Shown: one piece after another, positions 1 through 64,000 of the stretch
Layout: every line of letters begins with the position of its first letter
Position numbering within the stretch: the stretch's first letter is position 1
From: Acidimicrobiia bacterium
GTDB lineage: Bacteria > Actinomycetota > Acidimicrobiia > Acidimicrobiales > Poriferisodalaceae
Direction: 5' to 3'
DNA: 64,000 nt
Assembly (NCBI GenBank): GCA_022821985.1
Contig: JAJECP010000037.1
Span: forward strand, 62,001 to 126,000
Program-made: the position numbers and the translations under genes
The notes under the pieces: model-generated
The model's input: only the letters and a program-made list of their open reading frames with translations
Databases searched by the model: none
Told to the model about the DNA's origin: nothing

Positions 1-548
1 GCGACCCGGCGTTGGCCCCGAAGGGGCACGAGCAGGCTGAGGCGATGGCCAGCCGCCTGGCGCACGAGCCGATCGACGCGCTGTACGTGTCGTCGCTGCA
101 GCGCACCCAGCAGACGTTCGCGCCCCTTGCCGAACGGCTGGGCATGACCCCGACGATCGAGCACGATCTGCGCGAGGTGGCGCTGGGCGAGTGGGACGGG
201 GGGCGCATCCGCCAGTTCGCGGCCGACAATCACCCTCTGTACGAACGCCTGCACATCGAGCGGCGCTGGGACGTCATCCCTGGCGCCGAGTCGAACGAGC
301 AGCTCATCGGCCGGTGCATGGCGGCACTCGGGCGCATCGCCGACGCACATCCCGACCAGCTGGTGGCTGCATGCGTGCACGGCGGCGTGATCGGCGCCGT
401 ACTGGCGCACATCACCGAGTCCACGCCGTTCTCCTTCGGCGGTTCCGAGAATTGCTCGATCACCCAGGTAGTTCGGTGCGACGGCGACTGGGTGCTGCGC
501 CGGTTCAACGACTGCTCACACCTCGACAACCACCTGCACCACGGCTGA
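1..548 (+). CDS. Histidine phosphatase family protein, 5'-truncated by the window edge
   Basis: The reading frame is open from base 3 and enters already inside the protein (D-P-A-L-A-P-K-G), so the N-terminus with the catalytic RHG motif lies outside the window. What remains matches the phosphoglycerate-mutase/histidine phosphatase fold: the SSLQRTQQTF segment (usually S-x-L-x-R-A-x-x-T), the acidic E-V-x-L-G-E-W-D segment, and the second catalytic histidine in C-V-H-G-G-V. These enzymes remove phosphate through a phosphohistidine intermediate. The substrate cannot be told from this fragment. It ends 88 nt before the lipase gene. Confidence 0.85.
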   Translation, partial: DPALAPKGHEQAEAMASRLAHEPIDALYVSSLQRTQQTFAPLAERLGMTPTIEHDLREVALGEWDGGRIRQFAADNHPLYERLHIERRWDVIPGAESNEQLIGRCMAALGRIADAHPDQLVAACVHGGVIGAVLAHITESTPFSFGGSENCSITQVVRCDGDWVLRRFNDCSHLDNHLHHG

Positions 549-623
549 AGCTTCACCCAGCCACCCTGAAATCGCCCGATGCACCTGCTGTGCGGCGTGT
601 CGGGGGGGCAACGGCCCAAGCCG

Positions 624-629
624 TAGGGT
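624..629 (+). promoter_or_regulatory. -10 box TAGGGT, leaderless start of the lipase gene
   Basis: TAGGGT ends 6 nt before the ATG at 636, so transcription should begin at or next to the start codon. No Shine-Dalgarno sequence lies between them. Confidence 0.6.
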
Positions 630-635
630 TCGAAG

Positions 636-2438
636 ATGAAACGCCTCATCGGGCCGCTGATGGCGTTTGCACTCGTGGCTGCCGCGTGCAGTGACAGCGC
701 AACGGACTCATCTCCGGACACCACCGCCACGGCGGCCGTCACCACGACGACCATCAGCGAAACCGCACCCGCCACGACGTCACCTGCCGTCGCCACTGCC
801 CCGGCGCCGGCCACGACCGAGGCCCCTGCTCCGACAACGACCGAGGCGCCGCCTGCCGAGCCGGCCGCAGGCGACTTGGTGTCGGCAGAGCCGGTCGATG
901 CCGGCGAGCTGAACGGTTGGCGCATCACATACCTGTCCACCGGCGTGCAGGGCGACCTAGTGGAAGTGAGCGGGCTGGTCTTCGCGCCGCCCGGCATGCC
1001 CGCGAACTCACCCGTCGTCTCGTGGGCCCACGGAACGACGGGCGTGGCGGATGTCTGCGCACCATCAGCGACACATCCGGTCGGCTCTGAGATTCCCATG
1101 GCGATTGCTGCTGCAGACCACATTGTCGCGGCCACCGACTACGAGGGCCTCGGCACGCCGGGCGTCCATCCGTACCTGGTGGGCCCCAGCGAAGGCCGAA
1201 GCACCCTTGACATCGTGCGGGCCGTGCGCCAGATGGAGCTGGGCGCCAGCGACCGCTACGTCGTCTGGGGCCTGTCGCAAGGCGGTCACGCTGCCTTGTG
1301 GGCCGGGCAGCTCGCGGCGTCATACGCACCCGAGCTGGATCTGGCCGGGGTCGTCGCCGCTGCGCCTGCTGCTGACATGAGCGGTTTGATGGACACTGTC
1401 GGCACCACGGCGCAGGGCTTCGCCGTCATGGCGGCGTTCGCCATGGCGGCTGCCTATGACGACCTCGACCTTGAGGACTACTTCTCTGCCGCGGCCATCG
1501 ACCAGATGGGAATCGTCGAGGAAGCCTGCCTCGGCGCTGTGTTCGAGGCCTTCTTCGGGCTCGACGACAGCGCGATGCGCAACCCCGACGGCTGGGACGG
1601 CATCAAGCCGGTCGGCCCGCTGGCCGAGGTGCTCGCCGCCAATCAGGCCGGCGGAGCGCCGATCGCCGATGTGCCGGTGCTGTTCGTGCAGGGCTGGGCC
1701 GATGCCGTCGTGCTGCCCGAGCTGGTCCGTGACCTGCAGGGTGTGTACTGCTCGCAGGGCACCCAGGTGACGCTTGAGGTGTATCCCAACGGGGGACACG
1801 TCGACACCACGTTCACGTCCATGGAAGACACGCTCGGCTGGGTGGCGGATCGACTCAACGGCGTTGCCGAGCCGCATGGCTGTGACTACGTCGATCCTGA
1901 TCTGGCTGAGATCGAGGCGGCTGCGCAGACCCCCGCCGCCTTCGCCGGCACGCTGCTCGAAGGGTCAACGCCCGAGGGCATCGACAATCTCTTCAGCGAG
2001 ACCACGACGCCGATCGCAGAGACCTGCCCCGGCACGGCTGCGTTCGGCGGTGCTGAGCCGACGGCCTATTCGGGATCCGTCTGGGTCCAAGACGCCACGA
2101 CGGGACCGTTCCTCGACGCCTGGATCGCTCGCTTCGAATCGCCCGAGGTGGCGTCGATGGCGCTTGCCGACTTCCAAGCCGAGCTGATTGCCTGCGGCGA
2201 ATTCGTGGACCCGGGCACGACGGCGCTGGGATCGTTCAGTCCCGGAGCAGATCCCGGCCTGGGCGACGAGTCGTTCGGCGTCGACTACGCGGGCAACGTG
2301 GCCGGCTTCCCGGTCAATCGCTACAGCGCCGTGGTGCGCATTGGCGACACGCTGTACGGCTCGGGCCTTGCGGCCCTGTTCACCGAGCCGGACTTCGCTG
2401 CCGTGATGCACACACTCAACGCCATCCTCGGCCTCTAG
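636..2438 (+). CDS. Secreted lipoprotein: alpha/beta hydrolase (secretory-lipase type) with extra C-terminal domain
   Basis: A 600-residue exported lipoprotein. A signal peptide ends at V-A-A-A-C with lipid-anchored Cys18, followed by a Thr/Pro/Ala-rich linker to about residue 80. The hydrolase domain (about 85-435) resembles the LIP secretory lipase family: nucleophile Ser214 in G-L-S-Q-G, likely acid Asp356 in G-W-A-D and likely base His388 in G-G-H-V. Residues 438-600 form a second domain that is closely matched by the whole folded part of the lipoprotein at 4630, including two cysteines (E-T-C-P-G-T and A-C-G-E-F). It probably hydrolyses esters or lipids at the cell surface. It converges on the M18 aminopeptidase gene, sharing a CTAG stop. 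Confidence 0.85.
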   Translation: MKRLIGPLMAFALVAAACSDSATDSSPDTTATAAVTTTTISETAPATTSPAVATAPAPATTEAPAPTTTEAPPAEPAAGDLVSAEPVDAGELNGWRITYLSTGVQGDLVEVSGLVFAPPGMPANSPVVSWAHGTTGVADVCAPSATHPVGSEIPMAIAAADHIVAATDYEGLGTPGVHPYLVGPSEGRSTLDIVRAVRQMELGASDRYVVWGLSQGGHAALWAGQLAASYAPELDLAGVVAAAPAADMSGLMDTVGTTAQGFAVMAAFAMAAAYDDLDLEDYFSAAAIDQMGIVEEACLGAVFEAFFGLDDSAMRNPDGWDGIKPVGPLAEVLAANQAGGAPIADVPVLFVQGWADAVVLPELVRDLQGVYCSQGTQVTLEVYPNGGHVDTTFTSMEDTLGWVADRLNGVAEPHGCDYVDPDLAEIEAAAQTPAAFAGTLLEGSTPEGIDNLFSETTTPIAETCPGTAAFGGAEPTAYSGSVWVQDATTGPFLDAWIARFESPEVASMALADFQAELIACGEFVDPGTTALGSFSPGADPGLGDESFGVDYAGNVAGFPVNRYSAVVRIGDTLYGSGLAALFTEPDFAAVMHTLNAILGL

Positions 2439-3730
2439 GGGCCTGCGAGGAAGGCACCGAGTGCGGCAGTGAGCATGGCGGGGTCATCGCTGCCGCCGAG
2501 TTCGCGAGCCGAGTGCATCGAGAGCTGGGGCGAGCCCACGTCGACGACGCTCATGCCCAGCCGCGAAGCCGTGATCGGTCCGATGGTCGAGCCGCACGGC
2601 AGGTTGCCGCGGTGCGAATAGAGCTGGTGGGGCACACCGGCCGCGCCGCACGCCGCTACGAAGCGGGCGTGCGTGCGCGCATCGGTGGCGTAGCGCACGT
2701 TGACGTTGGTCTTGACGACCGGGCCGCCGTTCAGCAGCGGCAGGTGCTGGGGCTCGTGGCGCTTGGGATAGTTCGGATGCACCGCGTGGGCCCCGTCGGC
2801 TGAGACGCACAGCGAACGAGTCACCGCCCGCAAGTACTGCTCACGGCTGGCGCCCAGCGCGGCCGCGATGCGCTCGAGGGCATCGGCCAAGATCGGGCTG
2901 CCGGCTCCGGTGGCGGAGTCGCTGCCGATCTCCTCATGGTCGAACAGCACGACGACCGCTGCCGCGTCGTCGGGAAGCGAACTCAGGCTGGCCAGCGCTT
3001 CGAGGGCTGCATGGCACGATGCGAGATTGTCGATGCGACTGGCGGCGTACATCTCCCCGTTGCGTCCCAGCTGGGCCGGCGGCGTGAGGTCGTGCGCCAT
3101 GACATCCCACGCCAGCACGGCGTGGGGGTCGACCTCAAGCTCGTCCGCCAGAAACTCGTGGAATCCCGCAGAGCTCGGCTCGCCGAGCCCCCACACCGGG
3201 GTCATGTGCTGCTGGCGGTCGAGCTTCAGCCCGTCGTTCACGTCGCGGTCGAGGTGAATCGCGAGCTGCGGGACGCGCAGCAGCGCCCGGTCGCAGCGCC
3301 ACAGCACGGTTCGGGACCCGGCCGCTGGGTCGTCGCCGTCCCCGTGCTGCACCTCGACGCGTCCCGACAGGCCGAGGTCGCGGTCAAGCCACGAATTCAG
3401 CAGCACGCCGCCGTACACCTCCACGCCAAGCTGGCGGTAGCCCAGCGTGCCGCTGTCGGGCCGGGGGCGGATGCGCAGGTTGGGGCTGTCGGTGTGCGCG
3501 CCGATCACACTGAAGCGCAGCCGCTCAGGGTCGACCTGGGCGCCGGCTCGCACCGCCAGCACGCTGCCACCGTCGCGCACCACGAATCCCTGTGCAACGT
3601 CGAGTTCGCTCCATGACTCGCTGCGGCCGGCCTCGACATAGCCGGCCGTCGCCAAGCGTTCGACCGCCGCCGCAGCCGCATGAAACGGCGACGGCGACGC
3701 CTCGATGAACTCGAACAGCGAGTCGAGCAT
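2435..3730 (-). CDS. M18 family aminopeptidase
   Basis: A 431-residue cytosolic metallo-aminopeptidase that releases N-terminal residues from peptides. Family marks include the start M-L-D-S-L-F-E-F-I with S-P-S-P-F-H, G-A-H-T-D-S-P-N-L (metal-binding His/Asp), D-R-D-L-G-L-S-G-R, the acidic F-D-H-E-E-I-G-S metal/catalytic segment, and S-H-R-G-N-L-P-C-G-S-T near the end. The open frame continues upstream across the neighbouring gene, but the family N-terminus fixes the start at the ATG at 3730. It begins 7 nt after the stop of the upstream LLM gene, so the two are probably cotranscribed. Confidence 0.9.
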   Translation of the reverse strand: MLDSLFEFIEASPSPFHAAAAAVERLATAGYVEAGRSESWSELDVAQGFVVRDGGSVLAVRAGAQVDPERLRFSVIGAHTDSPNLRIRPRPDSGTLGYRQLGVEVYGGVLLNSWLDRDLGLSGRVEVQHGDGDDPAAGSRTVLWRCDRALLRVPQLAIHLDRDVNDGLKLDRQQHMTPVWGLGEPSSAGFHEFLADELEVDPHAVLAWDVMAHDLTPPAQLGRNGEMYAASRIDNLASCHAALEALASLSSLPDDAAAVVVLFDHEEIGSDSATGAGSPILADALERIAAALGASREQYLRAVTRSLCVSADGAHAVHPNYPKRHEPQHLPLLNGGPVVKTNVNVRYATDARTHARFVAACGAAGVPHQLYSHRGNLPCGSTIGPITASRLGMSVVDVGSPQLSMHSARELGGSDDPAMLTAALGAFLAGP

Positions 3731-3737
3731 GTGGCCC

Positions 3738-4586
3738 TTACGCGTCGGCGTAGGCGGTGATGATGTCGCGGCTGAAGTCATCGAAGCGGGAACGCGACAT
3801 CGGATTGGTGATGAGCCGGGTGATGCCGATCGCTGCGTATTTCTCCACCCACTCGGGAGTAGCCATCCCGATTGTCGTGAAGTCGAGTTTGTCGGGGTCG
3901 CGCCCTGCCTTCTCCGCGCAGCGCTTCGCATGGTCGAAGAGCATCGCCATCTCGGCGAGGTCGCCTGAGACGGGGAAGAACCCGTCGCCGTGCTCGCCTG
4001 CGCGGCGGGCGGCACGCTTGCTGTCGCCGCCCACGATGATCGGGATATGGCCCGACGGCTGGGGGCGGCAGTACACGCGGTCGAATGAAACGTGCTCGCC
4101 GTCAAATGAGCAGACGTCCTGCTGCCACAGCGCTCGGTAGGCGTGCAGATGCTCATCAGTGATGTCGCCGCGGTCTGCGAACGGCACGCCCAGCGCATCG
4201 AACTCCTCTTCCAGCCATCCGGCGCCCACGCCAAGCAGCACGCGACCCCGTGAGAGGCGATCGAGCGTCGCAACTGCCTTCGCCGTGACGGCGAAGTTGC
4301 GCTGCGGCACGATCAGAACGCCCGTGCCCAGCTTGATCTCCGACGTCACTGAGGCCACGAAGGCCATCCACATCAGCGGATCGGGGATGTCGATGTCGTC
4401 GCGCTTGCCGGGCATCTTGCCGTCTTCGGCGTACGGGTAGGGCGTCTGGTAGCCCTCCGGTACCACCACATGCTCGACGGTCCAGAGCGATTCGAAGCCC
4501 GCTCGCTCCGCCTCCTGCGCATACGCGATGGCCGTCTCACCATCAACCTGCGGACCCGTATTGGCCAGTGTCATGCCGAACTTCAC
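3738..4586 (-). CDS. LLM class F420/flavin-dependent oxidoreductase (TIGR03619-like)
   Basis: A 282-residue bacterial luciferase-like TIM-barrel enzyme. It begins V-K-F-G-M-T-L-A-N-T-G and shows the usual LLM blocks: E-A-G-F-E-S-L-W-T-V-E-H, K-L-G-T-G-V-L-I-V-P, L-D-R-L-S-x-G-R-V-L-L-G-V-G-A-G-W, and I-P-I-I-V-G-G near the C-terminus. In actinobacteria such proteins usually use cofactor F420, but the substrate is not predictable. The GTG start at 4586 is preceded by a GGGGAG ribosome-binding site, and the longer open frame upstream is the antisense of the lipoprotein at 4630. It is followed 7 nt later by the M18 aminopeptidase. Confidence 0.85.
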   Translation of the reverse strand: MKFGMTLANTGPQVDGETAIAYAQEAERAGFESLWTVEHVVVPEGYQTPYPYAEDGKMPGKRDDIDIPDPLMWMAFVASVTSEIKLGTGVLIVPQRNFAVTAKAVATLDRLSRGRVLLGVGAGWLEEEFDALGVPFADRGDITDEHLHAYRALWQQDVCSFDGEHVSFDRVYCRPQPSGHIPIIVGGDSKRAARRAGEHGDGFFPVSGDLAEMAMLFDHAKRCAEKAGRDPDKLDFTTIGMATPEWVEKYAAIGITRLITNPMSRSRFDDFSRDIITAYADA

Positions 4587-4617
4587 TGTGTATCTCTCCC
4601 CACGTCGCCGTAGGTCG

Positions 4618-4623
4618 TAGTCT
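4618..4623 (+). promoter_or_regulatory. -10 box TAGTCT, leaderless start of the lipoprotein gene
   Basis: TAGTCT ends 6 nt before the ATG at 4630. The LLM gene starts on the opposite strand only 43 nt away, so the two promoters are back to back. Confidence 0.6.
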
Positions 4624-4629
4624 GCCCCT

Positions 4630-5412
4630 ATGCGACGCATCTCTGCTCTGTTCGTTGTGCTTGCCCTCGCAGCCGCCGCGTGCGGCGGCGGTGACGATCC
4701 GCCTCCCGCCACCGAGGCCGCCGCGCCCACCACCGCTGCGCCGACCACAGTTGCCACTACTGAGGCTCCGCCGCCCACCACCACCGAAGCACCGCCGCCC
4801 CCGACCACGGAGGCCCCGCCGCCAACCACAGCGGCCCCGCCTCCCACCACCACTGAGGCTCCGCCTCCCACCACCACCGAAGCCGCCGCGGAGGCCAACG
4901 CATTGCCGCCGGCGGTGGAAGGCGCCCTGCTGGAAGGCCAGACACCCGAGGGCTTCGACACCCTGCAGACCGCCACCAACATTCCGCGGGCTGAGACCTG
5001 TCCCGGCACACCGGCCTACGGCGGGATCGTGCCGGTGGCGTACTCCGAGTCGGTCTGGGCGGCGGATCCGCTCACGGGTCCGTTCCTCGATGTCTCCATC
5101 TCCCGGTTCGAGTCGCCCGACGTGGCTTCGCAAGCCTTCAACAACTACATCGTGGAGGTCATCGCCTGCGGTGAGTTCCCCGAGCCGTCCACCGGTGCGG
5201 TGGGTGCGTTCAGCGAAGGCGAGAACCCCGGCTTGGGCGACGAGTCGTTCGGCACCGACTACACGGCCACCTTCCAGGGGCTGCCGGTCAACCGCTACGG
5301 CGTGCTCGTACGCATCGGCGACTCCATCTACAGCTCGGGTGCCACCCACGTCTTCGTGGATCCCGACAAAGCCACCGTGTTCGAGGCGCTCAACACCTTC
5401 CTCGGCCAGTAG
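4630..5412 (+). CDS. Lipoprotein with Thr/Pro-repeat linker and a domain shared with the lipase at 636
   Basis: A 260-residue lipoprotein. The signal peptide ends with lipid-anchored Cys18 (A-A-A-A-C). Residues about 30-90 are a low-complexity spacer built from T-T-E-A-P-P-P units. The folded part (about 97-260) matches residues 438-600 of the lipase at 636 almost throughout, with the same order of G-A/T-L-L-E-G, A-E-T-C-P-G-T, G-P-F-L-D, R-F-E-S-P, I-A-C-G-E-F, G-L-G-D-E-S-F-G and P-V-N-R-Y. The two shared cysteines suggest a disulfide outside the membrane. Function is unknown. An extracellular sensor-type domain is possible but not shown. Confidence 0.75.
   Translation: MRRISALFVVLALAAAACGGGDDPPPATEAAAPTTAAPTTVATTEAPPPTTTEAPPPPTTEAPPPTTAAPPPTTTEAPPPTTTEAAAEANALPPAVEGALLEGQTPEGFDTLQTATNIPRAETCPGTPAYGGIVPVAYSESVWAADPLTGPFLDVSISRFESPDVASQAFNNYIVEVIACGEFPEPSTGAVGAFSEGENPGLGDESFGTDYTATFQGLPVNRYGVLVRIGDSIYSSGATHVFVDPDKATVFEALNTFLGQ
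4700..4890 (+). repeat. Low-complexity Thr-Pro-Glu coding repeat
   Basis: Imperfect tandem units of ccg-ccc-acc-acc-acc-gag/gaa type encode T-T-E-A-P-P-P repeats in the lipoprotein linker. Such tracts are prone to slippage and allow the spacer to vary in length. Confidence 0.7.
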
Positions 5413-5441
5413 ACGATCGGTCGGCCTGACTCGGCGTTGAG

Positions 5442-7175
5442 ATGCCAACGCTGAAAGCGCCGACGCTGAACTACAGCGCGGAGCAGCTGCGCGGCGACGT
5501 TTTCGGAGGCCTCACTGCGGCGGTCGTCATGCTGCCGCTGTCGCTGGCGTTCGGCGTGGCCTCGGGCCTCGGCGCGATCGCCGGCCTCTACGGCGCCGTC
5601 GCAGTCGGGTTGCTGGCGGCGATCTTCGGCGGCACGCGGACACAGATCTCCGGGCCCACCGCGCCGCTGTCGGTGGCGATGTCGGTGGTGGTGATCGACT
5701 ACGCCGGCGGCGACATCGAAAGAGCCCTGGCGATCGTGGTGCTCGCGGGGATCGTGCAGGTATTGCTGGGAGCACTGCGTCTCGGCAGCTATGTGTCGTA
5801 CACGCCCTACCCGGTGGTGTCGGGATTCACTTCCGCAGTCGGGTTGATCATCATCGTGGTGCAGCTGATCCCGCTGCTGGGGCACGAGGTGGCGCTCGGC
5901 GGCGTGTCGGCATCCATACGAGCGCTCCCTGATGCCGTGGGCAACGTCGACATCGGCGCCTTCGCGCTCGGCGTGCTCAGCGTCGCCGTCTGCCTGCTCT
6001 GGCCCCGCCGCTTGCGCCAGGCGTTGCCGCCGTCGGTCGCTGCGCTGCTCGTCTGCACGGTGCTCAGCGTGCTGTGGATCAGCGACGTGGCGGTTATCGG
6101 CGATGTGCCCTCAGGACTGCCCGAAGTGCGGATGCCGTCGTTCAGCTGGGGTGACTTCGGCGGGGCTATAGCGCCTGCGGTCACGCTCGCATTGCTCGGC
6201 TCGGTCAACAGCCTGCTCACTGCGATGGTCGCCGATTCGATGACTCGCGATCAGCATCACCCCAATCGTGAGCTGCTCGGGGTCGGTGCCGCCAACGTGC
6301 TCATCGCGTTCATCGGTGCGGTGCCCGGGGCGGGTGCGACATCGGCGACCGTGGCCAATGTCAAGGCAGGCGGCCGCACGCGGGTGTCCGGGGTGCTCTG
6401 CGCGGTGGTGCTGGGTGCGCTGGTGCTCGGATTGGGACGGCTCGCCGAAGTCATCCCGCATGCGGTGCTCGCCGGCATTCTCATCAAGATCGGCTTCGAC
6501 ATCGTCGACTGGGACTACATCGCTCGGGTGCGTCGCACCCGGCTCGACCAGTACGGCGTGATGGCGCTCACGCTGACCCTGTCGATCGTGGCGGATCTCG
6601 TGGTGGCGGTGGGTGCGGGTCTGATTGCCGCAGCGATGACCGGCGCCCGGCAGTTCGAGCGCCTCGAACTCGACGAGGGCGTGGTGTCGACCCCGTTGCT
6701 GGACATGACGTTCCTGTACGCCCCCGGCAGCGACGACGCTGAGGGCGACGAACCCGGCGGCATCAGCCTGGCGAACCTCGATCTCGACGGTCCCGACCCG
6801 TTCGCGGCGCGTACCGGACTGCTCTCGCTGCGCGGTTCCTATACGGCGTCGTCGTCGATCAGGCTGTTCAACTCGATCAACCACGATGTCGAAGAGCACG
6901 AGGTGGTGATCTTCGATTTCAGCGAGACCCGGCACATGGACGACAGCGCTGCGTTCATGATGGGCCAGCTCATCGACGTGGCGCTGGACTCGGGCGCCAA
7001 GTGCATCGTGATGGGACTCGAGGAGTCGCAGGCAACGAGCGTCAGGGAGCTGAACGTGCTGCGCAGCGTTCCCGCGGAGAACTTCGTCGACGATCTCGAG
7101 GGCGCCCGGGTTGTGGCCCGCCGGCTCCTCGATAGCCCCGAGGGCGACGAGGCTGGCGAGGGAGACGACGGCTAG
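5442..7175 (+). CDS. SulP family inorganic anion transporter with STAS domain
   Basis: A 577-residue inner-membrane protein of the SulP/SLC26 family. The N-terminal hydrophobic core begins with D-V-F-G-G-L-T-A-A-V-V-M-L-P-L, contains the conserved T-Q-I-S-G-P-T-A-P-L-S-V segment, and spans about ten or more membrane segments to residue 400. A STAS domain (about 450-560) follows, with I-F-D-F-S-E-T-R-H-M-D-D-S-A-A. Family members move sulfate, bicarbonate or similar anions; which one applies here is unknown. It ends in a CTAG shared with the stop of the convergent AlkD-like gene. Confidence 0.92.
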   Translation: MPTLKAPTLNYSAEQLRGDVFGGLTAAVVMLPLSLAFGVASGLGAIAGLYGAVAVGLLAAIFGGTRTQISGPTAPLSVAMSVVVIDYAGGDIERALAIVVLAGIVQVLLGALRLGSYVSYTPYPVVSGFTSAVGLIIIVVQLIPLLGHEVALGGVSASIRALPDAVGNVDIGAFALGVLSVAVCLLWPRRLRQALPPSVAALLVCTVLSVLWISDVAVIGDVPSGLPEVRMPSFSWGDFGGAIAPAVTLALLGSVNSLLTAMVADSMTRDQHHPNRELLGVGAANVLIAFIGAVPGAGATSATVANVKAGGRTRVSGVLCAVVLGALVLGLGRLAEVIPHAVLAGILIKIGFDIVDWDYIARVRRTRLDQYGVMALTLTLSIVADLVVAVGAGLIAAAMTGARQFERLELDEGVVSTPLLDMTFLYAPGSDDAEGDEPGGISLANLDLDGPDPFAARTGLLSLRGSYTASSSIRLFNSINHDVEEHEVVIFDFSETRHMDDSAAFMMGQLIDVALDSGAKCIVMGLEESQATSVRELNVLRSVPAENFVDDLEGARVVARRLLDSPEGDEAGEGDDG

Positions 7176-7903
7176 ACGCCGGCCTTCGCAGCCGCCTTGG
7201 CTGCGGCCTTGGCTGCTCGGCGTGCTGCCATTTGCTCTCGGTGTGCAAGCGTGCGGTCGATGTAGGGCGCGATCGCGGGCGTCTTGCAGCCGGTTTCGCC
7301 GTGGTCGACCTGTATGGGCCCGATGCGGGCGTCGACCTCGAGCACCGTGCGCCGCAGGCTCTCGTCTTTCAGCCCGATCGCGATGAGCACGCCGTTCATC
7401 TCGTGACGCACCCGGTTCGGCCGCTCGGCGATCTCGGCATCGATCTGCGCCACCAGGCCGCGCAATTCGCTGGCGGACCAGATGTCGGCCTGCTCGGCGG
7501 TGCAGGCCACGATGAACCAGCCCACCGATGCAGGCCACTCGGCGGGCGAATCCCGCCACTCGTCGCTGAGCTCACGTGCGTGCGGCGACTCGGAGAGCTT
7601 CCCGCCGAGCGCCTCGGCGAGGACGTAGTTGTCGACATCACGAAGCCATCGCCGGGCGCGGGTCTTGGTCATCGCAGACGCATCGGCGATGCGCAGCGCC
7701 AGCACTCGGGCGTCGTGATTGCCTGAATCCCACAGTTCCGCCGCGAGCGCATGATCTGTCTTGAGCGGCTTCGCGATACGGCCGAGGTCTTTGTAGCTGA
7801 CGCCGAACATCGGCTCGGCGGCGCCATGGCGCGCGTACACCTTGCGATTCTGCGCCGTGCCGGCGAGCTGCAACTGCGCCATCACATCCTGCAGCGTCGA
7901 CAT
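7172..7903 (-). CDS. DNA alkylation repair protein, AlkD-like
   Basis: A 243-residue HEAT-like helical-repeat protein matching the AlkD/DNA alkylation repair family: G-V-S-Y-K-D-L-G-R-I-A-K, H-D-A-R-V-L-A-L-R-I-A-D-A, D-N-Y-V-L, and W-x-x-S-x-x-x-x-x-x-G-W-F-I-V-A-C. Family members bind DNA and some excise alkylated bases, though whether this copy is catalytic cannot be seen. The C-terminus is an Ala/Lys/Arg-rich basic tail (A-A-K-A-A-A-K) that could contact DNA. The ATG at 7903 is the first start in frame with homologous sequence. It stands alone on the minus strand between SulP and the rhomboid gene. Confidence 0.75.
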   Translation of the reverse strand: MSTLQDVMAQLQLAGTAQNRKVYARHGAAEPMFGVSYKDLGRIAKPLKTDHALAAELWDSGNHDARVLALRIADASAMTKTRARRWLRDVDNYVLAEALGGKLSESPHARELSDEWRDSPAEWPASVGWFIVACTAEQADIWSASELRGLVAQIDAEIAERPNRVRHEMNGVLIAIGLKDESLRRTVLEVDARIGPIQVDHGETGCKTPAIAPYIDRTLAHREQMAARRAAKAAAKAAAKAGV

Positions 7904-8085
7904 AGCACCAAGCCTTCTGAGGCGTCTCTGTTGGATATGTGGAAAACCGCACCGGCTGGCGGAATGTCGCTGCGATCACACATCATCGCACCTCCGCCGG
8001 GTAACTGGAAGCTACATCGGACGGCGTGTGCCTGCATACGCCCGCCCCTGCGGAGATCTGCTGCAGGCGCCAGGCAGACAACTCG

Positions 8086-8091
8086 TAGGGT
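8086..8091 (+). promoter_or_regulatory. -10 box TAGGGT before the rhomboid gene
   Basis: TAGGGT lies 8 nt before the GTG at 8100 and supports that start over upstream in-frame starts inside the opposite gene. The 196 nt between the AlkD-like and rhomboid starts hold nothing else that I recognise. Confidence 0.5.
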
Positions 8092-8099
8092 GCAGGGCC

Positions 8100-8897
8100 G
8101 TGCGCGGGCTTGGCATTCGACACGGCGGGCAGCCGGTGGCGACGATGGCGCTTGGCACTGTCTCGGTGGCGGTCTTCCTCCTGACGCACCGTCTCACCCG
8201 CGCCTTGGCGTTCACCCAGGGTTCGCTGCGATTCTCCGCGCTCGAGGGTTACAGCACGTTCGGTCCCTATATCGCCGACTTCTACGGGGCCAGAGAGCTC
8301 CTCACCGGTGCGTTCCTGCAGACAGACTGGTGGCGAATCTTCACAGGCGCGTTCCTGCACATCGACCTGCGCCACCTGCTGTTCAACATGGCGGTGCTGT
8401 TCTTGCTCGGACGACGGCTTGAGCGTTTCGTGGGTCCATACGTGCTGGCGGGCATCTATGCCGTGTCACTTGTCGGCGGTTCTGCTGGGGCGATGCTGCA
8501 CCGTCCCGAGAGCGCCGTCGTGGGGGCATCAGGCGCGGTGTACGGCGTGATGGGCGCAGCATTTGTCGTCGAATACCTGCGGGGCGGCAACCCGTGGCGA
8601 GACGGGCTCGGCAGCTTGATCATCATCAACGTCGTCATCTCGTTCCTCATCCCCAACATTTCCGTCGGCGGGCATCTCGGGGGGCTGGCGGCAGGTGTGC
8701 TGGCCGGTTTCGCCATCGGCGACACCAGCAGGCGGCGGCACCCGCCGACGCTTGCCGAGCGGCTGTCGAACGAGCCCATCGACACACGGATGCGCCGCTC
8801 ACCGGTCGCGGTGTGGGCTCTGCTGGCATTGATCGGGGCCGCAGCGTTCGTCATCGCACTGGCAGCAGCGACCACGTGGCGCGACCCGCTCTTCTAG
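8100..8897 (+). CDS. Rhomboid family intramembrane serine protease
   Basis: A 265-residue polytopic membrane protease. It has the rhomboid hallmarks: D-W-W-R-I-F-T-G-A-F-L-H with H-L-L-F-N-M (L1 loop and TM2), nucleophile Ser144 in G-A-S-G, and catalytic His192 in G-G-H-L-G-G. These enzymes cleave transmembrane segments within the lipid bilayer. The open frame extends far upstream through a non-rhomboid region that overlaps the AlkD-like gene. I chose GTG 8100 because a -10 box sits just before it, and ATG 8146 is an alternative. A further hydrophobic helix follows the catalytic core near residue 245. Confidence 0.85.
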   Translation: MRGLGIRHGGQPVATMALGTVSVAVFLLTHRLTRALAFTQGSLRFSALEGYSTFGPYIADFYGARELLTGAFLQTDWWRIFTGAFLHIDLRHLLFNMAVLFLLGRRLERFVGPYVLAGIYAVSLVGGSAGAMLHRPESAVVGASGAVYGVMGAAFVVEYLRGGNPWRDGLGSLIIINVVISFLIPNISVGGHLGGLAAGVLAGFAIGDTSRRRHPPTLAERLSNEPIDTRMRRSPVAVWALLALIGAAAFVIALAAATTWRDPLF

Positions 8898-8921
8898 CGC
8901 CGGAGCGTGAGCACCAGACGC

Positions 8922-9821
8922 TCAGGGGACCACGTCGGTCGGCGCCGGATCCGACTCGCGGTTGATCACGATCGCCGCAATCACCGCCACGATGCCCACC
9001 GCCTCGCGCATGCTGGGCACCTGCGACAGCCACACCAAACCGATCAGCGTCGCCGTCACCGGCAGCAATGCTTGCAGCAGTGCGAATCTCGCCCGGGCCA
9101 GCCGCTGCATCACGAGCTGATCGATGCCGTAAGGGATGACGTTCGACAGCACACCTGCCGCCACGCCGCCTGCCAGCAGCAGCGGCGCCCCCGCCGCCGC
9201 GCCGAGGCCGCCGGCGCCAGCGGTGCCGTCGATGATGCCCACCGGGCTGATCACCAGCGCCCCGATGAGCATGCCCACGCCCAGCCCGTCCACCGCCATC
9301 CCGGCCCGCGCCACCCGGTGCCCCAACACGATGTACCCCGCCCACAGCGCACCGGCGATCAGCGAGAACAGTGCACCGAGCTGGGCCTCTGGCGGCGCGA
9401 ATCCCGCCAACGCCACCACCCCGCAGACGGCAAGCGCCAGCGCCCCGCTCGAGCGCAGCGTCCGGGTGCCGAATGCCGCCACGGCGATCGGCCCGATGAA
9501 CTCGATCGCCACCGAGTTGCCGAGCGGCACCCGCTCGATGGCCAGGTAGAAGAACAGGTTCATCGACGCCAGCGCCGCCCCGAAGGCGGCCGTCCAGGCC
9601 AGTTCGTTGCGTGACCAGCTCCGTCGCCACGACCGGCGCAGCAGCACTACCACCGCTCCGGCACCGGCCACCCGCAGCAGTGCGACCGTGCCCGGCCCCA
9701 GCTCGTCGAACAGCTCGAATGCCGTGGCAGCGCCGAGGTATTGCGACACGGCGCCAACGGTGAACAGCGCTTCGGGCGACACCCTGCCTGCGCTCCAGAT
9801 GCGTTCGACAGGTGCGCTCAA
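8922..9821 (-). CDS. EamA/DMT family transporter (RhtA-like)
   Basis: A 299-residue membrane protein with about ten hydrophobic helices in two EamA repeats. The first repeat includes N-L-F-F-Y-L-A-I-E-R-V-P-L-G-N-S-V-A-I-E-F-I-G-P and the second A-L-L-Q-A-L-L-P-V-T-A-T-L-I-G, which fit the RhtA-type amino-acid/metabolite exporter group. The substrate is unknown. The start used here is a TTG that directly follows an in-frame TAG, so the protein cannot begin earlier. An internal GTG about 12 codons later is a plausible alternative. Confidence 0.82.
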   Translation of the reverse strand: MSAPVERIWSAGRVSPEALFTVGAVSQYLGAATAFELFDELGPGTVALLRVAGAGAVVVLLRRSWRRSWSRNELAWTAAFGAALASMNLFFYLAIERVPLGNSVAIEFIGPIAVAAFGTRTLRSSGALALAVCGVVALAGFAPPEAQLGALFSLIAGALWAGYIVLGHRVARAGMAVDGLGVGMLIGALVISPVGIIDGTAGAGGLGAAAGAPLLLAGGVAAGVLSNVIPYGIDQLVMQRLARARFALLQALLPVTATLIGLVWLSQVPSMREAVGIVAVIAAIVINRESDPAPTDVVP

Positions 9822-9990
9822 CTAGGTACCTTCCCGTGACAGTGGTCATCTAGGGTGAGGGCCAGACGCATACAGCTTGGCGAACCATGCTGACGCTCGT
9901 GCACGATTCAGGTGGCTGCGGCCGTGTGCGACAGGCGCACGAGGTGATTTCGCGAGGACTCGCTAGGCGAATTCAGGGAGGAATATGCGT

Positions 9991-11346
9991 ATGAACAAGA
10001 AACTGATGACGCTGTTGGCGGCACTCTTTGCGCTGTCGCTGTTCGCCGCTGCATGCGGTGACGACGGCGACGGCGAGGCCGCCGACACAGCAACGGCACC
10101 AGCGGCAACCGAAGCGCCCGACGAGCCGGCCGACGAACCCGTCGACGAGATGATGGACCATCTCGGCGACGGCTCGCTCGGCGAGGTCACCGTCGACGCC
10201 GGCGGCGCGGTGCAGATCCGCTCGCTCAATGCCATCACCGGCGACGTCGCCTTCTTCGGCCTGCCGCTCGAACGTGCGGTCATACTCGCAATCGAGGACT
10301 ACGGCCCCATTCACGGCTTCGACGTCGACTTGGGCACCACGCTCGACGATCTTTGCTCCAACGACGGCGGCCAGGCAGCAGCCCAGATCGTCGTAGCCGA
10401 TGAGGACGTGCTCGGCGTGATCGGCACGTCATGCTCGGGTGCAGCGGTAGCCGCAGCACCGCTCATCACCGATGCCGGCATGGTGATGATCTCAGGCGGC
10501 AACACGTCGCCTGCGCTCACGTCGGACCTGGCGGGCACGCCGGGCGAGAACTACAACGTCGGCTACTACCGCACGGCACACAACGACCTCTTCCAGGGTG
10601 CTGCAGTGGCCAAGTTCGTCTTCGGCGAGCTCGGTTTGACCACTGCCGCAACGATCCACGATGGAGACCCGTACACGCAGGGCCTCGCGCAAGCCTTCGC
10701 CGACGCCTTCGAGGCCGAAGGCGGCACGATCACCGGGTTCTCGGCGGTCAACAAGGAAGACACCGACATGGTGCCGGTGCTGACCGAGATCGCGGCGGGC
10801 GGCCCCGCAGCGCTGTTCTTCCCGATCTTCCAGCCCGCCGGCGACTTCGTCGCCGATCAGGCACCGGGAGTGTCGGGATTGGAGGACACGGTGCTGCTCG
10901 CGGCCGACGGTTTGCTGAACACCAACTACCTGGCGCTTCCGCAGACCGCGGGCATGTATTTCTCGGGTCCCGACTCTCGTTTCGGCGAGAACGTGAACCA
11001 GAGCACCGGCAAGACGGCACAGGACTTCCTGGCCGCCTACGAGGAGCGCTGGGGCGAGGCGCCTGCTGCCCCGTTCTGGGCCCACGGTTACGACGCAACC
11101 ACGATGCTGCTCGATGCCATCGCTGCCGCGTCGTACGTCGACGCCGACGGCAACCTGCACGTCGATCGTCAGGGCATCCGTGACTACCTCAACAGCATCG
11201 AGGGCTTCAGCGGCCTGATCGGCACCATCAACTGCGACGACTTCGGCGACTGCGGCGCAGCCCGCATCACCGTGGTCCAGAACATCGGCGGCGAGGAGAA
11301 CGCGGTGGCCAGCATGGACAACGTCGTGTTCTCCTTCGTTCCGTGA
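9991..11346 (+). CDS. Branched-chain amino-acid-type ABC transporter substrate-binding lipoprotein
   Basis: A periplasmic-binding-protein fold of about 451 residues anchored by Cys22 after the signal peptide (F-A-A-A-C). It belongs to the LivJ/LivK class (periplasmic ligand-binding type 1 fold): G-x-S-G-A-A-V-A-A-A-P-L in the first lobe, S-G-G-N-T-S-P and Y-Y-R-T-A at the ligand pocket, and W-A-H-G-Y-D-A-T near the end. A strong AGGGAGGA site at 9975 is spaced about 8 nt from ATG 9991, favouring it over ATG 9985. The permeases and ATPases follow from 11528, so it delivers the ligand (amino acid, urea or a short amide) to that complex. Confidence 0.9.
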   Translation: MNKKLMTLLAALFALSLFAAACGDDGDGEAADTATAPAATEAPDEPADEPVDEMMDHLGDGSLGEVTVDAGGAVQIRSLNAITGDVAFFGLPLERAVILAIEDYGPIHGFDVDLGTTLDDLCSNDGGQAAAQIVVADEDVLGVIGTSCSGAAVAAAPLITDAGMVMISGGNTSPALTSDLAGTPGENYNVGYYRTAHNDLFQGAAVAKFVFGELGLTTAATIHDGDPYTQGLAQAFADAFEAEGGTITGFSAVNKEDTDMVPVLTEIAAGGPAALFFPIFQPAGDFVADQAPGVSGLEDTVLLAADGLLNTNYLALPQTAGMYFSGPDSRFGENVNQSTGKTAQDFLAAYEERWGEAPAAPFWAHGYDATTMLLDAIAAASYVDADGNLHVDRQGIRDYLNSIEGFSGLIGTINCDDFGDCGAARITVVQNIGGEENAVASMDNVVFSFVP

Positions 11347-11367
11347 GCACACGGGGGCGGGTCCCAA

Positions 11368-11452
11368 GAGGCTGAGCCGAATGGCGAAGCCGTGGCCAGA
11401 GCGGCCCGTGAGCCCAATCGCATCTGGATCGGGAACAAGAGCGGGAAACAAT
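11368..11452 (+). repeat. Dispersed repeat, copy A (intergenic, 3' of livK)
   Basis: Begins gaggctgagccg, then runs through a conserved segment (ggcgaagccgtggcc, agcggcccgtgagc) to aacaagagcggga. Copies B and C at 46218 and 51529 match it closely. Copy A differs by a block of about 15 nt inserted before the aacaagagcggga end. It starts 21 nt after the livK stop. Confidence 0.75.
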
Positions 11453-11514
11453 GGCAGTACCACGAGAAGCTGTGCTAATTCGCGCACGCTCTAGGTCGGT
11501 CGGTCACGGCCTTC

Positions 11515-11520
11515 TAGGGT
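11515..11520 (+). promoter_or_regulatory. -10 box TAGGGT, leaderless start of livH
   Basis: TAGGGT ends 7 nt before the GTG at 11528. It would let livHMGF be transcribed separately from the binding-protein gene. Confidence 0.55.
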
Positions 11521-11527
11521 CAATCCG

Positions 11528-12691
11528 GTGATGGACGAAGGGGCGCCCCCCAGCGGGGCGCCCCGCTCCCGGCCCCCGCGGGCCCGCGCCCGGCTCCTGC
11601 GGCCCCGCACCCGGGTCGACTGGTTCCTCACGGTCATCCGGGTGGCGGTGCTGATTGTCCTGACCGTCGGCTTCACGGCCTTCATCGCCCAAGAGATCAA
11701 CCCCGACAACCCGTTCGCCCGCTGGGCCAACCCCGATGCCACCGGCCTCACCGGGGCGCAGTTCCGCGGGCTGGTGATCTCGGGCGTCGCCCAGGGCTCG
11801 ATGTACGGGCTGATCGCGCTCGGCTACTCGATGGTCTACGGCGTGCTGGGCTTCATTAACTTCGCCCACGGCGAGGTGTTCATGGTGGGCGCCATGACCG
11901 GCATGATCACCTCCAACAAGCTGGCCGACGCCGGCCTGTGGGAGTCGAACTTCATCGGTTCGCTGGTGTTCATCGTGGTGGTGTCGATCATTGTGTCGTC
12001 GCTGACGGCGGTGGTCATGGAGCGGGTTGCCTACCGGCCGCTGCGGGGGGCGCCGCGGCTGATCCCGCTGATCACCTCCATCGGCGTGTCGTTCTTCCTG
12101 CAGAACGCGTCGGTGGTGCTGCTGGGGCCGGCCAGCAAGTCGTACCCCAACGTGCCGGACTGGGTGAAGGCCAAGCACACGTTCCTGCAGATCGAGGGCG
12201 CCAAGATCCTGGTGATCGTGGTGGCTGCGCTGTCGATGGCGGCGCTGTGGTACTACGTCGACCGCACCAAGACCGGCAAGGCGATGCGGGCGGTGGCCGA
12301 GGACGCCGAGATCGCGTCGCTCATGGGCATCGACGTGAACCGCACCATCGTGAAGGTGTTCGCGGTGGGCGGTGCGATGGCGGGCATGGCCGGGATTCTG
12401 TGGGGAATCCTGTTCCGCAGCGTCATTCACACCACCGGTTTCCTGCCGGGCATCAAGGCGTTCAGCGCGGCGGTGGTGGGCGGCATCGGCCACTTGGGCG
12501 GTGCGATGGCGGGCGGGCTGTCGATCGGGGTGGCCGAGTCGGTGGGGCCGCTGCTGATCCTGGAGCCGCTGGGGGTGAGCGGCGTGTCGCAGCTTCGTGA
12601 CGCCGTGGCGTTCTCGATGCTGATCATCGTGCTGCTGGTGAGGCCGGCCGGACTGTTCGGCGAGCGGCTGCCTGCGGAGGATCGGGCATGA
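11528..12691 (+). CDS. livH: Branched-chain amino-acid ABC transporter permease LivH
   Basis: A 387-residue membrane permease. A Pro/Arg-rich cytosolic N-terminus of about 30 residues precedes about eight membrane helices. LivH marks are G-S-M-Y-G-L-I-A-L-G-Y-S-M-V-Y-G, F-I-N-F-A-H-G-E-V, and the ATPase-contact loop with A-M-R-A-V-A-E-D and A-S-L-M-G-I-D. It forms the channel with LivM. The GTG start is placed by the leaderless -10 box, and an ATG follows at once. It overlaps livM by four bases (ATGA), implying coupled translation. Confidence 0.93.
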   Translation: MMDEGAPPSGAPRSRPPRARARLLRPRTRVDWFLTVIRVAVLIVLTVGFTAFIAQEINPDNPFARWANPDATGLTGAQFRGLVISGVAQGSMYGLIALGYSMVYGVLGFINFAHGEVFMVGAMTGMITSNKLADAGLWESNFIGSLVFIVVVSIIVSSLTAVVMERVAYRPLRGAPRLIPLITSIGVSFFLQNASVVLLGPASKSYPNVPDWVKAKHTFLQIEGAKILVIVVAALSMAALWYYVDRTKTGKAMRAVAEDAEIASLMGIDVNRTIVKVFAVGGAMAGMAGILWGILFRSVIHTTGFLPGIKAFSAAVVGGIGHLGGAMAGGLSIGVAESVGPLLILEPLGVSGVSQLRDAVAFSMLIIVLLVRPAGLFGERLPAEDRA

Positions 12692-14574
12692 GCCTCACGA
12701 CGCCATCTGAACCAGGGCCGCCGCCTGCCCCGGAGCCCGCGCCGGAGCCGACGCCCGAGCCCGCGCCGAGCGCTGGCGGCGCCGCCAACGGCCTCAGCAA
12801 TGACGCGCCGCCGCGCCCGCCGTTCGCGCAGGACTGGCGTCGCATCGCCCGCATGGGAGCCATCGGCGCCATCGGGCAGATCTTCATCTCGCTGTCCAAC
12901 ATGCCGGTCAAGCTCGACGGCCGGGCGATCATCGAGGGCATCCTCAGCCTCGGCTATCTCTCGCTGGTGGTGCTGCCGCTGGCGGCGGGCAGCCGTGTCG
13001 GGCACCAGCTCCGGCGCGAGGGCGTGCCGTTCCACCGCCCCGGCGCCCACGAAGTCATCGGCGGGGCCGCCTGCGGCGCGCTCGTCGGCGGGGGACTGTC
13101 GCTGCTGGCGATGCTCATCGCCAACTTCGACCTGCGCGAACCGCTGGTGAACTGGAGCCCGATCCTGGCCGACCTGTTGGCGTTCAACCGCGGCACGGCG
13201 TTCGCAGTGATCATCTGGCTTGCCATCGGCGCAGCCGTGGGCGCTGCGGGCGGCCTGCTGCGAGTGGTGCCGCCGCTGGCACGGCGCGTGCTGTGGACCA
13301 TGGTGCTCACCCTGTTCGGCTCGGCGGTGCTCGAATCGCTGACCACCGACCTGGCCGAGGGCATGGGCATCGAGGGGCTGATCGACTGGTTCTATGCCCC
13401 CCGGGGCGGGCTCACCATCACCGGTGCCATCGCCCTCGCCGCCGGATCGGGAGTGCTGGCGTTCGTGGCCCGGGGCCGCATCAAGGGGGCTAAGGCCCGC
13501 ATCGACGCGCTCGAAGGCCCCGCCCGCAACCGGGCGCATCTGGGCTTGATCATGGCTACCGCTGCGGTGCTCGTCATTTTGCCGATGTTCGCCGGCAAGC
13601 TCACCAACGAGCTGCTCGCCAACGTCGGCCTGTTCGTGCTGCTGGCGCTGGGGCTGAACATCGTGGTCGGCCTCGCCGGCATCCTCGACCTGGGCTACGT
13701 GGCGTTCTTTGCCGTGGGCAGCTACAGCGCAGCGGTGCTCACCGCTGCCACATCGCCGAAGATCCACCCGGAGCTGCCATGGTTTGTGGCGCTCATCGGC
13801 GTTGTGCTCCTGACCGGGCTGGTGGGGCTGTTCATCGGCGCCCCAGTCATCCGCATGCGTGGCGACTACCTCGCCATCGTCACGCTCGGCTTCGGCGAGA
13901 TCATCCGCCTGCTGTTCCTGTCGGACTGGCTGTCGGGATGGTTCGGCGGCTCCCAGGGAATCACCAACATCCCTGGTGCGGAGATCTTCGGCCTGGCCGA
14001 GGTGGCTGGCACCGATCCGCGCAGCGTCTTCTACCTGGTGCTCGCGTTCTGCGCGATCGCCATCTACGTCTCGTGGCGGTTGGAGCGGTCGCGCATCGGC
14101 CGTGCGTGGATGGCGGTGCGCGAGGACGAGACCGTGGCCGAGGCCATGGGCATCAACACGGTCAACGTCAAGCTGCTGGCGTTCGTGGTGGGTGCCGTAC
14201 TCGGCTCGTTCAGCGGGGCGATCTTCTCGGCGAAGGTCGGCTCGGTGTTCCCCGCCAGCTTCCTGATCCTGGTGTCGATCGTCATCCTGGTGGTGGTCAT
14301 CTTCGGCGGCATGGGCAACATCGTCGGCGTCATCGCCGGCTCGGCGGTGCTGATCGGCGTGCTCGGCGGCCCCAAGCAGCCGGGCCTGCTGGCGGAGTTC
14401 TCCGAGTTCAAGCTGCTCATCTACGGGGCGCTGCTGGTGTGGATGATGCTGGCCCGGCCCGAGGGATTGATCCCCAGCGTGCGCCGCACCCGTGAGCTGC
14501 ACCAGGAAGAGCTGGCCCAAGACGCCTGGCTGCGCGGACAGACCGAAGACGACAACGGCGAGGCTCAGTCATGA
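12688..14574 (+). CDS. livM: Branched-chain amino-acid ABC transporter permease LivM with long N-terminal membrane extension
   Basis: A 628-residue protein. Residues about 310-610 are the LivM permease: L-G-L-N-I-V-V-G-L-A-G-I-L-D-L-G-Y-V, M-R-G-D-Y-L-A-I-V-T-L-G-F-G-E-I-I-R, and R-A-W-M-A-V-R-E-D-E with A-E-A-M-G-I-N at the ATPase contact. Before it lies a Pro/Glu-rich stretch (1-45) and several extra hydrophobic helices (about 50-270) not found in ordinary LivM proteins. Both ends overlap the neighbouring genes by ATGA. The permease role is secure, while the extra domain is unassigned. Confidence 0.92.
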   Translation: MSLTTPSEPGPPPAPEPAPEPTPEPAPSAGGAANGLSNDAPPRPPFAQDWRRIARMGAIGAIGQIFISLSNMPVKLDGRAIIEGILSLGYLSLVVLPLAAGSRVGHQLRREGVPFHRPGAHEVIGGAACGALVGGGLSLLAMLIANFDLREPLVNWSPILADLLAFNRGTAFAVIIWLAIGAAVGAAGGLLRVVPPLARRVLWTMVLTLFGSAVLESLTTDLAEGMGIEGLIDWFYAPRGGLTITGAIALAAGSGVLAFVARGRIKGAKARIDALEGPARNRAHLGLIMATAAVLVILPMFAGKLTNELLANVGLFVLLALGLNIVVGLAGILDLGYVAFFAVGSYSAAVLTAATSPKIHPELPWFVALIGVVLLTGLVGLFIGAPVIRMRGDYLAIVTLGFGEIIRLLFLSDWLSGWFGGSQGITNIPGAEIFGLAEVAGTDPRSVFYLVLAFCAIAIYVSWRLERSRIGRAWMAVREDETVAEAMGINTVNVKLLAFVVGAVLGSFSGAIFSAKVGSVFPASFLILVSIVILVVVIFGGMGNIVGVIAGSAVLIGVLGGPKQPGLLAEFSEFKLLIYGALLVWMMLARPEGLIPSVRRTRELHQEELAQDAWLRGQTEDDNGEAQS

Positions 14575-15368
14575 GCACGGTGGCGCAGCAGCCGATTCTG
14601 GAGACGCGTGGCCTCAGCGTGGATTTCGGCGGATTGCATGCGCTCGACGGGTTGGACCTGGCGGTCTACCCGGGCGAGATCGTCTCGGTTATCGGCCCCA
14701 ACGGCGCGGGCAAGACCACACTGTTCAACGCCATCACCGCCACGGTGGCCGCCAGCGAGGGCGACATCCTCTTCGAGGGCGAGTCGCTCATCGGTCTCGA
14801 CCCCAACCGGGTCACCTCCCGGGGCATCGCCCGCACCTTCCAGAACGTTCGCCTGTTCGCCAACATGACCGTGCTCGAGAACGTGATGGTGTCCCAGCAC
14901 TGCCGCACCCGCCAGAGCGTGTTCGGGGCACTGCTGTTCACCAAGGCATTCCGCAACGAAGAGGCCGAGATCACCGAGCGGGGCAAGGAGGTGCTGTCGT
15001 TCTTCGGCAGCCGGCTGACGGGCTACCGGTTCGACCAGCCCGCTTACACCCTGTCCTATGCCAACAGGCGGCGGCTGGAGATCGCCCGGGCGATGGCCAC
15101 CCAGCCGAAGCTGATCCTGCTGGACGAGCCGGTCGCCGGCATGAATCCCACCGAATCGGCCGAGCTGACGGGCCTGATCGGGCGGCTGCGCGACGAGTGG
15201 GGCTTCGCGATCGTGGTGATCGAGCACGACATGGAGGTGGTGCGCGAGGTCTCCGACCGGGTGGTGGTGCTGGACCACGGCGTGAAGATTGCCGAGGGCG
15301 ACTACGCCGATGTGTCGACCGACCCGCACGTCATCGAGGCGTACCTCGGCCACGGGGCATCGACATGA
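14571..15368 (+). CDS. livG: Branched-chain amino-acid ABC transporter ATP-binding protein LivG
   Basis: A 265-residue cytosolic ATPase. Walker A is G-P-N-G-A-G-K-T-T, the signature region reads L-S-Y-A-N-R-R-R-L-E-I-A-R-A (a LivG-type variant of L-S-G-G-Q), Walker B is L-I-L-L-D-E-P, and the switch histidine lies in I-E-H-D-M. R-T-F-Q-N-V-R-L-F with L-E-N-V-M-V is typical of LivG. It pairs with LivF to power the LivH/LivM channel. Four-base ATGA overlaps join it to both neighbours. Confidence 0.94.
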   Translation: MSTVAQQPILETRGLSVDFGGLHALDGLDLAVYPGEIVSVIGPNGAGKTTLFNAITATVAASEGDILFEGESLIGLDPNRVTSRGIARTFQNVRLFANMTVLENVMVSQHCRTRQSVFGALLFTKAFRNEEAEITERGKEVLSFFGSRLTGYRFDQPAYTLSYANRRRLEIARAMATQPKLILLDEPVAGMNPTESAELTGLIGRLRDEWGFAIVVIEHDMEVVREVSDRVVVLDHGVKIAEGDYADVSTDPHVIEAYLGHGAST

Positions 15369-16138
15369 GCAGCGGTGAACGCATCCCGCTGCTGGAGATG
15401 CGCAAGGTGAACGCGCACTACGGGGCAGTGCATGCCCTGCGTGACGTCGACTTGTCGATCTACCAAGGGGAGCTCGTGTGCCTGCTGGGCGGCAACGCCA
15501 GCGGCAAGTCGACGACGCTGAAGACACTGCTGGGCATGCTGAAGCCCACCTCTGGCGAGGTGGTGCTCGACGGTGAGGTGGTGAACGACCGACCGACGAG
15601 CTACCGGGTGGCCAGAGGCATCACGATGGTCCCCGAGAACCGGCGCCTGTTCAAGCGGCTCACGGTGCGCGAGAACCTGCAGCTCGGCGCCTACCTCCGC
15701 AAGGACAGCGACGCCATCGCCGCCGACATGGAGCGCGTGTACGAGCTGTTTCCCCGCGTCAAGGAACGGCTCGGCCAGAAGGCGGGCACGCTGTCGGGCG
15801 GCGAGCAGCAGATGGTGGCCATCGGCCGGGCGCTCATGTCCCAGCCGCGGGTGCTGCTGATGGACGAGCCGTCGATGGGCTTGGCACCCGCGCTGGTGCA
15901 GCAGAACTTCGAGCTGATCAGCCAGATTCACGAGGCCGGCATGACGGTGTTCATGGTGGAGCAGAACGCCAACATGGCACTCGGCATCGCCGACCGGGGA
16001 TGGGTGCTGCAAACCGGTCGTGTCGTGCTCGACGACACCGCAGAGGCGCTGCTGGCCAACCCGGCCCTGCGCACGTCCTACCTGGGCGGCGGCAAGGGCA
16101 ATGACGAAGGCGAAACTGTCGCCGGGGACGCTGGCTGA
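15365..16138 (+). CDS. livF: Branched-chain amino-acid ABC transporter ATP-binding protein LivF
   Basis: A 257-residue ATPase. It shows L-S-G-G-E-Q-Q-M-V-A-I-G-R-A-L, Walker B V-L-L-M-D-E-P-S-M-G-L-A-P, and the late V-E-Q-N-A motif typical of LivF. Its Walker A reads G-G-N-A-S-G-K-S-T. The usual N-G-A/V-G-K core is replaced by N-A-S-G-K, but the catalytic Gly-Lys-Ser/Thr part is intact. The ATG is at 15365 in the ATGA overlap with livG. A Gly-rich acidic tail ends the protein. It is the last gene of the liv operon. Confidence 0.93.
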   Translation: MSSGERIPLLEMRKVNAHYGAVHALRDVDLSIYQGELVCLLGGNASGKSTTLKTLLGMLKPTSGEVVLDGEVVNDRPTSYRVARGITMVPENRRLFKRLTVRENLQLGAYLRKDSDAIAADMERVYELFPRVKERLGQKAGTLSGGEQQMVAIGRALMSQPRVLLMDEPSMGLAPALVQQNFELISQIHEAGMTVFMVEQNANMALGIADRGWVLQTGRVVLDDTAEALLANPALRTSYLGGGKGNDEGETVAGDAG

Positions 16139-16156
16139 CGCCGAACGGCTCAGCCT

Positions 16157-17053
16157 CTAGTTCTGCAGCGGCAGGACTGCGTTGGCGACGCCTTCGAGTT
16201 CGGCGAACCAATCGTCGGGCTCGCCCACCAGCACGGGCACGAACTTTGACGCACCCACCTCGATGAACCGCTGGATCTGGTCGCGCAAGCCGTCCCAGCC
16301 GGTCGGGATGATGTCGCCCGGATCGGCATCGGGCGCCCGCCGTTCGAGGATGGCCTTGTAGCCGGGGCTGATCTCGCCGTGGGTGTAGGGGATGAGCACG
16401 CCGAAGTGCTCGGGATCCATCCAGCGCTCGTGCTCGTCGGCGGCCTCGTTCACGATCTTCCAGCCGGCCGCCGCAATATCGGGCGTGCAGAACGACGGCA
16501 GCCACCCGTCGCCGAAGCGCCCGCAGCGGCGCAGCTCCACTTCCGCCGCACCGCCCAGCCAGATGTCCATCGGCTTCTGCGCCGGTTTCGGCAGCAGCGA
16601 CACCTCGTCGTAGCGGTACCAATCGCCGTGATGGGTGACGGGCTCGTCCTCCCAGAAGCGTTTCAGCAGCGGCAGGGCTTCGTTGAACATCTTCGCCCGC
16701 TCGCGGCGCTCGACGCCGAAGGCCGCCTGCTCGTGCACATCGGCCACGCCCAGCCCGAACGCCGGCAGCAGCCGGCCGTCGGACAGGCGGTCGAGGCTGG
16801 CCAGTTCCTTGGCGAGCACGGCGAGGTTGCGGCCGGGCAGCACCAGCACCGACATGCCGAACTTCATGCGCTTGGTGCGGCCCGCCGCGTACGCGAGGCC
16901 CACGATCGGGTCGGGGCATTCGCCGCCAAGCCGCTCGCTCAGCCACAGTGAGTCGAAGCCGTTGTCCTCCAGCGCGTCCACGAAAGGGTCGAAGGTGGCG
17001 TGGTCGTTGGTGAAGCTGCGCGTGCCCAGCCCGAAGCCGATCCGGATTTTCAT
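16157..17053 (-). CDS. LLM class flavin/F420-dependent oxidoreductase
   Basis: A 298-residue luciferase-like TIM barrel. Typical blocks are the N-terminal K-I-R-I-G-F-G-L-G, D-N-G-F-D-S-L-W-L-S-E-R, K-F-G-M-S-V-L-V-L-P-G-R-N, L-D-R-L-S-D-G-R-L-L-P-A-F-G-L-G, and I-W-L-G-G near residue 175. The substrate is unknown. The ATG at 17053 is preceded by a leaderless-type -10 box. It converges on livF with an 18-nt gap. Confidence 0.85.
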   Translation of the reverse strand: MKIRIGFGLGTRSFTNDHATFDPFVDALEDNGFDSLWLSERLGGECPDPIVGLAYAAGRTKRMKFGMSVLVLPGRNLAVLAKELASLDRLSDGRLLPAFGLGVADVHEQAAFGVERRERAKMFNEALPLLKRFWEDEPVTHHGDWYRYDEVSLLPKPAQKPMDIWLGGAAEVELRRCGRFGDGWLPSFCTPDIAAAGWKIVNEAADEHERWMDPEHFGVLIPYTHGEISPGYKAILERRAPDADPGDIIPTGWDGLRDQIQRFIEVGASKFVPVLVGEPDDWFAELEGVANAVLPLQN

Positions 17054-17060
17054 GGCTCAC

Positions 17061-17066
17061 ACGCTA
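17061..17066 (-). promoter_or_regulatory. -10 box TAGCGT before the LLM gene
   Basis: On the minus strand TAGCGT ends 7 nt before the ATG at 17053, giving a leaderless transcript. Confidence 0.55.
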
Positions 17067-17133
17067 GGGCACTGCTGTGCGCCGTACCCTCGTGCGCTGA
17101 CGGGCGAAAGCCGGCCGCAACGAAGGACTGTCG

Positions 17134-17928
17134 ATGAGTGAAACCGCAGTGAACGGGCAGATCGACCTCACCTCGCCGTTCCGGCTCGAAGGGCAGGTGT
17201 GCCTAGTGACTGGCGCATCGAGCGGCTTCGGCGTCCGCTTCGCCCGGGTGTTCGCAGCGGCCGGCGCCAAGGTGGCCGTGGCCGCCCGGCGGGCCGACCG
17301 GCTCGAGGCGCTGGCCTCCGAGCTGCCCGATGCACTCGCCGTGCGGTGCGACGTGGGCGACGACGATGCCTGCCGAGACCTGGTGGCGCAGGTGGTGGAT
17401 CGTTACGGGCAGGTCGACGTGCTGGTCAACAACGCCGGGGTGAGCGACGCCATCAACCCAGGCGAGCAGGCCGACGTGGAGAGCTTCCGGCACGTGGTCG
17501 ACATCAACCTGAACGCATGCTTCCTGCTGGCGGGACTGGTTGCCGCCGACATCATCGGCCGGGAGGCCACGGGCAGCATCATCAATGTGGCCTCCGTGCA
17601 CGGGCACGTGGCCTCGGCGCCCAACCTGCAGCCTGCGTATGCGGCGTCCAAGGCGGGACTGGTGAACCTCACCCGCGACCTGGCCGTGCAGTGGGCCACC
17701 CGGGGTGTGCGGGTCAACGCTCTGTGCCCCGGCTACTTCGAGACTGAGCTGACGGCGCCGATGTTCGACGACGATCGCTCGATGGCGTGGATCAGCCGGA
17801 ACGCCCCGATGCGGCGCCCCGGGCACGAACACGAGCTCGACGGGGCGCTGCTGTTCTTGGCCAGCGACGCCAGCAGCTACGTGACCGGCAGCTCGCTCAT
17901 GGTGGACGGGGGCTGGACCGCCCGATGA
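17134..17928 (+). CDS. SDR family NAD(P)-dependent oxidoreductase
   Basis: A 264-residue classical short-chain dehydrogenase. The coenzyme motif is T-G-A-S-S-G-F-G (residues about 28-35), N-N-A-G sits near residue 105, catalytic Ser is in I-N-V-A-S-V-H-G, and the active-site Y-x-x-x-K is Y-A-A-S-K. The end V-T-G-S-S-L-M-V-D-G-G-W-T is typical. A-A-R-R-A-D-R after the second strand has an Arg that often favours NADPH. The ATG follows a GAAGGA site. The substrate is unknown. Confidence 0.92.
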   Translation: MSETAVNGQIDLTSPFRLEGQVCLVTGASSGFGVRFARVFAAAGAKVAVAARRADRLEALASELPDALAVRCDVGDDDACRDLVAQVVDRYGQVDVLVNNAGVSDAINPGEQADVESFRHVVDINLNACFLLAGLVAADIIGREATGSIINVASVHGHVASAPNLQPAYAASKAGLVNLTRDLAVQWATRGVRVNALCPGYFETELTAPMFDDDRSMAWISRNAPMRRPGHEHELDGALLFLASDASSYVTGSSLMVDGGWTAR

Positions 17929-17974
17929 GTGCTGCCCGCCGCCCCGATCCGCTTGTGCCTAGCGGGGGAGATTG

Positions 17975-18562
17975 GTGAGCCGGCCGGTCGCATCCGGGCT
18001 GCGAGTGGGTGCGGCCGCGCTGGCCGCAGCGCTCGGCGGCGGCTGGTGGCTGGCGTCGGGCCGCTGGCGGCGAACGTGGCGCGCCGACTCGTTGACCGGC
18101 GTTGCCACCCGAGACGGGGCACTGCGCCACCTGCAGGCCGAGCTGGTGCGCTCGACGCGCTCCGGCCGGATGGTCGGCGTGGCGTTCTGCGACGTCGATG
18201 CCTTCAAGCAGGTCAACGATCAGCACGGCCACCTGGCCGGCGACCTGGTGCTCGTCACCGTGGCACAGTGCCTGCGCGACGCGGTCCGGCCGTCTGACGT
18301 GGTGGCCCGCGTCGGCGGCGACGAATTCGTGGTGGTGTGCGGCGGCCTGCGCAGCGCAGCCGACATGGAGATCATCACCGACCGCTTGCATGCGTCGCTC
18401 ACCCAAGCGCCTGCGAAGAGCGACACTGGCGACCCCTTGGCCGAGATGGGCGTCACCGTCAGCATCGGCAGTGCCACCGGACGCGGCGGCGAGGTCTCAC
18501 CCGGCGCACTGCTCCACGCCGCCGACCGCTCGATGTACCGACAGAAGGGCTGGCGGTCCTAA
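17975..18562 (+). CDS. GGDEF domain diguanylate cyclase
   Basis: A protein of about 195 residues with one N-terminal membrane helix (about 8-28) and one GGDEF domain. The catalytic motif G-G-D-E-F is intact and is preceded, five residues earlier, by R-P-S-D, matching the RxxD inhibitory site. D-S-L-T-G-V-A-T-R and C-D-V-D-A-F-K-x-V-N-D complete the nucleotide and metal site. It should make cyclic di-GMP. GTG 17975 lies about 5 nt after a GGGGGAGA site, and TTG 17972 is an alternative. There is no sensor domain beyond the helix. Confidence 0.88.
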   Translation: MSRPVASGLRVGAAALAAALGGGWWLASGRWRRTWRADSLTGVATRDGALRHLQAELVRSTRSGRMVGVAFCDVDAFKQVNDQHGHLAGDLVLVTVAQCLRDAVRPSDVVARVGGDEFVVVCGGLRSAADMEIITDRLHASLTQAPAKSDTGDPLAEMGVTVSIGSATGRGGEVSPGALLHAADRSMYRQKGWRS

Positions 18563-18583
18563 GCGTTCGGTTCCGCTGACGGG

Positions 18584-19075
18584 CTAGCCGAGGGCTGGCG
18601 TGCCCTCGAAGTTGCCGGGGTCGTCGGCGGTGGGCAGCACCGGGCGTGCCCGCCAGTCCATGGCCTCCTCGACGCCGTCGATCACCTCAGACCACTCCTC
18701 GGCATTCCAGCCCTGGGCCGAACCGAGCACGCTGGCGTCCTGGGCGAGGTGCACGAGGGCGGGCAGCCGTTCCAGGCCCAGCGATCGAACGAACTCGCGA
18801 TCGGGATCGAGCAGCACGAAATGCTCGTCGGCGAAGCGGCCCAGGAAACTGCGGGCGCCCTGCGCATCGCTGCACACCACGAATGCGCAGCGCACGTCGG
18901 CCTCCTCGTACACCAAGAACAGCCGCGATGCCGTCGGCAGGATCCAGCCGCTCTGGTGCGTGTAGGGGTCGATGACGACGCCCATGAGGTTGAACACCAC
19001 CAGCCATTCGGCCAGCGTGTGGGTGTGGCCGGTGAGCGTCTCGAGCTTGATGTCGGTGGACGGCGCGTCAAGCAC
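18584..19075 (-). CDS. Redoxin/thioredoxin-like protein of unknown role
   Basis: About 163 residues. The pattern T-L-A-E-W-L-V-V-F-N-L-M-G, D-V-R-C-A-F-V-V-C-S and L-L-D-P-D-R-E-F-V-R-S-L-G-L-E-R-L-P-A-L-V resembles the peroxiredoxin/TlpA thioredoxin fold, but the usual C-x-x-C is missing, so a catalytic redox role is doubtful. GTG 19075 is chosen because a TAGTTT -10 box lies exactly 7 nt upstream, making 12 further in-frame codons to 19111 untranscribed. The N-terminus then reads V-L-D-A-P-S-T-D-I-K-L. Confidence 0.55.
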   Translation of the reverse strand: MLDAPSTDIKLETLTGHTHTLAEWLVVFNLMGVVIDPYTHQSGWILPTASRLFLVYEEADVRCAFVVCSDAQGARSFLGRFADEHFVLLDPDREFVRSLGLERLPALVHLAQDASVLGSAQGWNAEEWSEVIDGVEEAMDWRARPVLPTADDPGNFEGTPALG

Positions 19076-19082
19076 GGCAGGC

Positions 19083-19088
19083 AAACTA
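19083..19088 (-). promoter_or_regulatory. -10 box TAGTTT deciding the start at 19075
   Basis: Read on the minus strand, TAGTTT is followed by 7 nt and then GTG, which argues for a leaderless start inside the longer open frame. Confidence 0.5.
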
Positions 19089-19136
19089 GCGCTCCCGGTG
19101 GGCGCGGCCACGGTTCATGCGCCGATGCGCCGGTTG

Positions 19137-19928
19137 TCAGATCGGCGGGCGCAGCAGCTCGGCGGCAAGGGGGCAGTCGGCCCGCTGCCAGCCGGTAGCC
19201 GGTTCGATGCCGCCCGGACCCACGACGTGACTGAACAGACCAATCGGCACGATCTCCTCGTCGCATTCCCACGGCTCGTCGGCCACGGCGCTTGATGCGG
19301 CTTCGAAGAGCGGCTGTGGCAGCGCCCGTCCCTGCCCGACGAGGCACCACACCTCCACCCCCGACACGTACCCGACCGCCGCAGCGGCATGGGAGCCGCC
19401 GGCTGCGATCACGGCTTCGGGCCCGGCGGCAGCAGCCTCCACCAGGATCACGTCCGCGGTCGAGCATGCGGCCGCCAGGCCCGCGAGCGGCACGTCGGTC
19501 ACCTCGCAGCCGTTGCCGGCAAGCCGCCGGGCCAAGCCTGCGCCCTCGCCGTAGGCATCGATGATGCGCACCTCGATGTCGGCGCGCCGTCCCAGTCCCT
19601 CAGCGGCCAGGTCGGGCCAGCCCAGCAGGCACACCGTGGCACCCTCAGGCAGCGCGTCAGCGGCGTGGTCGGCGGTGGCATCGGCTCGCAGCTCGACCGC
19701 GAACTCGCGTGCATCCCGGTACGGCTGGGCCGAGGCGCACACCACGGCCGCCATCGACCACAGCGCACCGGCGACCGGGTACTTGTCGAGTATGCGACGG
19801 CACACCGTGACCAGCTCCAGCGGGTCCGAAGCGAGCGCGCCCAGCGCCGATGCGGCCTCGCGCACCAGTACGTCCTGCGACAGGTCGCCCGCACGCGCCA
19901 CATAGCGCAGGTGCTCCATCGGGTGCAC
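19137..19928 (-). CDS. Translation initiation factor IF-2B-like protein
   Basis: A 263-residue protein with a helical N-terminal half (A-A-S-A-L-G-A-L-A, D-P-L-E-L-V-T-V-C-R-R-I-L) and a Rossmann-like half. The latter contains A-D-V-I-L-V-E-A-A-A-A-G-P-E-A-V-I-A and Y-V-S-G-V-E-V-W-C-L-V-G-Q-G-R, a layout resembling the eIF-2B/MtnA isomerase superfamily. A catalytic MtnA Cys/Asp pair is not evident. Function is unknown, and a sugar-phosphate-binding or isomerase-like role is a guess. GTG 19928 has a leaderless -10 box. Confidence 0.5.
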   Translation of the reverse strand: MHPMEHLRYVARAGDLSQDVLVREAASALGALASDPLELVTVCRRILDKYPVAGALWSMAAVVCASAQPYRDAREFAVELRADATADHAADALPEGATVCLLGWPDLAAEGLGRRADIEVRIIDAYGEGAGLARRLAGNGCEVTDVPLAGLAAACSTADVILVEAAAAGPEAVIAAGGSHAAAAVGYVSGVEVWCLVGQGRALPQPLFEAASSAVADEPWECDEEIVPIGLFSHVVGPGGIEPATGWQRADCPLAAELLRPPI

Positions 19929-19934
19929 GCGCCG

Positions 19935-19940
19935 ACGCTA
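19935..19940 (-). promoter_or_regulatory. -10 box TAGCGT before the IF-2B-like gene
   Basis: On the minus strand TAGCGT ends 6 nt before the GTG at 19928. Confidence 0.5.
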
Positions 19941-19996
19941 TCCCGTGCAGGTGAACTGATTCGTTGCGGGCCCTGTCGGGCGCTTGGCGGCTCTGC

Positions 19997-21595
19997 TCAG
20001 GCGCTCTGTGTCTGCAGCCGGCGCGCGATCACCTTGAGGCACAGCGTTTCGTCGGCGCCCTCGAAGATCGACAGCACCCGGGCGTCCACGAACAGCCGGC
20101 TCACCGTGTATTCCTCGGCGAAGCCGAAGCCGCCGTGAAGCTGCTGCGCCTCGCGGGTCACCCACTCGGCCGCCTTGCAGACGTACGCCTTGATCATCGA
20201 GGCCTCGAGCGCTCCGCCGCCCCTCGCCATCATGCGGGCGACCTCGTAGCTGTACTGGCGGGCCGCGGCGATGATCGCCGCCATCCGGCCCAGCTTGGCC
20301 TGCGTCAGCTGGTACTCGGCGATCGGCTGGCCGAACACCTTGCGTTCGTCGGCATAGGTGCGGGCCTCGTCATAGGCCGCCTGCATCACGCCCACCGCCC
20401 GGGCCGCTGTCTGCAGCCGCCCGTTCTCGAAGCCGGCCATCTGCAGGTAGAAGCCCTGCCCGATCCCGTCGTCGCCGCCGATGAGGTTCTCTGCAGGCAC
20501 GAACCAGTCGTCGAAGGCGATCTCGAAGCTGTGCATGCCCCGGTAGCCCAGCGTGGCGATGGCCCGCCCCTCGATGGTGCCGCCCCGCTCGTCGGTGAAC
20601 TGGAAGTCGTGGCCCTCCGACTGGGGCTTCGGCACGATGAACAGGCTGAGGCCACGGTGGGCCTTGCGCCGGTCAGGATCGGTACGGGCCAGCAGCATCA
20701 GCACGTCGGCCCGGCCGGCGAACGTGCACCACGTCTTGGTGCCCGAGATCAGCCATCCGCCCTCGGTGGGCGATGCCGACACGACCAGGTTGGCCACGTC
20801 GCTGCCGTAGTCGGGCTCGGTCACGGCGACCGCCACCATGGTCTCGCCGGTGGCGATCTGGGGGAACCAGTGCTTCTTCTGCTCCTCGGTGCCGCCGCGC
20901 TCCAGTGCCCGTGTGAGGATCTCGGGCCGGGTGATGAGCGAGCCGCCCGCACCCAGCGATGCCCGCGACAGCTCCTCGGTGGCGATGACCATGCCGAGGT
21001 AGTCGCTCTCTGAGCCCGAGGCGAACCCGCCGTATTCCTCGGGCACCGACAGGCCGAAGCAGCCCAGCTCGGCCAGCCCGCCGATGATGTCTTCGGGGAT
21101 GTCGGTGTCGCCCCGGTGGATGTGCTCGGCGGCGGGGGCGATCTTGTCCTCGCCGAAGCGGCGGAAGGTTTCCGCCACGAGCTCGAAGTCCTCGTCGAGG
21201 TGGCTGGGTGCGTCGAGGCCGGCCAGCGTCGCCACGTAGGCGGGGTTGCGGTAGGCGGTTACGAAGTCGCGAGCGCCGTCGACGGCGCCGGGCGCGAGAC
21301 CCCACTGGGCCTCGCGGGCGAACAGCCGAGCGTGGAATTCTCCGAGGGCGTCGGCGATGAAGCCGCAGGCGAGGCGGGCTTCAGCATCGCCCAGCGCACC
21401 CCACGCGACCAGCGAATCGCAGATGCGCAGCGCCGAGGCCGTGTGGGCCAAGTCGTACAGGAAGCACTGGTGGTCGTCGCCCATGCCGACCGCATGGCTG
21501 CACGCACGGCTCAACGCCGCGTTGCCCACGGCCAGCGCATCGGCCGCCGCCTGCATATCCGGCTCGGTCACAGCAAGGCCAGCATCGGCAGTCAT
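19997..21595 (-). CDS. Acyl-CoA dehydrogenase
   Basis: A 532-residue FAD enzyme oxidising acyl-CoA to 2-enoyl-CoA. The acyl-CoA dehydrogenase core occupies about residues 140-532: F-G-L-S-V-P-E-E-Y-G-G, A-V-T-E-P-D-Y-G-S-D-V-A at the flavin, W-C-T-F-A-G-R-A, R-T-Y-A-D-E-R-K-V-F-G-Q-P-I, and Q-L-H-G-G-F-G-F-A-E-E-Y. A Glu in S-I-F-E-G-A-D-E-T-L is the probable catalytic base. About 140 extra N-terminal residues are helical and unlike short-chain members. The ATG follows GGGGACGA, with TAGCCT about 30 nt upstream as a possible -10 box. Chain-length specificity is unknown. Confidence 0.9.
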   Translation of the reverse strand: MTADAGLAVTEPDMQAAADALAVGNAALSRACSHAVGMGDDHQCFLYDLAHTASALRICDSLVAWGALGDAEARLACGFIADALGEFHARLFAREAQWGLAPGAVDGARDFVTAYRNPAYVATLAGLDAPSHLDEDFELVAETFRRFGEDKIAPAAEHIHRGDTDIPEDIIGGLAELGCFGLSVPEEYGGFASGSESDYLGMVIATEELSRASLGAGGSLITRPEILTRALERGGTEEQKKHWFPQIATGETMVAVAVTEPDYGSDVANLVVSASPTEGGWLISGTKTWCTFAGRADVLMLLARTDPDRRKAHRGLSLFIVPKPQSEGHDFQFTDERGGTIEGRAIATLGYRGMHSFEIAFDDWFVPAENLIGGDDGIGQGFYLQMAGFENGRLQTAARAVGVMQAAYDEARTYADERKVFGQPIAEYQLTQAKLGRMAAIIAAARQYSYEVARMMARGGGALEASMIKAYVCKAAEWVTREAQQLHGGFGFAEEYTVSRLFVDARVLSIFEGADETLCLKVIARRLQTQSA

Positions 21596-21755
21596 TTCGT
21601 CCCCGTCGTCGTCACAGCCGCACAGGCTAAAGCCCGCTCCTGCGCGCGGCCCGGGCAGTGACGGGACTGGGTCCGGTCAGCGAGGACGCTGCGCCGTACG
21701 ATGGCCCGACCCTTGCACCAGCACCACTGCTCCTGACCATCGCACGGAGGTTCCT

Positions 21756-22277
21756 GTGACCGTCCATGACCGCCCGTTCGGGCGCTACTTCGAGGACTTC
21801 GAGATCGGCGACGTGTACCGGCACTGGCCGGGCAAGACCATCACCGAGGCCGACGATCACCTGTTCTGCATGATCACGATGAACCACCACCCGCTGCACA
21901 CCAACGAGTGGTTCGCCCAGCACGAAACCGTGCACGGCAAGAACGTGGTGGTGGGCAACCTCGTGTATTCGCTGGTGCTGGGCATGAGCGTGCCCGACGT
22001 GAGCGGCGCCGCTATTGCGAATCTCGAGGTCGAGACGCTGACCCACTCGCGCCCGACGTTTCACGGCGACACGATCTACGCGGTCACCAAGGTGCTCGAC
22101 AAGCGTGAGTCTGGCTCGCGGCCCGACCGGGGCGTGGTGACCGTGGAGACCCGGGCGTTCAACCAGCGCTCCGAAGAGGTGTGCTACTTCCGCCGCAAGG
22201 TCATGATCTGGAAGCGGGAAGCTGGGCCCGAGCGCCGCTTCCCCTACAGCGACGAAGCGGCGGTCGGCGAGGGCTGA
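21756..22277 (+). CDS. MaoC family (R)-enoyl-CoA hydratase-type protein
   Basis: A 173-residue hot-dog-fold protein starting V-T-V-H-D-R-P-F-G-R-Y-F-E-D-F-E-I-G. The MaoC acidic/His pair fits D-H-L-F-C with N-H-H-P-L-H-T-N near residues 35-50. S-R-P-T-F-H-G-D-T-I-Y and V-E-T-R-A-F-N-Q-R follow as in hydratases acting on enoyl- or mesaconyl-type CoA esters. GTG 21756 sits 5 nt after a CGGAGG site. The divergent acyl-CoA dehydrogenase gene suggests a shared acyl-CoA pathway. It ends 4 nt before mutY. Confidence 0.85.
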   Translation: MTVHDRPFGRYFEDFEIGDVYRHWPGKTITEADDHLFCMITMNHHPLHTNEWFAQHETVHGKNVVVGNLVYSLVLGMSVPDVSGAAIANLEVETLTHSRPTFHGDTIYAVTKVLDKRESGSRPDRGVVTVETRAFNQRSEEVCYFRRKVMIWKREAGPERRFPYSDEAAVGEG

Positions 22278-22281
22278 TCGC

Positions 22282-23181
22282 TTGCGCCACGCCAAGTCGG
22301 ATGCGCGTGGCTCACGCCACGCCGAACTGATCGGTTGGTGGCGGGCCGAGCGACGGGACCTGCCGTGGCGGCACACGCGAGATCCGTGGCTCGTGCTGGT
22401 CTCGGAGGTCATGCTGCAGCAGACCCAGGTGGATCGGGTGCTGCCGTACTTCGAGGCGTTCGCTGAGCGCTGGCCGACGCCGGAACATTTCGCGGCGGCG
22501 GAGCTGGCCGACCTGCTTGCTGCTTGGCAAGGACTGGGCTATCCGAGGCGCGCCCGCAACCTCTGGCAGGCGGCGGCGATCATCACCGAACGGCATGGGG
22601 GCGGGGTACCCACCGATCTCGACGACTTGCTGGCGCTGCCCGGAGTGGGTCGGTACACGGCACGTGCAGTGCAGGCCTTCGCCTTCGGCATCGACACCGG
22701 TGTGGTGGATACCAACGTGGGCCGCATCCTGGCCCGCTGGCAGGGCCGCCGGCTGAGCCCGCGGGAGGTCCAGCGCATCGCTGATGATCTGGTTCCCGAA
22801 GGGGAGAGCTGGGCGTGGAACCAAGCGATGATGGACCTCGGCGCCCAGGTTTGCACCAAGCGAGACCCGAACTGTGCCCGGTGCCCGGCGCAGCGGTGGT
22901 GTGCGTGGGGGAGCGTGGTCCTGGACTCGGAGTTTTCGGGGCAGCCAGATCCGGCCGACCGCAGCGCCGGGGTCAGTGCGCGGCAAGCACCGTTCGAAGG
23001 CAGCGACCGCCAGGCCAGGGGCCGCCTGCTCGCAGCAATGTCAACCAGCGACATCGAGCGTGCGGGCGCCGCTGACGCCATGCATCTCGAGCGCGACGAA
23101 GCCCGGGCTCAGCGCCTCGTCGAAGAGCTGATCGCCGAAGGCTTGATCACCGCAGTCGGCGACCGGATCCGCCTCGGCTAA
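22282..23181 (+). CDS. mutY: A/G-specific adenine glycosylase MutY, short form
   Basis: A 299-residue DNA glycosylase that removes adenine opposite 8-oxoguanine. The catalytic Glu lies in S-E-V-M-L-Q-Q-T-Q-V, the helix-hairpin-helix is L-P-G-V-G-R-Y-T-A-R-A, and catalytic Asp is in V-D-T-N-V. A [4Fe-4S] loop follows with four cysteines spaced C-x6-C-x2-C-x5-C (C-T-K-R-D-P-N-C-A-R-C-P-A-Q-R-W-C). The C-terminal NUDIX-like domain of standard MutY is absent, replaced by about 70 residues resembling a small winged-helix end. The TTG start at 22282 is uncertain because the first codons overlap a hairpin repeat. Confidence 0.88.
   Translation: MRHAKSDARGSRHAELIGWWRAERRDLPWRHTRDPWLVLVSEVMLQQTQVDRVLPYFEAFAERWPTPEHFAAAELADLLAAWQGLGYPRRARNLWQAAAIITERHGGGVPTDLDDLLALPGVGRYTARAVQAFAFGIDTGVVDTNVGRILARWQGRRLSPREVQRIADDLVPEGESWAWNQAMMDLGAQVCTKRDPNCARCPAQRWCAWGSVVLDSEFSGQPDPADRSAGVSARQAPFEGSDRQARGRLLAAMSTSDIERAGAADAMHLERDEARAQRLVEELIAEGLITAVGDRIRLG
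22305..22322 (+). repeat. GCGTGGC hairpin repeat, copy at the 5' end of mutY
   Basis: A perfect 7-bp stem GCGTGGC/GCCACGC with loop TCAC. The same stem occurs in the convergent-gene gap at 26378, with a shorter 5-bp relative at 26351. Confidence 0.6.
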
Positions 23182-23202
23182 GCGGCCACGCTGTGCTTGT
23201 CG

Positions 23203-23229
23203 AGCTCGTAGCTCAAGCAGCTACGAGCT
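23203..23229. terminator. Inverted repeat between mutY and the selenoprotein gene, probable bidirectional terminator
   Basis: A perfect 11-bp inverted repeat AGCTCGTAGCT / AGCTACGAGCT with loop CAAGC, placed between convergent genes. The right arm encodes the last codons of the selenoprotein. There is no clear U-tract, as is common in high-GC actinobacteria. Confidence 0.6.
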
Positions 23230-23731
23230 GTTCGATCAGCTCGTCGAAGGCCTTGTCGGCGATGGCGACCATCTCGTCGTCGGTGCGGTCCTGGATGGGA
23301 TGCTCCACCCACACGGCCGCCGGGTCGAAGCCGAGCGCCTTGCCCTGCACCTCGGCCCCGTCGACGAACTGGACGGTGGCGACGAACACCGACGGGATGC
23401 CGCGGCGTTCCAGATCAGCGATGTCGTGCACACTGCACGACGTGCAGCTGCCTCAATCGGCTAGCGCTTCGATCACCACGTCGCACTTGGTGGCGATCTC
23501 GTGGCGCAGGTCGACTGGGGCCGGCTTGGTGAACGTGGGCTTGGAGTAGCGCTCGACGCGCAGGCCCCGCTCGGTCAGCCGTTCCTCGAGCCGGTTCAGG
23601 AAGCGGTCGCCGCGGGGCTTGCTGATGTCCAGCAGGCCCACGGTGAGGCCGTCCAGCGAATCGGGCCGGGTGACCCGTTCACGATGGGCGGGTGCCGCTT
23701 CGTTCGTCGGGTCCAAGACGACAGTGCTCAT
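23213..23731 (-). CDS. UGSC-motif selenoprotein (in-frame UGA read as selenocysteine)
   Basis: A 172-residue protein if the TGA at 23453-23455 is read through as Sec93. The frame is continuous on both sides and reads A-L-A-D-U-G-S-C-T-S-C-S-V-H-D, the diagnostic U-G-S-C motif of a known (seleno)protein family. Homology-like sequence continues after the UGA (I-P-S-V-F-V-A-T, G-F-D-P-A-A-V-W-V-E-H-P), so the UGA is not a true end. An 8-bp hairpin begins 11 nt after the UGA. The start at 23731 has an AGGGGGGA site. The biochemical role of the family is not established, but the Sec/Cys cluster suggests thiol or peroxide redox work. The CPTC protein gene lies 73 nt upstream on the same strand. Confidence 0.85.
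23423..23441 (-). promoter_or_regulatory. Putative bacterial SECIS hairpin of the UGSC gene
   Basis: On the coding strand GTCGTGCA and TGCACGAC form an 8-bp perfect stem with loop GTG. The stem begins 11 nt after the UGA and the loop is 19 nt after it, with G first in the loop. This is the spacing expected of SelB-binding SECIS elements. Confidence 0.65.
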
Positions 23732-23804
23732 GTGGTCCCCCCTGTGTTGGATCCGGTGGGCACGTCCTGATCGACTGTAGCCGCCCGGTGTCCAGGTGGC
23801 CCTG

Positions 23805-25316
23805 CTAGCGCCAGGGATCGATCTCGACGCAGACGGGCTGAGCGCCGACCTCGCCGTTCACCCAGCCGCCGATGACCGCCGAGAACAGCCCTGCGCCGCC
23901 GCCGCAGTGCACCAGGTGCAGGCCTCCCTCACGGAACTTCGGCAGATCGGCTTCGGCCAGAAAATCGGGCACACCCTCGGCGATGCCGTCGGCGCCGCGC
24001 ACCAGCTCGGAGCCCGGTCGGGTCGTCAGCTCGTTGATGCGGTCAGCAGTCTGCTGGCGCGTCCAGCCGCTGTCGATGAACACGCGGGAATGGTCCGGCG
24101 CCACCGCCAGGATCGCATCGAAGCCAAGCACCAGCTTCGGGTGATGGATCGCATTGAGCGACGCAGCCAGGGTGCGGGCCAGCGACTCGGGATCGCGAGA
24201 GAGCTGGTCGACCACCGAGCGGGGCGCCTCGCCCGGGAAGGCCGTCACAGCGTTGGTGCCGGCTTCGAAGCCGAAGTCAGTGCACAGCGGGTCCCAGCCG
24301 CTGCCCCCGGGTTCGTCGGTGCTGCCGTCGGCAGCGGCTTCGATCTCGGCGAAACAGAAGCCCACCTTGCCGGGCTGGCCGAGCGCCGCCCGGTCCACTT
24401 CGCCGGGGCGTCCGCCGCCCACGTTGCGAACGATGAGCTGCACCGCCCGGCCGATCGTGCTGTTGGCCCGGTTGCCCTGGCCGAACACGTTGATCCCGTT
24501 GTTCATGCCGATCTGGCGGGCGATCGGCCCGTTCACGATGAACACCGGCCCGACCGGCATGGTCGTGGCGAGCATCCCGTGCATGTTGAACGTGTCGTTG
24601 CACACGGCGGTCAGCGCTGCGAGCACGACCGGGAAGTACTCGGGCCGGCAGCCGGCCATCACGGCGTTGACCGCAGCCTTCTCGACGGTGCAGTCGGCGA
24701 GATCGGGCGCGACGTTGGCCACCACCTCGTCGGGGGCACGCGACGTGCCTGCCAGCATCGCTGCGACTCGCTCAACGGTCGGCGGCACCAGCGGCAGGCC
24801 GTCCGACCAGCCCCGGTCGAACATCGCCTCGTGGGCGTCTTCCTGGCTGCCGAACTCGACGCGGCGAGCGCTCAGGCCCGAGCCGCCGAAGCGAGCCTCC
24901 AGGGCGTCGACGTGGGCGGGATCGACCGACAGCGATCCGCAGCCGGGACGATGTTCGGGCAGACCGGCGCCCAAGCTGCCGAGTCCGCTGAACGATTCCC
25001 ATTCGCGTCGGGACCACCCCACGATGCGGCCGGCTTCGCCGCCGTCGGCGAACCGCATCAGCGTCGGCACCGTCTCGATGTCGTGATGCCACGAGAAGCC
25101 GAGGTCGGCGTCGTGCACCCTGGCTGCGACCGCCTCGGGAAAGGCAGGATCGTCCTGGGTGAACACGGTCAGCGAGCCTCGGGATTCGATGTCTGCCAGC
25201 ACCGGCGCGATGAGTTCGCACGTCGGGCAGTCCCGCTTCACCACGGCCACCAAGCCGTTCCGCGGCACGCTCGCCGCCGCGTCGTCGGCCGTGTTCCCGT
25301 CAGCGCTCGAAGCCAT
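23805..25316 (-). CDS. Thioredoxin-like (CPTC) protein with large conserved C-terminal domain, partner of the UGSC selenoprotein gene
   Basis: A 503-residue protein. Residues about 18-110 look like a glutaredoxin/thioredoxin domain with a C30-P-T-C33 motif in V-V-K-R-D-C-P-T-C and a later cis-proline-type segment E-T-V-P-T-L-M-R-F. Residues about 160-503 are a separate domain (W-S-D-G-L-P-L-V-P-P-T, A-G-C-R-P-E-Y-F-P-V-V, G-P-I-A-R-Q-I-G-M-N-N-G) of unknown activity. It is transcribed towards the UGSC selenoprotein, so a joint redox role is inferred. The ATG at 25316 has a leaderless -10 box. Confidence 0.65.
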   Translation of the reverse strand: MASSADGNTADDAAASVPRNGLVAVVKRDCPTCELIAPVLADIESRGSLTVFTQDDPAFPEAVAARVHDADLGFSWHHDIETVPTLMRFADGGEAGRIVGWSRREWESFSGLGSLGAGLPEHRPGCGSLSVDPAHVDALEARFGGSGLSARRVEFGSQEDAHEAMFDRGWSDGLPLVPPTVERVAAMLAGTSRAPDEVVANVAPDLADCTVEKAAVNAVMAGCRPEYFPVVLAALTAVCNDTFNMHGMLATTMPVGPVFIVNGPIARQIGMNNGINVFGQGNRANSTIGRAVQLIVRNVGGGRPGEVDRAALGQPGKVGFCFAEIEAAADGSTDEPGGSGWDPLCTDFGFEAGTNAVTAFPGEAPRSVVDQLSRDPESLARTLAASLNAIHHPKLVLGFDAILAVAPDHSRVFIDSGWTRQQTADRINELTTRPGSELVRGADGIAEGVPDFLAEADLPKFREGGLHLVHCGGGAGLFSAVIGGWVNGEVGAQPVCVEIDPWR

Positions 25317-25322
25317 GGCCGG

Positions 25323-25328
25323 AGGCTA
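25323..25328 (-). promoter_or_regulatory. -10 box TAGCCT for the CPTC/UGSC gene pair
   Basis: TAGCCT (minus strand, preceded by TA) ends 6 nt before the ATG at 25316. The divergent flavin reductase promoter is 43 nt away. Confidence 0.55.
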
Positions 25329-25370
25329 TATGTGGCTTGCCGGGGGCGGCCCGGGCGGGGTTCGGCTGTC

Positions 25371-25376
25371 TAGGGT
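25371..25376 (+). promoter_or_regulatory. -10 box TAGGGT, leaderless start of the flavin reductase gene
   Basis: TAGGGT ends 7 nt before the GTG at 25384. Confidence 0.6.
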
Positions 25377-25383
25377 TGGCGCC

Positions 25384-25878
25384 GTGACTGACTCGAGCGA
25401 CCAGCCCTCCATCGACAGCAGGCTCTTCCGGGATGTGCTGGGGCACTTCCCGACGGGCGTCACCGCCGTCACCGCCGTGAACGAGGGTCGGCCGGTCGGC
25501 ATGGCCATCGGCTCGTTCACCTCGGTATCGCTCGACCCGCCGCTCGTCGCGTTTCTGCCCACCAAGGACTCGACGACGTGGAACGACATCCGTGCCGCGG
25601 GCAGCTTCTGCGTGAACATCATGGCCCAGGACCAGATGGCCACCTGTGGCGTGATGGCCAGCCGGGCCGACGACAAGTTCGCCGATGTCGGGTGGCGGCC
25701 CGGGCCCACCGGTGCGCCGATCATCGAGGGCTCGATCGGTTACATCGACTGCACCATCGAAGCCGTGCACGACGGCGGCGATCACGACATCGTCGTGGGG
25801 CGTGTCGTCGAGCTCGAGGTGCTCGATGCGAAAGACCCCCTGCTGTTCTGGAAGGGTGGCTACGGCACCTTCGCGTGA
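25384..25878 (+). CDS. Flavin reductase family protein
   Basis: A 164-residue FMN-binding split-barrel protein. Typical blocks are H-F-P-T-G-V-T-A-V-T-A, G-M-A-I-G-S-F-T-S-V-S-L-D-P-P-L-V, F-C-V-N-I-M-A, and the late H-D-I-V-V-G-R-V-V-E-L with L-L-F-W-K-G-G-Y-G. Such enzymes supply reduced flavin to monooxygenases. A possible client in this window is the HsaA-like oxygenase at 37602, but that pairing is a guess. The start is fixed by the leaderless promoter, and the longer frame overlaps the divergent gene. Confidence 0.88.
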   Translation: MTDSSDQPSIDSRLFRDVLGHFPTGVTAVTAVNEGRPVGMAIGSFTSVSLDPPLVAFLPTKDSTTWNDIRAAGSFCVNIMAQDQMATCGVMASRADDKFADVGWRPGPTGAPIIEGSIGYIDCTIEAVHDGGDHDIVVGRVVELEVLDAKDPLLFWKGGYGTFA

Positions 25879-25902
25879 CGGCCGGCTGATGGGCGGGCAG
25901 CG

Positions 25903-25946
25903 GTGATCAGCGCCGTCGTCTGCACCGCACTGGGTGTGCTGCTCCG
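25903..25946 (+). repeat. Duplicated 5' fragment of the MauE/DoxX-like gene
   Basis: These 44 nt resemble the first 44 nt of the gene at 25947. Both start gtgatcagcgcc, encode V-I-S-A and then A-L-G-V-L. The upstream copy runs into a TGA after 15 codons. Confidence 0.6.
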
Positions 25947-26321
25947 GTGATCAGCGCCATCGCCCGCGTCGCGCTCGGCGTGCTGTTCCTGGTGTCGGGC
26001 GCGCTGAAGCTGCGCGACCCGTCATGGCCGGGCGCCGCCCGTGCAATGGGCGCACCCCGTTGGACCGTTCCGTTCATCGCTCCGGTCGAGATCGTGCTGG
26101 GGGCGGGGTTAGCGGCGGGAATTGCCGAGCCATGGCCGGCGTGGCTGGCGCTCGGGCTGCTGGTTGTATTCACCGCAGCCTTGGCGCGGGTGCTGCAGCG
26201 CCCGCGTGAGAAGCGCCCCGCCTGCGCGTGCTTCGGCCGCTGGTCGTCCAAACCCGTCGGCGCCGGTTCGCTGCTGCGCAACGGCCTGCTGGCCGCACTC
26301 GCTGTGCTTGCACTGATCTAG
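25947..26321 (+). CDS. MauE/DoxX-like membrane protein
   Basis: A 124-residue protein with about four membrane helices, starting I-S-A-I-A-R-V-A-L-G-V-L-F-L-V-S-G-A-L-K-L. The C-A-C-F-G-R segment between helices three and four is the conserved feature of MauE-like proteins, which are linked to disulfide or thiol chemistry during maturation of exported proteins. The GTG start follows a 44-nt duplicated copy of its own 5' end. Its partner and substrate are unknown. Confidence 0.72.
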   Translation: MISAIARVALGVLFLVSGALKLRDPSWPGAARAMGAPRWTVPFIAPVEIVLGAGLAAGIAEPWPAWLALGLLVVFTAALARVLQRPREKRPACACFGRWSSKPVGAGSLLRNGLLAALAVLALI

Positions 26322-26330
26322 GCCGTCTCT

Positions 26331-26388
26331 GCCACCCGTGCTGTCTGCGCGTGGCTTACGCCACCCGTGCTGTCTGCGCGTGGCTTAG
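26331..26388 (+). repeat. Two tandem 29-nt units carrying GTGGC hairpins
   Basis: Units at 26331 and 26360 share gccacccgtgctgtctgcgc and then gtggctta. The hairpin stems are 5 bp in the first unit (26351-26364) and 7 bp in the second (26378-26395). Confidence 0.7.
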
Positions 26389-26395
26389 GCCACGC
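26378..26395. terminator. Hairpin GCGTGGC-TTAG-GCCACGC, probable terminator between convergent genes
   Basis: A perfect 7-bp stem lying between the MauE-like gene and the S9 peptidase. The S9 stop codon (TAA, minus strand) is in the hairpin loop. The stem is symmetrical and could act in both directions. Confidence 0.5.
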
Positions 26396-28592
26396 CGAGC
26401 ACATCACAGATGAACGCCAGGATGAACGCCTCATCGCGCCAGGCGTCGTAGCGGCCTGAGGGTCCGCCGTGGCCGGCGCCCATCTCGGTGCGCAACAGGA
26501 TCGGCTCGGTCGAAGTGGTCGTCGCCCGCAGTTTGGCCACCCACTTGGCAGGCTCCCAGTACTGCACCCGCGGATCAGTCAGCCCAGCGGTGACCAGCAG
26601 AGCTGGGTGGTCGGCCGGCTCGACATTCTCGTAGGGCGCATATGACCGGATCGTCTCGAACGCCGCCGGGTCGGTCGGGTCGCCCCACTCGTCGTACTCG
26701 GTGACAGTCAAGGGGATGGCCGGGTCGAGCATCGTGTTCAACACGTCGACGAAGGGCACCTCGGCTACCACCCCGCAGAACAGCTCCGGGTGGCGGTTCA
26801 CCATCGCCCCCATGAGCAGGCCGCCGGCGCTGCCGCCCCGGGCGCAGATCCGGTGGGGGTTCGCCCATCGGGCCGCAGCCAAGTGTCGGGCGCAGGCCGC
26901 GAAGTCGTCGAAGGTGTTTTGCTTGTTGGCGAGCTTGCCGCCCTCGTACCAGGCCCGTCCCAACTCGCCGCCGCCGCGCACGTGGGCCATGGCGAACAGC
27001 ACGCCCCGATCCAGCAGCGACAGCCGGGCCGTCGAGAACGACGCCGGCATGCCGATCTCGTAGGCCCCGTAGCCGTAGAGCAGGCAGGGCGCTGGCCAGC
27101 TCACTGCGCTGGGCTTCCACACCAGGCTGATCGGCACCGCCGTGCCGTCGGGCGCCGTGGCGGTGATGCGCTCGGTGGTGTACGCCGTCAGGTCGACATC
27201 GCCGAGCACCGGCAGCTGGTCGAGCAGTTCTCGCTCGCCGCTGTCTAAGTCGAGCTCGAAGATCGACGGCGGCGTCACCATCGACGTGTAGCCGAATCGG
27301 TAGCGGCGGGTGTCGAATTCGGCATTCGCCCCGCCGCCGGCCTCGTAGACCGGCTCTGGCATCTCGATCTCAAATGCAGGGCCAAGCTCGCCCGGGTTCG
27401 CATCGCCGCGTCCGTCGGTGCCGGTACCTGAAGTGCCGACACCGGCACCGTTCGGGCTCAACCCGCTCGGCTGGGCATCACGAGTGTCATGAACCCGCAG
27501 CCGGACCAGACCGTCCTGGCGCTCGTGGACAACCACGAAGTCCTGGAAGCAGTCCAAGCCGTCGATGCGGATGCCTTCGCGCGCGCCAATCAGCTCGCGC
27601 CACGTGCTGTCGTGCCCGGGGGGAGCGCCCTCTACCGGTGCGTCGCCTGCGGCCGGGGTGCTGCCTTCGCTCGGCACGGGCGCCTCGACCAGCCGGAAGT
27701 CCAGAGCGCCGTCGTTGGTGACGATGAGCAACCGCTCGCCCTGGTGGTCGAGGCCGTACTCGATACCTGCCCGCCGCTCACGCACGAGCAATGGCTCTGA
27801 AGCGGGCCGATCGGCGTCCACCAGCCGGTGCTCCGACGTGATCTTCGACTGCGAACCGATCACCACGAAGCGTTCGCTGCTGGTGGCCCCCACGCCCACC
27901 CAGAACCGCTCATCGTCTTCTCGGTAGGCCTCGACATCGCCGGCGGGGTCGGTGCCTACGGCATGGCGGATGACCCGGTTTGGGCGCTGGGCGTCGTCGG
28001 TGCGCACGGCGAACAGCGTCGAGTTGTCGTTGGCCCACACCAGCCCGTAGCTGAGCTCGCTCAGCCCACATCCCGGCGCGGGCACGTCGGGGCCGTCCAG
28101 CACCTCACCGGTCGCGATGTCGACCACCGTCAGCGTGTACTTCTCGTCGCCCTCGGTGTCGGTGGTGTAGGCGAGCAGGCGGTGATCGGGGCTGACGGCC
28201 AGGTCGCCGACGGCGAAGTACTCGTGGCCCTCGGCCAACTCGTTCTCGTCGAGCAGCACCACCTCGTCATCGTCGGTGCCGCCCCGGGGGCGCCTCACAT
28301 GGATGACGTACTGCAACCCCTCCACGGTGCGAGCCCGGTATTCCCAGTCGTCCTTCGGCGTCGGCAACGACTGGTGGGTTTCCTTGGTGCGGGCCTTGAT
28401 CTCGCCGAAGATCTGCTCCCGAAGATCCGCCAGGTGGACAGTCGCGGCTTCCGTATAGGCATTCTCGGCCTCGAGATACTCCCGCACCGAGGGGTCGTCC
28501 CGGTCGCGCAGCCAGTGCCAGGGGTCGTCGGTCTCAGTGCCGTGAATGCGCCGCACGTGCGGTCGCTGCGGTGCCACCGGAGCCTGCGTCAT
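26385..28592 (-). CDS. S9 family prolyl oligopeptidase (oligopeptidase B type)
   Basis: A 735-residue cytosolic serine peptidase with an N-terminal beta-propeller and C-terminal alpha/beta-hydrolase domain. The nucleophile lies in A-R-G-G-S-A-G-G-L-L, the Asp region is T-D-P-R-V-Q-Y-W-E-P, and the His is in M-G-A-G-H-G-G. The start D-P-W-H-W-L-R-D-R-D-D-P is typical. Two low-complexity insertions rich in Pro/Gly/Ala/Thr interrupt the propeller (about residues 315-340 and 375-405). It hydrolyses oligopeptides, probably after basic residues as in OpdB. A weaker -10 (TACGGT) lies 9 nt before the ATG. Confidence 0.9.
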   Translation of the reverse strand: MTQAPVAPQRPHVRRIHGTETDDPWHWLRDRDDPSVREYLEAENAYTEAATVHLADLREQIFGEIKARTKETHQSLPTPKDDWEYRARTVEGLQYVIHVRRPRGGTDDDEVVLLDENELAEGHEYFAVGDLAVSPDHRLLAYTTDTEGDEKYTLTVVDIATGEVLDGPDVPAPGCGLSELSYGLVWANDNSTLFAVRTDDAQRPNRVIRHAVGTDPAGDVEAYREDDERFWVGVGATSSERFVVIGSQSKITSEHRLVDADRPASEPLLVRERRAGIEYGLDHQGERLLIVTNDGALDFRLVEAPVPSEGSTPAAGDAPVEGAPPGHDSTWRELIGAREGIRIDGLDCFQDFVVVHERQDGLVRLRVHDTRDAQPSGLSPNGAGVGTSGTGTDGRGDANPGELGPAFEIEMPEPVYEAGGGANAEFDTRRYRFGYTSMVTPPSIFELDLDSGERELLDQLPVLGDVDLTAYTTERITATAPDGTAVPISLVWKPSAVSWPAPCLLYGYGAYEIGMPASFSTARLSLLDRGVLFAMAHVRGGGELGRAWYEGGKLANKQNTFDDFAACARHLAAARWANPHRICARGGSAGGLLMGAMVNRHPELFCGVVAEVPFVDVLNTMLDPAIPLTVTEYDEWGDPTDPAAFETIRSYAPYENVEPADHPALLVTAGLTDPRVQYWEPAKWVAKLRATTTSTEPILLRTEMGAGHGGPSGRYDAWRDEAFILAFICDVLGVA

Positions 28593-28653
28593 GGAGCCCG
28601 CACCGTACCGCCCGAGCTGCGTCGATCACTCCGTCAATTCGGAGGCTGACCAC

Positions 28654-28659
28654 TAGCGT
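28654..28659 (+). promoter_or_regulatory. -10 box TAGCGT, leaderless start of the gamma-CA-like gene
   Basis: TAGCGT ends 6 nt before the GTG at 28666. Confidence 0.6.
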
Positions 28660-28665
28660 GGCGGC

Positions 28666-29184
28666 GTGCCGATATATGCGCTTGGCGACCATGTGCCCGA
28701 CATCCACCCCGATGCCTTCGTGATGCCCGAGGCGATCATCATCGGGCGGGTGACGATCGGCCCAGAGGCGTCGATCTGGTCGGGCGCGGTGCTGCGTGGC
28801 GACGACAACGACATCGTCGTGGGGGCCGGCAGTTCGGTGCAGGACAATGCCGTGCTGCACGTCACAGAGGAATGGTCAACCACCGTGGGGGAGCGCTGCA
28901 CCATCGGCCACCTGGCGCACATCGAGGGCGGTGTGGTGCACGACGAGGCCCTGGTGGGCACCGGCGCAATCGTGCTGCACGACGCCGAGATCGGCGAGCG
29001 AGCGCTGGTCGGTGCCGGCGCCGTGGTGCCAGGCGGCATGAAAGTCCCGCCGGGCACCATCGCAGTGGGCACACCCGCCAAGATCCGCGAGGGCGTCGAC
29101 ACCGCCCCGCTCATCCTGCCCGGCGTGCAGAACTACCTCGACCGCCGAGTCCGCTACATGGGCGAACTCCGCCGCCTCGACTGA
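28666..29184 (+). CDS. Gamma carbonic anhydrase family protein with altered metal site
   Basis: A 172-residue left-handed beta-helix of hexapeptide repeats (I-I-I-G-R-V-T-I-G-P-E-A-S-I-W). Q-D-N-A-V-L-H supplies the first zinc-ligand His (65), and G-H in C-T-I-G-H-L-A-H supplies the second (82). The third ligand normally lies five residues later in a G-H-x-x-x-x-H-G pattern, but here that position is Glu87, while a His sits at 85. The protein may bind metal differently or be an acetyltransferase-like or structural relative. The end G-T-P-A-K-I-R-E is family-typical. Confidence 0.82.
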   Translation: MPIYALGDHVPDIHPDAFVMPEAIIIGRVTIGPEASIWSGAVLRGDDNDIVVGAGSSVQDNAVLHVTEEWSTTVGERCTIGHLAHIEGGVVHDEALVGTGAIVLHDAEIGERALVGAGAVVPGGMKVPPGTIAVGTPAKIREGVDTAPLILPGVQNYLDRRVRYMGELRRLD

Positions 29185-29239
29185 TCCCGCGCTTCGCTTC
29201 GCCCCGGTCGACAACCTGACGCGCTTCAAGCTGCGGCGG

Positions 29240-29245
29240 TAGCGT
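29240..29245 (+). promoter_or_regulatory. -10 box TAGCGT before the LLM gene at 29254
   Basis: TAGCGT ends 8 nt before the ATG at 29254, a near-leaderless start. Confidence 0.5.
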
Positions 29246-29253
29246 CACGGCCC

Positions 29254-30159
29254 ATGAGCATGGGAAGCATCGACTTGGGGCGTATCGGCATCTGGACGGG
29301 GGTGCTCGATGCACTGCCGTCCGCGCAGGGCGTGGAGTTCGTGGCCGAAGCCGAGGAACTCGGCTACGGGGCGTTCTGGATCCCCGAGGCCGTCGGGCGC
29401 GACCCGTTCGTGGCCGCCGCGCGGCTGCTGGAAGGCACCAGCACCATCAAGATCGCCACCGGCATCGCCAACATCTACGCCCGCGACCCCATGACGATGG
29501 CCAACACGCTGCGCACCATCGACGAAGCCCACCCCGGACGGTTCCTGCTGGGCCTCGGCGTCAGCCATCACCACCTCGTCGAGTACATCCGAAAGCACGA
29601 CTACTCCAAGCCGCTCAGCTACATGCGCGAGTACCTCGAGCGCATGGGCAAGGCCCGCTTCATGGCACACGGCCCCCAGGAGCTGCCCGAGATCGTGCTG
29701 GCTGCGCTCGGCCCGAAGATGCTGGAGCTGTCGGCCACCGCAACTGCCGGCGCCCACCCCTATTTCGTACCGCCTGAGCACACGGCAGTGGCCCGCGACA
29801 CCATGGGCCCCGACGCGGCGCTGTATCCCGAGCAGATGGCCATTCTCGACACGAATGCCGACTCGGCCCGTGCGCTGGCCCGCAAGAACATGGCCATCTA
29901 TCTGGGTCTGCCGAACTACGCCAACAACCTGCTGCGGCTGGGCTTCACCCAAGCCGACATCGACGGCGGCCCCGACGGGGGACCGTCCGACAAGCTGGTC
30001 GACGCCATCGTGGCTTGGGGCACCGAAGACGACGTCAAGGCCCGTGTGGACGCCCACTTCGACGCCGGCGCCGACCACGTCTGTGTGCAGGTCCTGGCCG
30101 ACGACCCCCCAGCCGCATTCGACGGCTGGCGCCGCCTCGCCCCCGCCTTGATCAGCTGA
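29254..30159 (+). CDS. LLM class F420-dependent oxidoreductase (TIGR03620-like)
   Basis: A 301-residue luciferase-like protein. I-G-I-W-T-G-V-L-D opens the barrel, then A-E-E-L-G-Y-G-A-F-W-I-P-E, K-I-A-T-G-I-A-N-I-Y-A-R-D, H-P-G-R-F-L-L-G-L-G-V-S-H-H and A-G-A-D-H-V-C-V-Q-V. The pattern G-V-S-H plus the Tyr-rich later segment resembles the TIGR03620 group of predicted F420 enzymes. The substrate is unknown. An alternative ATG two codons later is possible. Confidence 0.85.
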   Translation: MSMGSIDLGRIGIWTGVLDALPSAQGVEFVAEAEELGYGAFWIPEAVGRDPFVAAARLLEGTSTIKIATGIANIYARDPMTMANTLRTIDEAHPGRFLLGLGVSHHHLVEYIRKHDYSKPLSYMREYLERMGKARFMAHGPQELPEIVLAALGPKMLELSATATAGAHPYFVPPEHTAVARDTMGPDAALYPEQMAILDTNADSARALARKNMAIYLGLPNYANNLLRLGFTQADIDGGPDGGPSDKLVDAIVAWGTEDDVKARVDAHFDAGADHVCVQVLADDPPAAFDGWRRLAPALIS

Positions 30160-30205
30160 CCGCTCCGCGCCGCGCCCTGCACTCGGACCCCGACGGGGGC
30201 GGCGT

Positions 30206-30211
30206 TAGGCT
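30206..30211 (+). promoter_or_regulatory. -10 box TAGGCT, leaderless start of sufB
   Basis: TAGGCT ends 6 nt before the GTG at 30218 and probably drives the plus-strand suf region. Confidence 0.6.
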
Positions 30212-30217
30212 GAGGTT

Positions 30218-31629
<1,412 letters not shown>

Positions 31630-31630
<1 letters not shown>

Positions 31631-32700
31631 TGCGCAGTCCAAAAGACTTCTTCGCCCCGCTGGCGCTCGGGGCGCCTGCTCCGCTGCGCGAGGTCCCCTT
31701 CCGGCCGTCTCGCATGATCCACTTCTTCGACCCGTCGAATGAGCGGATGCGGGCCAAGGTGCCCGACATCGCCCCCACCGTGGATGTGCTGCTCGGCAAC
31801 CTCGAAGACGCCGTGTCGGCCGACAGCAAGGACGCTGCGCGGGCCGGGCTGATCGAGGTGGGCAAGGCGTGGGAGCGCGGTCACACGCAGCTGTGGACCC
31901 GGGTGAACAGCCTCGACTCGCCGTGGTTCCTCGACGATGTCTGGGCGCTGTGCCACGAGATCGGCGACAAGCTCGACGTGATCATGGTGCCCAAGGTGGA
32001 AGGCCCCGAAGACATTCACTACGTGGACCGGCTGCTGGCTCAGCTTGAAGCCCGGGTGGGCATCGAGCAGCCGCTGCTGGTGCATGCGATCCTCGAGACG
32101 GCTCGCGGCGTGGCCAACGTGGAGTCGATCTGCCTGGCCAGCCCTCGCATGCAGGGGCTGTCGCTGGGGCCTGCCGACCTGGCCGCCGACCGCCGCATGA
32201 AGACCACCCGGGTGGGCGGCGGGCACCCCGGCTATCTCGTGCGCACCGATCCGGTGCCCGAGGGAGACGGCGACGCAGGCGACGGCGCTCGCACTGCCTT
32301 CCAGCAGGATCTGTGGCACTACACGCTGGCCCGCATGGTGGACGCCTGCGGCACCGCAGGGATCCTGCCCTACTACGGGCCGTTCGGCGACATCGCCGAC
32401 CCCGTCGGCTGCGAGGACCAATTCCGCAACGCCTACCTGCTGGGCTGCGTGGGCGCGTGGAGCCTGCATCCCAGCCAGATCGCCATCGCCAAGCGGGTGT
32501 TCAGCCCCGAGCCAGCCGAGGTGGCGTGGGCGCAGCGGGTGGTGACCGAGATGGGCGACGGCACCGGCGCCGTGATGATCGACGGCAAGATGCAGGACGA
32601 CGCCACGGTGAAGCAGTGCCGGGTGGTGCTGCAGCTCGCTCGTGACCTGTCGGCGGCCGACCCTGAGCTGGCCGCCGCCTACGGCCTCGAGACTGCCTGA
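31630..32700 (+). CDS. HpcH/HpaI (CitE-like) CoA-ester lyase, malyl-CoA/citramalyl-CoA lyase type
   Basis: A 356-residue TIM-barrel lyase. Blocks are N-L-E-D-A-V (metal/CoA-binding Glu), [39 protein letters not shown] and V-M-I-D-G-K-M. These suit enzymes that reversibly split (S)-malyl- or citramalyl-CoA into acetyl-CoA and glyoxylate or pyruvate. The ATG at 31630 lies inside the sufB stop, and earlier in-frame starts fall within sufB. A second CitE-like gene follows after 17 nt. Confidence 0.85.
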
Positions 32701-32717
32701 GAGAGTCTGGACGCCAT

Positions 32718-33593
32718 ATGAGCGCTGTCGCCGCCAGCCCCCGCCCGCGCCGATCGGTGCTCTACATGCCGGCGGCCAACGCCCGGGCGCTGGAGAAGGC
32801 CAAGAGCATCGGCGCGGATGCGCTCATCTTCGATCTCGAGGATGCGGTGGCGCCCGATGCCAAGGAAGCCGCCCGCGAGGGCGCGTGCGCCGCCGCATCA
32901 TCGGGCGAGTACGGCTACCGCGAGCTGACCATCCGCTGCAACGGTCTCGACACCCCGTGGGGTCGCGACGACATCAGGGCCGCGGGTGCAGCAGCTCCCT
33001 CGGCCGTCGTCATCCCCAAGGTGTCGAGCGCTGCACATCTCGCTGCCGTGTCCGACCTGCTCGACACCGCGGGCGCCCCCGACTCGGTGCGCATCTGGGC
33101 AATGATCGAGACACCGGCGGGCATTGCCCATGCCCGCGAGATCGCCGGCTTCGAGCGGACCGAAGCGGTAGTCATGGGCACCAACGACATGGCCAAGGAA
33201 CTGCACGCCACCATCACGCCCGACCGAGCTGCTCTGGTGCCGCACCTCGCGACCTGCTTGGTGGCTGCCCGGGAGGCCGGCGTCACCGCCCTCGACGGTG
33301 TCTACAACGACATCCGCGACGCCGACGGACTTGCGGCCGTGTGCCGCCAAGGCGCCGACCTGGGCTTCGACGGCAAGACGCTGATCCACCCCAGCCAGGT
33401 CGACCCCGCCAACGGAGCCTTCTCGCCGAGCCTCGACGAGCTCGACTTCCACCGCCAGGTGATCGAGGCATTCGAGGCGGCGGTGGCAGATGGCCGCGGG
33501 GTCGTCACCGTGGACGGCAAGATGGTCGAGAATCTTCATGTTGACGAGGCTCGGCGGGCCATAGCGCTGGCCGAGGCGATTTCGCAGCGCTGA
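32718..33593 (+). CDS. CitE-like HpcH/HpaI CoA-ester lyase
   Basis: A 291-residue lyase of the citrate-lyase beta-like group. It has R-S-V-L-Y-M-P-A-A-N, L-I-F-D-L-E-D-A-V-A-P, V-V-I-P-K-V, I-W-A-M-I-E-T-P-A-G, M-G-T-N-D-M, G-K-T-L-I-H-P-S-Q and V-D-G-K-M-V-E. It is shorter than the preceding paralogue and only distantly similar. Likely a citramalyl-CoA or malyl-CoA lyase. The pair may be two lyases of one pathway or one heteromeric enzyme. Confidence 0.85.
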   Translation: MSAVAASPRPRRSVLYMPAANARALEKAKSIGADALIFDLEDAVAPDAKEAAREGACAAASSGEYGYRELTIRCNGLDTPWGRDDIRAAGAAAPSAVVIPKVSSAAHLAAVSDLLDTAGAPDSVRIWAMIETPAGIAHAREIAGFERTEAVVMGTNDMAKELHATITPDRAALVPHLATCLVAAREAGVTALDGVYNDIRDADGLAAVCRQGADLGFDGKTLIHPSQVDPANGAFSPSLDELDFHRQVIEAFEAAVADGRGVVTVDGKMVENLHVDEARRAIALAEAISQR

Positions 33594-33607
33594 AGGAGGC
33601 GACTGCC

Positions 33608-34021
33608 ATGCCGATGCGGACCAACTGTCGCCACTACGAGAGCCGGTCCTACCCCAACGGCGACACCGTGCGGAAGTGCAACCTCGACTTGGCCCCCGAG
33701 GCCCCGTGGCGCTGCCCCGAAGACTGTCCGTCGTATTCGCCCCGACGGCTTGACGCCGGCTGGCAGCACGGCTCGCTGGGTGTACGCAACTTCGCCACCG
33801 AGCCCGAGAGCATCGGCGTGGATGAGTCCATCGGCGACCTCCTCGACGCTGCCGAGGACATCCTGAACGAGGCCGGTCCGCGAATCCTCGAAGAGGTTGC
33901 CGCGGAACAGTCCCGGCGCAAGGGCATCCGCATCAGGTCCAAGAATCGCAAGGCTGCCCGCAAGGCAAAGCGTGTGAAGCGTCGTTCGGACCGCGACGAC
34001 CGCAAAGACGGCGAGGTTTGA
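33608..34021 (+). CDS. Cys-rich hypothetical protein in the suf cluster
   Basis: A 137-residue protein with no recognised family. The N-terminal 40 residues carry Cys7 (with His9), Cys24, Cys36 and Cys40 in C-R-H, K-C-N and C-P-E-D-C, a spacing that could bind zinc or an Fe-S cluster. Residues about 70-100 are acidic and helical, and the last 35 residues are strongly basic (Lys/Arg-rich), suggesting nucleic-acid or ribosome contact. The ATG follows a GGAGGCG site. Position between the lyases and sufD suggests cotranscription. Confidence 0.65.
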   Translation: MPMRTNCRHYESRSYPNGDTVRKCNLDLAPEAPWRCPEDCPSYSPRRLDAGWQHGSLGVRNFATEPESIGVDESIGDLLDAAEDILNEAGPRILEEVAAEQSRRKGIRIRSKNRKAARKAKRVKRRSDRDDRKDGEV

Positions 34022-34051
34022 TCAAGCCCTAGGCCCTGACGGGCGCGCCGG

Positions 34052-34057
34052 TAGCCT
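34052..34057 (+). promoter_or_regulatory. -10 box TAGCCT, leaderless start of sufD
   Basis: TAGCCT ends 7 nt before the GTG at 34065, so sufD has its own promoter. Confidence 0.6.
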
Positions 34058-34064
34058 CCGCAGC

Positions 34065-35315
34065 GTGTTCAGCCCCGACCTCGTCGACGCGCTCGACGGT
34101 TCCGACGCGTTGGCCAAGCGGCGCCGCGCGGCAGCGGATCGGGCAGTCGCGACGGGCCAGCCGTCGTTCACCGAAGAGGTGTGGCGCTACACCCCGATCG
34201 ACGATCTCGACCCGGCGCGATATGCCGTCGCGGCGCCGGGCGGCACCGCCGGACCGATGGGCCTGATGAGCGGTGTCGACGACGGCGCCGCAGCGGTCGT
34301 ACACATCGCCAACGGTGCAGTCCTCGACGTGTCGGTGCGAGCCGACGGTGTCCGCGTCGACACGCTCGGCAGCGGAGCCGACGACTTGATCGGCACGGTG
34401 GCGCCCGAGGGGCCGGATGTCTTCGGCGACTGGAACCTCGCACTCGCCTCGGCTCCGGTGGTGGTCAGCATCGATCCGAAGGCGGTGCTGACCGATCCCA
34501 TCGTGGTGCACGTCCACACCGACGTCGACGGGCTGGCATGGTTCCCTCGACTCGTCGTGATGGCTGGCCGCACCAGCCAGGCCACCGTGATCGAGCACCA
34601 CACCGGCGGGAACACACCCGCACTCATCTGCCCGCTCACCGAGCTGAGCGTGGGCGACGGCGCGCATCTCGGCCACGTCACCGTGCAGGAACTCGGCGAC
34701 GCCGCCTGGCAGATCGCCAACCTCTGCGCAGACGCAGGCCGCGACGCCAACCTGAGGATCGGTCATGTGGCGATGGGCGGCGACTACGCACGGGCTCGCA
34801 TCGGAATCGACATGACCGGCCGCGGCGGCCACAGCGAGATCGACGCCGTGTACTTCGGCCGTGGCACCTCCACGCTCGACTTTCGCACGTTCCAGACCCA
34901 CGTGGCACCGCACACCACATCTGACCTGCTGTTCAAGGGGGCGGTCGACGATTACGCCCGGGCCGTCTACACCGGGCTGATCCGCATCGAGGCCGACGCC
35001 TCGAACGTCCAGGCCGATCAAACCAACCGGAACCTGAAGCTGTCGCCGAATGCGTGGGCCGAGTCGGTGCCGAACCTCGAGATCGAGAACAGCGACGTGC
35101 AGTGCAGCCACGCCTCGTCGATCGGCCCGGTCGACGCCGACCAGCGCTTCTACCTCGAGAGCCGGGGCGTGCCGACTGACGTTGCCGAGGCGCTCGTGGT
35201 GCGCGGCTTCTTCGACGAGGTGCTCGATGCGCTGCCGTCTGAGCAGATCTCGGCGTCGGTGCGCCAGCGCATCGACGAGCTGGTGTCGGACGCCGACTTC
35301 ACGGCGGCGCTGTGA
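34065..35315 (+). CDS. sufD: Fe-S cluster assembly protein SufD
   Basis: A 416-residue SufB/SufD-type beta-helix protein. E-E-V-W-R-Y-T-P-I-D-D-L near the start, V-Y-F-G-R-G-T-S-T-L-D-F-R-T, S-D-L-L-F-K-G-A-V-D-D, D-V-Q-C-S-H-A-S-S-I-G-P-V-D and F-Y-L-E-S-R-G are the standard SufD blocks. It pairs with SufB and SufC. The stop overlaps the first of two tandem 29-nt start cassettes. Confidence 0.93.
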   Translation: MFSPDLVDALDGSDALAKRRRAAADRAVATGQPSFTEEVWRYTPIDDLDPARYAVAAPGGTAGPMGLMSGVDDGAAAVVHIANGAVLDVSVRADGVRVDTLGSGADDLIGTVAPEGPDVFGDWNLALASAPVVVSIDPKAVLTDPIVVHVHTDVDGLAWFPRLVVMAGRTSQATVIEHHTGGNTPALICPLTELSVGDGAHLGHVTVQELGDAAWQIANLCADAGRDANLRIGHVAMGGDYARARIGIDMTGRGGHSEIDAVYFGRGTSTLDFRTFQTHVAPHTTSDLLFKGAVDDYARAVYTGLIRIEADASNVQADQTNRNLKLSPNAWAESVPNLEIENSDVQCSHASSIGPVDADQRFYLESRGVPTDVAEALVVRGFFDEVLDALPSEQISASVRQRIDELVSDADFTAAL

Positions 35316-35347
35316 TGAGCACGACCGCCATGGAGGCGGTGCGATGA
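35315..35347 (+). CDS. Coupled mini-ORF 1 (10 codons) in a tandem start cassette
   Basis: ATG at 35315 overlaps the sufD stop, reads M-S-T-T-A-M-E-A-V-R and stops in an ATGA overlap with the next mini-ORF. It contains GGAGG placed to serve the next ATG. It may be a non-functional remnant of a duplicated start or a coupling device. Confidence 0.35.
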   Translation: MSTTAMEAVR

Positions 35348-35376
35348 GCTCGACCGCCATGGAGGCGCTGCGATGA
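35344..35376 (+). CDS. Coupled mini-ORF 2 (10 codons) in a tandem start cassette
   Basis: Reads M-S-S-T-A-M-E-A-L-R, differing from mini-ORF 1 at two residues. Its stop overlaps the ATG of the Rieske gene (ATGA), so ribosomes could pass from sufD through both mini-ORFs to the Rieske gene. Confidence 0.35.
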   Translation: MSSTAMEALR

Positions 35377-35705
35377 GCACCGCAGGCGATACCCGCACTG
35401 TCGTGCTGTGCCAGCACGACGACGTGCCCGACGGCGAGGCCCGCCGCTTCGACGTCGAGGGTCACCGCATTGCGCTCGCACGCATCGGCGACGACTTCTA
35501 CGCCATCGGCGACCAGTGCAGCCACCAGAACTACTCGCTGGCCGACGGCTGGGTGTGGCCCGACGAGTGCGCGCTGGAATGCCCCCAGCACTCGTCGAGC
35601 TTCGACCTGCGAACGGGCCGGCCGAACTGCTTCCCCGCCACCCAGCCGGTCCCGGTGTATGAGATTCGCACCGGCGACGACGGCGTGGCGGTGGTGCTGC
35701 CATGA
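35373..35705 (+). CDS. Rieske [2Fe-2S] ferredoxin-like protein of the SUF locus
   Basis: A 110-residue Rieske protein of the non-haem ferredoxin type. Cluster ligands are C-S-H in D-Q-C-S-H and C-P-Q-H in L-E-C-P-Q-H. The protein ends in a beta-strand region with V-P-V-Y-E-I-R. Rieske ferredoxins in actinobacterial suf operons sit between sufD and sufC as here, and may pass electrons during cluster assembly. Translation is linked to sufC by an ATGA overlap. Confidence 0.9.
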   Translation: MSTAGDTRTVVLCQHDDVPDGEARRFDVEGHRIALARIGDDFYAIGDQCSHQNYSLADGWVWPDECALECPQHSSSFDLRTGRPNCFPATQPVPVYEIRTGDDGVAVVLP

Positions 35706-36601
35706 GCGCTCCGACCGCCGAGGCCGCGCACACGCTGCGCATCGAGGGACTGCACGCATCGGCGGGCGACACCGAGATCCTCCAGGGCGTGGATCTCGAA
35801 GTGTCCTCCGGGCGAGTTCACGCAGTCATGGGACCCAACGGCTCGGGCAAGAGCACGCTGGCGCACGTCGTGATGGGCCGCCCCGGTTACGAGGTCACTG
35901 CCGGATCGGTCACCCTCGATGGCGTCGACGTGCTGAGCCTGGCGCCCTGGGAGCGGGCGCAGGCCGGGCTGTTCCTGGCCATGCAGCATCCGACCGAGGT
36001 GCCGGGCGTCTCGGCCGCCCAAGCACTGGCCGAGGCGCTTGCGCTGCGGGCCGGCGATGACGGCCCGAGCGATGACCAGCTCGAGCGCACCCGCAGCCTG
36101 CTCGAAGCCGAGGCGGCAGCCGTCGGGCTGAAGGCCGAGCTGGTGGCCCGGCCGCTGAACGTCGACATGTCAGGCGGCGAGAAGAAGCGCAACGAAACCG
36201 TGCAGCTCGCCGTGCTGCAGCCCCGCATCGCCATCCTCGACGAGATCGACAGCGGCCTCGACATCGACGCGTTGCGCGCCTGCGCCAACCGCATCGAAGC
36301 GCTCACCGAAGCCGGCTTAGGCGTGCTGGCCATCACGCACTTCACCCGTGTGCTGGAGTACCTCCGGCCCGACGAGGTCCACGTGATCGTGGACGGCCGC
36401 ATCGTCGACTCCGGCGGACCCGAGCTTGCCGAGGCGCTCGAAGCCGACGGCTACACGCCCTACCTGCCCGAAGAACCCGATGCCGGCGTAGCGGTGTCCA
36501 TCGGCGGGCTCGGCAGCGCCCCGGCTGCAGGAACGGGGGCGTCTGCTCCGGACGATCCATTTGCCGACCCTTGGGCAGACCCGCTCGACGAACTGGGCTG
36601 A
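35702..36601 (+). CDS. sufC: Fe-S cluster assembly ATPase SufC (copy 1)
   Basis: A 299-residue ABC-type ATPase. Walker A is G-P-N-G-S-G-K-S-T, the signature is M-S-G-G-E-K-K-R-N-E-T, and Walker B is I-A-I-L-D-E-I-D-S-G-L-D-I-D-A-L, diagnostic of SufC. F-L-A-M-Q-H-P-T-E-V-P-G-V also fits. It drives the SufBD scaffold. Unlike usual SufC (about 250 residues) it has a C-terminal tail of about 45 residues rich in Ala/Gly/Asp/Pro. A second SufC lies at 40543 on the other strand. Confidence 0.93.
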   Translation: MSAPTAEAAHTLRIEGLHASAGDTEILQGVDLEVSSGRVHAVMGPNGSGKSTLAHVVMGRPGYEVTAGSVTLDGVDVLSLAPWERAQAGLFLAMQHPTEVPGVSAAQALAEALALRAGDDGPSDDQLERTRSLLEAEAAAVGLKAELVARPLNVDMSGGEKKRNETVQLAVLQPRIAILDEIDSGLDIDALRACANRIEALTEAGLGVLAITHFTRVLEYLRPDEVHVIVDGRIVDSGGPELAEALEADGYTPYLPEEPDAGVAVSIGGLGSAPAAGTGASAPDDPFADPWADPLDELG

Positions 36602-36714
36602 GCGCAGCTGAGTATCGCTTGGCGTCTGCCCCCGACGACCGCGCATATTGATCTTTCGATGTACTTGCCGGTTGGTGTTGACTGGGCGAGGGGAAACCTG
36701 GGGAGGGTGATCCG

Positions 36715-37011
36715 ATGGCACGAGAGCTGTTGACGCAGGACGAACTGAGCGAACTCGCCGCCGAGCTCGGGGCCTGGGAGGTGTCGGGCACGGAGCTGCG
36801 CCGCTCCTTCCGCTTCGGGAACTTCGTGGAGGCGTTCGGCTTCATGGCCGCTGCCGCCCTGGTGGCCGAAAAGATGGATCACCATCCCAACTGGTCGAAC
36901 GTGTACAGCACCGTGGAGGTTGCGCTGAACACGCACGACCGCGGCGGCGTGACCGAGCTGGACGCCGCGCTGGCTCGTGCAATGGACGGCCTAGCAGGCG
37001 CCGCGGGCTGA
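36715..37011 (+). CDS. 4a-hydroxytetrahydrobiopterin dehydratase (pterin-4a-carbinolamine dehydratase)
   Basis: A 98-residue PCD/DCoH fold protein. The catalytic His pair is in M-D-H-H-P-N-W-S-N-V-Y, preceded by R-S-F-R-F-G-N-F-V-E-A and followed by H-D-R-G-G-V-T. The enzyme regenerates pterin cofactor after aromatic hydroxylation, although in actinobacteria it may also have a regulatory or moonlighting use. The ATG has a GGGAGGGTGAT site upstream. It is followed 10 nt later by the NUDIX gene. Confidence 0.9.
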   Translation: MARELLTQDELSELAAELGAWEVSGTELRRSFRFGNFVEAFGFMAAAALVAEKMDHHPNWSNVYSTVEVALNTHDRGGVTELDAALARAMDGLAGAAG

Positions 37012-37021
37012 CAGCCGCCCG

Positions 37022-37576
37022 ATGCGACTGCCACGCCTGAAGCGGCGCACCAAGCCAGATCGCCCCGAGCGTGCTGCGCCCGCGCCCGTCGTGGAGGGCA
37101 CGGTCGAATCGAAACCGGGCGTGCGCCGCATGCTGCACCAGCTCTTCGAGTTCTGGGTGCGTTTGCGGCCGGCGAGAGTCACGCTCGGCGTGCGCGGCTT
37201 GGTCGTCGACCACAAGGGCCGCGTCTGCCTGGTGCGGCACACCTACCGCGACGGCTGGTTCCTGCCTGGCGGCGGCGTCAAGACCCGCGAGGCGCTGGTG
37301 GAGGCGGTAGCGCGGGAACTGCGCGAGGAGACCGGTGTCGTCGTGGCCGAGACGCCCCAGAACGTGCTCGGCGTGTACTCCTCACGCCACGGCAACCGCA
37401 GCGATCACATCGTCGTATTCGTGGTGACCGATTGGCGTGTCGAGGAATCAGTCTCACCCGAGATCGCCGAGGTGGCCTTCTTCCCCCCCGGCGAACTCCC
37501 CCCAGGCACCACACCAGGCACCTCACGCCGCATCTCCGAATGGATGACCGGAGTCCCCCCCGGCCACCGCTGGTAG
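37022..37576 (+). CDS. NUDIX domain hydrolase
   Basis: A 184-residue protein. The Nudix box G-x5-E-x7-R-E-x2-E-E-x-G is intact in G-G-V-K-T-R-E-A-L followed by A-R-E-L-R-E-E-T-G. A basic, Pro-rich N-terminal segment (1-35) and a short amphipathic helix precede the core. Such enzymes cleave nucleoside diphosphates linked to another group, with substrate not predictable here. It is probably cotranscribed with the pterin dehydratase gene. Confidence 0.88.
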   Translation: MRLPRLKRRTKPDRPERAAPAPVVEGTVESKPGVRRMLHQLFEFWVRLRPARVTLGVRGLVVDHKGRVCLVRHTYRDGWFLPGGGVKTREALVEAVARELREETGVVVAETPQNVLGVYSSRHGNRSDHIVVFVVTDWRVEESVSPEIAEVAFFPPGELPPGTTPGTSRRISEWMTGVPPGHRW

Positions 37577-37601
37577 CCCGGCTGTTCGGGCGGCCGTCGC
37601 G

Positions 37602-38771
37602 CTAGAGACGGGGTGTGCGAGGGGGGTGGCCCATGAGGATGCGGCCGTAGGCCTCCAGCGCTGGGTCGAGGGCTGTGATGGCGTGCATGTTGATGGCCTG
37701 CAGGTCGGCTTGGAGGCGGCCGATGCGGTTGGAGTCGCGCACGCCGCGGCCGCCGGTGGCCAGATAGAGCGACTGCACGGCTTCCAGGCAGCGGCGGACG
37801 GCGTATGCGCAGTCCAGCCGGACCCTCGCCCGCAGCGGCAGCTCCAGGGCCTCGTCGTTGCGTGCGGCGTCGATCAGCAGCGCGGCGGTACGTCGCATCA
37901 GCAGTTCGCCTTGGTCGACGAGTGCGTGGGCTTCGGCGAACTGGCGGTGCGTCAGCGGCCAGTCAGTCTGTGGCACGTCGACGTGACTGATGATCTTTCC
38001 GTCGACCTCCTCGGCGAACGCGGCTAGCGAGGCCCGCGCAGCCCCCAGTGCCGGCGGCACCAGCGCATAGGCCAGCGTCGGCATGAGCGAGCTGCGCTGG
38101 ATCCAGCCGATGTTGCGGGCCATGCCAGGCGTCTGGCCTGACGCCAGCACGTCACCGCGGATGAAGCGGTGCTCAGGCACGAACGCGTCCTTCACCACGA
38201 GGCTGCTGCTGCCGGTGGCCCGCAGCCCGTTGGCGTGCCAGTCGTCGAGCGCCGAGACATCCTCGGCTGGGAGCACGAACATGCCTGAGACTTGGCCGTC
38301 GCCGTCAGGGGATGGGAAGTGGCCGCCCAGGATGACCCAGCCGGCGTGATCGATGCCCGAGCCAAAAGGCCAGAAGCCGCTCAGCGTCCAGCCGCCGTCG
38401 ACTGGCACCGCGTCGCCTCGGTCGACCAGCACACCGGCCACGTAGATGTCGGGCCCGTCGCCGTAGATCTCTTGCTGGCACGCATCGGGCCAGTGGCCCA
38501 CCAGCCAAGCGTGTGCATTGCCGACGCATGAGTGCCACGCGGTTGACGGGCAGCCTTCGGCCAGCGCCGCGTTCACTTCGAGGTAGGTGATCCAGTCGAG
38601 CTCTTGGCCGCCGTTGGCGCTCGGCTGGCCGATCGTGAGCAGCTCGGCGCCGCGCAACTCTTCGATGACATCGGGTTCGACACGGCGAGCCCACGGGTCG
38701 GCCGCCGCTCGGGCAGCCAGTTTCGGGGCGAGCTGCCGCGCTCGCTCGATGAGTTCGGCCCGTCGGCTCAC
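37602..38771 (-). CDS. Acyl-CoA dehydrogenase-fold flavin monooxygenase (HsaA-like)
   Basis: A 389-residue protein of the group-D flavin monooxygenase/acyl-CoA dehydrogenase superfamily. Blocks are G-G-Q-E-L-D-W-I-T-Y, C-P-S-T-A-W-H, S-G-F-W-P-F-G-S-G-I-D-H-A-G-W, D-D-W-H-A-N-G-L-R-A-T-G-S-S-S-L-V-V, and a C-terminal A-T-G-G-R-G-V. These oxygenases hydroxylate aromatic or steroid-derived substrates using reduced flavin from a separate reductase. GTG 38771 overlaps the sufU stop (GTGA), and longer starts lie inside sufU. The link with the SUF locus may be only positional. Confidence 0.82.
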   Translation of the reverse strand: MSRRAELIERARQLAPKLAARAAADPWARRVEPDVIEELRGAELLTIGQPSANGGQELDWITYLEVNAALAEGCPSTAWHSCVGNAHAWLVGHWPDACQQEIYGDGPDIYVAGVLVDRGDAVPVDGGWTLSGFWPFGSGIDHAGWVILGGHFPSPDGDGQVSGMFVLPAEDVSALDDWHANGLRATGSSSLVVKDAFVPEHRFIRGDVLASGQTPGMARNIGWIQRSSLMPTLAYALVPPALGAARASLAAFAEEVDGKIISHVDVPQTDWPLTHRQFAEAHALVDQGELLMRRTAALLIDAARNDEALELPLRARVRLDCAYAVRRCLEAVQSLYLATGGRGVRDSNRIGRLQADLQAINMHAITALDPALEAYGRILMGHPPRTPRL

Positions 38772-39268
38772 TCGCCCTCGGCTGTCTCGTCGAGGCCGGT
38801 GGCGAGCGCGTTCCAGCCGAGGGTGGCGCACTTGATGCGCACTGGGAACTTCACGACGCCGCGCAGCGCCTCCAGATCGCCAAGGCGCAACGCCCCGTCA
38901 TTGGCGCCGGCGCCGTCGGCTGCACCGTCGAGCGCCTCACTGCCGTCGCCGCCGATCGACTCCTCGTGGATGGACATCATGGCCTTGAAGGATCGCGTCA
39001 GATCGCGGATCTCATCGATGGTCTTGCCGATCACCGCAGCCGACATCATCGAAGCGGATGCCTGGCTGATCGAGCAGCCGTAGCCGCCGACACGAAGGTC
39101 GGTCACTACCTCGCCGTCCATCTCGAAGGTCAGCACCACCTCGTCCCCGCACAGCGGGTTGAAGCCCTCGCTGCGTTGCGCCGGCGGGCATTCCAGCTCG
39201 CCGCGATTGCGCGGGTTCCGGTAGTGATCGAGGATGATCTCCCGGTACAGGTCTTCGAGCCCAGCCAT
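38768..39268 (-). CDS. sufU: SUF system Fe-S assembly protein SufU
   Basis: A 166-residue NifU/IscU-like protein. Conserved cysteines are in F-N-P-L-C-G-D-E, G-Y-G-C-S-I-S and R-I-K-C-A-T-L, which bind zinc and accept sulfur from SufS in SufU proteins. D-H-Y-R-N-P-R-N-R-G near the start is typical. An insertion of about 30 Gly/Ala/Asp-rich residues lies before the last cysteine. It follows sufS by 30 nt and overlaps the next gene by GTGA. Confidence 0.93.
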   Translation of the reverse strand: MAGLEDLYREIILDHYRNPRNRGELECPPAQRSEGFNPLCGDEVVLTFEMDGEVVTDLRVGGYGCSISQASASMMSAAVIGKTIDEIRDLTRSFKAMMSIHEESIGGDGSEALDGAADGAGANDGALRLGDLEALRGVVKFPVRIKCATLGWNALATGLDETAEGE

Positions 39269-39298
39269 CGGATCCTGCTTCGTCCCGGTCCGTCGCCT

Positions 39299-40546
39299 CT
39301 AGTGGCCGAACAGTGCGCCGACCTCGTCAAGCGCATCGGCCAGCGAATCTATGTCGGAAGTGTCGTTGTACACGTACAGCGAGGCCCGTGTGGTGGCGGT
39401 GACGCCGAGGCATCGCATGAGCGGCTTGGCGCAGTGGTGACCGGCGCGCACGCACACGCCGCTCTGGTCGAGCACTTGGGAGATGTCGTGCGGGTGCACG
39501 TCGCGGTACACGAACGACAGCACGCCGCCGCGCTGCGCCGGCTCCGAAGGCCCGTGCACGGTGATGTCGTCGCCGTGGCGGTCGGTCAGCGTCCGCAAGG
39601 CATAGCCGGTGAGGCTGACCTCGTGGGCTCGCACGGCATCCATGCCCAGCCCCTCGAGGTATCTCACCGCGGCCCCGAGGCCCACGATCTCGGCGATGGG
39701 CGGGGTGCCCGCCTCGAACTTGTGCGGCACTGTGTTGGGCCGGAAGCCTTCCTTGGTGACGTCGAGGATCATCTCGCCGCCGCCCAGGAACGGCGGTATG
39801 GCGTCGAGCAGCTCCATGCGAGCCCACAGCACGCCCACGCCGGTCGGGCCGCACATCTTGTGCCCGGTGAACACCATGAAGTCGGCGCCCAGTTCCCCCA
39901 CGTCGGTGGGCAGGTGCGGCACGTACTGGCTGGCGTCCACGCTGAGCAGCGCACCGGCGTCGTGAGCTGCGGCGGCGAGGCGGGGGATCGGGTTGAGCGT
40001 GCCGAGCACGTTGCTCATGGCGGTCACCGACAGCAGCTTCGCCCCGTCGAGCAGGCGGTCGAGGTCGGTGAGGTCCAAGCAGCCGTCGTGGGTGATGGGA
40101 ATCCAGCGGATCTCAAAGCCCCGCTCGGCGGCCAGGATGTGCCACGGCACGATGTTGGCGTGGTGCTCCATCTCGGTGAGCACGATCGCATCGGCCGGAC
40201 CGAGGTTCGAGCCGCCCCACGAGCGGGCCACCAGGTTCATGGCCTCGGTGGCGTTCTTGGTGAAGACGATCTCGTCCGCGCTGGGGGCCGAGATGAACCG
40301 GGCAACGTCGGCCCGTGCCTGTTCCATCTGCTCTGTCGCGGCCGCGGCGATCTCGTACGCGCCGCGATGAACGTTGGCATTGACGGTGCGGTAGTAGTCG
40401 TCCATGGCGTCGAGCACCGCCATCGGCTTCTGCGACGATGCCGCAGAGTCGAGATAGACGATCGGACGGCCGTGGACGCTGCGCCCGAGCAGCGGGAACT
40501 GCGCCTTCACTGCCCCGTCGATCTCGGGGCTGACCCGGGCGCTCAC
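39299..40546 (-). CDS. sufS: Cysteine desulfurase SufS
   Basis: A 415-residue PLP enzyme releasing sulfur from cysteine for Fe-S assembly. It shows Y-L-D-S-A-A-S-S-Q-K-P, N-V-H-R-G, E-H-H-A-N-I-V-P-W, D-A-S-Q-Y-V-P-H, and the PLP lysine in F-T-G-H-K-M-C-G-P-T-G. The persulfide Cys lies in R-A-G-H-H-C-A-K-P-L. Length and order match group II (SufS) desulfurases. Its start overlaps the sufC2 stop by four bases, and sufU follows, so sulfur donor and acceptor are made together. Confidence 0.95.
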   Translation of the reverse strand: MSARVSPEIDGAVKAQFPLLGRSVHGRPIVYLDSAASSQKPMAVLDAMDDYYRTVNANVHRGAYEIAAAATEQMEQARADVARFISAPSADEIVFTKNATEAMNLVARSWGGSNLGPADAIVLTEMEHHANIVPWHILAAERGFEIRWIPITHDGCLDLTDLDRLLDGAKLLSVTAMSNVLGTLNPIPRLAAAAHDAGALLSVDASQYVPHLPTDVGELGADFMVFTGHKMCGPTGVGVLWARMELLDAIPPFLGGGEMILDVTKEGFRPNTVPHKFEAGTPPIAEIVGLGAAVRYLEGLGMDAVRAHEVSLTGYALRTLTDRHGDDITVHGPSEPAQRGGVLSFVYRDVHPHDISQVLDQSGVCVRAGHHCAKPLMRCLGVTATTRASLYVYNDTSDIDSLADALDEVGALFGH

Positions 40547-41364
40547 GCCGCCGCCTTCTGCTCGAAGGGCTCGTAGCCGTCTCGTTCCAGCTCGGCGGCG
40601 AGCTCCGGGCCGCCTGAGGCCACGATCTGCCCGTCGACCAGCACGTGGACGTAGTCGGGTTCGATCTCGCCCAGCAGGCGTTCGTAGTGCGTGATGAGCA
40701 CCACGCCCATGTGCGGCCGCTCGGCGCGGACCTGCTGCAGTCCGGTGGCCACCACCCGCAGCGCGTCGATGTCGAGGCCCGAATCTGTCTCGTCGAGCAC
40801 GGCCACATCGGGTTCGAGCAGGGCGAGCTGCAAGATCTCATTGCGCTTGCGCTCGCCGCCGCTGAAGCCCTCGTTGAGGTAGCGGTCCATGAACGACTCG
40901 TCCATGCCCAGCCGCGACATCCACTCGCCCATGGCGACGTAGATCTCGATGGCCGACACGTCTTCGCCCCGCCGTGCCGAGACCGCTTGGCGCAGGAAAT
41001 TGCGCACCGACACGCCTGGAATGTGCTGCGGGTACTGGAACGCCAGGAACAGCCCGGCCTTCGAGCGGGCGTCGGGATCCCACTCGGCCACGTCGTCGCC
41101 CCGGTAGCGGATCTCCCCGCCGGTCACCTCGTACTCCGGCGAGCCCAGGATCGTGGTGGCCAGGGTCGATTTGCCCGACCCGTTGGGACCCATGATGGCG
41201 TGGCACTCGCCCGCGTTGACCACCAGATCCACGCCGCGCAGGATCTGCGGGCCGTCGACGGCCCGCACCCCCAAGTCGTCGATCTCGAAGAGCGGTGTAC
41301 CGGATGCGGCGTCCGGCACTGTGCTGGCTGTCGCGCCGTGCGGCGTCGTGTCGCCCTGTGCCAT
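40543..41364 (-). CDS. sufC: Fe-S cluster assembly ATPase SufC (copy 2)
   Basis: A 273-residue SufC. Walker A is G-P-N-G-S-G-K-S-T, the signature F-S-G-G-E-R-K-R-N-E-I, Walker B V-A-V-L-D-E-T-D-S-G-L-D-I-D-A-L, and F-Q-Y-P-Q-H-I-P-G-V matches canonical SufC better than copy 1 does. The ATG at 41364 has a TACACT box 7 nt upstream; the open frame beyond it runs into the methyltransferase gene and is not used. It heads a sufC2-sufS-sufU operon separated from sufB/sufD by about 9 kb. Confidence 0.93.
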   Translation of the reverse strand: MAQGDTTPHGATASTVPDAASGTPLFEIDDLGVRAVDGPQILRGVDLVVNAGECHAIMGPNGSGKSTLATTILGSPEYEVTGGEIRYRGDDVAEWDPDARSKAGLFLAFQYPQHIPGVSVRNFLRQAVSARRGEDVSAIEIYVAMGEWMSRLGMDESFMDRYLNEGFSGGERKRNEILQLALLEPDVAVLDETDSGLDIDALRVVATGLQQVRAERPHMGVVLITHYERLLGEIEPDYVHVLVDGQIVASGGPELAAELERDGYEPFEQKAAA

Positions 41365-41371
41365 CAACCGC

Positions 41372-41377
41372 AGTGTA
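41372..41377 (-). promoter_or_regulatory. -10 box TACACT, leaderless start of sufC2
   Basis: On the minus strand TACACT ends 7 nt before the ATG at 41364. Confidence 0.55.
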
Positions 41378-41434
41378 TGGCTGGCCCCAAATGCCTCAAC
41401 CGGTGCTGGAGCGGATCGCCCATCGCGTGCACCG

Positions 41435-42280
41435 TCAGCGACGTCGATCGCGTCGTGCTTGTTCGACTCGCTCAGCCAGCTGCTCGGAGCCGGCCCGGAT
41501 GGTGCGCATGGCTGCGGTCGCGAGTTGCGTGGCAGCTTCGCCGAGCGTCGGTTCCAGCGGTGCTGCGGCCTCGGGAGCCTCGGTCTGCGGCTCCGGTTCG
41601 GTGCGTTCTTCCAGCGCTTCGGGCTGGGGTTCGGCGACGCGCATGAACCTCGCTGTGAGCACCCCGTAGCGGCGCTGCGTGTTGGCATGGTCGAAGAAGA
41701 TGCCCTGTTCGGCACTCTGGTAGGCGCCGTTGCCGAACTTCTCCAGGCAGCGAAACGACTGGATGGCGAATTCGGGAGCGAAGAGCTCGATGACATCCCA
41801 GTCGAAGCAGATCGGCTCTTGGGGCGTCGGACGGTCGTGCACGTCGGAGATCACGAGCAGCAGGCCGCCAGGGGCCGTGAGGCGCTTCATCTCGGCGATT
41901 GCTGCTTCGAGGTCGTCGACATGGCCGAGTGAGTTGAACGAGCAGACAACGTCAAAGCTGGCATCGGGAAATGGGATGGTCTCGGCACCGGATGCGACGT
42001 AGGTCATCGCATGTTCCGCAGCTCCCATTTGGAGATAATCGTCGGCCAGCGGATCCACGCCGACTCGCACGCGGGCCATGGTTGCCCACTCGAGCGACCC
42101 TCGCGGACCGCAGCCGATGTCGAGCACACGTTTGTCCCGGTAATCGTCGTGTGTCAGGCCGAAGTGGCCGGTGTAGAAGCGTTCGAACCAGTAGTTGTCC
42201 AGCGTCCCCTCGGCGTCCTTGCGTTGGGACCAGTAGGCGAGCTCGCCGACGCCCTTGCTGACAGCCTCGTCCTCAGACAC
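41435..42280 (-). CDS. Class I SAM-dependent methyltransferase
   Basis: A 281-residue protein. The SAM-binding motif I is V-L-D-I-G-C-G-P-R-G, motif II follows with V-G-V-D-P-L, and F-D-V-V-C-S-F-N-S-L-G-H-V is motif post-II. The acceptor is unknown. The last 80 residues are an unusual Pro/Glu/Ala-rich segment (E-P-Q-T-E-A-P-E) followed by a charged helix. GTG 42280 is preceded by a GGAGCGGG site. Confidence 0.85.
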   Translation of the reverse strand: MSEDEAVSKGVGELAYWSQRKDAEGTLDNYWFERFYTGHFGLTHDDYRDKRVLDIGCGPRGSLEWATMARVRVGVDPLADDYLQMGAAEHAMTYVASGAETIPFPDASFDVVCSFNSLGHVDDLEAAIAEMKRLTAPGGLLLVISDVHDRPTPQEPICFDWDVIELFAPEFAIQSFRCLEKFGNGAYQSAEQGIFFDHANTQRRYGVLTARFMRVAEPQPEALEERTEPEPQTEAPEAAAPLEPTLGEAATQLATAAMRTIRAGSEQLAERVEQARRDRRR

Positions 42281-42309
42281 TCACGCCCGCTCCTCGTGCC
42301 CGCCAGACG

Positions 42310-43683
42310 CTAGTCCCAGAGGCTGTCGACCACGTCGAGCCACAGCTGGGTGGTAAGCGCCAGCGACTCGATGTCGATGCGCTCGTCGTTCCCATGGAAC
42401 CGGGCGCCGAAGTCGGCGCCGTCGAGCTCGGGGCTGAACAGGCCGGCGCCGTATGCGACTGCCCCCATGTCGCGGTACACCCGGGAGTCGGTGAACCCGA
42501 TGATGAGCTGCGGCGTCAGCCGGGCAGTCGGGAAGCGGCGCCCCACCGCCACCTCCAGCGCGTCCCACAGCGGCGTCTCGACCCGGCTCAGCGATGCCGG
42601 GTCGTTCATGATGATCTCCACCTCGACTTGGTCGGCGAGATCACCGAGCGCCTCGTCGAGATGCGCCTGCACCTCCGCAGCGCCCTCGCCGGGCAGCGTC
42701 CGCACGTCCACCTCGATGTCGACGTGATCGGGGATGACGTTCGTCTTCATGGCGGTGGGCGCCCCGAGGACGTTCGGCGAGAACGATGTGTGGGTGCACG
42801 AGTACAGGTGAGCGGCCGCCGACGCGCTCGGATGGGCGTCGAGCCAGTCCTCGATGAGGTTCTCGTCGAGCATGATGGCCTTGGTTTCGTCGTCGACGCC
42901 GAGCGTGTCGACCTGCTCGCGCCACAGCTCGTGGAACTTCGGCGGTGGCCGGTACTCCGAGATCCGGTGCACTACTGCGGCGGCCTTCACGAGGGCATTG
43001 TCTTGCCGGAACGGACGTGAGCCGTGGCCGGGCACGCCTCGCACTCGCAGTCGCCGCCACGCCACGCCCTTCTCGCCGATGTTCATGCCGATGAACGGGG
43101 CGTCGGGCGACCCCGAGTGCAGGCCGCCGTTCTCGGTCAGCACGTAGTCGGCGCCGATGACATCCCAGTGGTTCTCGGCCATCCAGCGAGCGCCGTAGTT
43201 CGAACCGGCTTCCTCGTCGGCACAGGCGAAATAGATGAGGTCGCCCTTGGGCCGGTAGCCGGTCAGGGCCAGGTGCCGCATTGTCACCGCCATCGAGGAC
43301 GTGAGGTTGAGCATGTCGACGGCGCCGCGGCCCCAGACTTCGCCGTCGATGAGCTCGCCTCCGAAGGGGTCGCGGCTCCAGCCGTCACGATTCACCGGCA
43401 CCACGTCGGTGTGGCCCATCAGGCACAGGGTGGGAGCGTTCGGGTCGCTGCCTTCGATGCGGGTGACCAGCGATCGCCGGCCAGGCGCCGCGTCGAACAC
43501 CTCGAGATCCAGTCCGGCGCCTTCGAGGTAGGCCTGAATGGTGTCGGAGTTGCGGACTTCACCGCCGGATTCGGCCGTGCCGTAGTTGACGCACTCGTTG
43601 CGGATCAGCGTCTGCAGCAGCTCGACGGTCTGGGCGGTGCGACGGTTCTCGTCGCTGGTCCCAGCAGTGAATGACTGGCTCAT
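42310..43683 (-). CDS. M20/M25/M40 family metallo-hydrolase
   Basis: A 457-residue zinc peptidase or amidohydrolase. Metal and catalytic motifs are M-G-H-T-D-V-V-P, W-G-R-G-A-V-D-M (bridging Asp), A-D-E-E-A-G-S (catalytic Glu pair) and a late F-H-G-N-D-E-R-I. The lid domain contains V-P-G-H-G-S-R-P. The ATG at 43683 is supported by a leaderless -10 box. The neighbouring divergent amidase suggests catabolism of amides or N-acyl compounds. Confidence 0.9.
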   Translation of the reverse strand: MSQSFTAGTSDENRRTAQTVELLQTLIRNECVNYGTAESGGEVRNSDTIQAYLEGAGLDLEVFDAAPGRRSLVTRIEGSDPNAPTLCLMGHTDVVPVNRDGWSRDPFGGELIDGEVWGRGAVDMLNLTSSMAVTMRHLALTGYRPKGDLIYFACADEEAGSNYGARWMAENHWDVIGADYVLTENGGLHSGSPDAPFIGMNIGEKGVAWRRLRVRGVPGHGSRPFRQDNALVKAAAVVHRISEYRPPPKFHELWREQVDTLGVDDETKAIMLDENLIEDWLDAHPSASAAAHLYSCTHTSFSPNVLGAPTAMKTNVIPDHVDIEVDVRTLPGEGAAEVQAHLDEALGDLADQVEVEIIMNDPASLSRVETPLWDALEVAVGRRFPTARLTPQLIIGFTDSRVYRDMGAVAYGAGLFSPELDGADFGARFHGNDERIDIESLALTTQLWLDVVDSLWD

Positions 43684-43690
43684 GGCCTGA

Positions 43691-43696
43691 AACTTA
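43691..43696 (-). promoter_or_regulatory. -10 box TAAGTT, leaderless start of the M20 gene
   Basis: On the minus strand TAAGTT ends 7 nt before the ATG at 43683. Confidence 0.55.
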
Positions 43697-43733
43697 CGCG
43701 GCGGCGGGCGTGCGACTGTGGTCGAATGACCCG

Positions 43734-45176
43734 ATGAACTCGGGCTCTGGGAATGATGCGGGCGTCTGCGGGCTGCCTGCCACGCAGATGGCGGCCATGC
43801 TGGCCGACGGCGAGATCTCGGCGCGAGAGCTGCTGGCGGCACATCTCGAGCGCATCGATCAGGTCAACCCTGCGCTCAACGCCATTGTCACGTTCACGCC
43901 TGAGCTGGCGGCCGAACGTGCGGCCGCTGCCGACGACGCGCAGGCCCGCGGCGAGTCGCTCGGACTGCTGCACGGGCTGCCGGTGGCTCACAAGGACCTG
44001 GCGCTGACCGCCGGTGTGCGCACCACCATGGGCTCGCCGCTGTTCGCCGACTTCGTCCCCGACATCGATGCGCTGGTGGTGGAGCGTCAGCGAGAGGCCG
44101 GCGCTGTGATGGTGGGCAAGACCAACACGCCCGAGTTCGGCGCCGGTTCGCACACCTTCAACCCGGTGTTCGGCATCACCCGCAATCCCTACGACATCGG
44201 CAAGACCTGCGGCGGCTCCAGCGGGGGCGCAGCGGTGGCGCTGGCCGCCCGGATGCTGCCGCTGTGCGACGGGTCAGACCTGGGCGGCTCGCTGCGCAAC
44301 CCGGCGGCGTTCTGCAACATCGTGGGCTTCCGGCCCTCGCCTGGACGGGTGCCGTCGACCACGGCGATGGATGCCTGGTTTCCGCTGGCCGTCGAGGGCC
44401 CGATGGGGCGGACGGTCGGCGACGTGGCGTTCTTCCTGCGGGCGCTCGCCGGCCCCGATGACCGTTCGCCGGTGTCGAATCAAGAGTTGCCGGAAGTCTT
44501 CGCCGGCTCGCTGGACCGCGACCTGCACGGCGTACGCGTGGCATGGTCGCCTGACGCCGGCGGTCTCCCGGTTGACCCGGCGGTCCGGGCCGCGACGTCG
44601 AACGTGCCCGATGTGCTCGCCGACCTGGGCTGTGAGGTCGTCGAAGCCTGGCCCGACCTGTCCGACGCCCCGCAGATCTTCCAGGCTCGCCGAGCTTGGT
44701 TGTTTGCCGTCGGCTTCGGCCCGCTTCTCGAACAGCACCGGGACCAGTTCAAGGAAACGCTCGCCTGGAACATCCAGAAGGGTTTCGAGATGTCGATCCA
44801 CGAGTACACCGACGTCGCCCGACGGCACACCCAGCTCTTCGCCCGCATGAACGAATTCATGTCGCCCAGCGGCGGCTTCGATTTCTTGGCGTGTCCCACC
44901 ACCCAGGTGCCGCCGTTCGACGTCGAGGTCGAGTACCCCACTGAGATCGACGGCGTCGAGTTCGAGACCTACATCGACTGGATGCGCTCATGCAGCGACA
45001 TCACCGTCACCACGCATCCCGCCATCTCGGTGCCGGCCGGATTCACCCCCGACGGGCTGCCGGTAGGCCTGCAGCTCGTCGGCCGCCACCGCGCCGACCG
45101 CTCGGTGCTCGAGCTGGCCCACGCGTGGGAGTCGGCCACCCGCCACATCGACGTCCTGCCACAGCTTCCCGGCTAG
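43734..45176 (+). CDS. Amidase (amidase-signature family)
   Basis: A 480-residue Ser-Ser-Lys amidohydrolase. The catalytic Lys is in G-L-P-V-A-H-K-D-L, the cis-Ser in K-T-C-G-G-S-S-G-G-A-A-V, and the nucleophile Ser in D-G-S-D-L-G-G-S-L-R-N-P-A. It hydrolyses an amide of unknown identity, with GatA-like or aryl-amide substrates both possible. ATG 43734 is chosen because upstream in-frame codons overlap the divergent M20 gene. The two genes start 50 nt apart. Confidence 0.9.
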   Translation: MNSGSGNDAGVCGLPATQMAAMLADGEISARELLAAHLERIDQVNPALNAIVTFTPELAAERAAAADDAQARGESLGLLHGLPVAHKDLALTAGVRTTMGSPLFADFVPDIDALVVERQREAGAVMVGKTNTPEFGAGSHTFNPVFGITRNPYDIGKTCGGSSGGAAVALAARMLPLCDGSDLGGSLRNPAAFCNIVGFRPSPGRVPSTTAMDAWFPLAVEGPMGRTVGDVAFFLRALAGPDDRSPVSNQELPEVFAGSLDRDLHGVRVAWSPDAGGLPVDPAVRAATSNVPDVLADLGCEVVEAWPDLSDAPQIFQARRAWLFAVGFGPLLEQHRDQFKETLAWNIQKGFEMSIHEYTDVARRHTQLFARMNEFMSPSGGFDFLACPTTQVPPFDVEVEYPTEIDGVEFETYIDWMRSCSDITVTTHPAISVPAGFTPDGLPVGLQLVGRHRADRSVLELAHAWESATRHIDVLPQLPG

Positions 45177-45223
45177 CGAGCAAGTTGCCTTAAATTCCCG
45201 GGTCTCCAGCGCAGGCCGCTCGG

Positions 45224-45229
45224 TAGCCT
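45224..45229 (+). promoter_or_regulatory. -10 box TAGCCT, leaderless start of the exporter operon
   Basis: TAGCCT ends 7 nt before the GTG at 45237. Confidence 0.6.
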
Positions 45230-45236
45230 GCCGCCG

Positions 45237-46358
45237 GTGTCCGAATCGAATTCCTTAGCGCCGGTAACGGCGATCGAAGCCCACGGGCTGGTGCGTGAGT
45301 TCGGGGCCAAGCGGGCGGTGGACGGCGTGGACTTGCTCGTTCATCAGGGCGAGATCTTCGGTTTCCTGGGTCCGAACGGCGCGGGCAAGAGCACGACGGT
45401 GCGCATGCTGTGCACGCTGCTGGCTCCGACGGCGGGCTCAGCACGTGTTGCCGGCTACGACGTGGCCAAGAACCCCGGCGAGGTCCGCGTCCGCATCGGT
45501 GTGGCTATGCAGGAGGCGGCCCTCGACGAGAAGCAGACCGGCCGCGAGATCCTCGACCTGCAGGCCCGCCTGTACGGGCTGCGCCCGGCCGACCGGGCCT
45601 CGTCCATCTCCCAGGCCATCGACCTTGCCGACATCGGCGACGCCATCGACGACCGTGTCAGCACGTACAGCGGCGGCATGAAGCGACGCCTCGACCTGGC
45701 CGCGTCGCTCATCCATGCACCGGAGGTGATCTTCCTAGACGAGCCGACCACCGGTCTCGACCCGGTGAGCCGTGCGCAGGTCTGGGAGGAGGTGCGACGT
45801 CTCAACAGTGAGCTGGGCGTCACGGTGTTCCTCACTACCCAGTACCTAGAGGAAGCCGATGCGCTGGCGGACCGGATCGCGATCTTGGCCGACGGCCGGA
45901 TCGTGGAGCAGGGAACGCCGGTCGAGCTGAAGCGGGGTGTCGGCGCCGACGTCATCGTGGTGGATCTCGAGCCCAGCGACATCAGCCGGGCAGCCGAAGT
46001 GGCGTCGTCAGTGCCGGGCGCAGACGGCGTGACGGCGGGCCGGCTCGGCGTCACCATCGCGACATCCGACGGTGCCGGGCTCATTGGCGCGGCCGCCGTG
46101 GCGTTGGCGAACGCCGACGTGCATCCCACCGCGCTGACGGTACGCACGCCCACGCTCGACGACGTATTCCTGCAGGCCACCGGCTACCGCATGGCCGTTG
46201 CCGAAGAAGCCGCCCGAGAGGCTGAGCCGCATGGCGAAGCCGTGGCCCGAGCGGCCCGTGAGCGCAGCGAACAAGAGCGGGAAGCAACGGGTGCCGCAAC
46301 GAGAGAGAGCGCCGATCCGAGCGGCTTGTTGGACGAAGCGACGAAGGGCACACAATGA
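45237..46358 (+). CDS. ABC exporter ATP-binding protein (DrrA-like) with a repeat-derived C-terminal tail
   Basis: A 373-residue ATPase of the daunorubicin-resistance DrrA type. Walker A is G-P-N-G-A-G-K-S-T, the signature Y-S-G-G-M-K-R-R-L-D-L-A, and Walker B V-I-F-L-D-E-P-T-T-G-L-D-P. The DrrA C-terminal domain reads D-D-V-F-L-Q-A-T-G. About 45 extra residues then follow (A-E-P-H-G-E-A-V, A-R-E-R-S-E-Q-E-R-E), encoded by copy B of the dispersed repeat. It powers the permease at 46355, with which it overlaps by ATGA. The exported compound is unknown. Confidence 0.9.
   Translation: MSESNSLAPVTAIEAHGLVREFGAKRAVDGVDLLVHQGEIFGFLGPNGAGKSTTVRMLCTLLAPTAGSARVAGYDVAKNPGEVRVRIGVAMQEAALDEKQTGREILDLQARLYGLRPADRASSISQAIDLADIGDAIDDRVSTYSGGMKRRLDLAASLIHAPEVIFLDEPTTGLDPVSRAQVWEEVRRLNSELGVTVFLTTQYLEEADALADRIAILADGRIVEQGTPVELKRGVGADVIVVDLEPSDISRAAEVASSVPGADGVTAGRLGVTIATSDGAGLIGAAAVALANADVHPTALTVRTPTLDDVFLQATGYRMAVAEEAAREAEPHGEAVARAARERSEQEREATGAATRESADPSGLLDEATKGTQ
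46218..46287 (+). repeat. Dispersed repeat, copy B (inside the DrrA-like gene)
   Basis: Begins gaggctgagccg and continues in near-identical form to copies A and C. It is read in frame without stops and supplies the charged tail of the ATPase. Confidence 0.75.
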
Positions 46359-47200
46359 CCGACACCACGGCCCCTGCGCTGACGGGCGGCGGACTCACCC
46401 GACGGGTCGGCTTTGTGACCGACATCGCCACCATCGCCCGGCGAGCGGTTCGCAGCGTGCTGCGCGAACCCGAGTTCGTGGGACCGGCGCTCATCATCCC
46501 GGTGTTCTTCTTCGTAGTGAACGTCGGTGCGCTCGAGCCGTTCGTGGAAGCGGGTGCAGCGGCCGGCGCAGAGGCTGGCCCGATGTCGGGCGGCGTGGCC
46601 GACTACCGGGCGTTCCAGCTGCCAGTGGCGATCATCTTCGCCGTCACCGGCATCTCACGCGCCAGCGTGCTGGTGATCGACATCCAGTCCGGCTATCTCG
46701 ACCGCATGCTGGTGACGCCGATTCGACGGTCCACCCTGCTGCTCGGCCTCATGGTGGCCGACATCGTGATGGCGCTGGGGCTGGCGCTGTTCGTGATCGT
46801 GATGGGGCTGGCCTTCGGCGTGTGGTTCGAGACCGGAGTCTTGGGACTGGCCGTGTTCTTGCTGCTGTCGATTGCGTGGAGCCTGGCGTTCACCGGCTTC
46901 CCGTACACCGTGGCGCTGCGCACCGGGAACCCTGCCGCGGTGAACTCCGCCTTCCTGATCTTCTTCCCGTTCGCGTTCCTGACGCCGGCGTTCCTGCCCC
47001 GGGAGCTGATGTCGGGCTGGATGCGCGCTGTTGCAGCCTGGAACCCGGTCACCTACCTGCTCGAAGGCATGCGCACGATCCTGTCGACGGGCTGGGACGG
47101 CGTTGCGCTCGCCAAGGGCGCGGCGGCAATCCTCGGCCTCGCCGTGGTGACGTTCTTCATGGCGTTCAGGTCGCTGGCGCGTCGAGTTGCTACGGGCTGA
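46355..47200 (+). CDS. ABC-2 type exporter permease (DrrB-like)
   Basis: A 281-residue membrane protein with about six helices. The first cytosolic segment R-R-A-V-R-S-V-L-R-E-P-E-F precedes TM1, and the region I-D-I-Q-S-G-Y-L-D-R-M-L-V-T-P-I-R-R is the typical ABC-2/DrrB coupling motif. P-A-F-L-P-R-E-L-M-S-G-W-M follows near TM5. It forms an exporter with the preceding ATPase. Converges on the MBL hydrolase gene with a 20-nt gap. Confidence 0.9.
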   Translation: MTDTTAPALTGGGLTRRVGFVTDIATIARRAVRSVLREPEFVGPALIIPVFFFVVNVGALEPFVEAGAAAGAEAGPMSGGVADYRAFQLPVAIIFAVTGISRASVLVIDIQSGYLDRMLVTPIRRSTLLLGLMVADIVMALGLALFVIVMGLAFGVWFETGVLGLAVFLLLSIAWSLAFTGFPYTVALRTGNPAAVNSAFLIFFPFAFLTPAFLPRELMSGWMRAVAAWNPVTYLLEGMRTILSTGWDGVALAKGAAAILGLAVVTFFMAFRSLARRVATG

Positions 47201-47220
47201 GCCCAGATCTCAGGCAGGCG

Positions 47221-47862
47221 CTACCAGCGGCGGTCGATCCACTCCTGCAGGTGGGGCGACTCGGTGCCGATCATGGTGTCGAGGCCGTGGCCGGGCAGCA
47301 CCATCGTGTCCGCGGGGAACGCCGAGAACATCCGGTCCTCGATGCTGCGGATGATCTGGTCGAAGTCGCCGCCGCCGCTGGTGGCGCCGGGCCCTCCCGG
47401 GAACAGCGTGTCGCCGGTGAACAGCAGCGGTGTGCCCTCCACGTGAAAGCTCATGGAGCCGGCGGTGTGACCGGGATTGTGGATGGTGCGGATCCGCAGG
47501 CGGCCCACTTCGATCACTGAGTCGTCTTCGAGGATGTAGTCGTAGCTGGGCAGCATCGTCGCGTCCTCGGCGGTGATGCCCACCTCGATGCCGGCATCGC
47601 GCACCGCAGGCACGGCCTGGATGTGGTCCCAGTGGCCGTGGGTCTCCACCACCGTGACGACGCCGAGCTTCTGGCACACCTCCAGCAGCCGTTCGTGCTC
47701 GTTCGAAGCGTCGATCAGCATCGCCTCGCCGGTTTCGGTGCAACGGATGGTGAAGACGTTGTTGTCGAAGTCGTCGGGAAAGCCGTGGGGCAGGTTGCCC
47801 TCGAGCGGCCGCACGACGTGCTTGTGGACTTCGATACCGGTGGCGGACCAGTGCAGAGCCAT
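47221..47862 (-). CDS. MBL-fold metallo-hydrolase (glyoxalase II-like)
   Basis: A 213-residue metallo-beta-lactamase-fold hydrolase. The zinc motif H-x-H-x-D-H is T-H-G-H-W-D-H, the next ligand His is in H-N-P-G-H-T-A-G-S-M, the bridging Asp in F-T-G-D-T-L-F, and the last His in V-L-P-G-H-G. Such enzymes cleave thioesters such as S-lactoylglutathione-type compounds, or other esters. A TAGGAT box sits 6 nt before the ATG. Confidence 0.9.
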   Translation of the reverse strand: MALHWSATGIEVHKHVVRPLEGNLPHGFPDDFDNNVFTIRCTETGEAMLIDASNEHERLLEVCQKLGVVTVVETHGHWDHIQAVPAVRDAGIEVGITAEDATMLPSYDYILEDDSVIEVGRLRIRTIHNPGHTAGSMSFHVEGTPLLFTGDTLFPGGPGATSGGGDFDQIIRSIEDRMFSAFPADTMVLPGHGLDTMIGTESPHLQEWIDRRW

Positions 47863-47868
47863 GGCCGC

Positions 47869-47874
47869 ATCCTA
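47869..47874 (-). promoter_or_regulatory. -10 box TAGGAT, leaderless start of the MBL hydrolase gene
   Basis: On the minus strand TAGGAT ends 6 nt before the ATG at 47862. It overlaps the short gap after the molybdoenzyme gene. Confidence 0.5.
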
Positions 47875-47892
47875 AGACGCAGCTACTGCTGC

Positions 47893-49638
47893 TCAGGCGG
47901 CGTCTACCCGCACGGCGACGCGGTGCCAGCCCTCGGCGCCGTCGGGGCGGACGTCCTTGGGACCTTCGGGCTGGGTCATGCCGGTGCCGTCGATCGCCCG
48001 CACCTGCAGTGAGTGCGTGCCAGCGGTGGGCGTCCAGGGCAGGTGCCACTGCACCCAGCTCTCATCGCCCAGCGCCTCGCCCAGATCGCACTGCTGCCAG
48101 GGCCCGTCGTCGACGCGAACCTCGACGGCGCTGATGCCCCGCGTCGGCGCCCAGGCAATGCCAGCAATGGCCGTTTCTGTGCCCGCGACGGGGCGGTCGC
48201 CGCTGCCGGGCACATCGATCCGGCTCTGCGTCTTCATCGGGCCGCGCTTGGACCATCCCCGCGGCACCCAGTAGCCGTCGAAGGCGTCCCAGGTGGTGAG
48301 GTTGATCTCCTCGATCCATTTCACCGCCGACACGTAGCCGTAGAGTCCTGCCACGATCAGGCGGGCAGGAAAGCCGTGGCGGGTGGGCAGCGGCTCGCCG
48401 TTCATGCCGACGGCCAGCAGGGCGTTGCGGCCGTCGTACAGCAGAGGGGTGGGGAACCCGGCGGTCCAGTCGTCGACCGAGCGGCCGACCACCTGGTCGG
48501 CCCCCGGCTGCACTCCCGCCCGCTCGAGCAGGTCCACCAGCGGCACGCCGGTCCAGACGGCATTGCCGACGAGATTGCCGCCGACCCGGTTCGAGACGCA
48601 CGACAGCGTGACGACGTGCTCTTGGAGGTCCATCGCCAGGATCTCGTCGAAGGTCAGCTCGTAGGGATTGTCGACCATGCCGGTGAAGCTGAGCTTCCAG
48701 TTGGCCGGGTCGACCTGCGGCACCGTCAGCGCCGTGTCGATCCGGTAGAAGTCGCTGTTGGGGGTGACGTAGCTGGAGATGCCGACGACCTCGTCGAGCG
48801 TGTCGAGCGCGGCGACCTGGGTGGCGACCGAGGGTCCTGCCGCCGTGGTGGCGGTGGGCTGGGCAGCGGTCGCCGTGCCCGCAGCAGCGGTTGTCGACGG
48901 AGGCCTCGCCGCACTCAAGTCGATGCCAGCGCGGGCCGTCTCAGCCGCTGAGGGACCGCGCACGCCCCGACCCAGCGCGACGAGACCGACGGCGGCCACA
49001 CCGGCGCCGCCGATGCCGAGCAGGAAGGCCCTGCGACCGGCGTCGGGGGCTGCCTCGGGCATCGCCGTGCCAGCAGGCTCAGGGGGCGCGTCATCGTCTC
49101 CCGGTACCGCACCGCGGGCCGGAGCGACTCGCAACAGCAGCCGTAGCGTGAGGTAACCGAGTGCGGCAGCAGCCAACGCGACCACCCAGGAGCCCACGAA
49201 CGGGCTCATCGGGTTGCGCGCAGCAGTCCAGCCGCCGATTACGCCGAACGCAGCGAATCCAGCGAAGGGTACCCACCGGCGCCGTGGCGCCATGGCGCAG
49301 GCGCCCAGCAGTCCGCCGATGATCAGCGACACGCCGACGATGCCGATCGCCAGCACGGCCTTGTCCTTCTCGCCGAACAGCTCGATGCTCAGCTTCACTG
49401 CCCAGTCGGGCGAGTAGTCCACCAGTGCCTCGCCGACGGCCACCACGAGCGACGGGATCGTGTCCACCAATCCGTCGATGAACTCGCCGAACGCCAGCGC
49501 GACCGCGGCACCGGCAACGCCGGCCAGCAATCCGGCAACCGAGCCGGGCCGGCGGATGAGCCGGCCGATGCCTCGGCCGCCCGGCGCTTCGGAACCGGAG
49601 GGCGCATCGGCCGCGGCCTCGTGGGAACTGTCGCTCAT
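47893..49638 (-). CDS. Sulfite-oxidase-type molybdopterin oxidoreductase with N-terminal membrane domain
   Basis: A 581-residue protein. Residues about 35-190 carry four or five membrane helices, followed by another hydrophobic segment near 220 and a Thr/Ala-rich linker. The Mo-binding domain spans about 275-470: T-P-N-S-D-F-Y-R-I, the Mo-ligand Cys in T-L-S-C-V-S-N-R-V-G-G, and R-H-G-F-P-A-R-L-I. A C-terminal dimerisation domain has V-R-V-D-D-G-P-W and W-V-Q-W-H-L-P-W. It is probably a membrane-anchored oxidoreductase with its active site outside; the substrate is unknown. The open frame continues upstream to 50718, but the ATG at 49638 fits the protein. Confidence 0.88.
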   Translation of the reverse strand: MSDSSHEAAADAPSGSEAPGGRGIGRLIRRPGSVAGLLAGVAGAAVALAFGEFIDGLVDTIPSLVVAVGEALVDYSPDWAVKLSIELFGEKDKAVLAIGIVGVSLIIGGLLGACAMAPRRRWVPFAGFAAFGVIGGWTAARNPMSPFVGSWVVALAAAALGYLTLRLLLRVAPARGAVPGDDDAPPEPAGTAMPEAAPDAGRRAFLLGIGGAGVAAVGLVALGRGVRGPSAAETARAGIDLSAARPPSTTAAAGTATAAQPTATTAAGPSVATQVAALDTLDEVVGISSYVTPNSDFYRIDTALTVPQVDPANWKLSFTGMVDNPYELTFDEILAMDLQEHVVTLSCVSNRVGGNLVGNAVWTGVPLVDLLERAGVQPGADQVVGRSVDDWTAGFPTPLLYDGRNALLAVGMNGEPLPTRHGFPARLIVAGLYGYVSAVKWIEEINLTTWDAFDGYWVPRGWSKRGPMKTQSRIDVPGSGDRPVAGTETAIAGIAWAPTRGISAVEVRVDDGPWQQCDLGEALGDESWVQWHLPWTPTAGTHSLQVRAIDGTGMTQPEGPKDVRPDGAEGWHRVAVRVDAA

Positions 49639-49899
49639 GTCTGCCCGTTTCGCTGGAGGAGGCCGGCTCAGCCTCCGGGTCGAGTTGGACGGGCACCGGT
49701 CGGGGGGCCGAACCGGCGTACCCCGCTGGGGGGCGCCCGTCACGAAAGCTAACGCTCGACGTGTGCCGGAGGTTCCACCGTTGGTGCCGGAGTTGATGAG
49801 CCGTCCCTGAGTCGATCGGGCCGCTGGGTGATAGAACTTCGCCTGACTCATGCGCCAGTGCTCAAGCTGTGCTGGCCGCACCAGCCCGGAGGCGCGTCC
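49639..49899. other. Divergent intergenic region between the molybdoenzyme and acyl-CoA dehydrogenase genes
   Basis: This 261-nt gap holds the promoters of both genes. A gatagaact stretch around 49832 could be the -10 of the dehydrogenase gene. No other gene or repeat is evident. Confidence 0.4.
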
Positions 49900-51012
49900 G
49901 TGAACTTCGCATTCACCGAGGAGCAGGAAGAGCTCCGCAACTTCGTCCGTTCGTTCCTCGAGGAGAAGTCCCCGGAGACCACCGTTCGGGAGCTGATGGA
50001 GACCGACGACGGCTACGACCCCGCCGTGTGGTCGCAGATGGCCGAGCAGCTCGGCTTGCAGGCGCTGATCATTCCCGAGGAGTACGGCGGCCAGGGCGCC
50101 AGCTACGTGGAGCTCGGAATCGTGCTCGAGGAGATGGGCCGCAGCCTGCTGTGCTCGCCCTACTTCTCCACTGTGGTGCTGGCCGGCAACGCCATCTTGC
50201 ACTCGGGCAATGAGAAGGCCAAAGAAGAGCTGCTCGAAGGCATTGCCTCGGGCGAGATCATCGCCACGCTGGCGCTGGCTGAGGCCAGCGGCCGCTGGGA
50301 TGCCGAGGGCGTCGAGGTGGAGGCCACCGACACGGGCGACTCGGCGACGATCTCGGGCGAGAAGATGTTCGTGACCGACGGCGGCACCGCGAACCTGTTC
50401 GTGGTGGCGGCGCGCTGCGACGGCGGAATTCACCTGTTCACCGTCGAGGGCGACGCTGCGGGACTCAGCCGCGAGAACCTCGCCACCATGGACCAGACCC
50501 GCAAGCAGGCCCGCATCACCTTCGACAACACGCCGGCCAAGCACCTGTGCGACACCGACAACTTCGCCTACATCGATCAGGTGCTCGACCTGGCTGCGGT
50601 TGCGCTGGCCAACGAGCAGGTCGGCGGTGCGCAGTTCGTGCTCGACATGGCCGTGCAGTACGCGAAGGACCGTGTGCAGTTCGGGCGCCCGATCGGCTCG
50701 TTCCAGGCCATCAAGCACAAGTGCGCCGACATGCTGCTCGAGGTCGAGTCGGCCAAGTCGGCTGCCTACTACGCGGCTTGGTGCGCTGCGGAGATGAACG
50801 ACGAGCTGCCGTCGGTGGCGTCGCTCGCCAAGGCCTACTGCTCAGAGGCGTACTTCCATTGCGCCGCGGAGAACATCCAGATCCACGGCGGCATCGGCTT
50901 CACCTGGGAGCACCCTGCGCACCTGTACTTCAAGCGTGCCAAGAGCTCCGAACTGATCTTCGGCGATCCCGCCTACCACCGGGAGCAGCTGGCCCAGCGC
51001 ATCGGCCTGTAG
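49900..51012 (+). CDS. Acyl-CoA dehydrogenase
   Basis: A 370-residue flavoenzyme beginning V-N-F-A-F-T-E-E-Q-E-E-L-R. Standard blocks are I-I-P-E-E-Y-G-G-Q-G-A, L-A-E-A-S-G-R-W at the flavin, V-Q-F-G-R-P-I-G-S-F-Q-A-I-K-H, and I-H-G-G-I-G-F-T-W-E-H. The short form and A-D-M-L-L-E-V-E-S-A-K resemble the subunits that work as heteromeric pairs in actinobacterial steroid and acyl-CoA catabolism, but that is inference. The usual catalytic Glu near the C-terminus is not obvious. GTG 49900 is placed 7 nt after GGAGG. Confidence 0.88.
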   Translation: MNFAFTEEQEELRNFVRSFLEEKSPETTVRELMETDDGYDPAVWSQMAEQLGLQALIIPEEYGGQGASYVELGIVLEEMGRSLLCSPYFSTVVLAGNAILHSGNEKAKEELLEGIASGEIIATLALAEASGRWDAEGVEVEATDTGDSATISGEKMFVTDGGTANLFVVAARCDGGIHLFTVEGDAAGLSRENLATMDQTRKQARITFDNTPAKHLCDTDNFAYIDQVLDLAAVALANEQVGGAQFVLDMAVQYAKDRVQFGRPIGSFQAIKHKCADMLLEVESAKSAAYYAAWCAAEMNDELPSVASLAKAYCSEAYFHCAAENIQIHGGIGFTWEHPAHLYFKRAKSSELIFGDPAYHREQLAQRIGL

Positions 51013-51089
51013 GCCGGAACACGACAGACTGAGGCAACCCGACGCGGCAGGCGCGCCGCGCGGGCATGTGAGCCGCCGGGGAGGCGCCG

Positions 51090-51530
51090 GTGATTGTCGC
51101 GGTCATCGTCATCTCATTGGTGATCGGCTTCGTCGTTGCCGCAGGCGTGGTCGGCACGCAGGCGCAGCGGCTGGGCCGCCAGCGACGCGAGCCCGTGTGG
51201 CGCCTCGCCGAGGCGGCCGAAGTCGTCGCCGACCTGGTGCCCTTCGACATTGCTGCGGCATTGGAGCCCAGCGAGCTTGAGGCGTTGCTGCGGGCACACC
51301 TCAACCAGCTGCAGTTCGCGCCACCACCCACGTCGGACGATGCTGATCCCGATGCCGAGGGCGAAACGGGCACGACGGTCACCGAGGACCAATCCTCGGC
51401 GGCCGATCTGTACCGCAGCGTCCGCCGAGACGGGCTTGAGGTGTCGCTGGAGCAGGTCACCGCGGTCGCTGATGCGCACTTGGAGTACCTCCGCCTGATC
51501 GGAGCGCTTGCCGTCGTGGACCCCGACTGA
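51090..51530 (+). CDS. Hypothetical membrane-anchored protein
   Basis: A 146-residue protein not recognised. One N-terminal membrane helix (I-V-A-V-I-V-I-S-L-V-I-G-F-V-V-A, about residues 2-20) is followed by a soluble region with a helical D-I-A-A-A-L-E-P-S-E-L-E-A-L-L-R, an acidic linker and a second helical part. The GTG start follows GGGGAGG. Its stop codon lies inside the first bases of dispersed-repeat copy C, so the repeat forms the gene end. Confidence 0.6.
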   Translation: MIVAVIVISLVIGFVVAAGVVGTQAQRLGRQRREPVWRLAEAAEVVADLVPFDIAAALEPSELEALLRAHLNQLQFAPPPTSDDADPDAEGETGTTVTEDQSSAADLYRSVRRDGLEVSLEQVTAVADAHLEYLRLIGALAVVDPD

Positions 51531-51597
51531 GGCTGAGCCGATAGGCAAAGCCGTGGCCCGAGCGGCCCGTGAGCGCCAGCGAACAAGAGCGGGGAGC
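51529..51597 (+). repeat. Dispersed repeat, copy C (at the 3' end of the 51090 gene)
   Basis: Begins gaggctgagccg overlapping the TGA of the 51090 gene, then gccgtggcccgagcggcc, cgtgagcg and gaacaagagcgggg. It matches copy B at nearly every position. Confidence 0.75.
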
Positions 51598-51681
51598 GTC
51601 AGGTGCAATCAGCAGAGGGCTCACCTGTCCGCGCATCCTCTAACGCACGCTGAGCCCGCAGCAGGACGGCAGAATGTTCCC

Positions 51682-51903
51682 ATGGACATCCCGAGGGAGC
51701 TCGCCGGCTGCCGATTCGTCGGCGACAAGCGCAACCAGATCGTCTACGACATGGAACTGGCGTCTGATGATCCGGCGGTCACCGAGCAGCTCGCCGCCGC
51801 GGTCGCCGACATCGTGGCGGCGCAGTCCTATGCCACCTTCGGCCCCGACGAGCTGCCAGAAGCGCGCAACCGCGGCTACCGCCTGTCGCGGCTCTGCCGC
51901 TAG
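51682..51903 (+). CDS. Small conserved-looking hypothetical protein
   Basis: A 73-residue soluble protein starting M-D-I-P-R-E-L-A-G-C-R-F-V-G-D-K-R and ending R-N-R-G-Y-R-L-S-R-L-C-R. A central helix carries V-T-E-Q-L-A-A-A-V-A-D-I-V-A. No family recognised. ATG 51682 is the first start with sensible coding sequence, as the upstream frame covers the repeat region. A divergent or shared promoter is not obvious. Confidence 0.55.
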   Translation: MDIPRELAGCRFVGDKRNQIVYDMELASDDPAVTEQLAAAVADIVAAQSYATFGPDELPEARNRGYRLSRLCR

Positions 51904-51965
51904 GACATGACGGTGCGCCTTGCAACGGCCGCGCATGCGGTGTCCGGCCGACAGCCCGCAGCGAC

Positions 51966-52730
51966 GTGAGCACCGACGTCACCGAGACCACCATCGAGGG
52001 CAGCCCGGGCCTCGCAGCGATCCTGGTGCGCCCGAAACGACCTGTCCGCAGCGGGCCCGCAGTGGTGCTCTGCCACGGCTTCCCGTCGATGCAGCGGCCC
52101 GGCGTGCCGAACCGCACCTACCAGCTCTTCGCCGAGCGCATCGCCGAGGCCCAAGGCTGGACAGTGCTTGCGGTGAGCATGCGCGGCTGCGGCGAGTCTG
52201 ACGGCGACTTCTCCCTACTCGGCTGGATTGACGACATCGGCCGCTCGGTCACCCGTGTGCTCTCCGAGGGTTGCCGCGGTGTATGGCTCGTGGGCTCGAC
52301 TACCGGCGGCTCTGTGGCGATCCTGGCGGCCGCGCGCGACGCCCGGATTCGCGGCGTGGCCGCAATGGCGCCCAGGGCGGATTTTGACGACTGGGCGAGC
52401 GACCCCAAGGCGTTCCTGCAGCACTGTCGCAACGTGGGTGTGATTCGAACTGACGGCTTTCCGAAGTCGACGGGCGCTTGGAATCGTGAACTGAAGCAGA
52501 ACCGGGCGATGGACGCTGTGGGACAGCTGGCCGACCGGCCGCTGCTGATCCTGCACGGCATCAACGACCGGCAGGTGCCCTACGAAGAGGCCCGACATCT
52601 GGCTTCGGGGCATCCCAGTGCAGAGTTGCGTCTCATCGAGGGCGCCGACCACCGCATCCGCCACGACCCCCGTGCGGTGGCCATCCTGCTGGGCTGGCTG
52701 GAGCGCCAAGCAGCCGCCCAGTACGCCTAG
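51966..52730 (+). CDS. Alpha/beta hydrolase with Thr at the nucleophile position
   Basis: A 254-residue alpha/beta-hydrolase fold. The oxyanion region is C-H-G-F-P-S, the acid Asp201 is in G-I-N-D-R-Q-V-P, and the base His229 in G-A-D-H-R-I. The nucleophile elbow reads G110-S-T112-T-G114, so the G-x-S-x-G serine is replaced by Thr112. The protein may be a slow hydrolase, may use threonine, or may be non-catalytic. It is likely distantly related to dipeptidyl-peptidase/YdjC-type serine hydrolases. GTG 51966 is the start used here. Confidence 0.75.
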   Translation: MSTDVTETTIEGSPGLAAILVRPKRPVRSGPAVVLCHGFPSMQRPGVPNRTYQLFAERIAEAQGWTVLAVSMRGCGESDGDFSLLGWIDDIGRSVTRVLSEGCRGVWLVGSTTGGSVAILAAARDARIRGVAAMAPRADFDDWASDPKAFLQHCRNVGVIRTDGFPKSTGAWNRELKQNRAMDAVGQLADRPLLILHGINDRQVPYEEARHLASGHPSAELRLIEGADHRIRHDPRAVAILLGWLERQAAAQYA

Positions 52731-52731
52731 C

Positions 52732-52746
52732 CGAGCGAAGCGCTCG
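52732..52746. terminator. Small hairpin between convergent genes
   Basis: CGAGCG-AAG-CGCTCG, a 6-bp perfect stem located just after the stop at 52730 and before the MaoC gene end at 52761. It is weak and has no U-tract. Confidence 0.35.
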
Positions 52747-52760
52747 TGGATCGGGCTGTT

Positions 52761-53222
52761 TCAGGGGCGGCGGGCGATCATCATGTTCGCCACTGAGCGC
52801 ACCACGGTGATGCCGTGCTGGTTGACGAGTTCATGGGCCATCTTGACGATGCCGCGGTCGGGCTTGGAGCGGCTGGGGCGCAGCTCCAGCACGTCCACCA
52901 CAAGGGTGAGACGGTCGCCCGGATGCACCGGCGCAAGCCACCGCAGCTCGTCGAGACCGGGCGAGCCCATGCTGGATGGCCCCAGCAGGTGCTCGCCCAG
53001 CAGCTTCATCATGATCGAGCCGGTGTGCCATCCCGAGGCGATCAGCCGGCCGTACACCGTGTCACGGGCGGCTTCGGGATCGATGTGGAACGGCTGGGGG
53101 TCGAACTTGCGGCCGAATTCGATGATCTCGGCCTCGTCAATCGTCGTGGAGCCGAAGGTGAAACGCTCGCCGGCCTCGTAGTCGTCGAACCACCGCTGCG
53201 GGCACGGGATGTCGTTGGGCAC
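52761..53222 (-). CDS. MaoC family dehydratase
   Basis: A 153-residue hot-dog-fold protein. The catalytic pair is seen in F-D-P-Q-P-F-H-I-D-P-E-A-A, followed by G-L-I/R-L-I-A-S-G-W-H-T and P-G-D-R-L-T-L-V-V-D. It begins V-P-N-D-I-P-C-P-Q-R-W-F-D-D-Y-E-A-G-E-R-F. These enzymes hydrate 2-enoyl-CoA or related esters. GTG 53222 fits the family N-terminus, and 63 further in-frame codons upstream look non-coding. It lies 106 nt after aceE on the same strand. Confidence 0.85.
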   Translation of the reverse strand: MPNDIPCPQRWFDDYEAGERFTFGSTTIDEAEIIEFGRKFDPQPFHIDPEAARDTVYGRLIASGWHTGSIMMKLLGEHLLGPSSMGSPGLDELRWLAPVHPGDRLTLVVDVLELRPSRSKPDRGIVKMAHELVNQHGITVVRSVANMMIARRP

Positions 53223-53328
53223 CGGGACAGTCTGCTCACTGCGACCGCCCAAGCGGCCACGAATCTCGGATCTGTCCGTTGGTGTCCCGACTTGGCCTGC
53301 TGAGCCGGATGTCGGCGGGGCAGGTCGT

Positions 53329-56031
53329 TCAGTGTGCGGAGGCGGACCAGGGGTCGGCGCTGTCGGTGGCCAGGCCGTAGCGCTTGATGGCCTCCGCCGC
53401 CGCGGTCGCATCGATCTCGCCGAGCTCGGCGAGGCGCCACAGCACCGCCACGGTGATGTGCTCGGCGGTGATCTCGAAGTGCTCCCGCAGCCGGCTGCGG
53501 GTGTCGCTGTGGCCGAATCCGTCGGTGCCCAGCGAGGTGTAGTCGCGGCCGATCCAGCGCGACACCTGATCGGGCACGGCCCGCATGAAGTCGGTCACGG
53601 CGATCACCGGCCCCATGCCGTCGGCCAGCTGCCGGGTCACGAAGGGCACCTGCTGGGGATCGTCGGGATGGAGCGTGTTCCACCGCTCGCACGACAGCGC
53701 CTCCTCGCGCAGCGCCTTGTAGGACGTGGCGCTCCACAGGTCGACGCCCACGTCGTGCTCGGCCGCCAGCAGGTCGGCGGCCGCTCGCGCAGCGCCCTGC
53801 GCCGAGCCCGAGAACAGGATTGTGCCGGAGTGGGCGCGCCCGGGCGGCGATGGGGCGTAGCGGTACAGCCCCGCCAGCAGATCTTCCACAGCGAGATCGT
53901 CGGGCTCAGGAGGCTGGACGTAGTTCTCGTTGTAGATGGTGAGGTAGTAGAAGATGTCCTCGCCCACGCCGTACATGCGCCGGATGCCGTCGCGCACGAT
54001 GGCGGCCAGCTCGTAGGCGAACGCCGGATCGTAGGCCTGGCATGGCGGCACCACCGAGGCCAGCAGCGGCGAGTGACCGTCCTGGTGCTGGAGACCCTCG
54101 CCCATCAGGGTGGTGCGACCCGCCGTGGCCCCCATGAGGAAACCGCGCCCCCGCATGTCGGCCAGCGCCCAGATCATGTCGCCGACCCGCTGGAAGCCGA
54201 ACATCGAATAGAAGGTGTAGAAGGGCACCATCGCCACGCCGCGAGTGGCATACGACGTGGCCGCGGCGGTGAAGCTGGCCAGCGCACCCGCCTCGGTAAT
54301 GCCCTCCTCGAGGATCTGACCGTCGATGTGCTCGGTGTAGGACAGCAGCAGGTCGTGATCCACCGGCTCGTACAGCTGCCCCTGGCTGGCGTAGATGCCC
54401 AGTTCGCGGAACAGCGAGTCCATGCCGAACGTGCGGGCCTCGTCGGGAATGATCGGCACCACCCGGTCGCCGAAGCCCGGCTCACGCGTCATCGCCCGCA
54501 GCATCCGGGTGAACGCCATGGTGGTCGACACGGCCATCTCGCCCGACCCCGCCGAGAATTCCTCGAAGGGTTTGGAGCTGGGCATCGGCAGCGCCTTGCG
54601 GCACCAGTTGCCGATGCGCTTGGGCAATGGGCCGTTGAGCGCCTTGCGGCGTGCCATGAGGTACTCGTGCTCGGCGCTGCCGGGCGCCGGCCGGCAGTAG
54701 GGCGGATCGTCGGGATCGAACTCGGCGTCGATCTCGCTGTGCAGCCGCAGTCGCTCGCGGATCGTCATGAGCTGGGTGCGGTTCAGCTTCTTGATCTGGT
54801 GGGTGGCGTTGCGGGCTTCGAGGTCGGGTCCCAATGACCAGCCCTTGACCGTCTTGGTCAGGATGACCGTGGGGCTGCCCTCGTGCTCGACGGCCGCCTG
54901 GTAGGCCGCGTACAGCTTCTTGTAGTCGTGGCCGCCGCGGGGCAGGGTCTGGAGGTCTTCATCGGAGAGGTGCTGCACCATCTCGCGCAGCCGCGGATCG
55001 GGGCCGAAGAACCGCTCGCGGATGTACTGCCCGCTCTCCACCGAGTAGCGCTGGTACTCGCCGTCGATGGTCTCGTTCATCTTGTTGAGCAGCACGCCGT
55101 CGCGGTCGCGCGCGAGCAGCTCGTCCCAGCGGCCGCCCCAGATCACCTTGATCACGTTCCAGCCCGAGCCGCGGAAGTTGGCCTCGAGCTCCTGGATGAT
55201 CTTCCCGTTTCCGCGCACGGGACCGTCGAGCCGCTGCAGGTTGCAGTTCACCACGAAGATCAGGTTGTCGAGCCGCTCGCGGGCGGCGAGGTGCAGCGCG
55301 CCGAGCGTCTCGGGCTCGTCGGTCTCGCCGTCGCCCACAAAGCACCACACCTTCGATTCGGACGTGTTGTCGATGCGGCGGTTGTGGAGGTAGCGGTTGA
55401 AGCGGGCGTGATAGATGGCGGTGATCGGCCCGAGGCCCATCGACACCGTCGGGAATTCCCAGAATTCGGGCATGAGTCGTGGATGGGGGTACGACGACAG
55501 GCCGGTGCGGCCGATCTCGCGCCGGAAGTGCTCGAGGTCGGTGTCGTCGAGGCGGCCTTCGAGGTAGGCCCGGGCGTAGATGCCCGGCGCCGCATGACCC
55601 TGGATGTAGATGTGGTCGCCTGGCTCGCCGTCGTCCTTGCCGTGCCAGAAGTGGTTGAAGCCCACGTCGTAGAGCGCTGCGGAGCTGGCGAAGGTGGACA
55701 GGTGGCCGCCGATGCCGTCGGCCCACGAGTTCGCATGGGTCACCATGGCCACGGCGTTCCAGCGGATGAAGGCCCGCAGGCGCTTCTCGATCTCCTCGTC
55801 GCCGGGGAACCACGGCTCGTCTTCAGGAGCGATGGTGTTGATGTACGGGGTCGAGACGGTGGCGGGGAAGTCGACCTGCATCTCGCGGGCCTTGGACATG
55901 AGCCGCCGGATCAGGAAACGTGCGCGGTTCTTGCCCCGTTCCTCGACGACTGCCGCGAACGACTGCAGCCAATCGTCGGTCTCATCAGGGTCGATATCGG
56001 GGATCTGCTCATGCAACCCGTCGAAGAGCAT
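53329..56031 (-). CDS. aceE: Pyruvate dehydrogenase E1 component, homodimeric type
   Basis: A 900-residue TPP enzyme decarboxylating pyruvate and acetylating the E2 lipoyl group. The TPP/Mg motif is V-G-D-G-E-T-D-E-P-E. H-A-N-S-W-A-D-G-I-G-G-H-L-S, G-H-A-A-P-G-I-Y-A-R, P-D-E-A-R-T-F-G-M-D-S-L-F and G-L-Q-H-Q-D-G-H-S define the AceE class. Length matches the family (about 890-930). It is the E1 of the lipoate block, with E3 and E2 genes 2.4-5 kb away on the other strand. It shares a short divergent promoter region with the RNase H gene. Confidence 0.95.
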   Translation of the reverse strand: MLFDGLHEQIPDIDPDETDDWLQSFAAVVEERGKNRARFLIRRLMSKAREMQVDFPATVSTPYINTIAPEDEPWFPGDEEIEKRLRAFIRWNAVAMVTHANSWADGIGGHLSTFASSAALYDVGFNHFWHGKDDGEPGDHIYIQGHAAPGIYARAYLEGRLDDTDLEHFRREIGRTGLSSYPHPRLMPEFWEFPTVSMGLGPITAIYHARFNRYLHNRRIDNTSESKVWCFVGDGETDEPETLGALHLAARERLDNLIFVVNCNLQRLDGPVRGNGKIIQELEANFRGSGWNVIKVIWGGRWDELLARDRDGVLLNKMNETIDGEYQRYSVESGQYIRERFFGPDPRLREMVQHLSDEDLQTLPRGGHDYKKLYAAYQAAVEHEGSPTVILTKTVKGWSLGPDLEARNATHQIKKLNRTQLMTIRERLRLHSEIDAEFDPDDPPYCRPAPGSAEHEYLMARRKALNGPLPKRIGNWCRKALPMPSSKPFEEFSAGSGEMAVSTTMAFTRMLRAMTREPGFGDRVVPIIPDEARTFGMDSLFRELGIYASQGQLYEPVDHDLLLSYTEHIDGQILEEGITEAGALASFTAAATSYATRGVAMVPFYTFYSMFGFQRVGDMIWALADMRGRGFLMGATAGRTTLMGEGLQHQDGHSPLLASVVPPCQAYDPAFAYELAAIVRDGIRRMYGVGEDIFYYLTIYNENYVQPPEPDDLAVEDLLAGLYRYAPSPPGRAHSGTILFSGSAQGAARAAADLLAAEHDVGVDLWSATSYKALREEALSCERWNTLHPDDPQQVPFVTRQLADGMGPVIAVTDFMRAVPDQVSRWIGRDYTSLGTDGFGHSDTRSRLREHFEITAEHITVAVLWRLAELGEIDATAAAEAIKRYGLATDSADPWSASAH

Positions 56032-56037
56032 GGGTTC

Positions 56038-56044
56038 TAGTGTC
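56038..56044. promoter_or_regulatory. Overlapping divergent -10 boxes (aceE minus, RNase H plus)
   Basis: TAGTGT on the plus strand (56038-56043) lies 9 nt before ATG 56053. On the minus strand GACACT (56039-56044) lies 7 nt before ATG 56031. The two boxes share five base pairs. Confidence 0.4.
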
Positions 56045-56052
56045 GCACTTGG

Positions 56053-57117
56053 ATGAGCCAGAAATCGAACGCGCCAGCGCGAGAGGTCTTCACCGACGGG
56101 TCATGCCTGGGCAATCCAGGTCCGGGCGGCTGGGCCTACGTGGTCGACGGCGGGCCGTGGGCCTGCGGCTTCGAGCCCTCCACGACGAACCAGCGCATGG
56201 AGGTTGCGGCCGCGGCGCAGGCCGTCGAGGACCTGGACGGGCCGCTGCGCGTCGTCAGCGACTCCACCTACGTGGTGAAGTGCTTCACCGATGAATGGTG
56301 GAAGGGCTGGCACCGGCGCGACTGGCTGAACACTGCGAAGAAGCCGGTGGCCAACCGCGACTTGTGGGAGCCGTTCATCGACGCCGTGCTGGCGCGGGGC
56401 GATGTGACGTTCGAGTGGGTGAAGGGTCATGCAGGCCAGCGGCTGAACTCCGCTGCCGACGCGCTGGCTGTGCATGCTGCGGGGGCAGGTGCCGGCCAGA
56501 GCGGCAACCGGTTCGACGATGACGTGCTCGATCGGCTGAGCGACCCGCGTTCGGCGCCGCACCGCCCGGCGAAGGGTGCCGTGAGCACCGACGAGCCGAC
56601 GTCGGGGAACCGGGAGATCACCGGTCACGCGGTGGCTGTGCTGGGCCACCGGCCGCCGGAGCTCGGCGGCTACAACGAGAACCCGGTCTCACGCAAGGTG
56701 CTCCGGCAGCTGAGCGACGTCATTGCGGCCAAGCGCGAGCTGCATCCCGATCTCGTCGTAGCGACGGGCCTGGGGCTCGGCGCCGAGACCCTTGGTGCTG
56801 AGGCTGCGCTCGCGGCCGGTGTGCCCTATGTGGCGGTGCTGGCATTCGAGGGCGTCGAGCGGCGGTGGCCGGGGCCGTCACGCCAGCGGTTTGCAGAGCT
56901 GCGCCAGCGTGCAGAGCAGGAATTCGTGCTCGCGAACCGCGTGCCGGCGGACACCGAGGCATTCGGCAAGGCGATGCGTCGCCGGGACACCTGGTTCATG
57001 CACAACTGCGACGAAGCCGTGCTGGTTCGCCGCGCTGACGACCGCACGCTGGGCGATCTGAACCGGCGCCTGGAGGATGCGCTGGACGATGTCTGGGTGA
57101 TCGAACCCGGCGACTAG
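56053..57117 (+). CDS. RNase HI fused to a SLOG/YpsA-like domain
   Basis: A 354-residue two-domain protein. RNase HI occupies about 10-140: catalytic Asp15 in F-T-D-G-S-C, Glu50 in N-Q-R-M-E-V, Asp70 in V-S-D-S-T, Asp136 in N-S-A-A-D-A, plus K-G-H-A. It would degrade RNA in RNA-DNA hybrids. A linker of about 45 residues leads to a Rossmann-like SLOG domain (192-340) with A-V-L-G-H-R-P, G-L-G-L-G-A-E-T-L-G-A-E-A-A and A-F-E-G-V-E-R-R-W. This resembles YpsA/DUF1273 proteins, predicted to sense or cleave nucleotide-derived ligands. It converges with the SRPBCC gene, sharing a CTAG stop. Confidence 0.85.
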   Translation: MSQKSNAPAREVFTDGSCLGNPGPGGWAYVVDGGPWACGFEPSTTNQRMEVAAAAQAVEDLDGPLRVVSDSTYVVKCFTDEWWKGWHRRDWLNTAKKPVANRDLWEPFIDAVLARGDVTFEWVKGHAGQRLNSAADALAVHAAGAGAGQSGNRFDDDVLDRLSDPRSAPHRPAKGAVSTDEPTSGNREITGHAVAVLGHRPPELGGYNENPVSRKVLRQLSDVIAAKRELHPDLVVATGLGLGAETLGAEAALAAGVPYVAVLAFEGVERRWPGPSRQRFAELRQRAEQEFVLANRVPADTEAFGKAMRRRDTWFMHNCDEAVLVRRADDRTLGDLNRRLEDALDDVWVIEPGD

Positions 57118-57572
57118 TCGCCGTCGACGGGGGTCTCGACGAGTGCGGCGAGCCGCTCGAGCGTCTTTTCCATGTTCGGCACGTTCTTGCGGGGGGCTCC
57201 GAAGAGGACGATGCCCCACTTGAACTTCGCGGTGGACCAATCGAAGGTCTCGCGTACCAGCGTGCCGCCGTCGGGCTGGGGTTCGAGCCGGTAGCTCCAA
57301 CGCTGGCCCTGCCAATGCGCCCACGTGATCAGGCGGTCATCTTCGAACTCCAGCACCCGGTTCTTCACGGTGTACGGGACGGCCATCCTGACGCGCATGG
57401 AGAAGGTGCTGCCGAGCGTGAGCGGGGCCTTGCTGGTGGTCAGCTGTGCCAAGGTGCCGGAACCGTCAATCTCGCAATGACCGCTGGGATCGGTCAGCAC
57501 TGCGAAGATCTTCTCCGCAGGAGCAGCAATGAGCCGCTCCACACTTACGCTCTGCTGTTCCGACGCGGCCAT
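57114..57572 (-). CDS. SRPBCC family (START-like) protein
   Basis: A 152-residue helix-grip protein. It starts S-V-S-V-E-R-L-I-A-A-P-A-E-K-I-F-A-V-L-T-D-P with the usual P-A-E-x-V/I-F pattern, has F-E-D-D-R-L-I-T-W and ends in a long helix. Such proteins bind lipids, polyketides or other hydrophobic ligands. The ligand is unknown. ATG 57572 starts 8 nt after the selenoprotein stop, so the two are in one operon. Confidence 0.8.
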   Translation of the reverse strand: MAASEQQSVSVERLIAAPAEKIFAVLTDPSGHCEIDGSGTLAQLTTSKAPLTLGSTFSMRVRMAVPYTVKNRVLEFEDDRLITWAHWQGQRWSYRLEPQPDGGTLVRETFDWSTAKFKWGIVLFGAPRKNVPNMEKTLERLAALVETPVDGD

Positions 57573-57580
57573 GGCTGTTC

Positions 57581-58198
57581 TCAGGCGGGCGTAAGGGCGT
57601 CGTGAACGATGTCGGGCGGGGGCGTGCCGCCGCCGCGCTCGATGCTTCCGTCGGCCCGCACCAGCATCCACCTCGGCTGGTAGCTGTTGCCGAGCTGGTC
57701 CCATAGCTCGCCGTCCTCGTTGCTGAGCTGCGGGACGTCGCCGAGCTGGTGCTTGGCCACGAACTTCCGGTAGGAATCCTGGGAGTCGCCGCCCGGAACG
57801 CCCACCAAGACCAAGCTGTCGCCGTGCTCTGCCTTCAGCGCTGCGACCGCAGGCGCTTCACGGTTGCACGCCGGTCACCAAGGTGCCCAGAACCACAGCA
57901 GGACATCGTTGCCAGCCGCTGCAGCCAGATCGAACTGCTGCCCGTCGAGCAGCGCGCCCTCCAGCAGCAGGATCTCGGCCCGGGTTTCCTGGGTGACCGG
58001 GGCAGTCGTGGCTGCTGACTCGGCAGCCGCACCGGTATCGGTGCCGCCGGAGGTGGTCGCGGGCACCTCGGCAGCAGATGTCGTGGCCGCCGTGTCCCGG
58101 GACACGCTGACCTCAACGCTCCCGCAGCTGGCCAGAACGCCGAGACCTGCCAGCCCGGCCAGCAGCACGATGACCGCTCGGTACCGCGGATGCGTCAC
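57581..58198 (-). CDS. Selenocysteine-containing TlpA-like thioredoxin lipoprotein (W-U-P-A-C active site)
   Basis: A 205-residue lipoprotein if the TGA at 57875-57877 is read as Sec108. The frame is open through the UGA and reads W-F-W-A-P-W-U108-P-A-C111-N-R-E-A, which is the thioredoxin W-C-P-x-C active site with Sec replacing the first Cys. The rest of a TlpA-like fold follows (L-V-L-V-G-V-P-G, W-D-Q-L-G-N-S-Y-Q-P-R-W with cis-Pro region). The signal peptide ends at L-A-S-C with lipid Cys25 and a Ser/Thr/Ala-rich linker. It should act as a membrane-tethered thiol-disulfide reductant outside the cytoplasm. GTG 58198 is set by a leaderless -10 box. A GGUC-loop hairpin follows the UGA. Confidence 0.88.
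57837..57857 (-). promoter_or_regulatory. Putative bacterial SECIS hairpin of the TlpA-like selenoprotein gene
   Basis: On the coding strand a stem CTGC/GCAG carries loop GGTC. Below it, after one bulged C, is a second stem AGCG/CGCT. Bulge, 4-bp upper stem and GGUC loop copy the layout of the E. coli fdhF SECIS. The loop lies 26 nt after the UGA. Confidence 0.7.
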
Positions 58199-58205
58199 CT
58201 TGCCG

Positions 58206-58211
58206 AGCCTA
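58206..58211 (-). promoter_or_regulatory. -10 box TAGGCT, leaderless start of the TlpA-like selenoprotein gene
   Basis: On the minus strand TAGGCT ends 7 nt before the GTG at 58198. Confidence 0.6.
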
Positions 58212-58241
58212 TCCCTGGGTCCCGGATGCAATAGCGCGGGA

Positions 58242-58247
58242 TACATT
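58242..58247 (+). promoter_or_regulatory. -10 box TACATT, leaderless start of a 29-residue membrane peptide
   Basis: TACATT ends 7 nt before the GTG at 58255. It is divergent from the selenoprotein promoter, 31 nt between the boxes. Confidence 0.45.
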
Positions 58248-58254
58248 CAGCCCG

Positions 58255-58344
58255 GTGAGCACCCGGGCATTGATTGCTTTGGCTCTCGTGACCGGGATGG
58301 TCATCCTGATGGCGTTCGCAGTCCAGGTGCTCATCGCGCTGTAG
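58255..58344 (+). CDS. Small single-helix membrane protein (29 residues)
   Basis: GTG 58255 opens a 29-codon frame ending in TAG. The peptide starts V-S-T-R-A-L-I-A-L-A-L and continues with V-I-L-M-A-F-A-V-Q-V-L-I-A-L, a single transmembrane helix with one Arg near its N-terminus. A well-spaced -10 box precedes it. No family recognised. It could be a small membrane regulator or an unexpressed chance frame. Confidence 0.45.
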   Translation: MSTRALIALALVTGMVILMAFAVQVLIAL

Positions 58345-58409
58345 CACTGCCGTGCTCGGCCGCAGTGCATGCTGCGGGGCCGCGGTGCGAACCGGTCGGA
58401 AACGCGGCG

Positions 58410-58415
58410 TACCCT
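58410..58415 (+). promoter_or_regulatory. -10 box TACCCT before lpd
   Basis: TACCCT ends 9 nt before the ATG at 58425. No Shine-Dalgarno sequence is visible. Confidence 0.4.
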
Positions 58416-58424
58416 CGTCGCGCG

Positions 58425-59888
58425 ATGGCAGATGACACGAACACCGGCGAGACAGGCAGCCCGGTTCGGTACGACCTCGTGGTGATCGGCGGAGGCCCTG
58501 CGGGCTACGGGGCAGCCCTGTACGCCGGCGCCGCAGGCATGAGCGTCGCCCTCGTGGAACGCGACCGGCTCGGCGGCACGTGCCTGCATCGAGGCTGCAT
58601 TCCCGCCAAGGAACTGCTCGAGACAGCAGCGGTCTGGCGCACCGTCGGCGAGGCCGCCGAATTCGGCGTCAATGTCGAGCCGCCTGAGCTGGACTTCGCC
58701 GTTTCGCAGGGCCGCAAGCAGCGCATCGTCGACGGCCTCGAGACCGGGGTGAAGGGACTCCTGCGTCGCCGCAAGGTCGCGACCTACGAGGGCACGGGAC
58801 GGCTGCGTGCCGACCGTTCAGTCGAGGTCGACGCAGGCGAGTCCGGCATCCAGACGCTGCAGGGCGATCACGTGCTCCTCGCAGCGGGTTCGGTGCCAAT
58901 CACGCTGCCGGGATTCGATCGCGACGGCACGCTGGTGATGACCTCCGACGAGGTCTTGGCACTCGACGAGGTGCCGAGCCGTGTGGCCGTGATCGGCGGG
59001 GGCGCCATCGGTTGCGAGTTCGCTTCGATGCTGGCCGATCTCGGTGCCGAAGTCACCGTCCTCGAATACGCGCCGCAGATCATCCCCGGCGTCGACGCCG
59101 ACATCGCCAAGGCCCTCGCTCGGGCGTTCTCCAAGCGGGGGATCACGGTGCTGACCGGCTGCCGGGTCACCGGCCACACTCCCGATGGCAGCGGAACCAC
59201 CGTGCAGTACGAGATCGCTCCCCGCTCCGGCGACGGCGACATGACCGAAGCGTCCCTCGAGGTCGACGCCGTGGTGGTGTCGGTGGGACGCCGACCGTAC
59301 GCAGATCATCTCGGCCTCGACGGCACCGAGGTCAAGCTCGACGAGCGGGGTTTCGTAGTGGCCGACGAGATGTGCCGCACCACCATGGCCGGCGTCTATG
59401 CCATCGGCGATCTCATCAATACGCCACAGCTCGCCCATGTCGGGTTCGCCGAGGCGATCGTGGCCACGAAAGACATGCTCGGCGAAGAACCGGCGCAGGT
59501 CGACTACGCGAACGTGCCCTGGGCGATCTACTGCCATCCCGAGGTGGCGTTTGCGGGGCTCACCGAGGCGGCGGCTCGCGAAACCGGTTACGAGGTGGTG
59601 ACGTCCAAGCACCGCTTCACCGGCAACTCGAGGGCGATGATCGTCAACGACACCGAGGGCCTCGTCAAGATCGTGGCCGAGCGTGAGGCCGACGGCACTG
59701 CCGGGCGCGTGCTCGGCGTTCACATGATGGGGCCGTGGGTCACCGAGCAGCTCGGTCAGGGTTACCTAGCGGTGAACTGGGAGGCCACGGTCACCGAGGT
59801 GGCGGCGCTCGTGCAGCCCCACCCCACGCTGTCAGAGCTCTTCGGCGAGACGATGCTCTCGCTCACCGGGCGAGGTCTGCACGGATGA
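58425..59888 (+). CDS. lpdA: Dihydrolipoyl dehydrogenase (E3)
   Basis: A 487-residue FAD disulfide oxidoreductase that reoxidises dihydrolipoyl groups using NAD+. FAD site V-I-G-G-G-P-A-G-Y-G-A, redox disulfide G-G-T-C-L-H-R-G-C-I-P, NAD site V-I-G-G-G-A-I-G-C-E-F-A, G-D-L-I-N-T-P-Q-L-A-H, and the catalytic His-Glu in V-Q-P-H-P-T-L-S-E. ATG 58425 is used, and the longer upstream frame is antisense to the selenoprotein gene. E2 and LipBA genes follow, forming a lipoate operon. Confidence 0.94.
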   Translation: MADDTNTGETGSPVRYDLVVIGGGPAGYGAALYAGAAGMSVALVERDRLGGTCLHRGCIPAKELLETAAVWRTVGEAAEFGVNVEPPELDFAVSQGRKQRIVDGLETGVKGLLRRRKVATYEGTGRLRADRSVEVDAGESGIQTLQGDHVLLAAGSVPITLPGFDRDGTLVMTSDEVLALDEVPSRVAVIGGGAIGCEFASMLADLGAEVTVLEYAPQIIPGVDADIAKALARAFSKRGITVLTGCRVTGHTPDGSGTTVQYEIAPRSGDGDMTEASLEVDAVVVSVGRRPYADHLGLDGTEVKLDERGFVVADEMCRTTMAGVYAIGDLINTPQLAHVGFAEAIVATKDMLGEEPAQVDYANVPWAIYCHPEVAFAGLTEAAARETGYEVVTSKHRFTGNSRAMIVNDTEGLVKIVAEREADGTAGRVLGVHMMGPWVTEQLGQGYLAVNWEATVTEVAALVQPHPTLSELFGETMLSLTGRGLHG

Positions 59889-59927
59889 GCTCGGCGGCAG
59901 CCGCCGTGCGCCGTTCTGGGGTGCCAT

Positions 59928-61328
59928 ATGGCTGACTTGGTGCTGCCCCAGCTCGGCGAGACCGTCACCGAGGGCACCATCACTCGCTGGTTCAAGAACC
60001 CGGGTGATGCGATCTCGGTGGGCGAGATGCTCTACGAGGTGTCGACCGACAAGGTCGACAGCGAAGTGCCCTCGCCGATGGAGGGGGTACTCACCGAGAT
60101 ACGCGTCCCCGAGGGCGAGACCGTGGACGTCGGGACGGTGCTGGCGATCGTCGAGCTGCCCGAAGGCGCTGTCGCGCCGCCGCCCGACGCAGCAATCCCC
60201 GTGCCCAGTGGCGCGCCAGCAGAACCGGCTGCCGCTCCGACGGCTGCACCGGCTGAGCCGCCAGCGGTGCCCGCCGCTGCACCTGTCGCTGCGAGTGCGG
60301 CTGCTGGACGGGCCAACGGCGCAGCGAACGGGCCTGCAACCGACCATGGCAGCCACTTGCTCTCGCCCGTCGTCCGGCGCCTGGTACGAGAGCATGGCCT
60401 CGACCCTGCGGCCCTCGTGGGCACGGGCGTCGGCGGTCGCATCACCCGGTCCGATGTGCTCAACGCCATCGACGAGCGGCAACGTGCCGCAGCTGCGAGT
60501 GCGGGCCCCACGACGTCTCCGGCCAGACCGACTGCCGGCGAACGCCCTTCGGCGCCCGGTCCACCGCTTGTGCCAGCACCGGTCGCCGCCGCTGCTGCGG
60601 CTGAATGGACCGACGGCGACTCGCGCTACGAGTCGTTCAACAACATCCGCCGCCGAACCGGCGAGCACATGGTGAAGTCCATGGCCATGTCACCTCACGC
60701 CCTCACCGTCGTCGAGGTCGACTACGAGAATGTGGAGCAGGTGCGCCGGGCCCACCGCGAGGCGTGGCGGGCTGCGGAGGGATTCAGCCTCACCTACCTG
60801 CCGTTCATCGTGGTTGCCGTCGCTGACGCCCTGGCCCAATGGCCACGGCTGAACGCCTCGGTGGAGGACGGCGGCCTGCGCATCTGGCGTCGTCGCAACG
60901 TCGGCGTCGCCGTCGACCTCGACTACGACGGGCTGATCGTGCCGGTGCTGCGAGACGCCGACTCGTTCAGCCTGCGAGGCGTGGCCCGCACGATGAACGA
61001 GCTCGCGGCGCGTGCCCGGGAACGGCGCCTGACGCCCGACGACATCAGCGGTGGCACATTCACCATCTCCAACAATGGATCCTTCGGCACCTACACCACG
61101 GCAGCCATCATCAACCAGCCCCAGGTGGCTGTGCTCTCCACCGACGGCGTGGCCCGGCGCCCAGTCGTGGTCACGGACCGGTTCGGCAACGAGAGCATTG
61201 TGGTGCATTCGGTGGGCCACCTGGCGATGGGCTGGGATCACCGTGCATTCGACGGCAGCTACGCCGCAGGCTTCCTGGGCCACATCCGCCAGATGCTCGA
61301 ACAGCACGACTGGGGAGCGGAGTTCTAG
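59928..61328 (+). CDS. 2-oxo acid dehydrogenase E2 component (dihydrolipoamide acyltransferase)
   Basis: A 466-residue E2. A single lipoyl domain (1-80) has the lipoylated Lys42 in D-K-V-D-S-E-V. A Pro/Ala-rich linker leads to a peripheral subunit-binding domain (about 144-180: L-S-P-V-V-R-R-L-V-R-E-H) and then the catalytic core (about 225-466) with D-H-R-A-F-D-G-S at the active site. It could serve pyruvate, 2-oxoglutarate or branched-chain 2-oxo acids. The nearby aceE suggests pyruvate, but many actinobacterial E2 copies of this shape are shared. Confidence 0.9.
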   Translation: MADLVLPQLGETVTEGTITRWFKNPGDAISVGEMLYEVSTDKVDSEVPSPMEGVLTEIRVPEGETVDVGTVLAIVELPEGAVAPPPDAAIPVPSGAPAEPAAAPTAAPAEPPAVPAAAPVAASAAAGRANGAANGPATDHGSHLLSPVVRRLVREHGLDPAALVGTGVGGRITRSDVLNAIDERQRAAAASAGPTTSPARPTAGERPSAPGPPLVPAPVAAAAAAEWTDGDSRYESFNNIRRRTGEHMVKSMAMSPHALTVVEVDYENVEQVRRAHREAWRAAEGFSLTYLPFIVVAVADALAQWPRLNASVEDGGLRIWRRRNVGVAVDLDYDGLIVPVLRDADSFSLRGVARTMNELAARARERRLTPDDISGGTFTISNNGSFGTYTTAAIINQPQVAVLSTDGVARRPVVVTDRFGNESIVVHSVGHLAMGWDHRAFDGSYAAGFLGHIRQMLEQHDWGAEF

Positions 61329-61330
61329 CT

Positions 61331-63013
61331 GTGCGCTCCGTGCTGCAGGTGCGCTGGCTCGGGAGGGTCGGCTTCCGCGAAGCGCTCGACTTGCAGCGGC
61401 GCCTGTGGGCGCACAGCGCGGAGAACTACCTGCTGCTGCTCGAACACCCCCACGTCTTCACTGCGGGCCCGAGCGCAGACGAGGCCAACCTGCTCGTCGA
61501 CCCCGGCGACGTTGGCGCCGACTGCGTCCGCATCGACCGCGGCGGCGACTTCACCTACCACGGTCCCGGCCAGCTCGTCGGCTACCCGATCCTGACGCTG
61601 CCCGGTCGCCGCGGCGGGGGATTGGCGGAGACCTCGGCGTACGTGTGCGATCTGGAACAGGTGCTCATCGATGCGCTGGCCGACCTGGGGCTGCCCGGCT
61701 GCGGCCGCTTCCGCGGGTACCCGGGGGTGTGGCTGGATCTCGAGGGCACGCCGCGCAAGATCGCCGCCGTCGGCGTGCGCCTGAGCCGCGGCCGCACGAT
61801 GCACGGCTTCGCGCTCAACGTCAAGACGGATCTGTCGTGGTTCGAACGGATCATCCCGTGCGGCATCCGCGACTTCCGGCCGACGTCGTTGCGAGCCGAG
61901 GGTGTCGTAGCGACCATGCGCGAGGTGTCCGATGCTGTGGTCCGCCGTTCGGCCGAGCGATGGGGCAAAGCCGGCTGCGAGCGCGCGGACGTGGCGTGGC
62001 GCCACCGGCCGTCCGACCTCAGTGCCTTCAGCCGGGGCATGGGACCGGGACCACAGTCCGGACCAGTTGAGGTCTCGCCGCCGCGCAGCCGCGCGCGCTT
62101 GGCCGAAGCCGGAATCGATGGCGGTTTGCACCTCGGCGAGCGGAAGCCGTCGTGGCTGCGTGCCGGGATGGACCTGAACGATGGCTATCTCCGGCTGCGC
62201 CGGGTGATGCGACAGCACGAGCTGGTGACGGTGTGCGAGGAAGCCGGCTGCCCGAACATCTTCGAGTGCTGGGGCGCGGGCACGGCCACGTTCATGCTCA
62301 ACGGCGAGCGGTGCACACGCGCATGCGGCTTCTGCCTTGTCGACACTCGCCAGCCTGCGCCGCTCGATCCCGGCGAGCCACGCCGCGTCGCCGATGCGGT
62401 CACCGAGATGGAGCTGGATCATGCGGTGGTGACTGCTGTGGCCCGGGACGATCTTCCCGATGGCGGGGCCGCCGCGTTCGCCGAGACCATCGCTGCCATC
62501 CGGGCCCAGTCGCCGGGTACGACGGTCGAGGTGCTCGTTCCCGACTTCGGCGGCGACGCTGCCTCGTTGCAGACCGTCCTCGACGCGAGCCCCGACATTC
62601 TGAATCACAACATCGAGACCGCCGCCCGGCTGCAGCGGGCGGTGCGGCCCTCGGCGGGTTACGCCCGCAGCCTCGCTCTGCTGGCGCGCAGCGCTTCGGC
62701 GGGGCACGTCACCAAGTCGGGCATCATCGTCGGCATGGGCGAGGACGACGCAGAGGTCGATCTCACGCTGGCCGACTTGGCGGCTGTCGGCGTGAGCATT
62801 GTCACGATCGGCCAGTACCTGCGACCGACGAGCCATCACATTCCCGTCGCCCGCTGGGTGCCGCCCGAATCCTTCGAACGTTGGCGGGAGGTAGGCACCG
62901 CGCTCGGCATCGACCATGTCGAGTCGGGCCCGCTGACCCGTTCGAGCTATCACGCCGCCGAATCCGCCGCAGCCGTAGAGCTCAGCGCCCGGGCCCGTCC
63001 CGTCCCGGCCTAG
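61331..63013 (+). CDS. LipB-LipA fusion: lipoyl(octanoyl) transferase joined to lipoyl synthase
   Basis: A 560-residue single frame containing both enzymes of lipoate biosynthesis. LipB (about 1-220) has L-L-E-H-P-H-V, R-G-G-D-F-T-Y-H-G-P-G-Q, catalytic Lys143 in P-R-K-I-A-A-V-G-V and Cys177 in I-I-P-C-G-I. LipA (about 255-560) has auxiliary-cluster cysteines 302/307/313 (C-E-E-A-G-C-P-N-I-F-E-C), radical-SAM cysteines 328/332/335 (C-T-R-A-C-G-F-C) and an R-S-S-Y-H end. No stop or start codon divides the parts. GTG 61331 begins 2 nt after the E2 stop, so translation is probably coupled. Confidence 0.9.
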   Translation: MRSVLQVRWLGRVGFREALDLQRRLWAHSAENYLLLLEHPHVFTAGPSADEANLLVDPGDVGADCVRIDRGGDFTYHGPGQLVGYPILTLPGRRGGGLAETSAYVCDLEQVLIDALADLGLPGCGRFRGYPGVWLDLEGTPRKIAAVGVRLSRGRTMHGFALNVKTDLSWFERIIPCGIRDFRPTSLRAEGVVATMREVSDAVVRRSAERWGKAGCERADVAWRHRPSDLSAFSRGMGPGPQSGPVEVSPPRSRARLAEAGIDGGLHLGERKPSWLRAGMDLNDGYLRLRRVMRQHELVTVCEEAGCPNIFECWGAGTATFMLNGERCTRACGFCLVDTRQPAPLDPGEPRRVADAVTEMELDHAVVTAVARDDLPDGGAAAFAETIAAIRAQSPGTTVEVLVPDFGGDAASLQTVLDASPDILNHNIETAARLQRAVRPSAGYARSLALLARSASAGHVTKSGIIVGMGEDDAEVDLTLADLAAVGVSIVTIGQYLRPTSHHIPVARWVPPESFERWREVGTALGIDHVESGPLTRSSYHAAESAAAVELSARARPVPA

Positions 63014-63044
63014 CGCACCTCGGTCAGCGAGAGGCAGCACGGCG

Positions 63045-63896
63045 ATGGCTGAGGGTGCACCGGTGGATGTGGCGACGGTGATGTGTCAGTGGGCCACCGG
63101 GGGGCTGGCGTACCTGTGGGTGACCACGCGCCGGCGGGAAGTAGGGCTCGGCTACGGATGGCTGCTGCGCTCGCTCTACGCGGTGATCGCTGCCGTCGCG
63201 GCCGTCACCGGGTTCGTGTTCCAGCCGAACACCGTGCGCGACGTGGCCTGCCTAGCGATGGCGCTGTGCGCTGGTGCGACACTCGTGCGTTCGGCACTGC
63301 CCAACGCGCCCGGGGCGGAACTCCAGGTGCACATCGGAGATGCGGGCAGCGACGGCGGGACAACCGTTGATTCCTCCCCGAGAAGGACAATCGAGGGTTT
63401 CGACCCGTGCTGGGACCTCGCGGCGCCTCTTGTCGGACTGGTCGGCGTCATCGCTGCGGGGCTCGGCGCGAGCGGTGACATCGCACCGGCGCTTCACCTC
63501 GCCCGTGTCGTGGTCGGCGCTGCGTTCCTCGGAGTCGTGAGCAACTCGATGCTGCTGGGCCACTGGTATCTCGTGCAGCCCGGTCTGCGCCGGGAGCCGC
63601 TGCGGGAGCTGGTGCGCCATCTCGGCGGCATCTGGCCGATCGAGGTGGGATTGCTGCTGCTGCCCACCGGCATGATTGCGGTACTGACCGGCAGCATTGA
63701 CGACGGCTACGGCGGGCTGCTGGGCTGGTTCTGGATTGCGTGCGCGGTCACCACCGTGGCGCTGGCAGCGGTGGCCATGGCGGCGCTGCGCGAGCGCCAG
63801 TACGCGGCCGTCATGGCGGCCACCGGGCTGCTCTACTTGGCAATCCTGACCGGCTTCGGCACCGACCTCGTGGCCCGCCTCACCCTGGCCGGCTAG
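63045..63896 (+). CDS. Polytopic membrane protein of unknown function
   Basis: A 283-residue protein with about seven to eight hydrophobic helices. Notable parts are L-R-S-L-Y-A-V-I-A-A-V-A-A-V, G-H-W-Y-L-V-Q-P-G-L-R-R between helices and a final hydrophobic hairpin. A soluble loop (about 92-125) between the third and fourth helices is polar and Gly-rich. The G-H-W-Y segment could hold a catalytic or haem-binding His, but no family is recognised. ATG 63045 follows cagcgagaggcag, a weak ribosome-binding site. Confidence 0.6.
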   Translation: MAEGAPVDVATVMCQWATGGLAYLWVTTRRREVGLGYGWLLRSLYAVIAAVAAVTGFVFQPNTVRDVACLAMALCAGATLVRSALPNAPGAELQVHIGDAGSDGGTTVDSSPRRTIEGFDPCWDLAAPLVGLVGVIAAGLGASGDIAPALHLARVVVGAAFLGVVSNSMLLGHWYLVQPGLRREPLRELVRHLGGIWPIEVGLLLLPTGMIAVLTGSIDDGYGGLLGWFWIACAVTTVALAAVAMAALRERQYAAVMAATGLLYLAILTGFGTDLVARLTLAG

Positions 63897-63917
63897 CTCT
63901 GTTCAGGGGCTGGACAG

Positions 63918-64000
63918 TCAGGTGCCCGTCCACTCGGGCGGGCGTTTCTCGGCGAAGGCCCGCCCGCCTTCCTTGGCGTCTTCGCTGTCGCCCACGATCT
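63918..64000 (-). CDS. Enoyl-CoA hydratase/isomerase family, C-terminal fragment (continues beyond the window)
   Basis: The minus-strand frame ends ...S-E-D-A-K-E-G-G-R-A-F-A-E-K-R-P-P-E-W-T-G-T before TGA at 63918. This is the characteristic C-terminus of crotonase-family enoyl-CoA hydratases (E-G-x-x-A-F-x-E-K-R-x-P-x-W-x-G). Only the last 27 or so residues are inside the window, so the substrate and start are unknown. Confidence 0.85.
   Translation of the reverse strand, partial: IVGDSEDAKEGGRAFAEKRPPEWTGT

Follow-up and report, generated by a model that had tools for sequence, protein, structure and literature searches.

A 2026 review (PMC13188914) tabulates, in the part of its text that is available, Prx-like thiol:disulfide oxidoreductase selenoproteins (PF00578) with UxxC or UxxU motifs, a Redoxin family selenoprotein (PF08534) with UxxC, and a UGC-containing TlpA disulfide reductase family. 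As representative of the UxxC redoxins its table gives HEU0032618.1. The same text stresses the place of selenocysteine (Sec) in anaerobic metabolism. Related selenoprotein families appear in the available parts of PMC9312934, PMC2398784, PMC1794560 and PMC1088965, the first two of which also tabulate UGSC-containing selenoproteins. According to the accessible portion of PMC5649159, SelA and SelB occur in the majority of sponge-symbiont bins and are missing from the majority of closely related references.

The window considered here, a 64,000-nucleotide stretch of the genome of an Acidimicrobiia bacterium, contains a gene with a TGA inside its frame. Judged from sequence comparisons, this TGA very probably encodes Sec in an exported thioredoxin-like protein. 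The assembly to which the window belongs (G000) consists of 41 contigs and is 89.87% complete.

Gene and predicted product

The coding sequence spans 57581–58198 on the minus strand, a placement that supplies the strand missing from the preliminary description. It begins with GTG and yields, on read-through, 205 amino acids including Sec. The in-frame TGA (57875–57877) corresponds to residue 124 of P0001 and to residue 108 counted from the GTG. LLWFWAPW precedes it and PACNREAPAVAALKAEHG follows; the sequence after the TGA, PACNREAPAVAAL, lies within a total of 97 open codons that run up to the terminal TGA at 57581–57583. Across the 11 aligned genus loci, that final stop is TGA seven times and TAG four times. 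Before the in-frame TGA, the frame encodes in order a signal peptide with the lipobox L-A-S-C (58124–58135, lipidated Cys predicted at 58124–58126), a linker of low complexity and the beginning of a thioredoxin domain. With C entered for U, the read-through protein matched Redoxin (46.4 bits), AhpC-TSA, Thioredoxin_8 and Thioredoxin above the Pfam cut-offs, PF08534 being the best match. Frame and Pfam matches thus agree with the earlier observation of a TGA in frame after W-F-W-A-P-W and of a thioredoxin-fold remainder beyond it.

All 11 genus loci (own locus included) preserve an aligned GTG or ATG start, the frame and a lipobox, which reads LASC, LAGC, LVGC, LTGC or VSGC. By a simple rule, a lipobox is found in 70 of the 94 distinct Sec sequences and in 72 of the 86 distinct Cys sequences. 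From its signal peptide and LASC lipobox, the product is predicted to be a lipid-anchored, extracytoplasmic lipoprotein, as the preliminary description had also proposed.

Selenocysteine machinery

SelA (383.4 bits), SelB (273.8 bits), SelD (354.6 bits) and tRNA-Sec (66.3 bits; anticodon TCA by ARAGORN) were all found over their cut-offs in the same genome, which answers the call of the preliminary description for a check of the Sec machinery. The SelD match (C10:4396-5349, L010) includes one in-frame TGA, in a context read by eye as G-U-A-C-K. Because of this TGA, SelD is likely a selenoprotein itself. TGA is also an ordinary stop in this genome, ending both the predicted selenoprotein gene and the lpd-like gene beside it.

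Among 148 genomes, at least 72 have a TGA-containing match among the matches listed, and each of these 72 also has a SelA match (raw genome counts, kinship ignored). In 29 others SelA is matched but no TGA form is listed, and 47 show neither. For SelA, 98 of the 101 matches counted are over the cut-off, and G107 was counted through a SelA fragment. These genome counts refer to a TGA anywhere inside the match; its placement at the active site was checked in the loci that were fetched.

Distribution of Sec and Cys forms

The protein was matched at E 0.001 or better in 146 of the 148 genomes (own and relatives), many of the matches being other thioredoxin-like proteins with no stop inside. Of 199 loci (L019–L217; some places are included twice, and 94 Sec and 86 Cys domain sequences are distinct), 111 carry TGA as the active-site codon and the other 88 carry TGC or TGT, with no further codon seen. 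The UGA had been assigned earlier to the first active-site Cys of the thioredoxin motif (W-U-P-A-C), and a Sec-to-Cys comparison across related genomes had been recommended; the presence of TGA or a Cys codon at 199 of 199 loci upholds the assignment. TGA occupies the site in all 11 genus loci, and the TGA form is present in the single-contig genomes G044 and G169. The 72 loci L057–L128 (66 from strains, 6 from MAGs), which we take to come mostly from other actinobacterial orders, are all of the Cys form.

In a class-wide sample of 247 genomes searched at E 1e-12, 52 had a match; 38 of these carried a TGA inside it and 14 had only matches without one. Fifteen of the 38 TGA-bearing genomes fall outside the order. 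The spread within the class is wide but patchy. A tree of 180 rows and 124 columns, obtained by a quick search, requires at least 11 changes between Sec and Cys, five of them forced by well-supported branches. Since forks are poorly resolved and branches long, no direction of change was drawn from it.

A U-x-x-U active site, with two TGA codons nine bases apart, was seen in 3 of the 111 TGA loci: L149 (G143), L151 (G114) and L159 (G142). A single GGUC hairpin apparently serves both codons; L149 and L151 keep all four of its core pairs and L159 keeps three. At L193 (G184:C154:60430-61719), a stop-free Cys match and a TGA-containing match stand in tandem in one genome.

Selection was estimated from 11 genus copies (55 pairs) by pooled Nei-Gojobori counts. 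Omega was 0.072 over the 34 codons before the TGA and 0.185 over the 97 codons after it, so the downstream part is read as translated protein. In the same copies, pS was 0.029 in codons 1–13 after the TGA, a segment that spans the hairpin and shows zero amino-acid change, against 0.363 in codons 14–97. The low value in codons 1–13 therefore indicates a second constraint, at the nucleotide level, on the first 40 bases.

The downstream hairpin

A bSECIS-like hairpin was located on the minus strand at 57837–57857, with the GGUC loop, single bulge and two 4-bp stems that had been described before. The loop occupies 57845–57848, the core stem 57849–57852/57841–57844 and the outer stem 57854–57857/57837–57840; the bulge is C 57853 or the neighbouring C 57852. 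The distance from UGA to loop is 26 nt. In fdhF this spacing is about 18 nt, so the close imitation of the fdhF SECIS that had been claimed holds as a loose resemblance.

The hairpin, AGCG-C-CUGC GGUC GCAG-CGCU, folds at -10.8 kcal/mol as a 23-nt fragment. The minimum-energy fold of a 47-nt segment is another structure and not the SECIS hairpin (z -0.32), mean folding energies are too close to tell Sec sequences (-15.2) from Cys sequences (-15.5), and Rfam at its gathering thresholds gave zero matches in the window. In this GC-rich window 386 TGAs are open-flanked, and 9 of them, the gene's own TGA included, are followed by a GGT-type 4-bp hairpin. Given the z-score and these nine hairpins, the hairpin alone is weak evidence, and its energy by itself was dropped as an argument. 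Support for the putative element is comparative, not energetic.

The four core pairs are intact in 52 of 72 distinct Sec sequences versus 1 of 78 Cys sequences. In the remaining 20 Sec sequences the full set of core pairs is missing at the usual offset: 15 show a different stem further downstream, four retain three pairs and one retains a single pair. The further-downstream stem was noted in Sec loci L133, L134, L136, L154, L155, L163, L166, L167, L174, L175, L177, L179, L183, L184 and L186. It is perhaps a second SECIS placement within the same protein family.

Covariation over a 7-pair helix was assessed in the 72 distinct Sec sequences against 500 shuffles. Paired cells amounted to 71.2% (shuffled, 54.5), cells changed on both sides to 81 (shuffled, 30.7) and helix covariation to 0.355 (shuffled mean, 0.113), and for each of the three measures 0 of 500 shuffles reached as high; sliding the helix partners lowered all three. 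Two other counts did less well: 363 of 500 shuffles had at least as many doubly changed pairs (6), and 30 had at least as many further pair types (18). The SECIS covariance check proposed in the preliminary description turned out, in three of five measures, in favour of the element.

A covariance model was built from 35 sequences, including the gene itself (53.1 bits) and its paralogue (49.4 bits), so that both scores are those of model members. Of 15 Sec loci outside the model, some of the same genus as model rows, ten scored 35–50 bits and five 15.7–26.4 bits. Cys genes of six loci reached at most 13.6 bits, and a 48.3-bit match in L193 coincides with the second, TGA-containing gene there. 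The Cys loci L057–L128 reached up to 24.6 bits, which overlaps the lowest scores of the left-out Sec loci, and part of the gap between Sec and Cys scores comes from the TGA itself. Six weaker model matches (14.8 to 20.4 bits) at other places in the genome were set aside, four of them having been translated and, by eye, showing no convincing Sec gene. A hairpin-bearing TGA at 23043 (minus) was also dropped, its frame appearing by eye to be due to chance.

Fold and likely function

An AlphaFold2 model computed from 56 sequences, with Sec entered as Cys, has thioredoxin topology and places residue 108 directly before a helix at 109–128. Its pLDDT is at least 90 in 91 of 205 residues and below 50 in residues 1–69, and its pTM is 0.63. 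The best PDB matches by sequence are DsbF (3ios, E 9.3e-21) and MPT53 (1lu4, E 4.5e-18) of M. tuberculosis. The same two structures are the best matches by fold, followed by ResA. Scores from the NCBIfam models for ResA, TlpA, StoA and DsbE ranged from 31.0 to 37.7 bits, whereas their cut-offs lie between 123.15 and 230. Thus, of the earlier label 'TlpA-like', the thioredoxin-like part stands, and DsbF and MPT53 take the place of TlpA/ResA as nearest relatives by both sequence and fold. Since these are the nearest solved structures, thiol-disulfide exchange at the outer membrane face is the likeliest role to be predicted for the protein. Both M. tuberculosis proteins are considered to be catalysts of the oxidising type.

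The genome has a DsbB match. A VKOR match was not found in it, an absence that is weak in a genome 89.87% complete. One DsbD_TM/CcdA-type match (C1:26762) lies beside a Cys-type dsbE-like match (C1:26353), which it may partner.

Genomic context

Eight nucleotides after the stop begins a gene for a Polyketide_cyc2 (SRPBCC-type) protein (57114–57572, minus; PF10604), and a gene for an RNase H protein comes next beyond it. Divergently upstream is an lpd-like gene (58425–59888, plus), which we take from its sequence to encode a dihydrolipoamide dehydrogenase and which tblastn matched in 27 of the 30 loci from the genus and the family. All three neighbours were matched in 11 of 11 genus loci; in the 19 family loci, lpd was matched in 16, Polyketide_cyc2 in 19 and RNase H in 16. 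In 89 further loci, many with short flanks, lpd was matched in 24 and Polyketide_cyc2 in 3. No exported partner was seen among these neighbours, the conserved lpd being a cytoplasmic redox flavoenzyme. Frames at 53329–63013 of the window (PDH E1-like, lpd-like, acyltransferase-like and lipB/lipA-like) presumably belong to lipoate-dependent metabolism.

A paralogue in the same genome (L129:830-1996, C23:185119) is 50% identical over the match and carries U-P-N-C. It is lipoprotein-like, and its redoxin domain is preceded by a long linker that is acidic and repetitive. Elsewhere in the window, a UGSC-family protein with an in-frame TGA at 23455 (minus) reads from 23216 to 23857 and matches PF24696 with 149.8 bits when read through. 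It is perhaps the first selenoprotein implied by the preliminary description.

Proposed mechanism and alternative explanations

Frame, machinery genes, conservation, selection, covariation and predicted fold have all been established computationally; Sec insertion, export, lipidation and an oxidising rather than reducing direction are predicted. SelB and tRNA-Sec would insert selenocysteine at the UGA at 57875–57877, guided by the hairpin that lies just downstream in the reading frame. After export, the LASC lipobox would anchor the product by lipid to the outer face of the cytoplasmic membrane. There, U-P-A-C at the start of the active-site helix would perform thiol/selenol-disulfide exchange on exported proteins, as the Cys proteins DsbF and MPT53 do.

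A single base separates the TGA from the Cys codons TGC and TGT, and the assembly to which the window belongs is in 41 contigs, as would suit an ordinary Cys gene that has either acquired a nonsense mutation or suffered an error in sequencing or assembly. Such a pseudogene or artefact is hardly credible, however, when the TGA recurs in every one of the 11 genus loci and in 111 of the 199 loci overall, single-contig genomes G044 and G169 among them, when purifying selection acts 3' of it (omega 0.185) and when the listed TGA forms occur only in genomes with a SelA match. It is also very unlikely that UGA is read here as some other residue, such as Trp, or passed by low-level ordinary suppression, with the short product as the main one. 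The stretch before the TGA could indeed make a short lipoprotein, but TGA is the terminal stop of this very gene and of the lpd-like gene, the site alternates with Cys only across the 199 loci, and synonymous freezing and covariation sit where a bSECIS belongs.

If the protein is a selenoprotein, the balance tilts towards disulfide formation, that is, towards an oxidising catalyst recycled perhaps by the genome's own DsbB. A reductase of the TlpA/ResA/CcmG type, fed by CcdA and acting in cytochrome c maturation or disulfide repair, would on the same premise be a secondary, though appreciable, possibility. The ResA and TlpA families match too, below cut-off, and a single DsbD_TM/CcdA-type match is available in the genome. 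Against this, DsbF and MPT53 are clearly better matches, the CcdA-type gene at C1:26762 adjoins the Cys-type dsbE-like match at C1:26353 as a possible partner, and a DsbB match is present.

Implications of the predicted Sec decoding

There is about an even chance that a branch of the Acidimicrobiia, which we presume to be aerobic, uses Sec in a DsbF-like disulfide catalyst outside the cytoplasm, and that this catalyst comes with paralogues, with a second placement of the SECIS and, rarely, with UxxU members whose two UGA codons, nine bases apart, share one hairpin. If true, Sec use in aerobic Acidimicrobiia would contradict the view of selenoproteins as rarely kept by aerobic bacteria. Genes of this kind would be split or cut short by gene callers for which TGA is a stop, so gene catalogues of these bacteria may lack a conserved family of extracytoplasmic redox proteins. 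The natural series of Sec and Cys forms, of UxxC and UxxU sites and of two hairpin placements would make Sec gain and loss, and SECIS spacing, directly testable. Should extracellular disulfide formation in these bacteria rely on selenium, the usefulness of Sec would extend beyond the anaerobic metabolism stressed in the available text of PMC13188914.

Comparison with known systems

Words on Actino/Actinomycet or lipoprotein were not found in the available text of PMC13188914, nor words beginning thioredoxin or TlpA in that of PMC12013277 (deep-Sep). Publication titles naming this selenoprotein lineage were likewise not found in a mostly title-level check covering few subscription journals.

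Among Cys proteins, the DsbE-like DsbF and MPT53 of M. tuberculosis share the thioredoxin fold and the W-F-W-x-P-W-C-P-x-C motif. They differ in having Cys at the first active-site position, where Sec is predicted here, and are 33% identical in fold alignments. ResA, StoA, TlpA and DsbE (CcmG) are thiol-disulfide oxidoreductases of the same fold, but with Cys active sites and with NCBIfam scores far below cut-off. The UGC-containing TlpA family (PMC13188914, available part) and NCBIfam NF041054 (WAxxUGC) resemble the present protein in carrying Sec in a TlpA/ResA-like domain; in both the motif is UGC rather than UxxC, and P0001 scores 27.1 bits against the NF041054 cut-off of 300. The Prx-like and Redoxin selenoproteins in the accessible text of PMC13188914 share a UxxC (sometimes UxxU) Sec motif in a Redoxin/AhpC-TSA domain, a likeness of motif and domain. 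Redoxin selenoproteins with UxxC or UxxU are therefore already known, and the Acidimicrobiia proteins are a well-supported lineage of that kind, with unusual side forms in its second hairpin placement and its rare double-Sec members.
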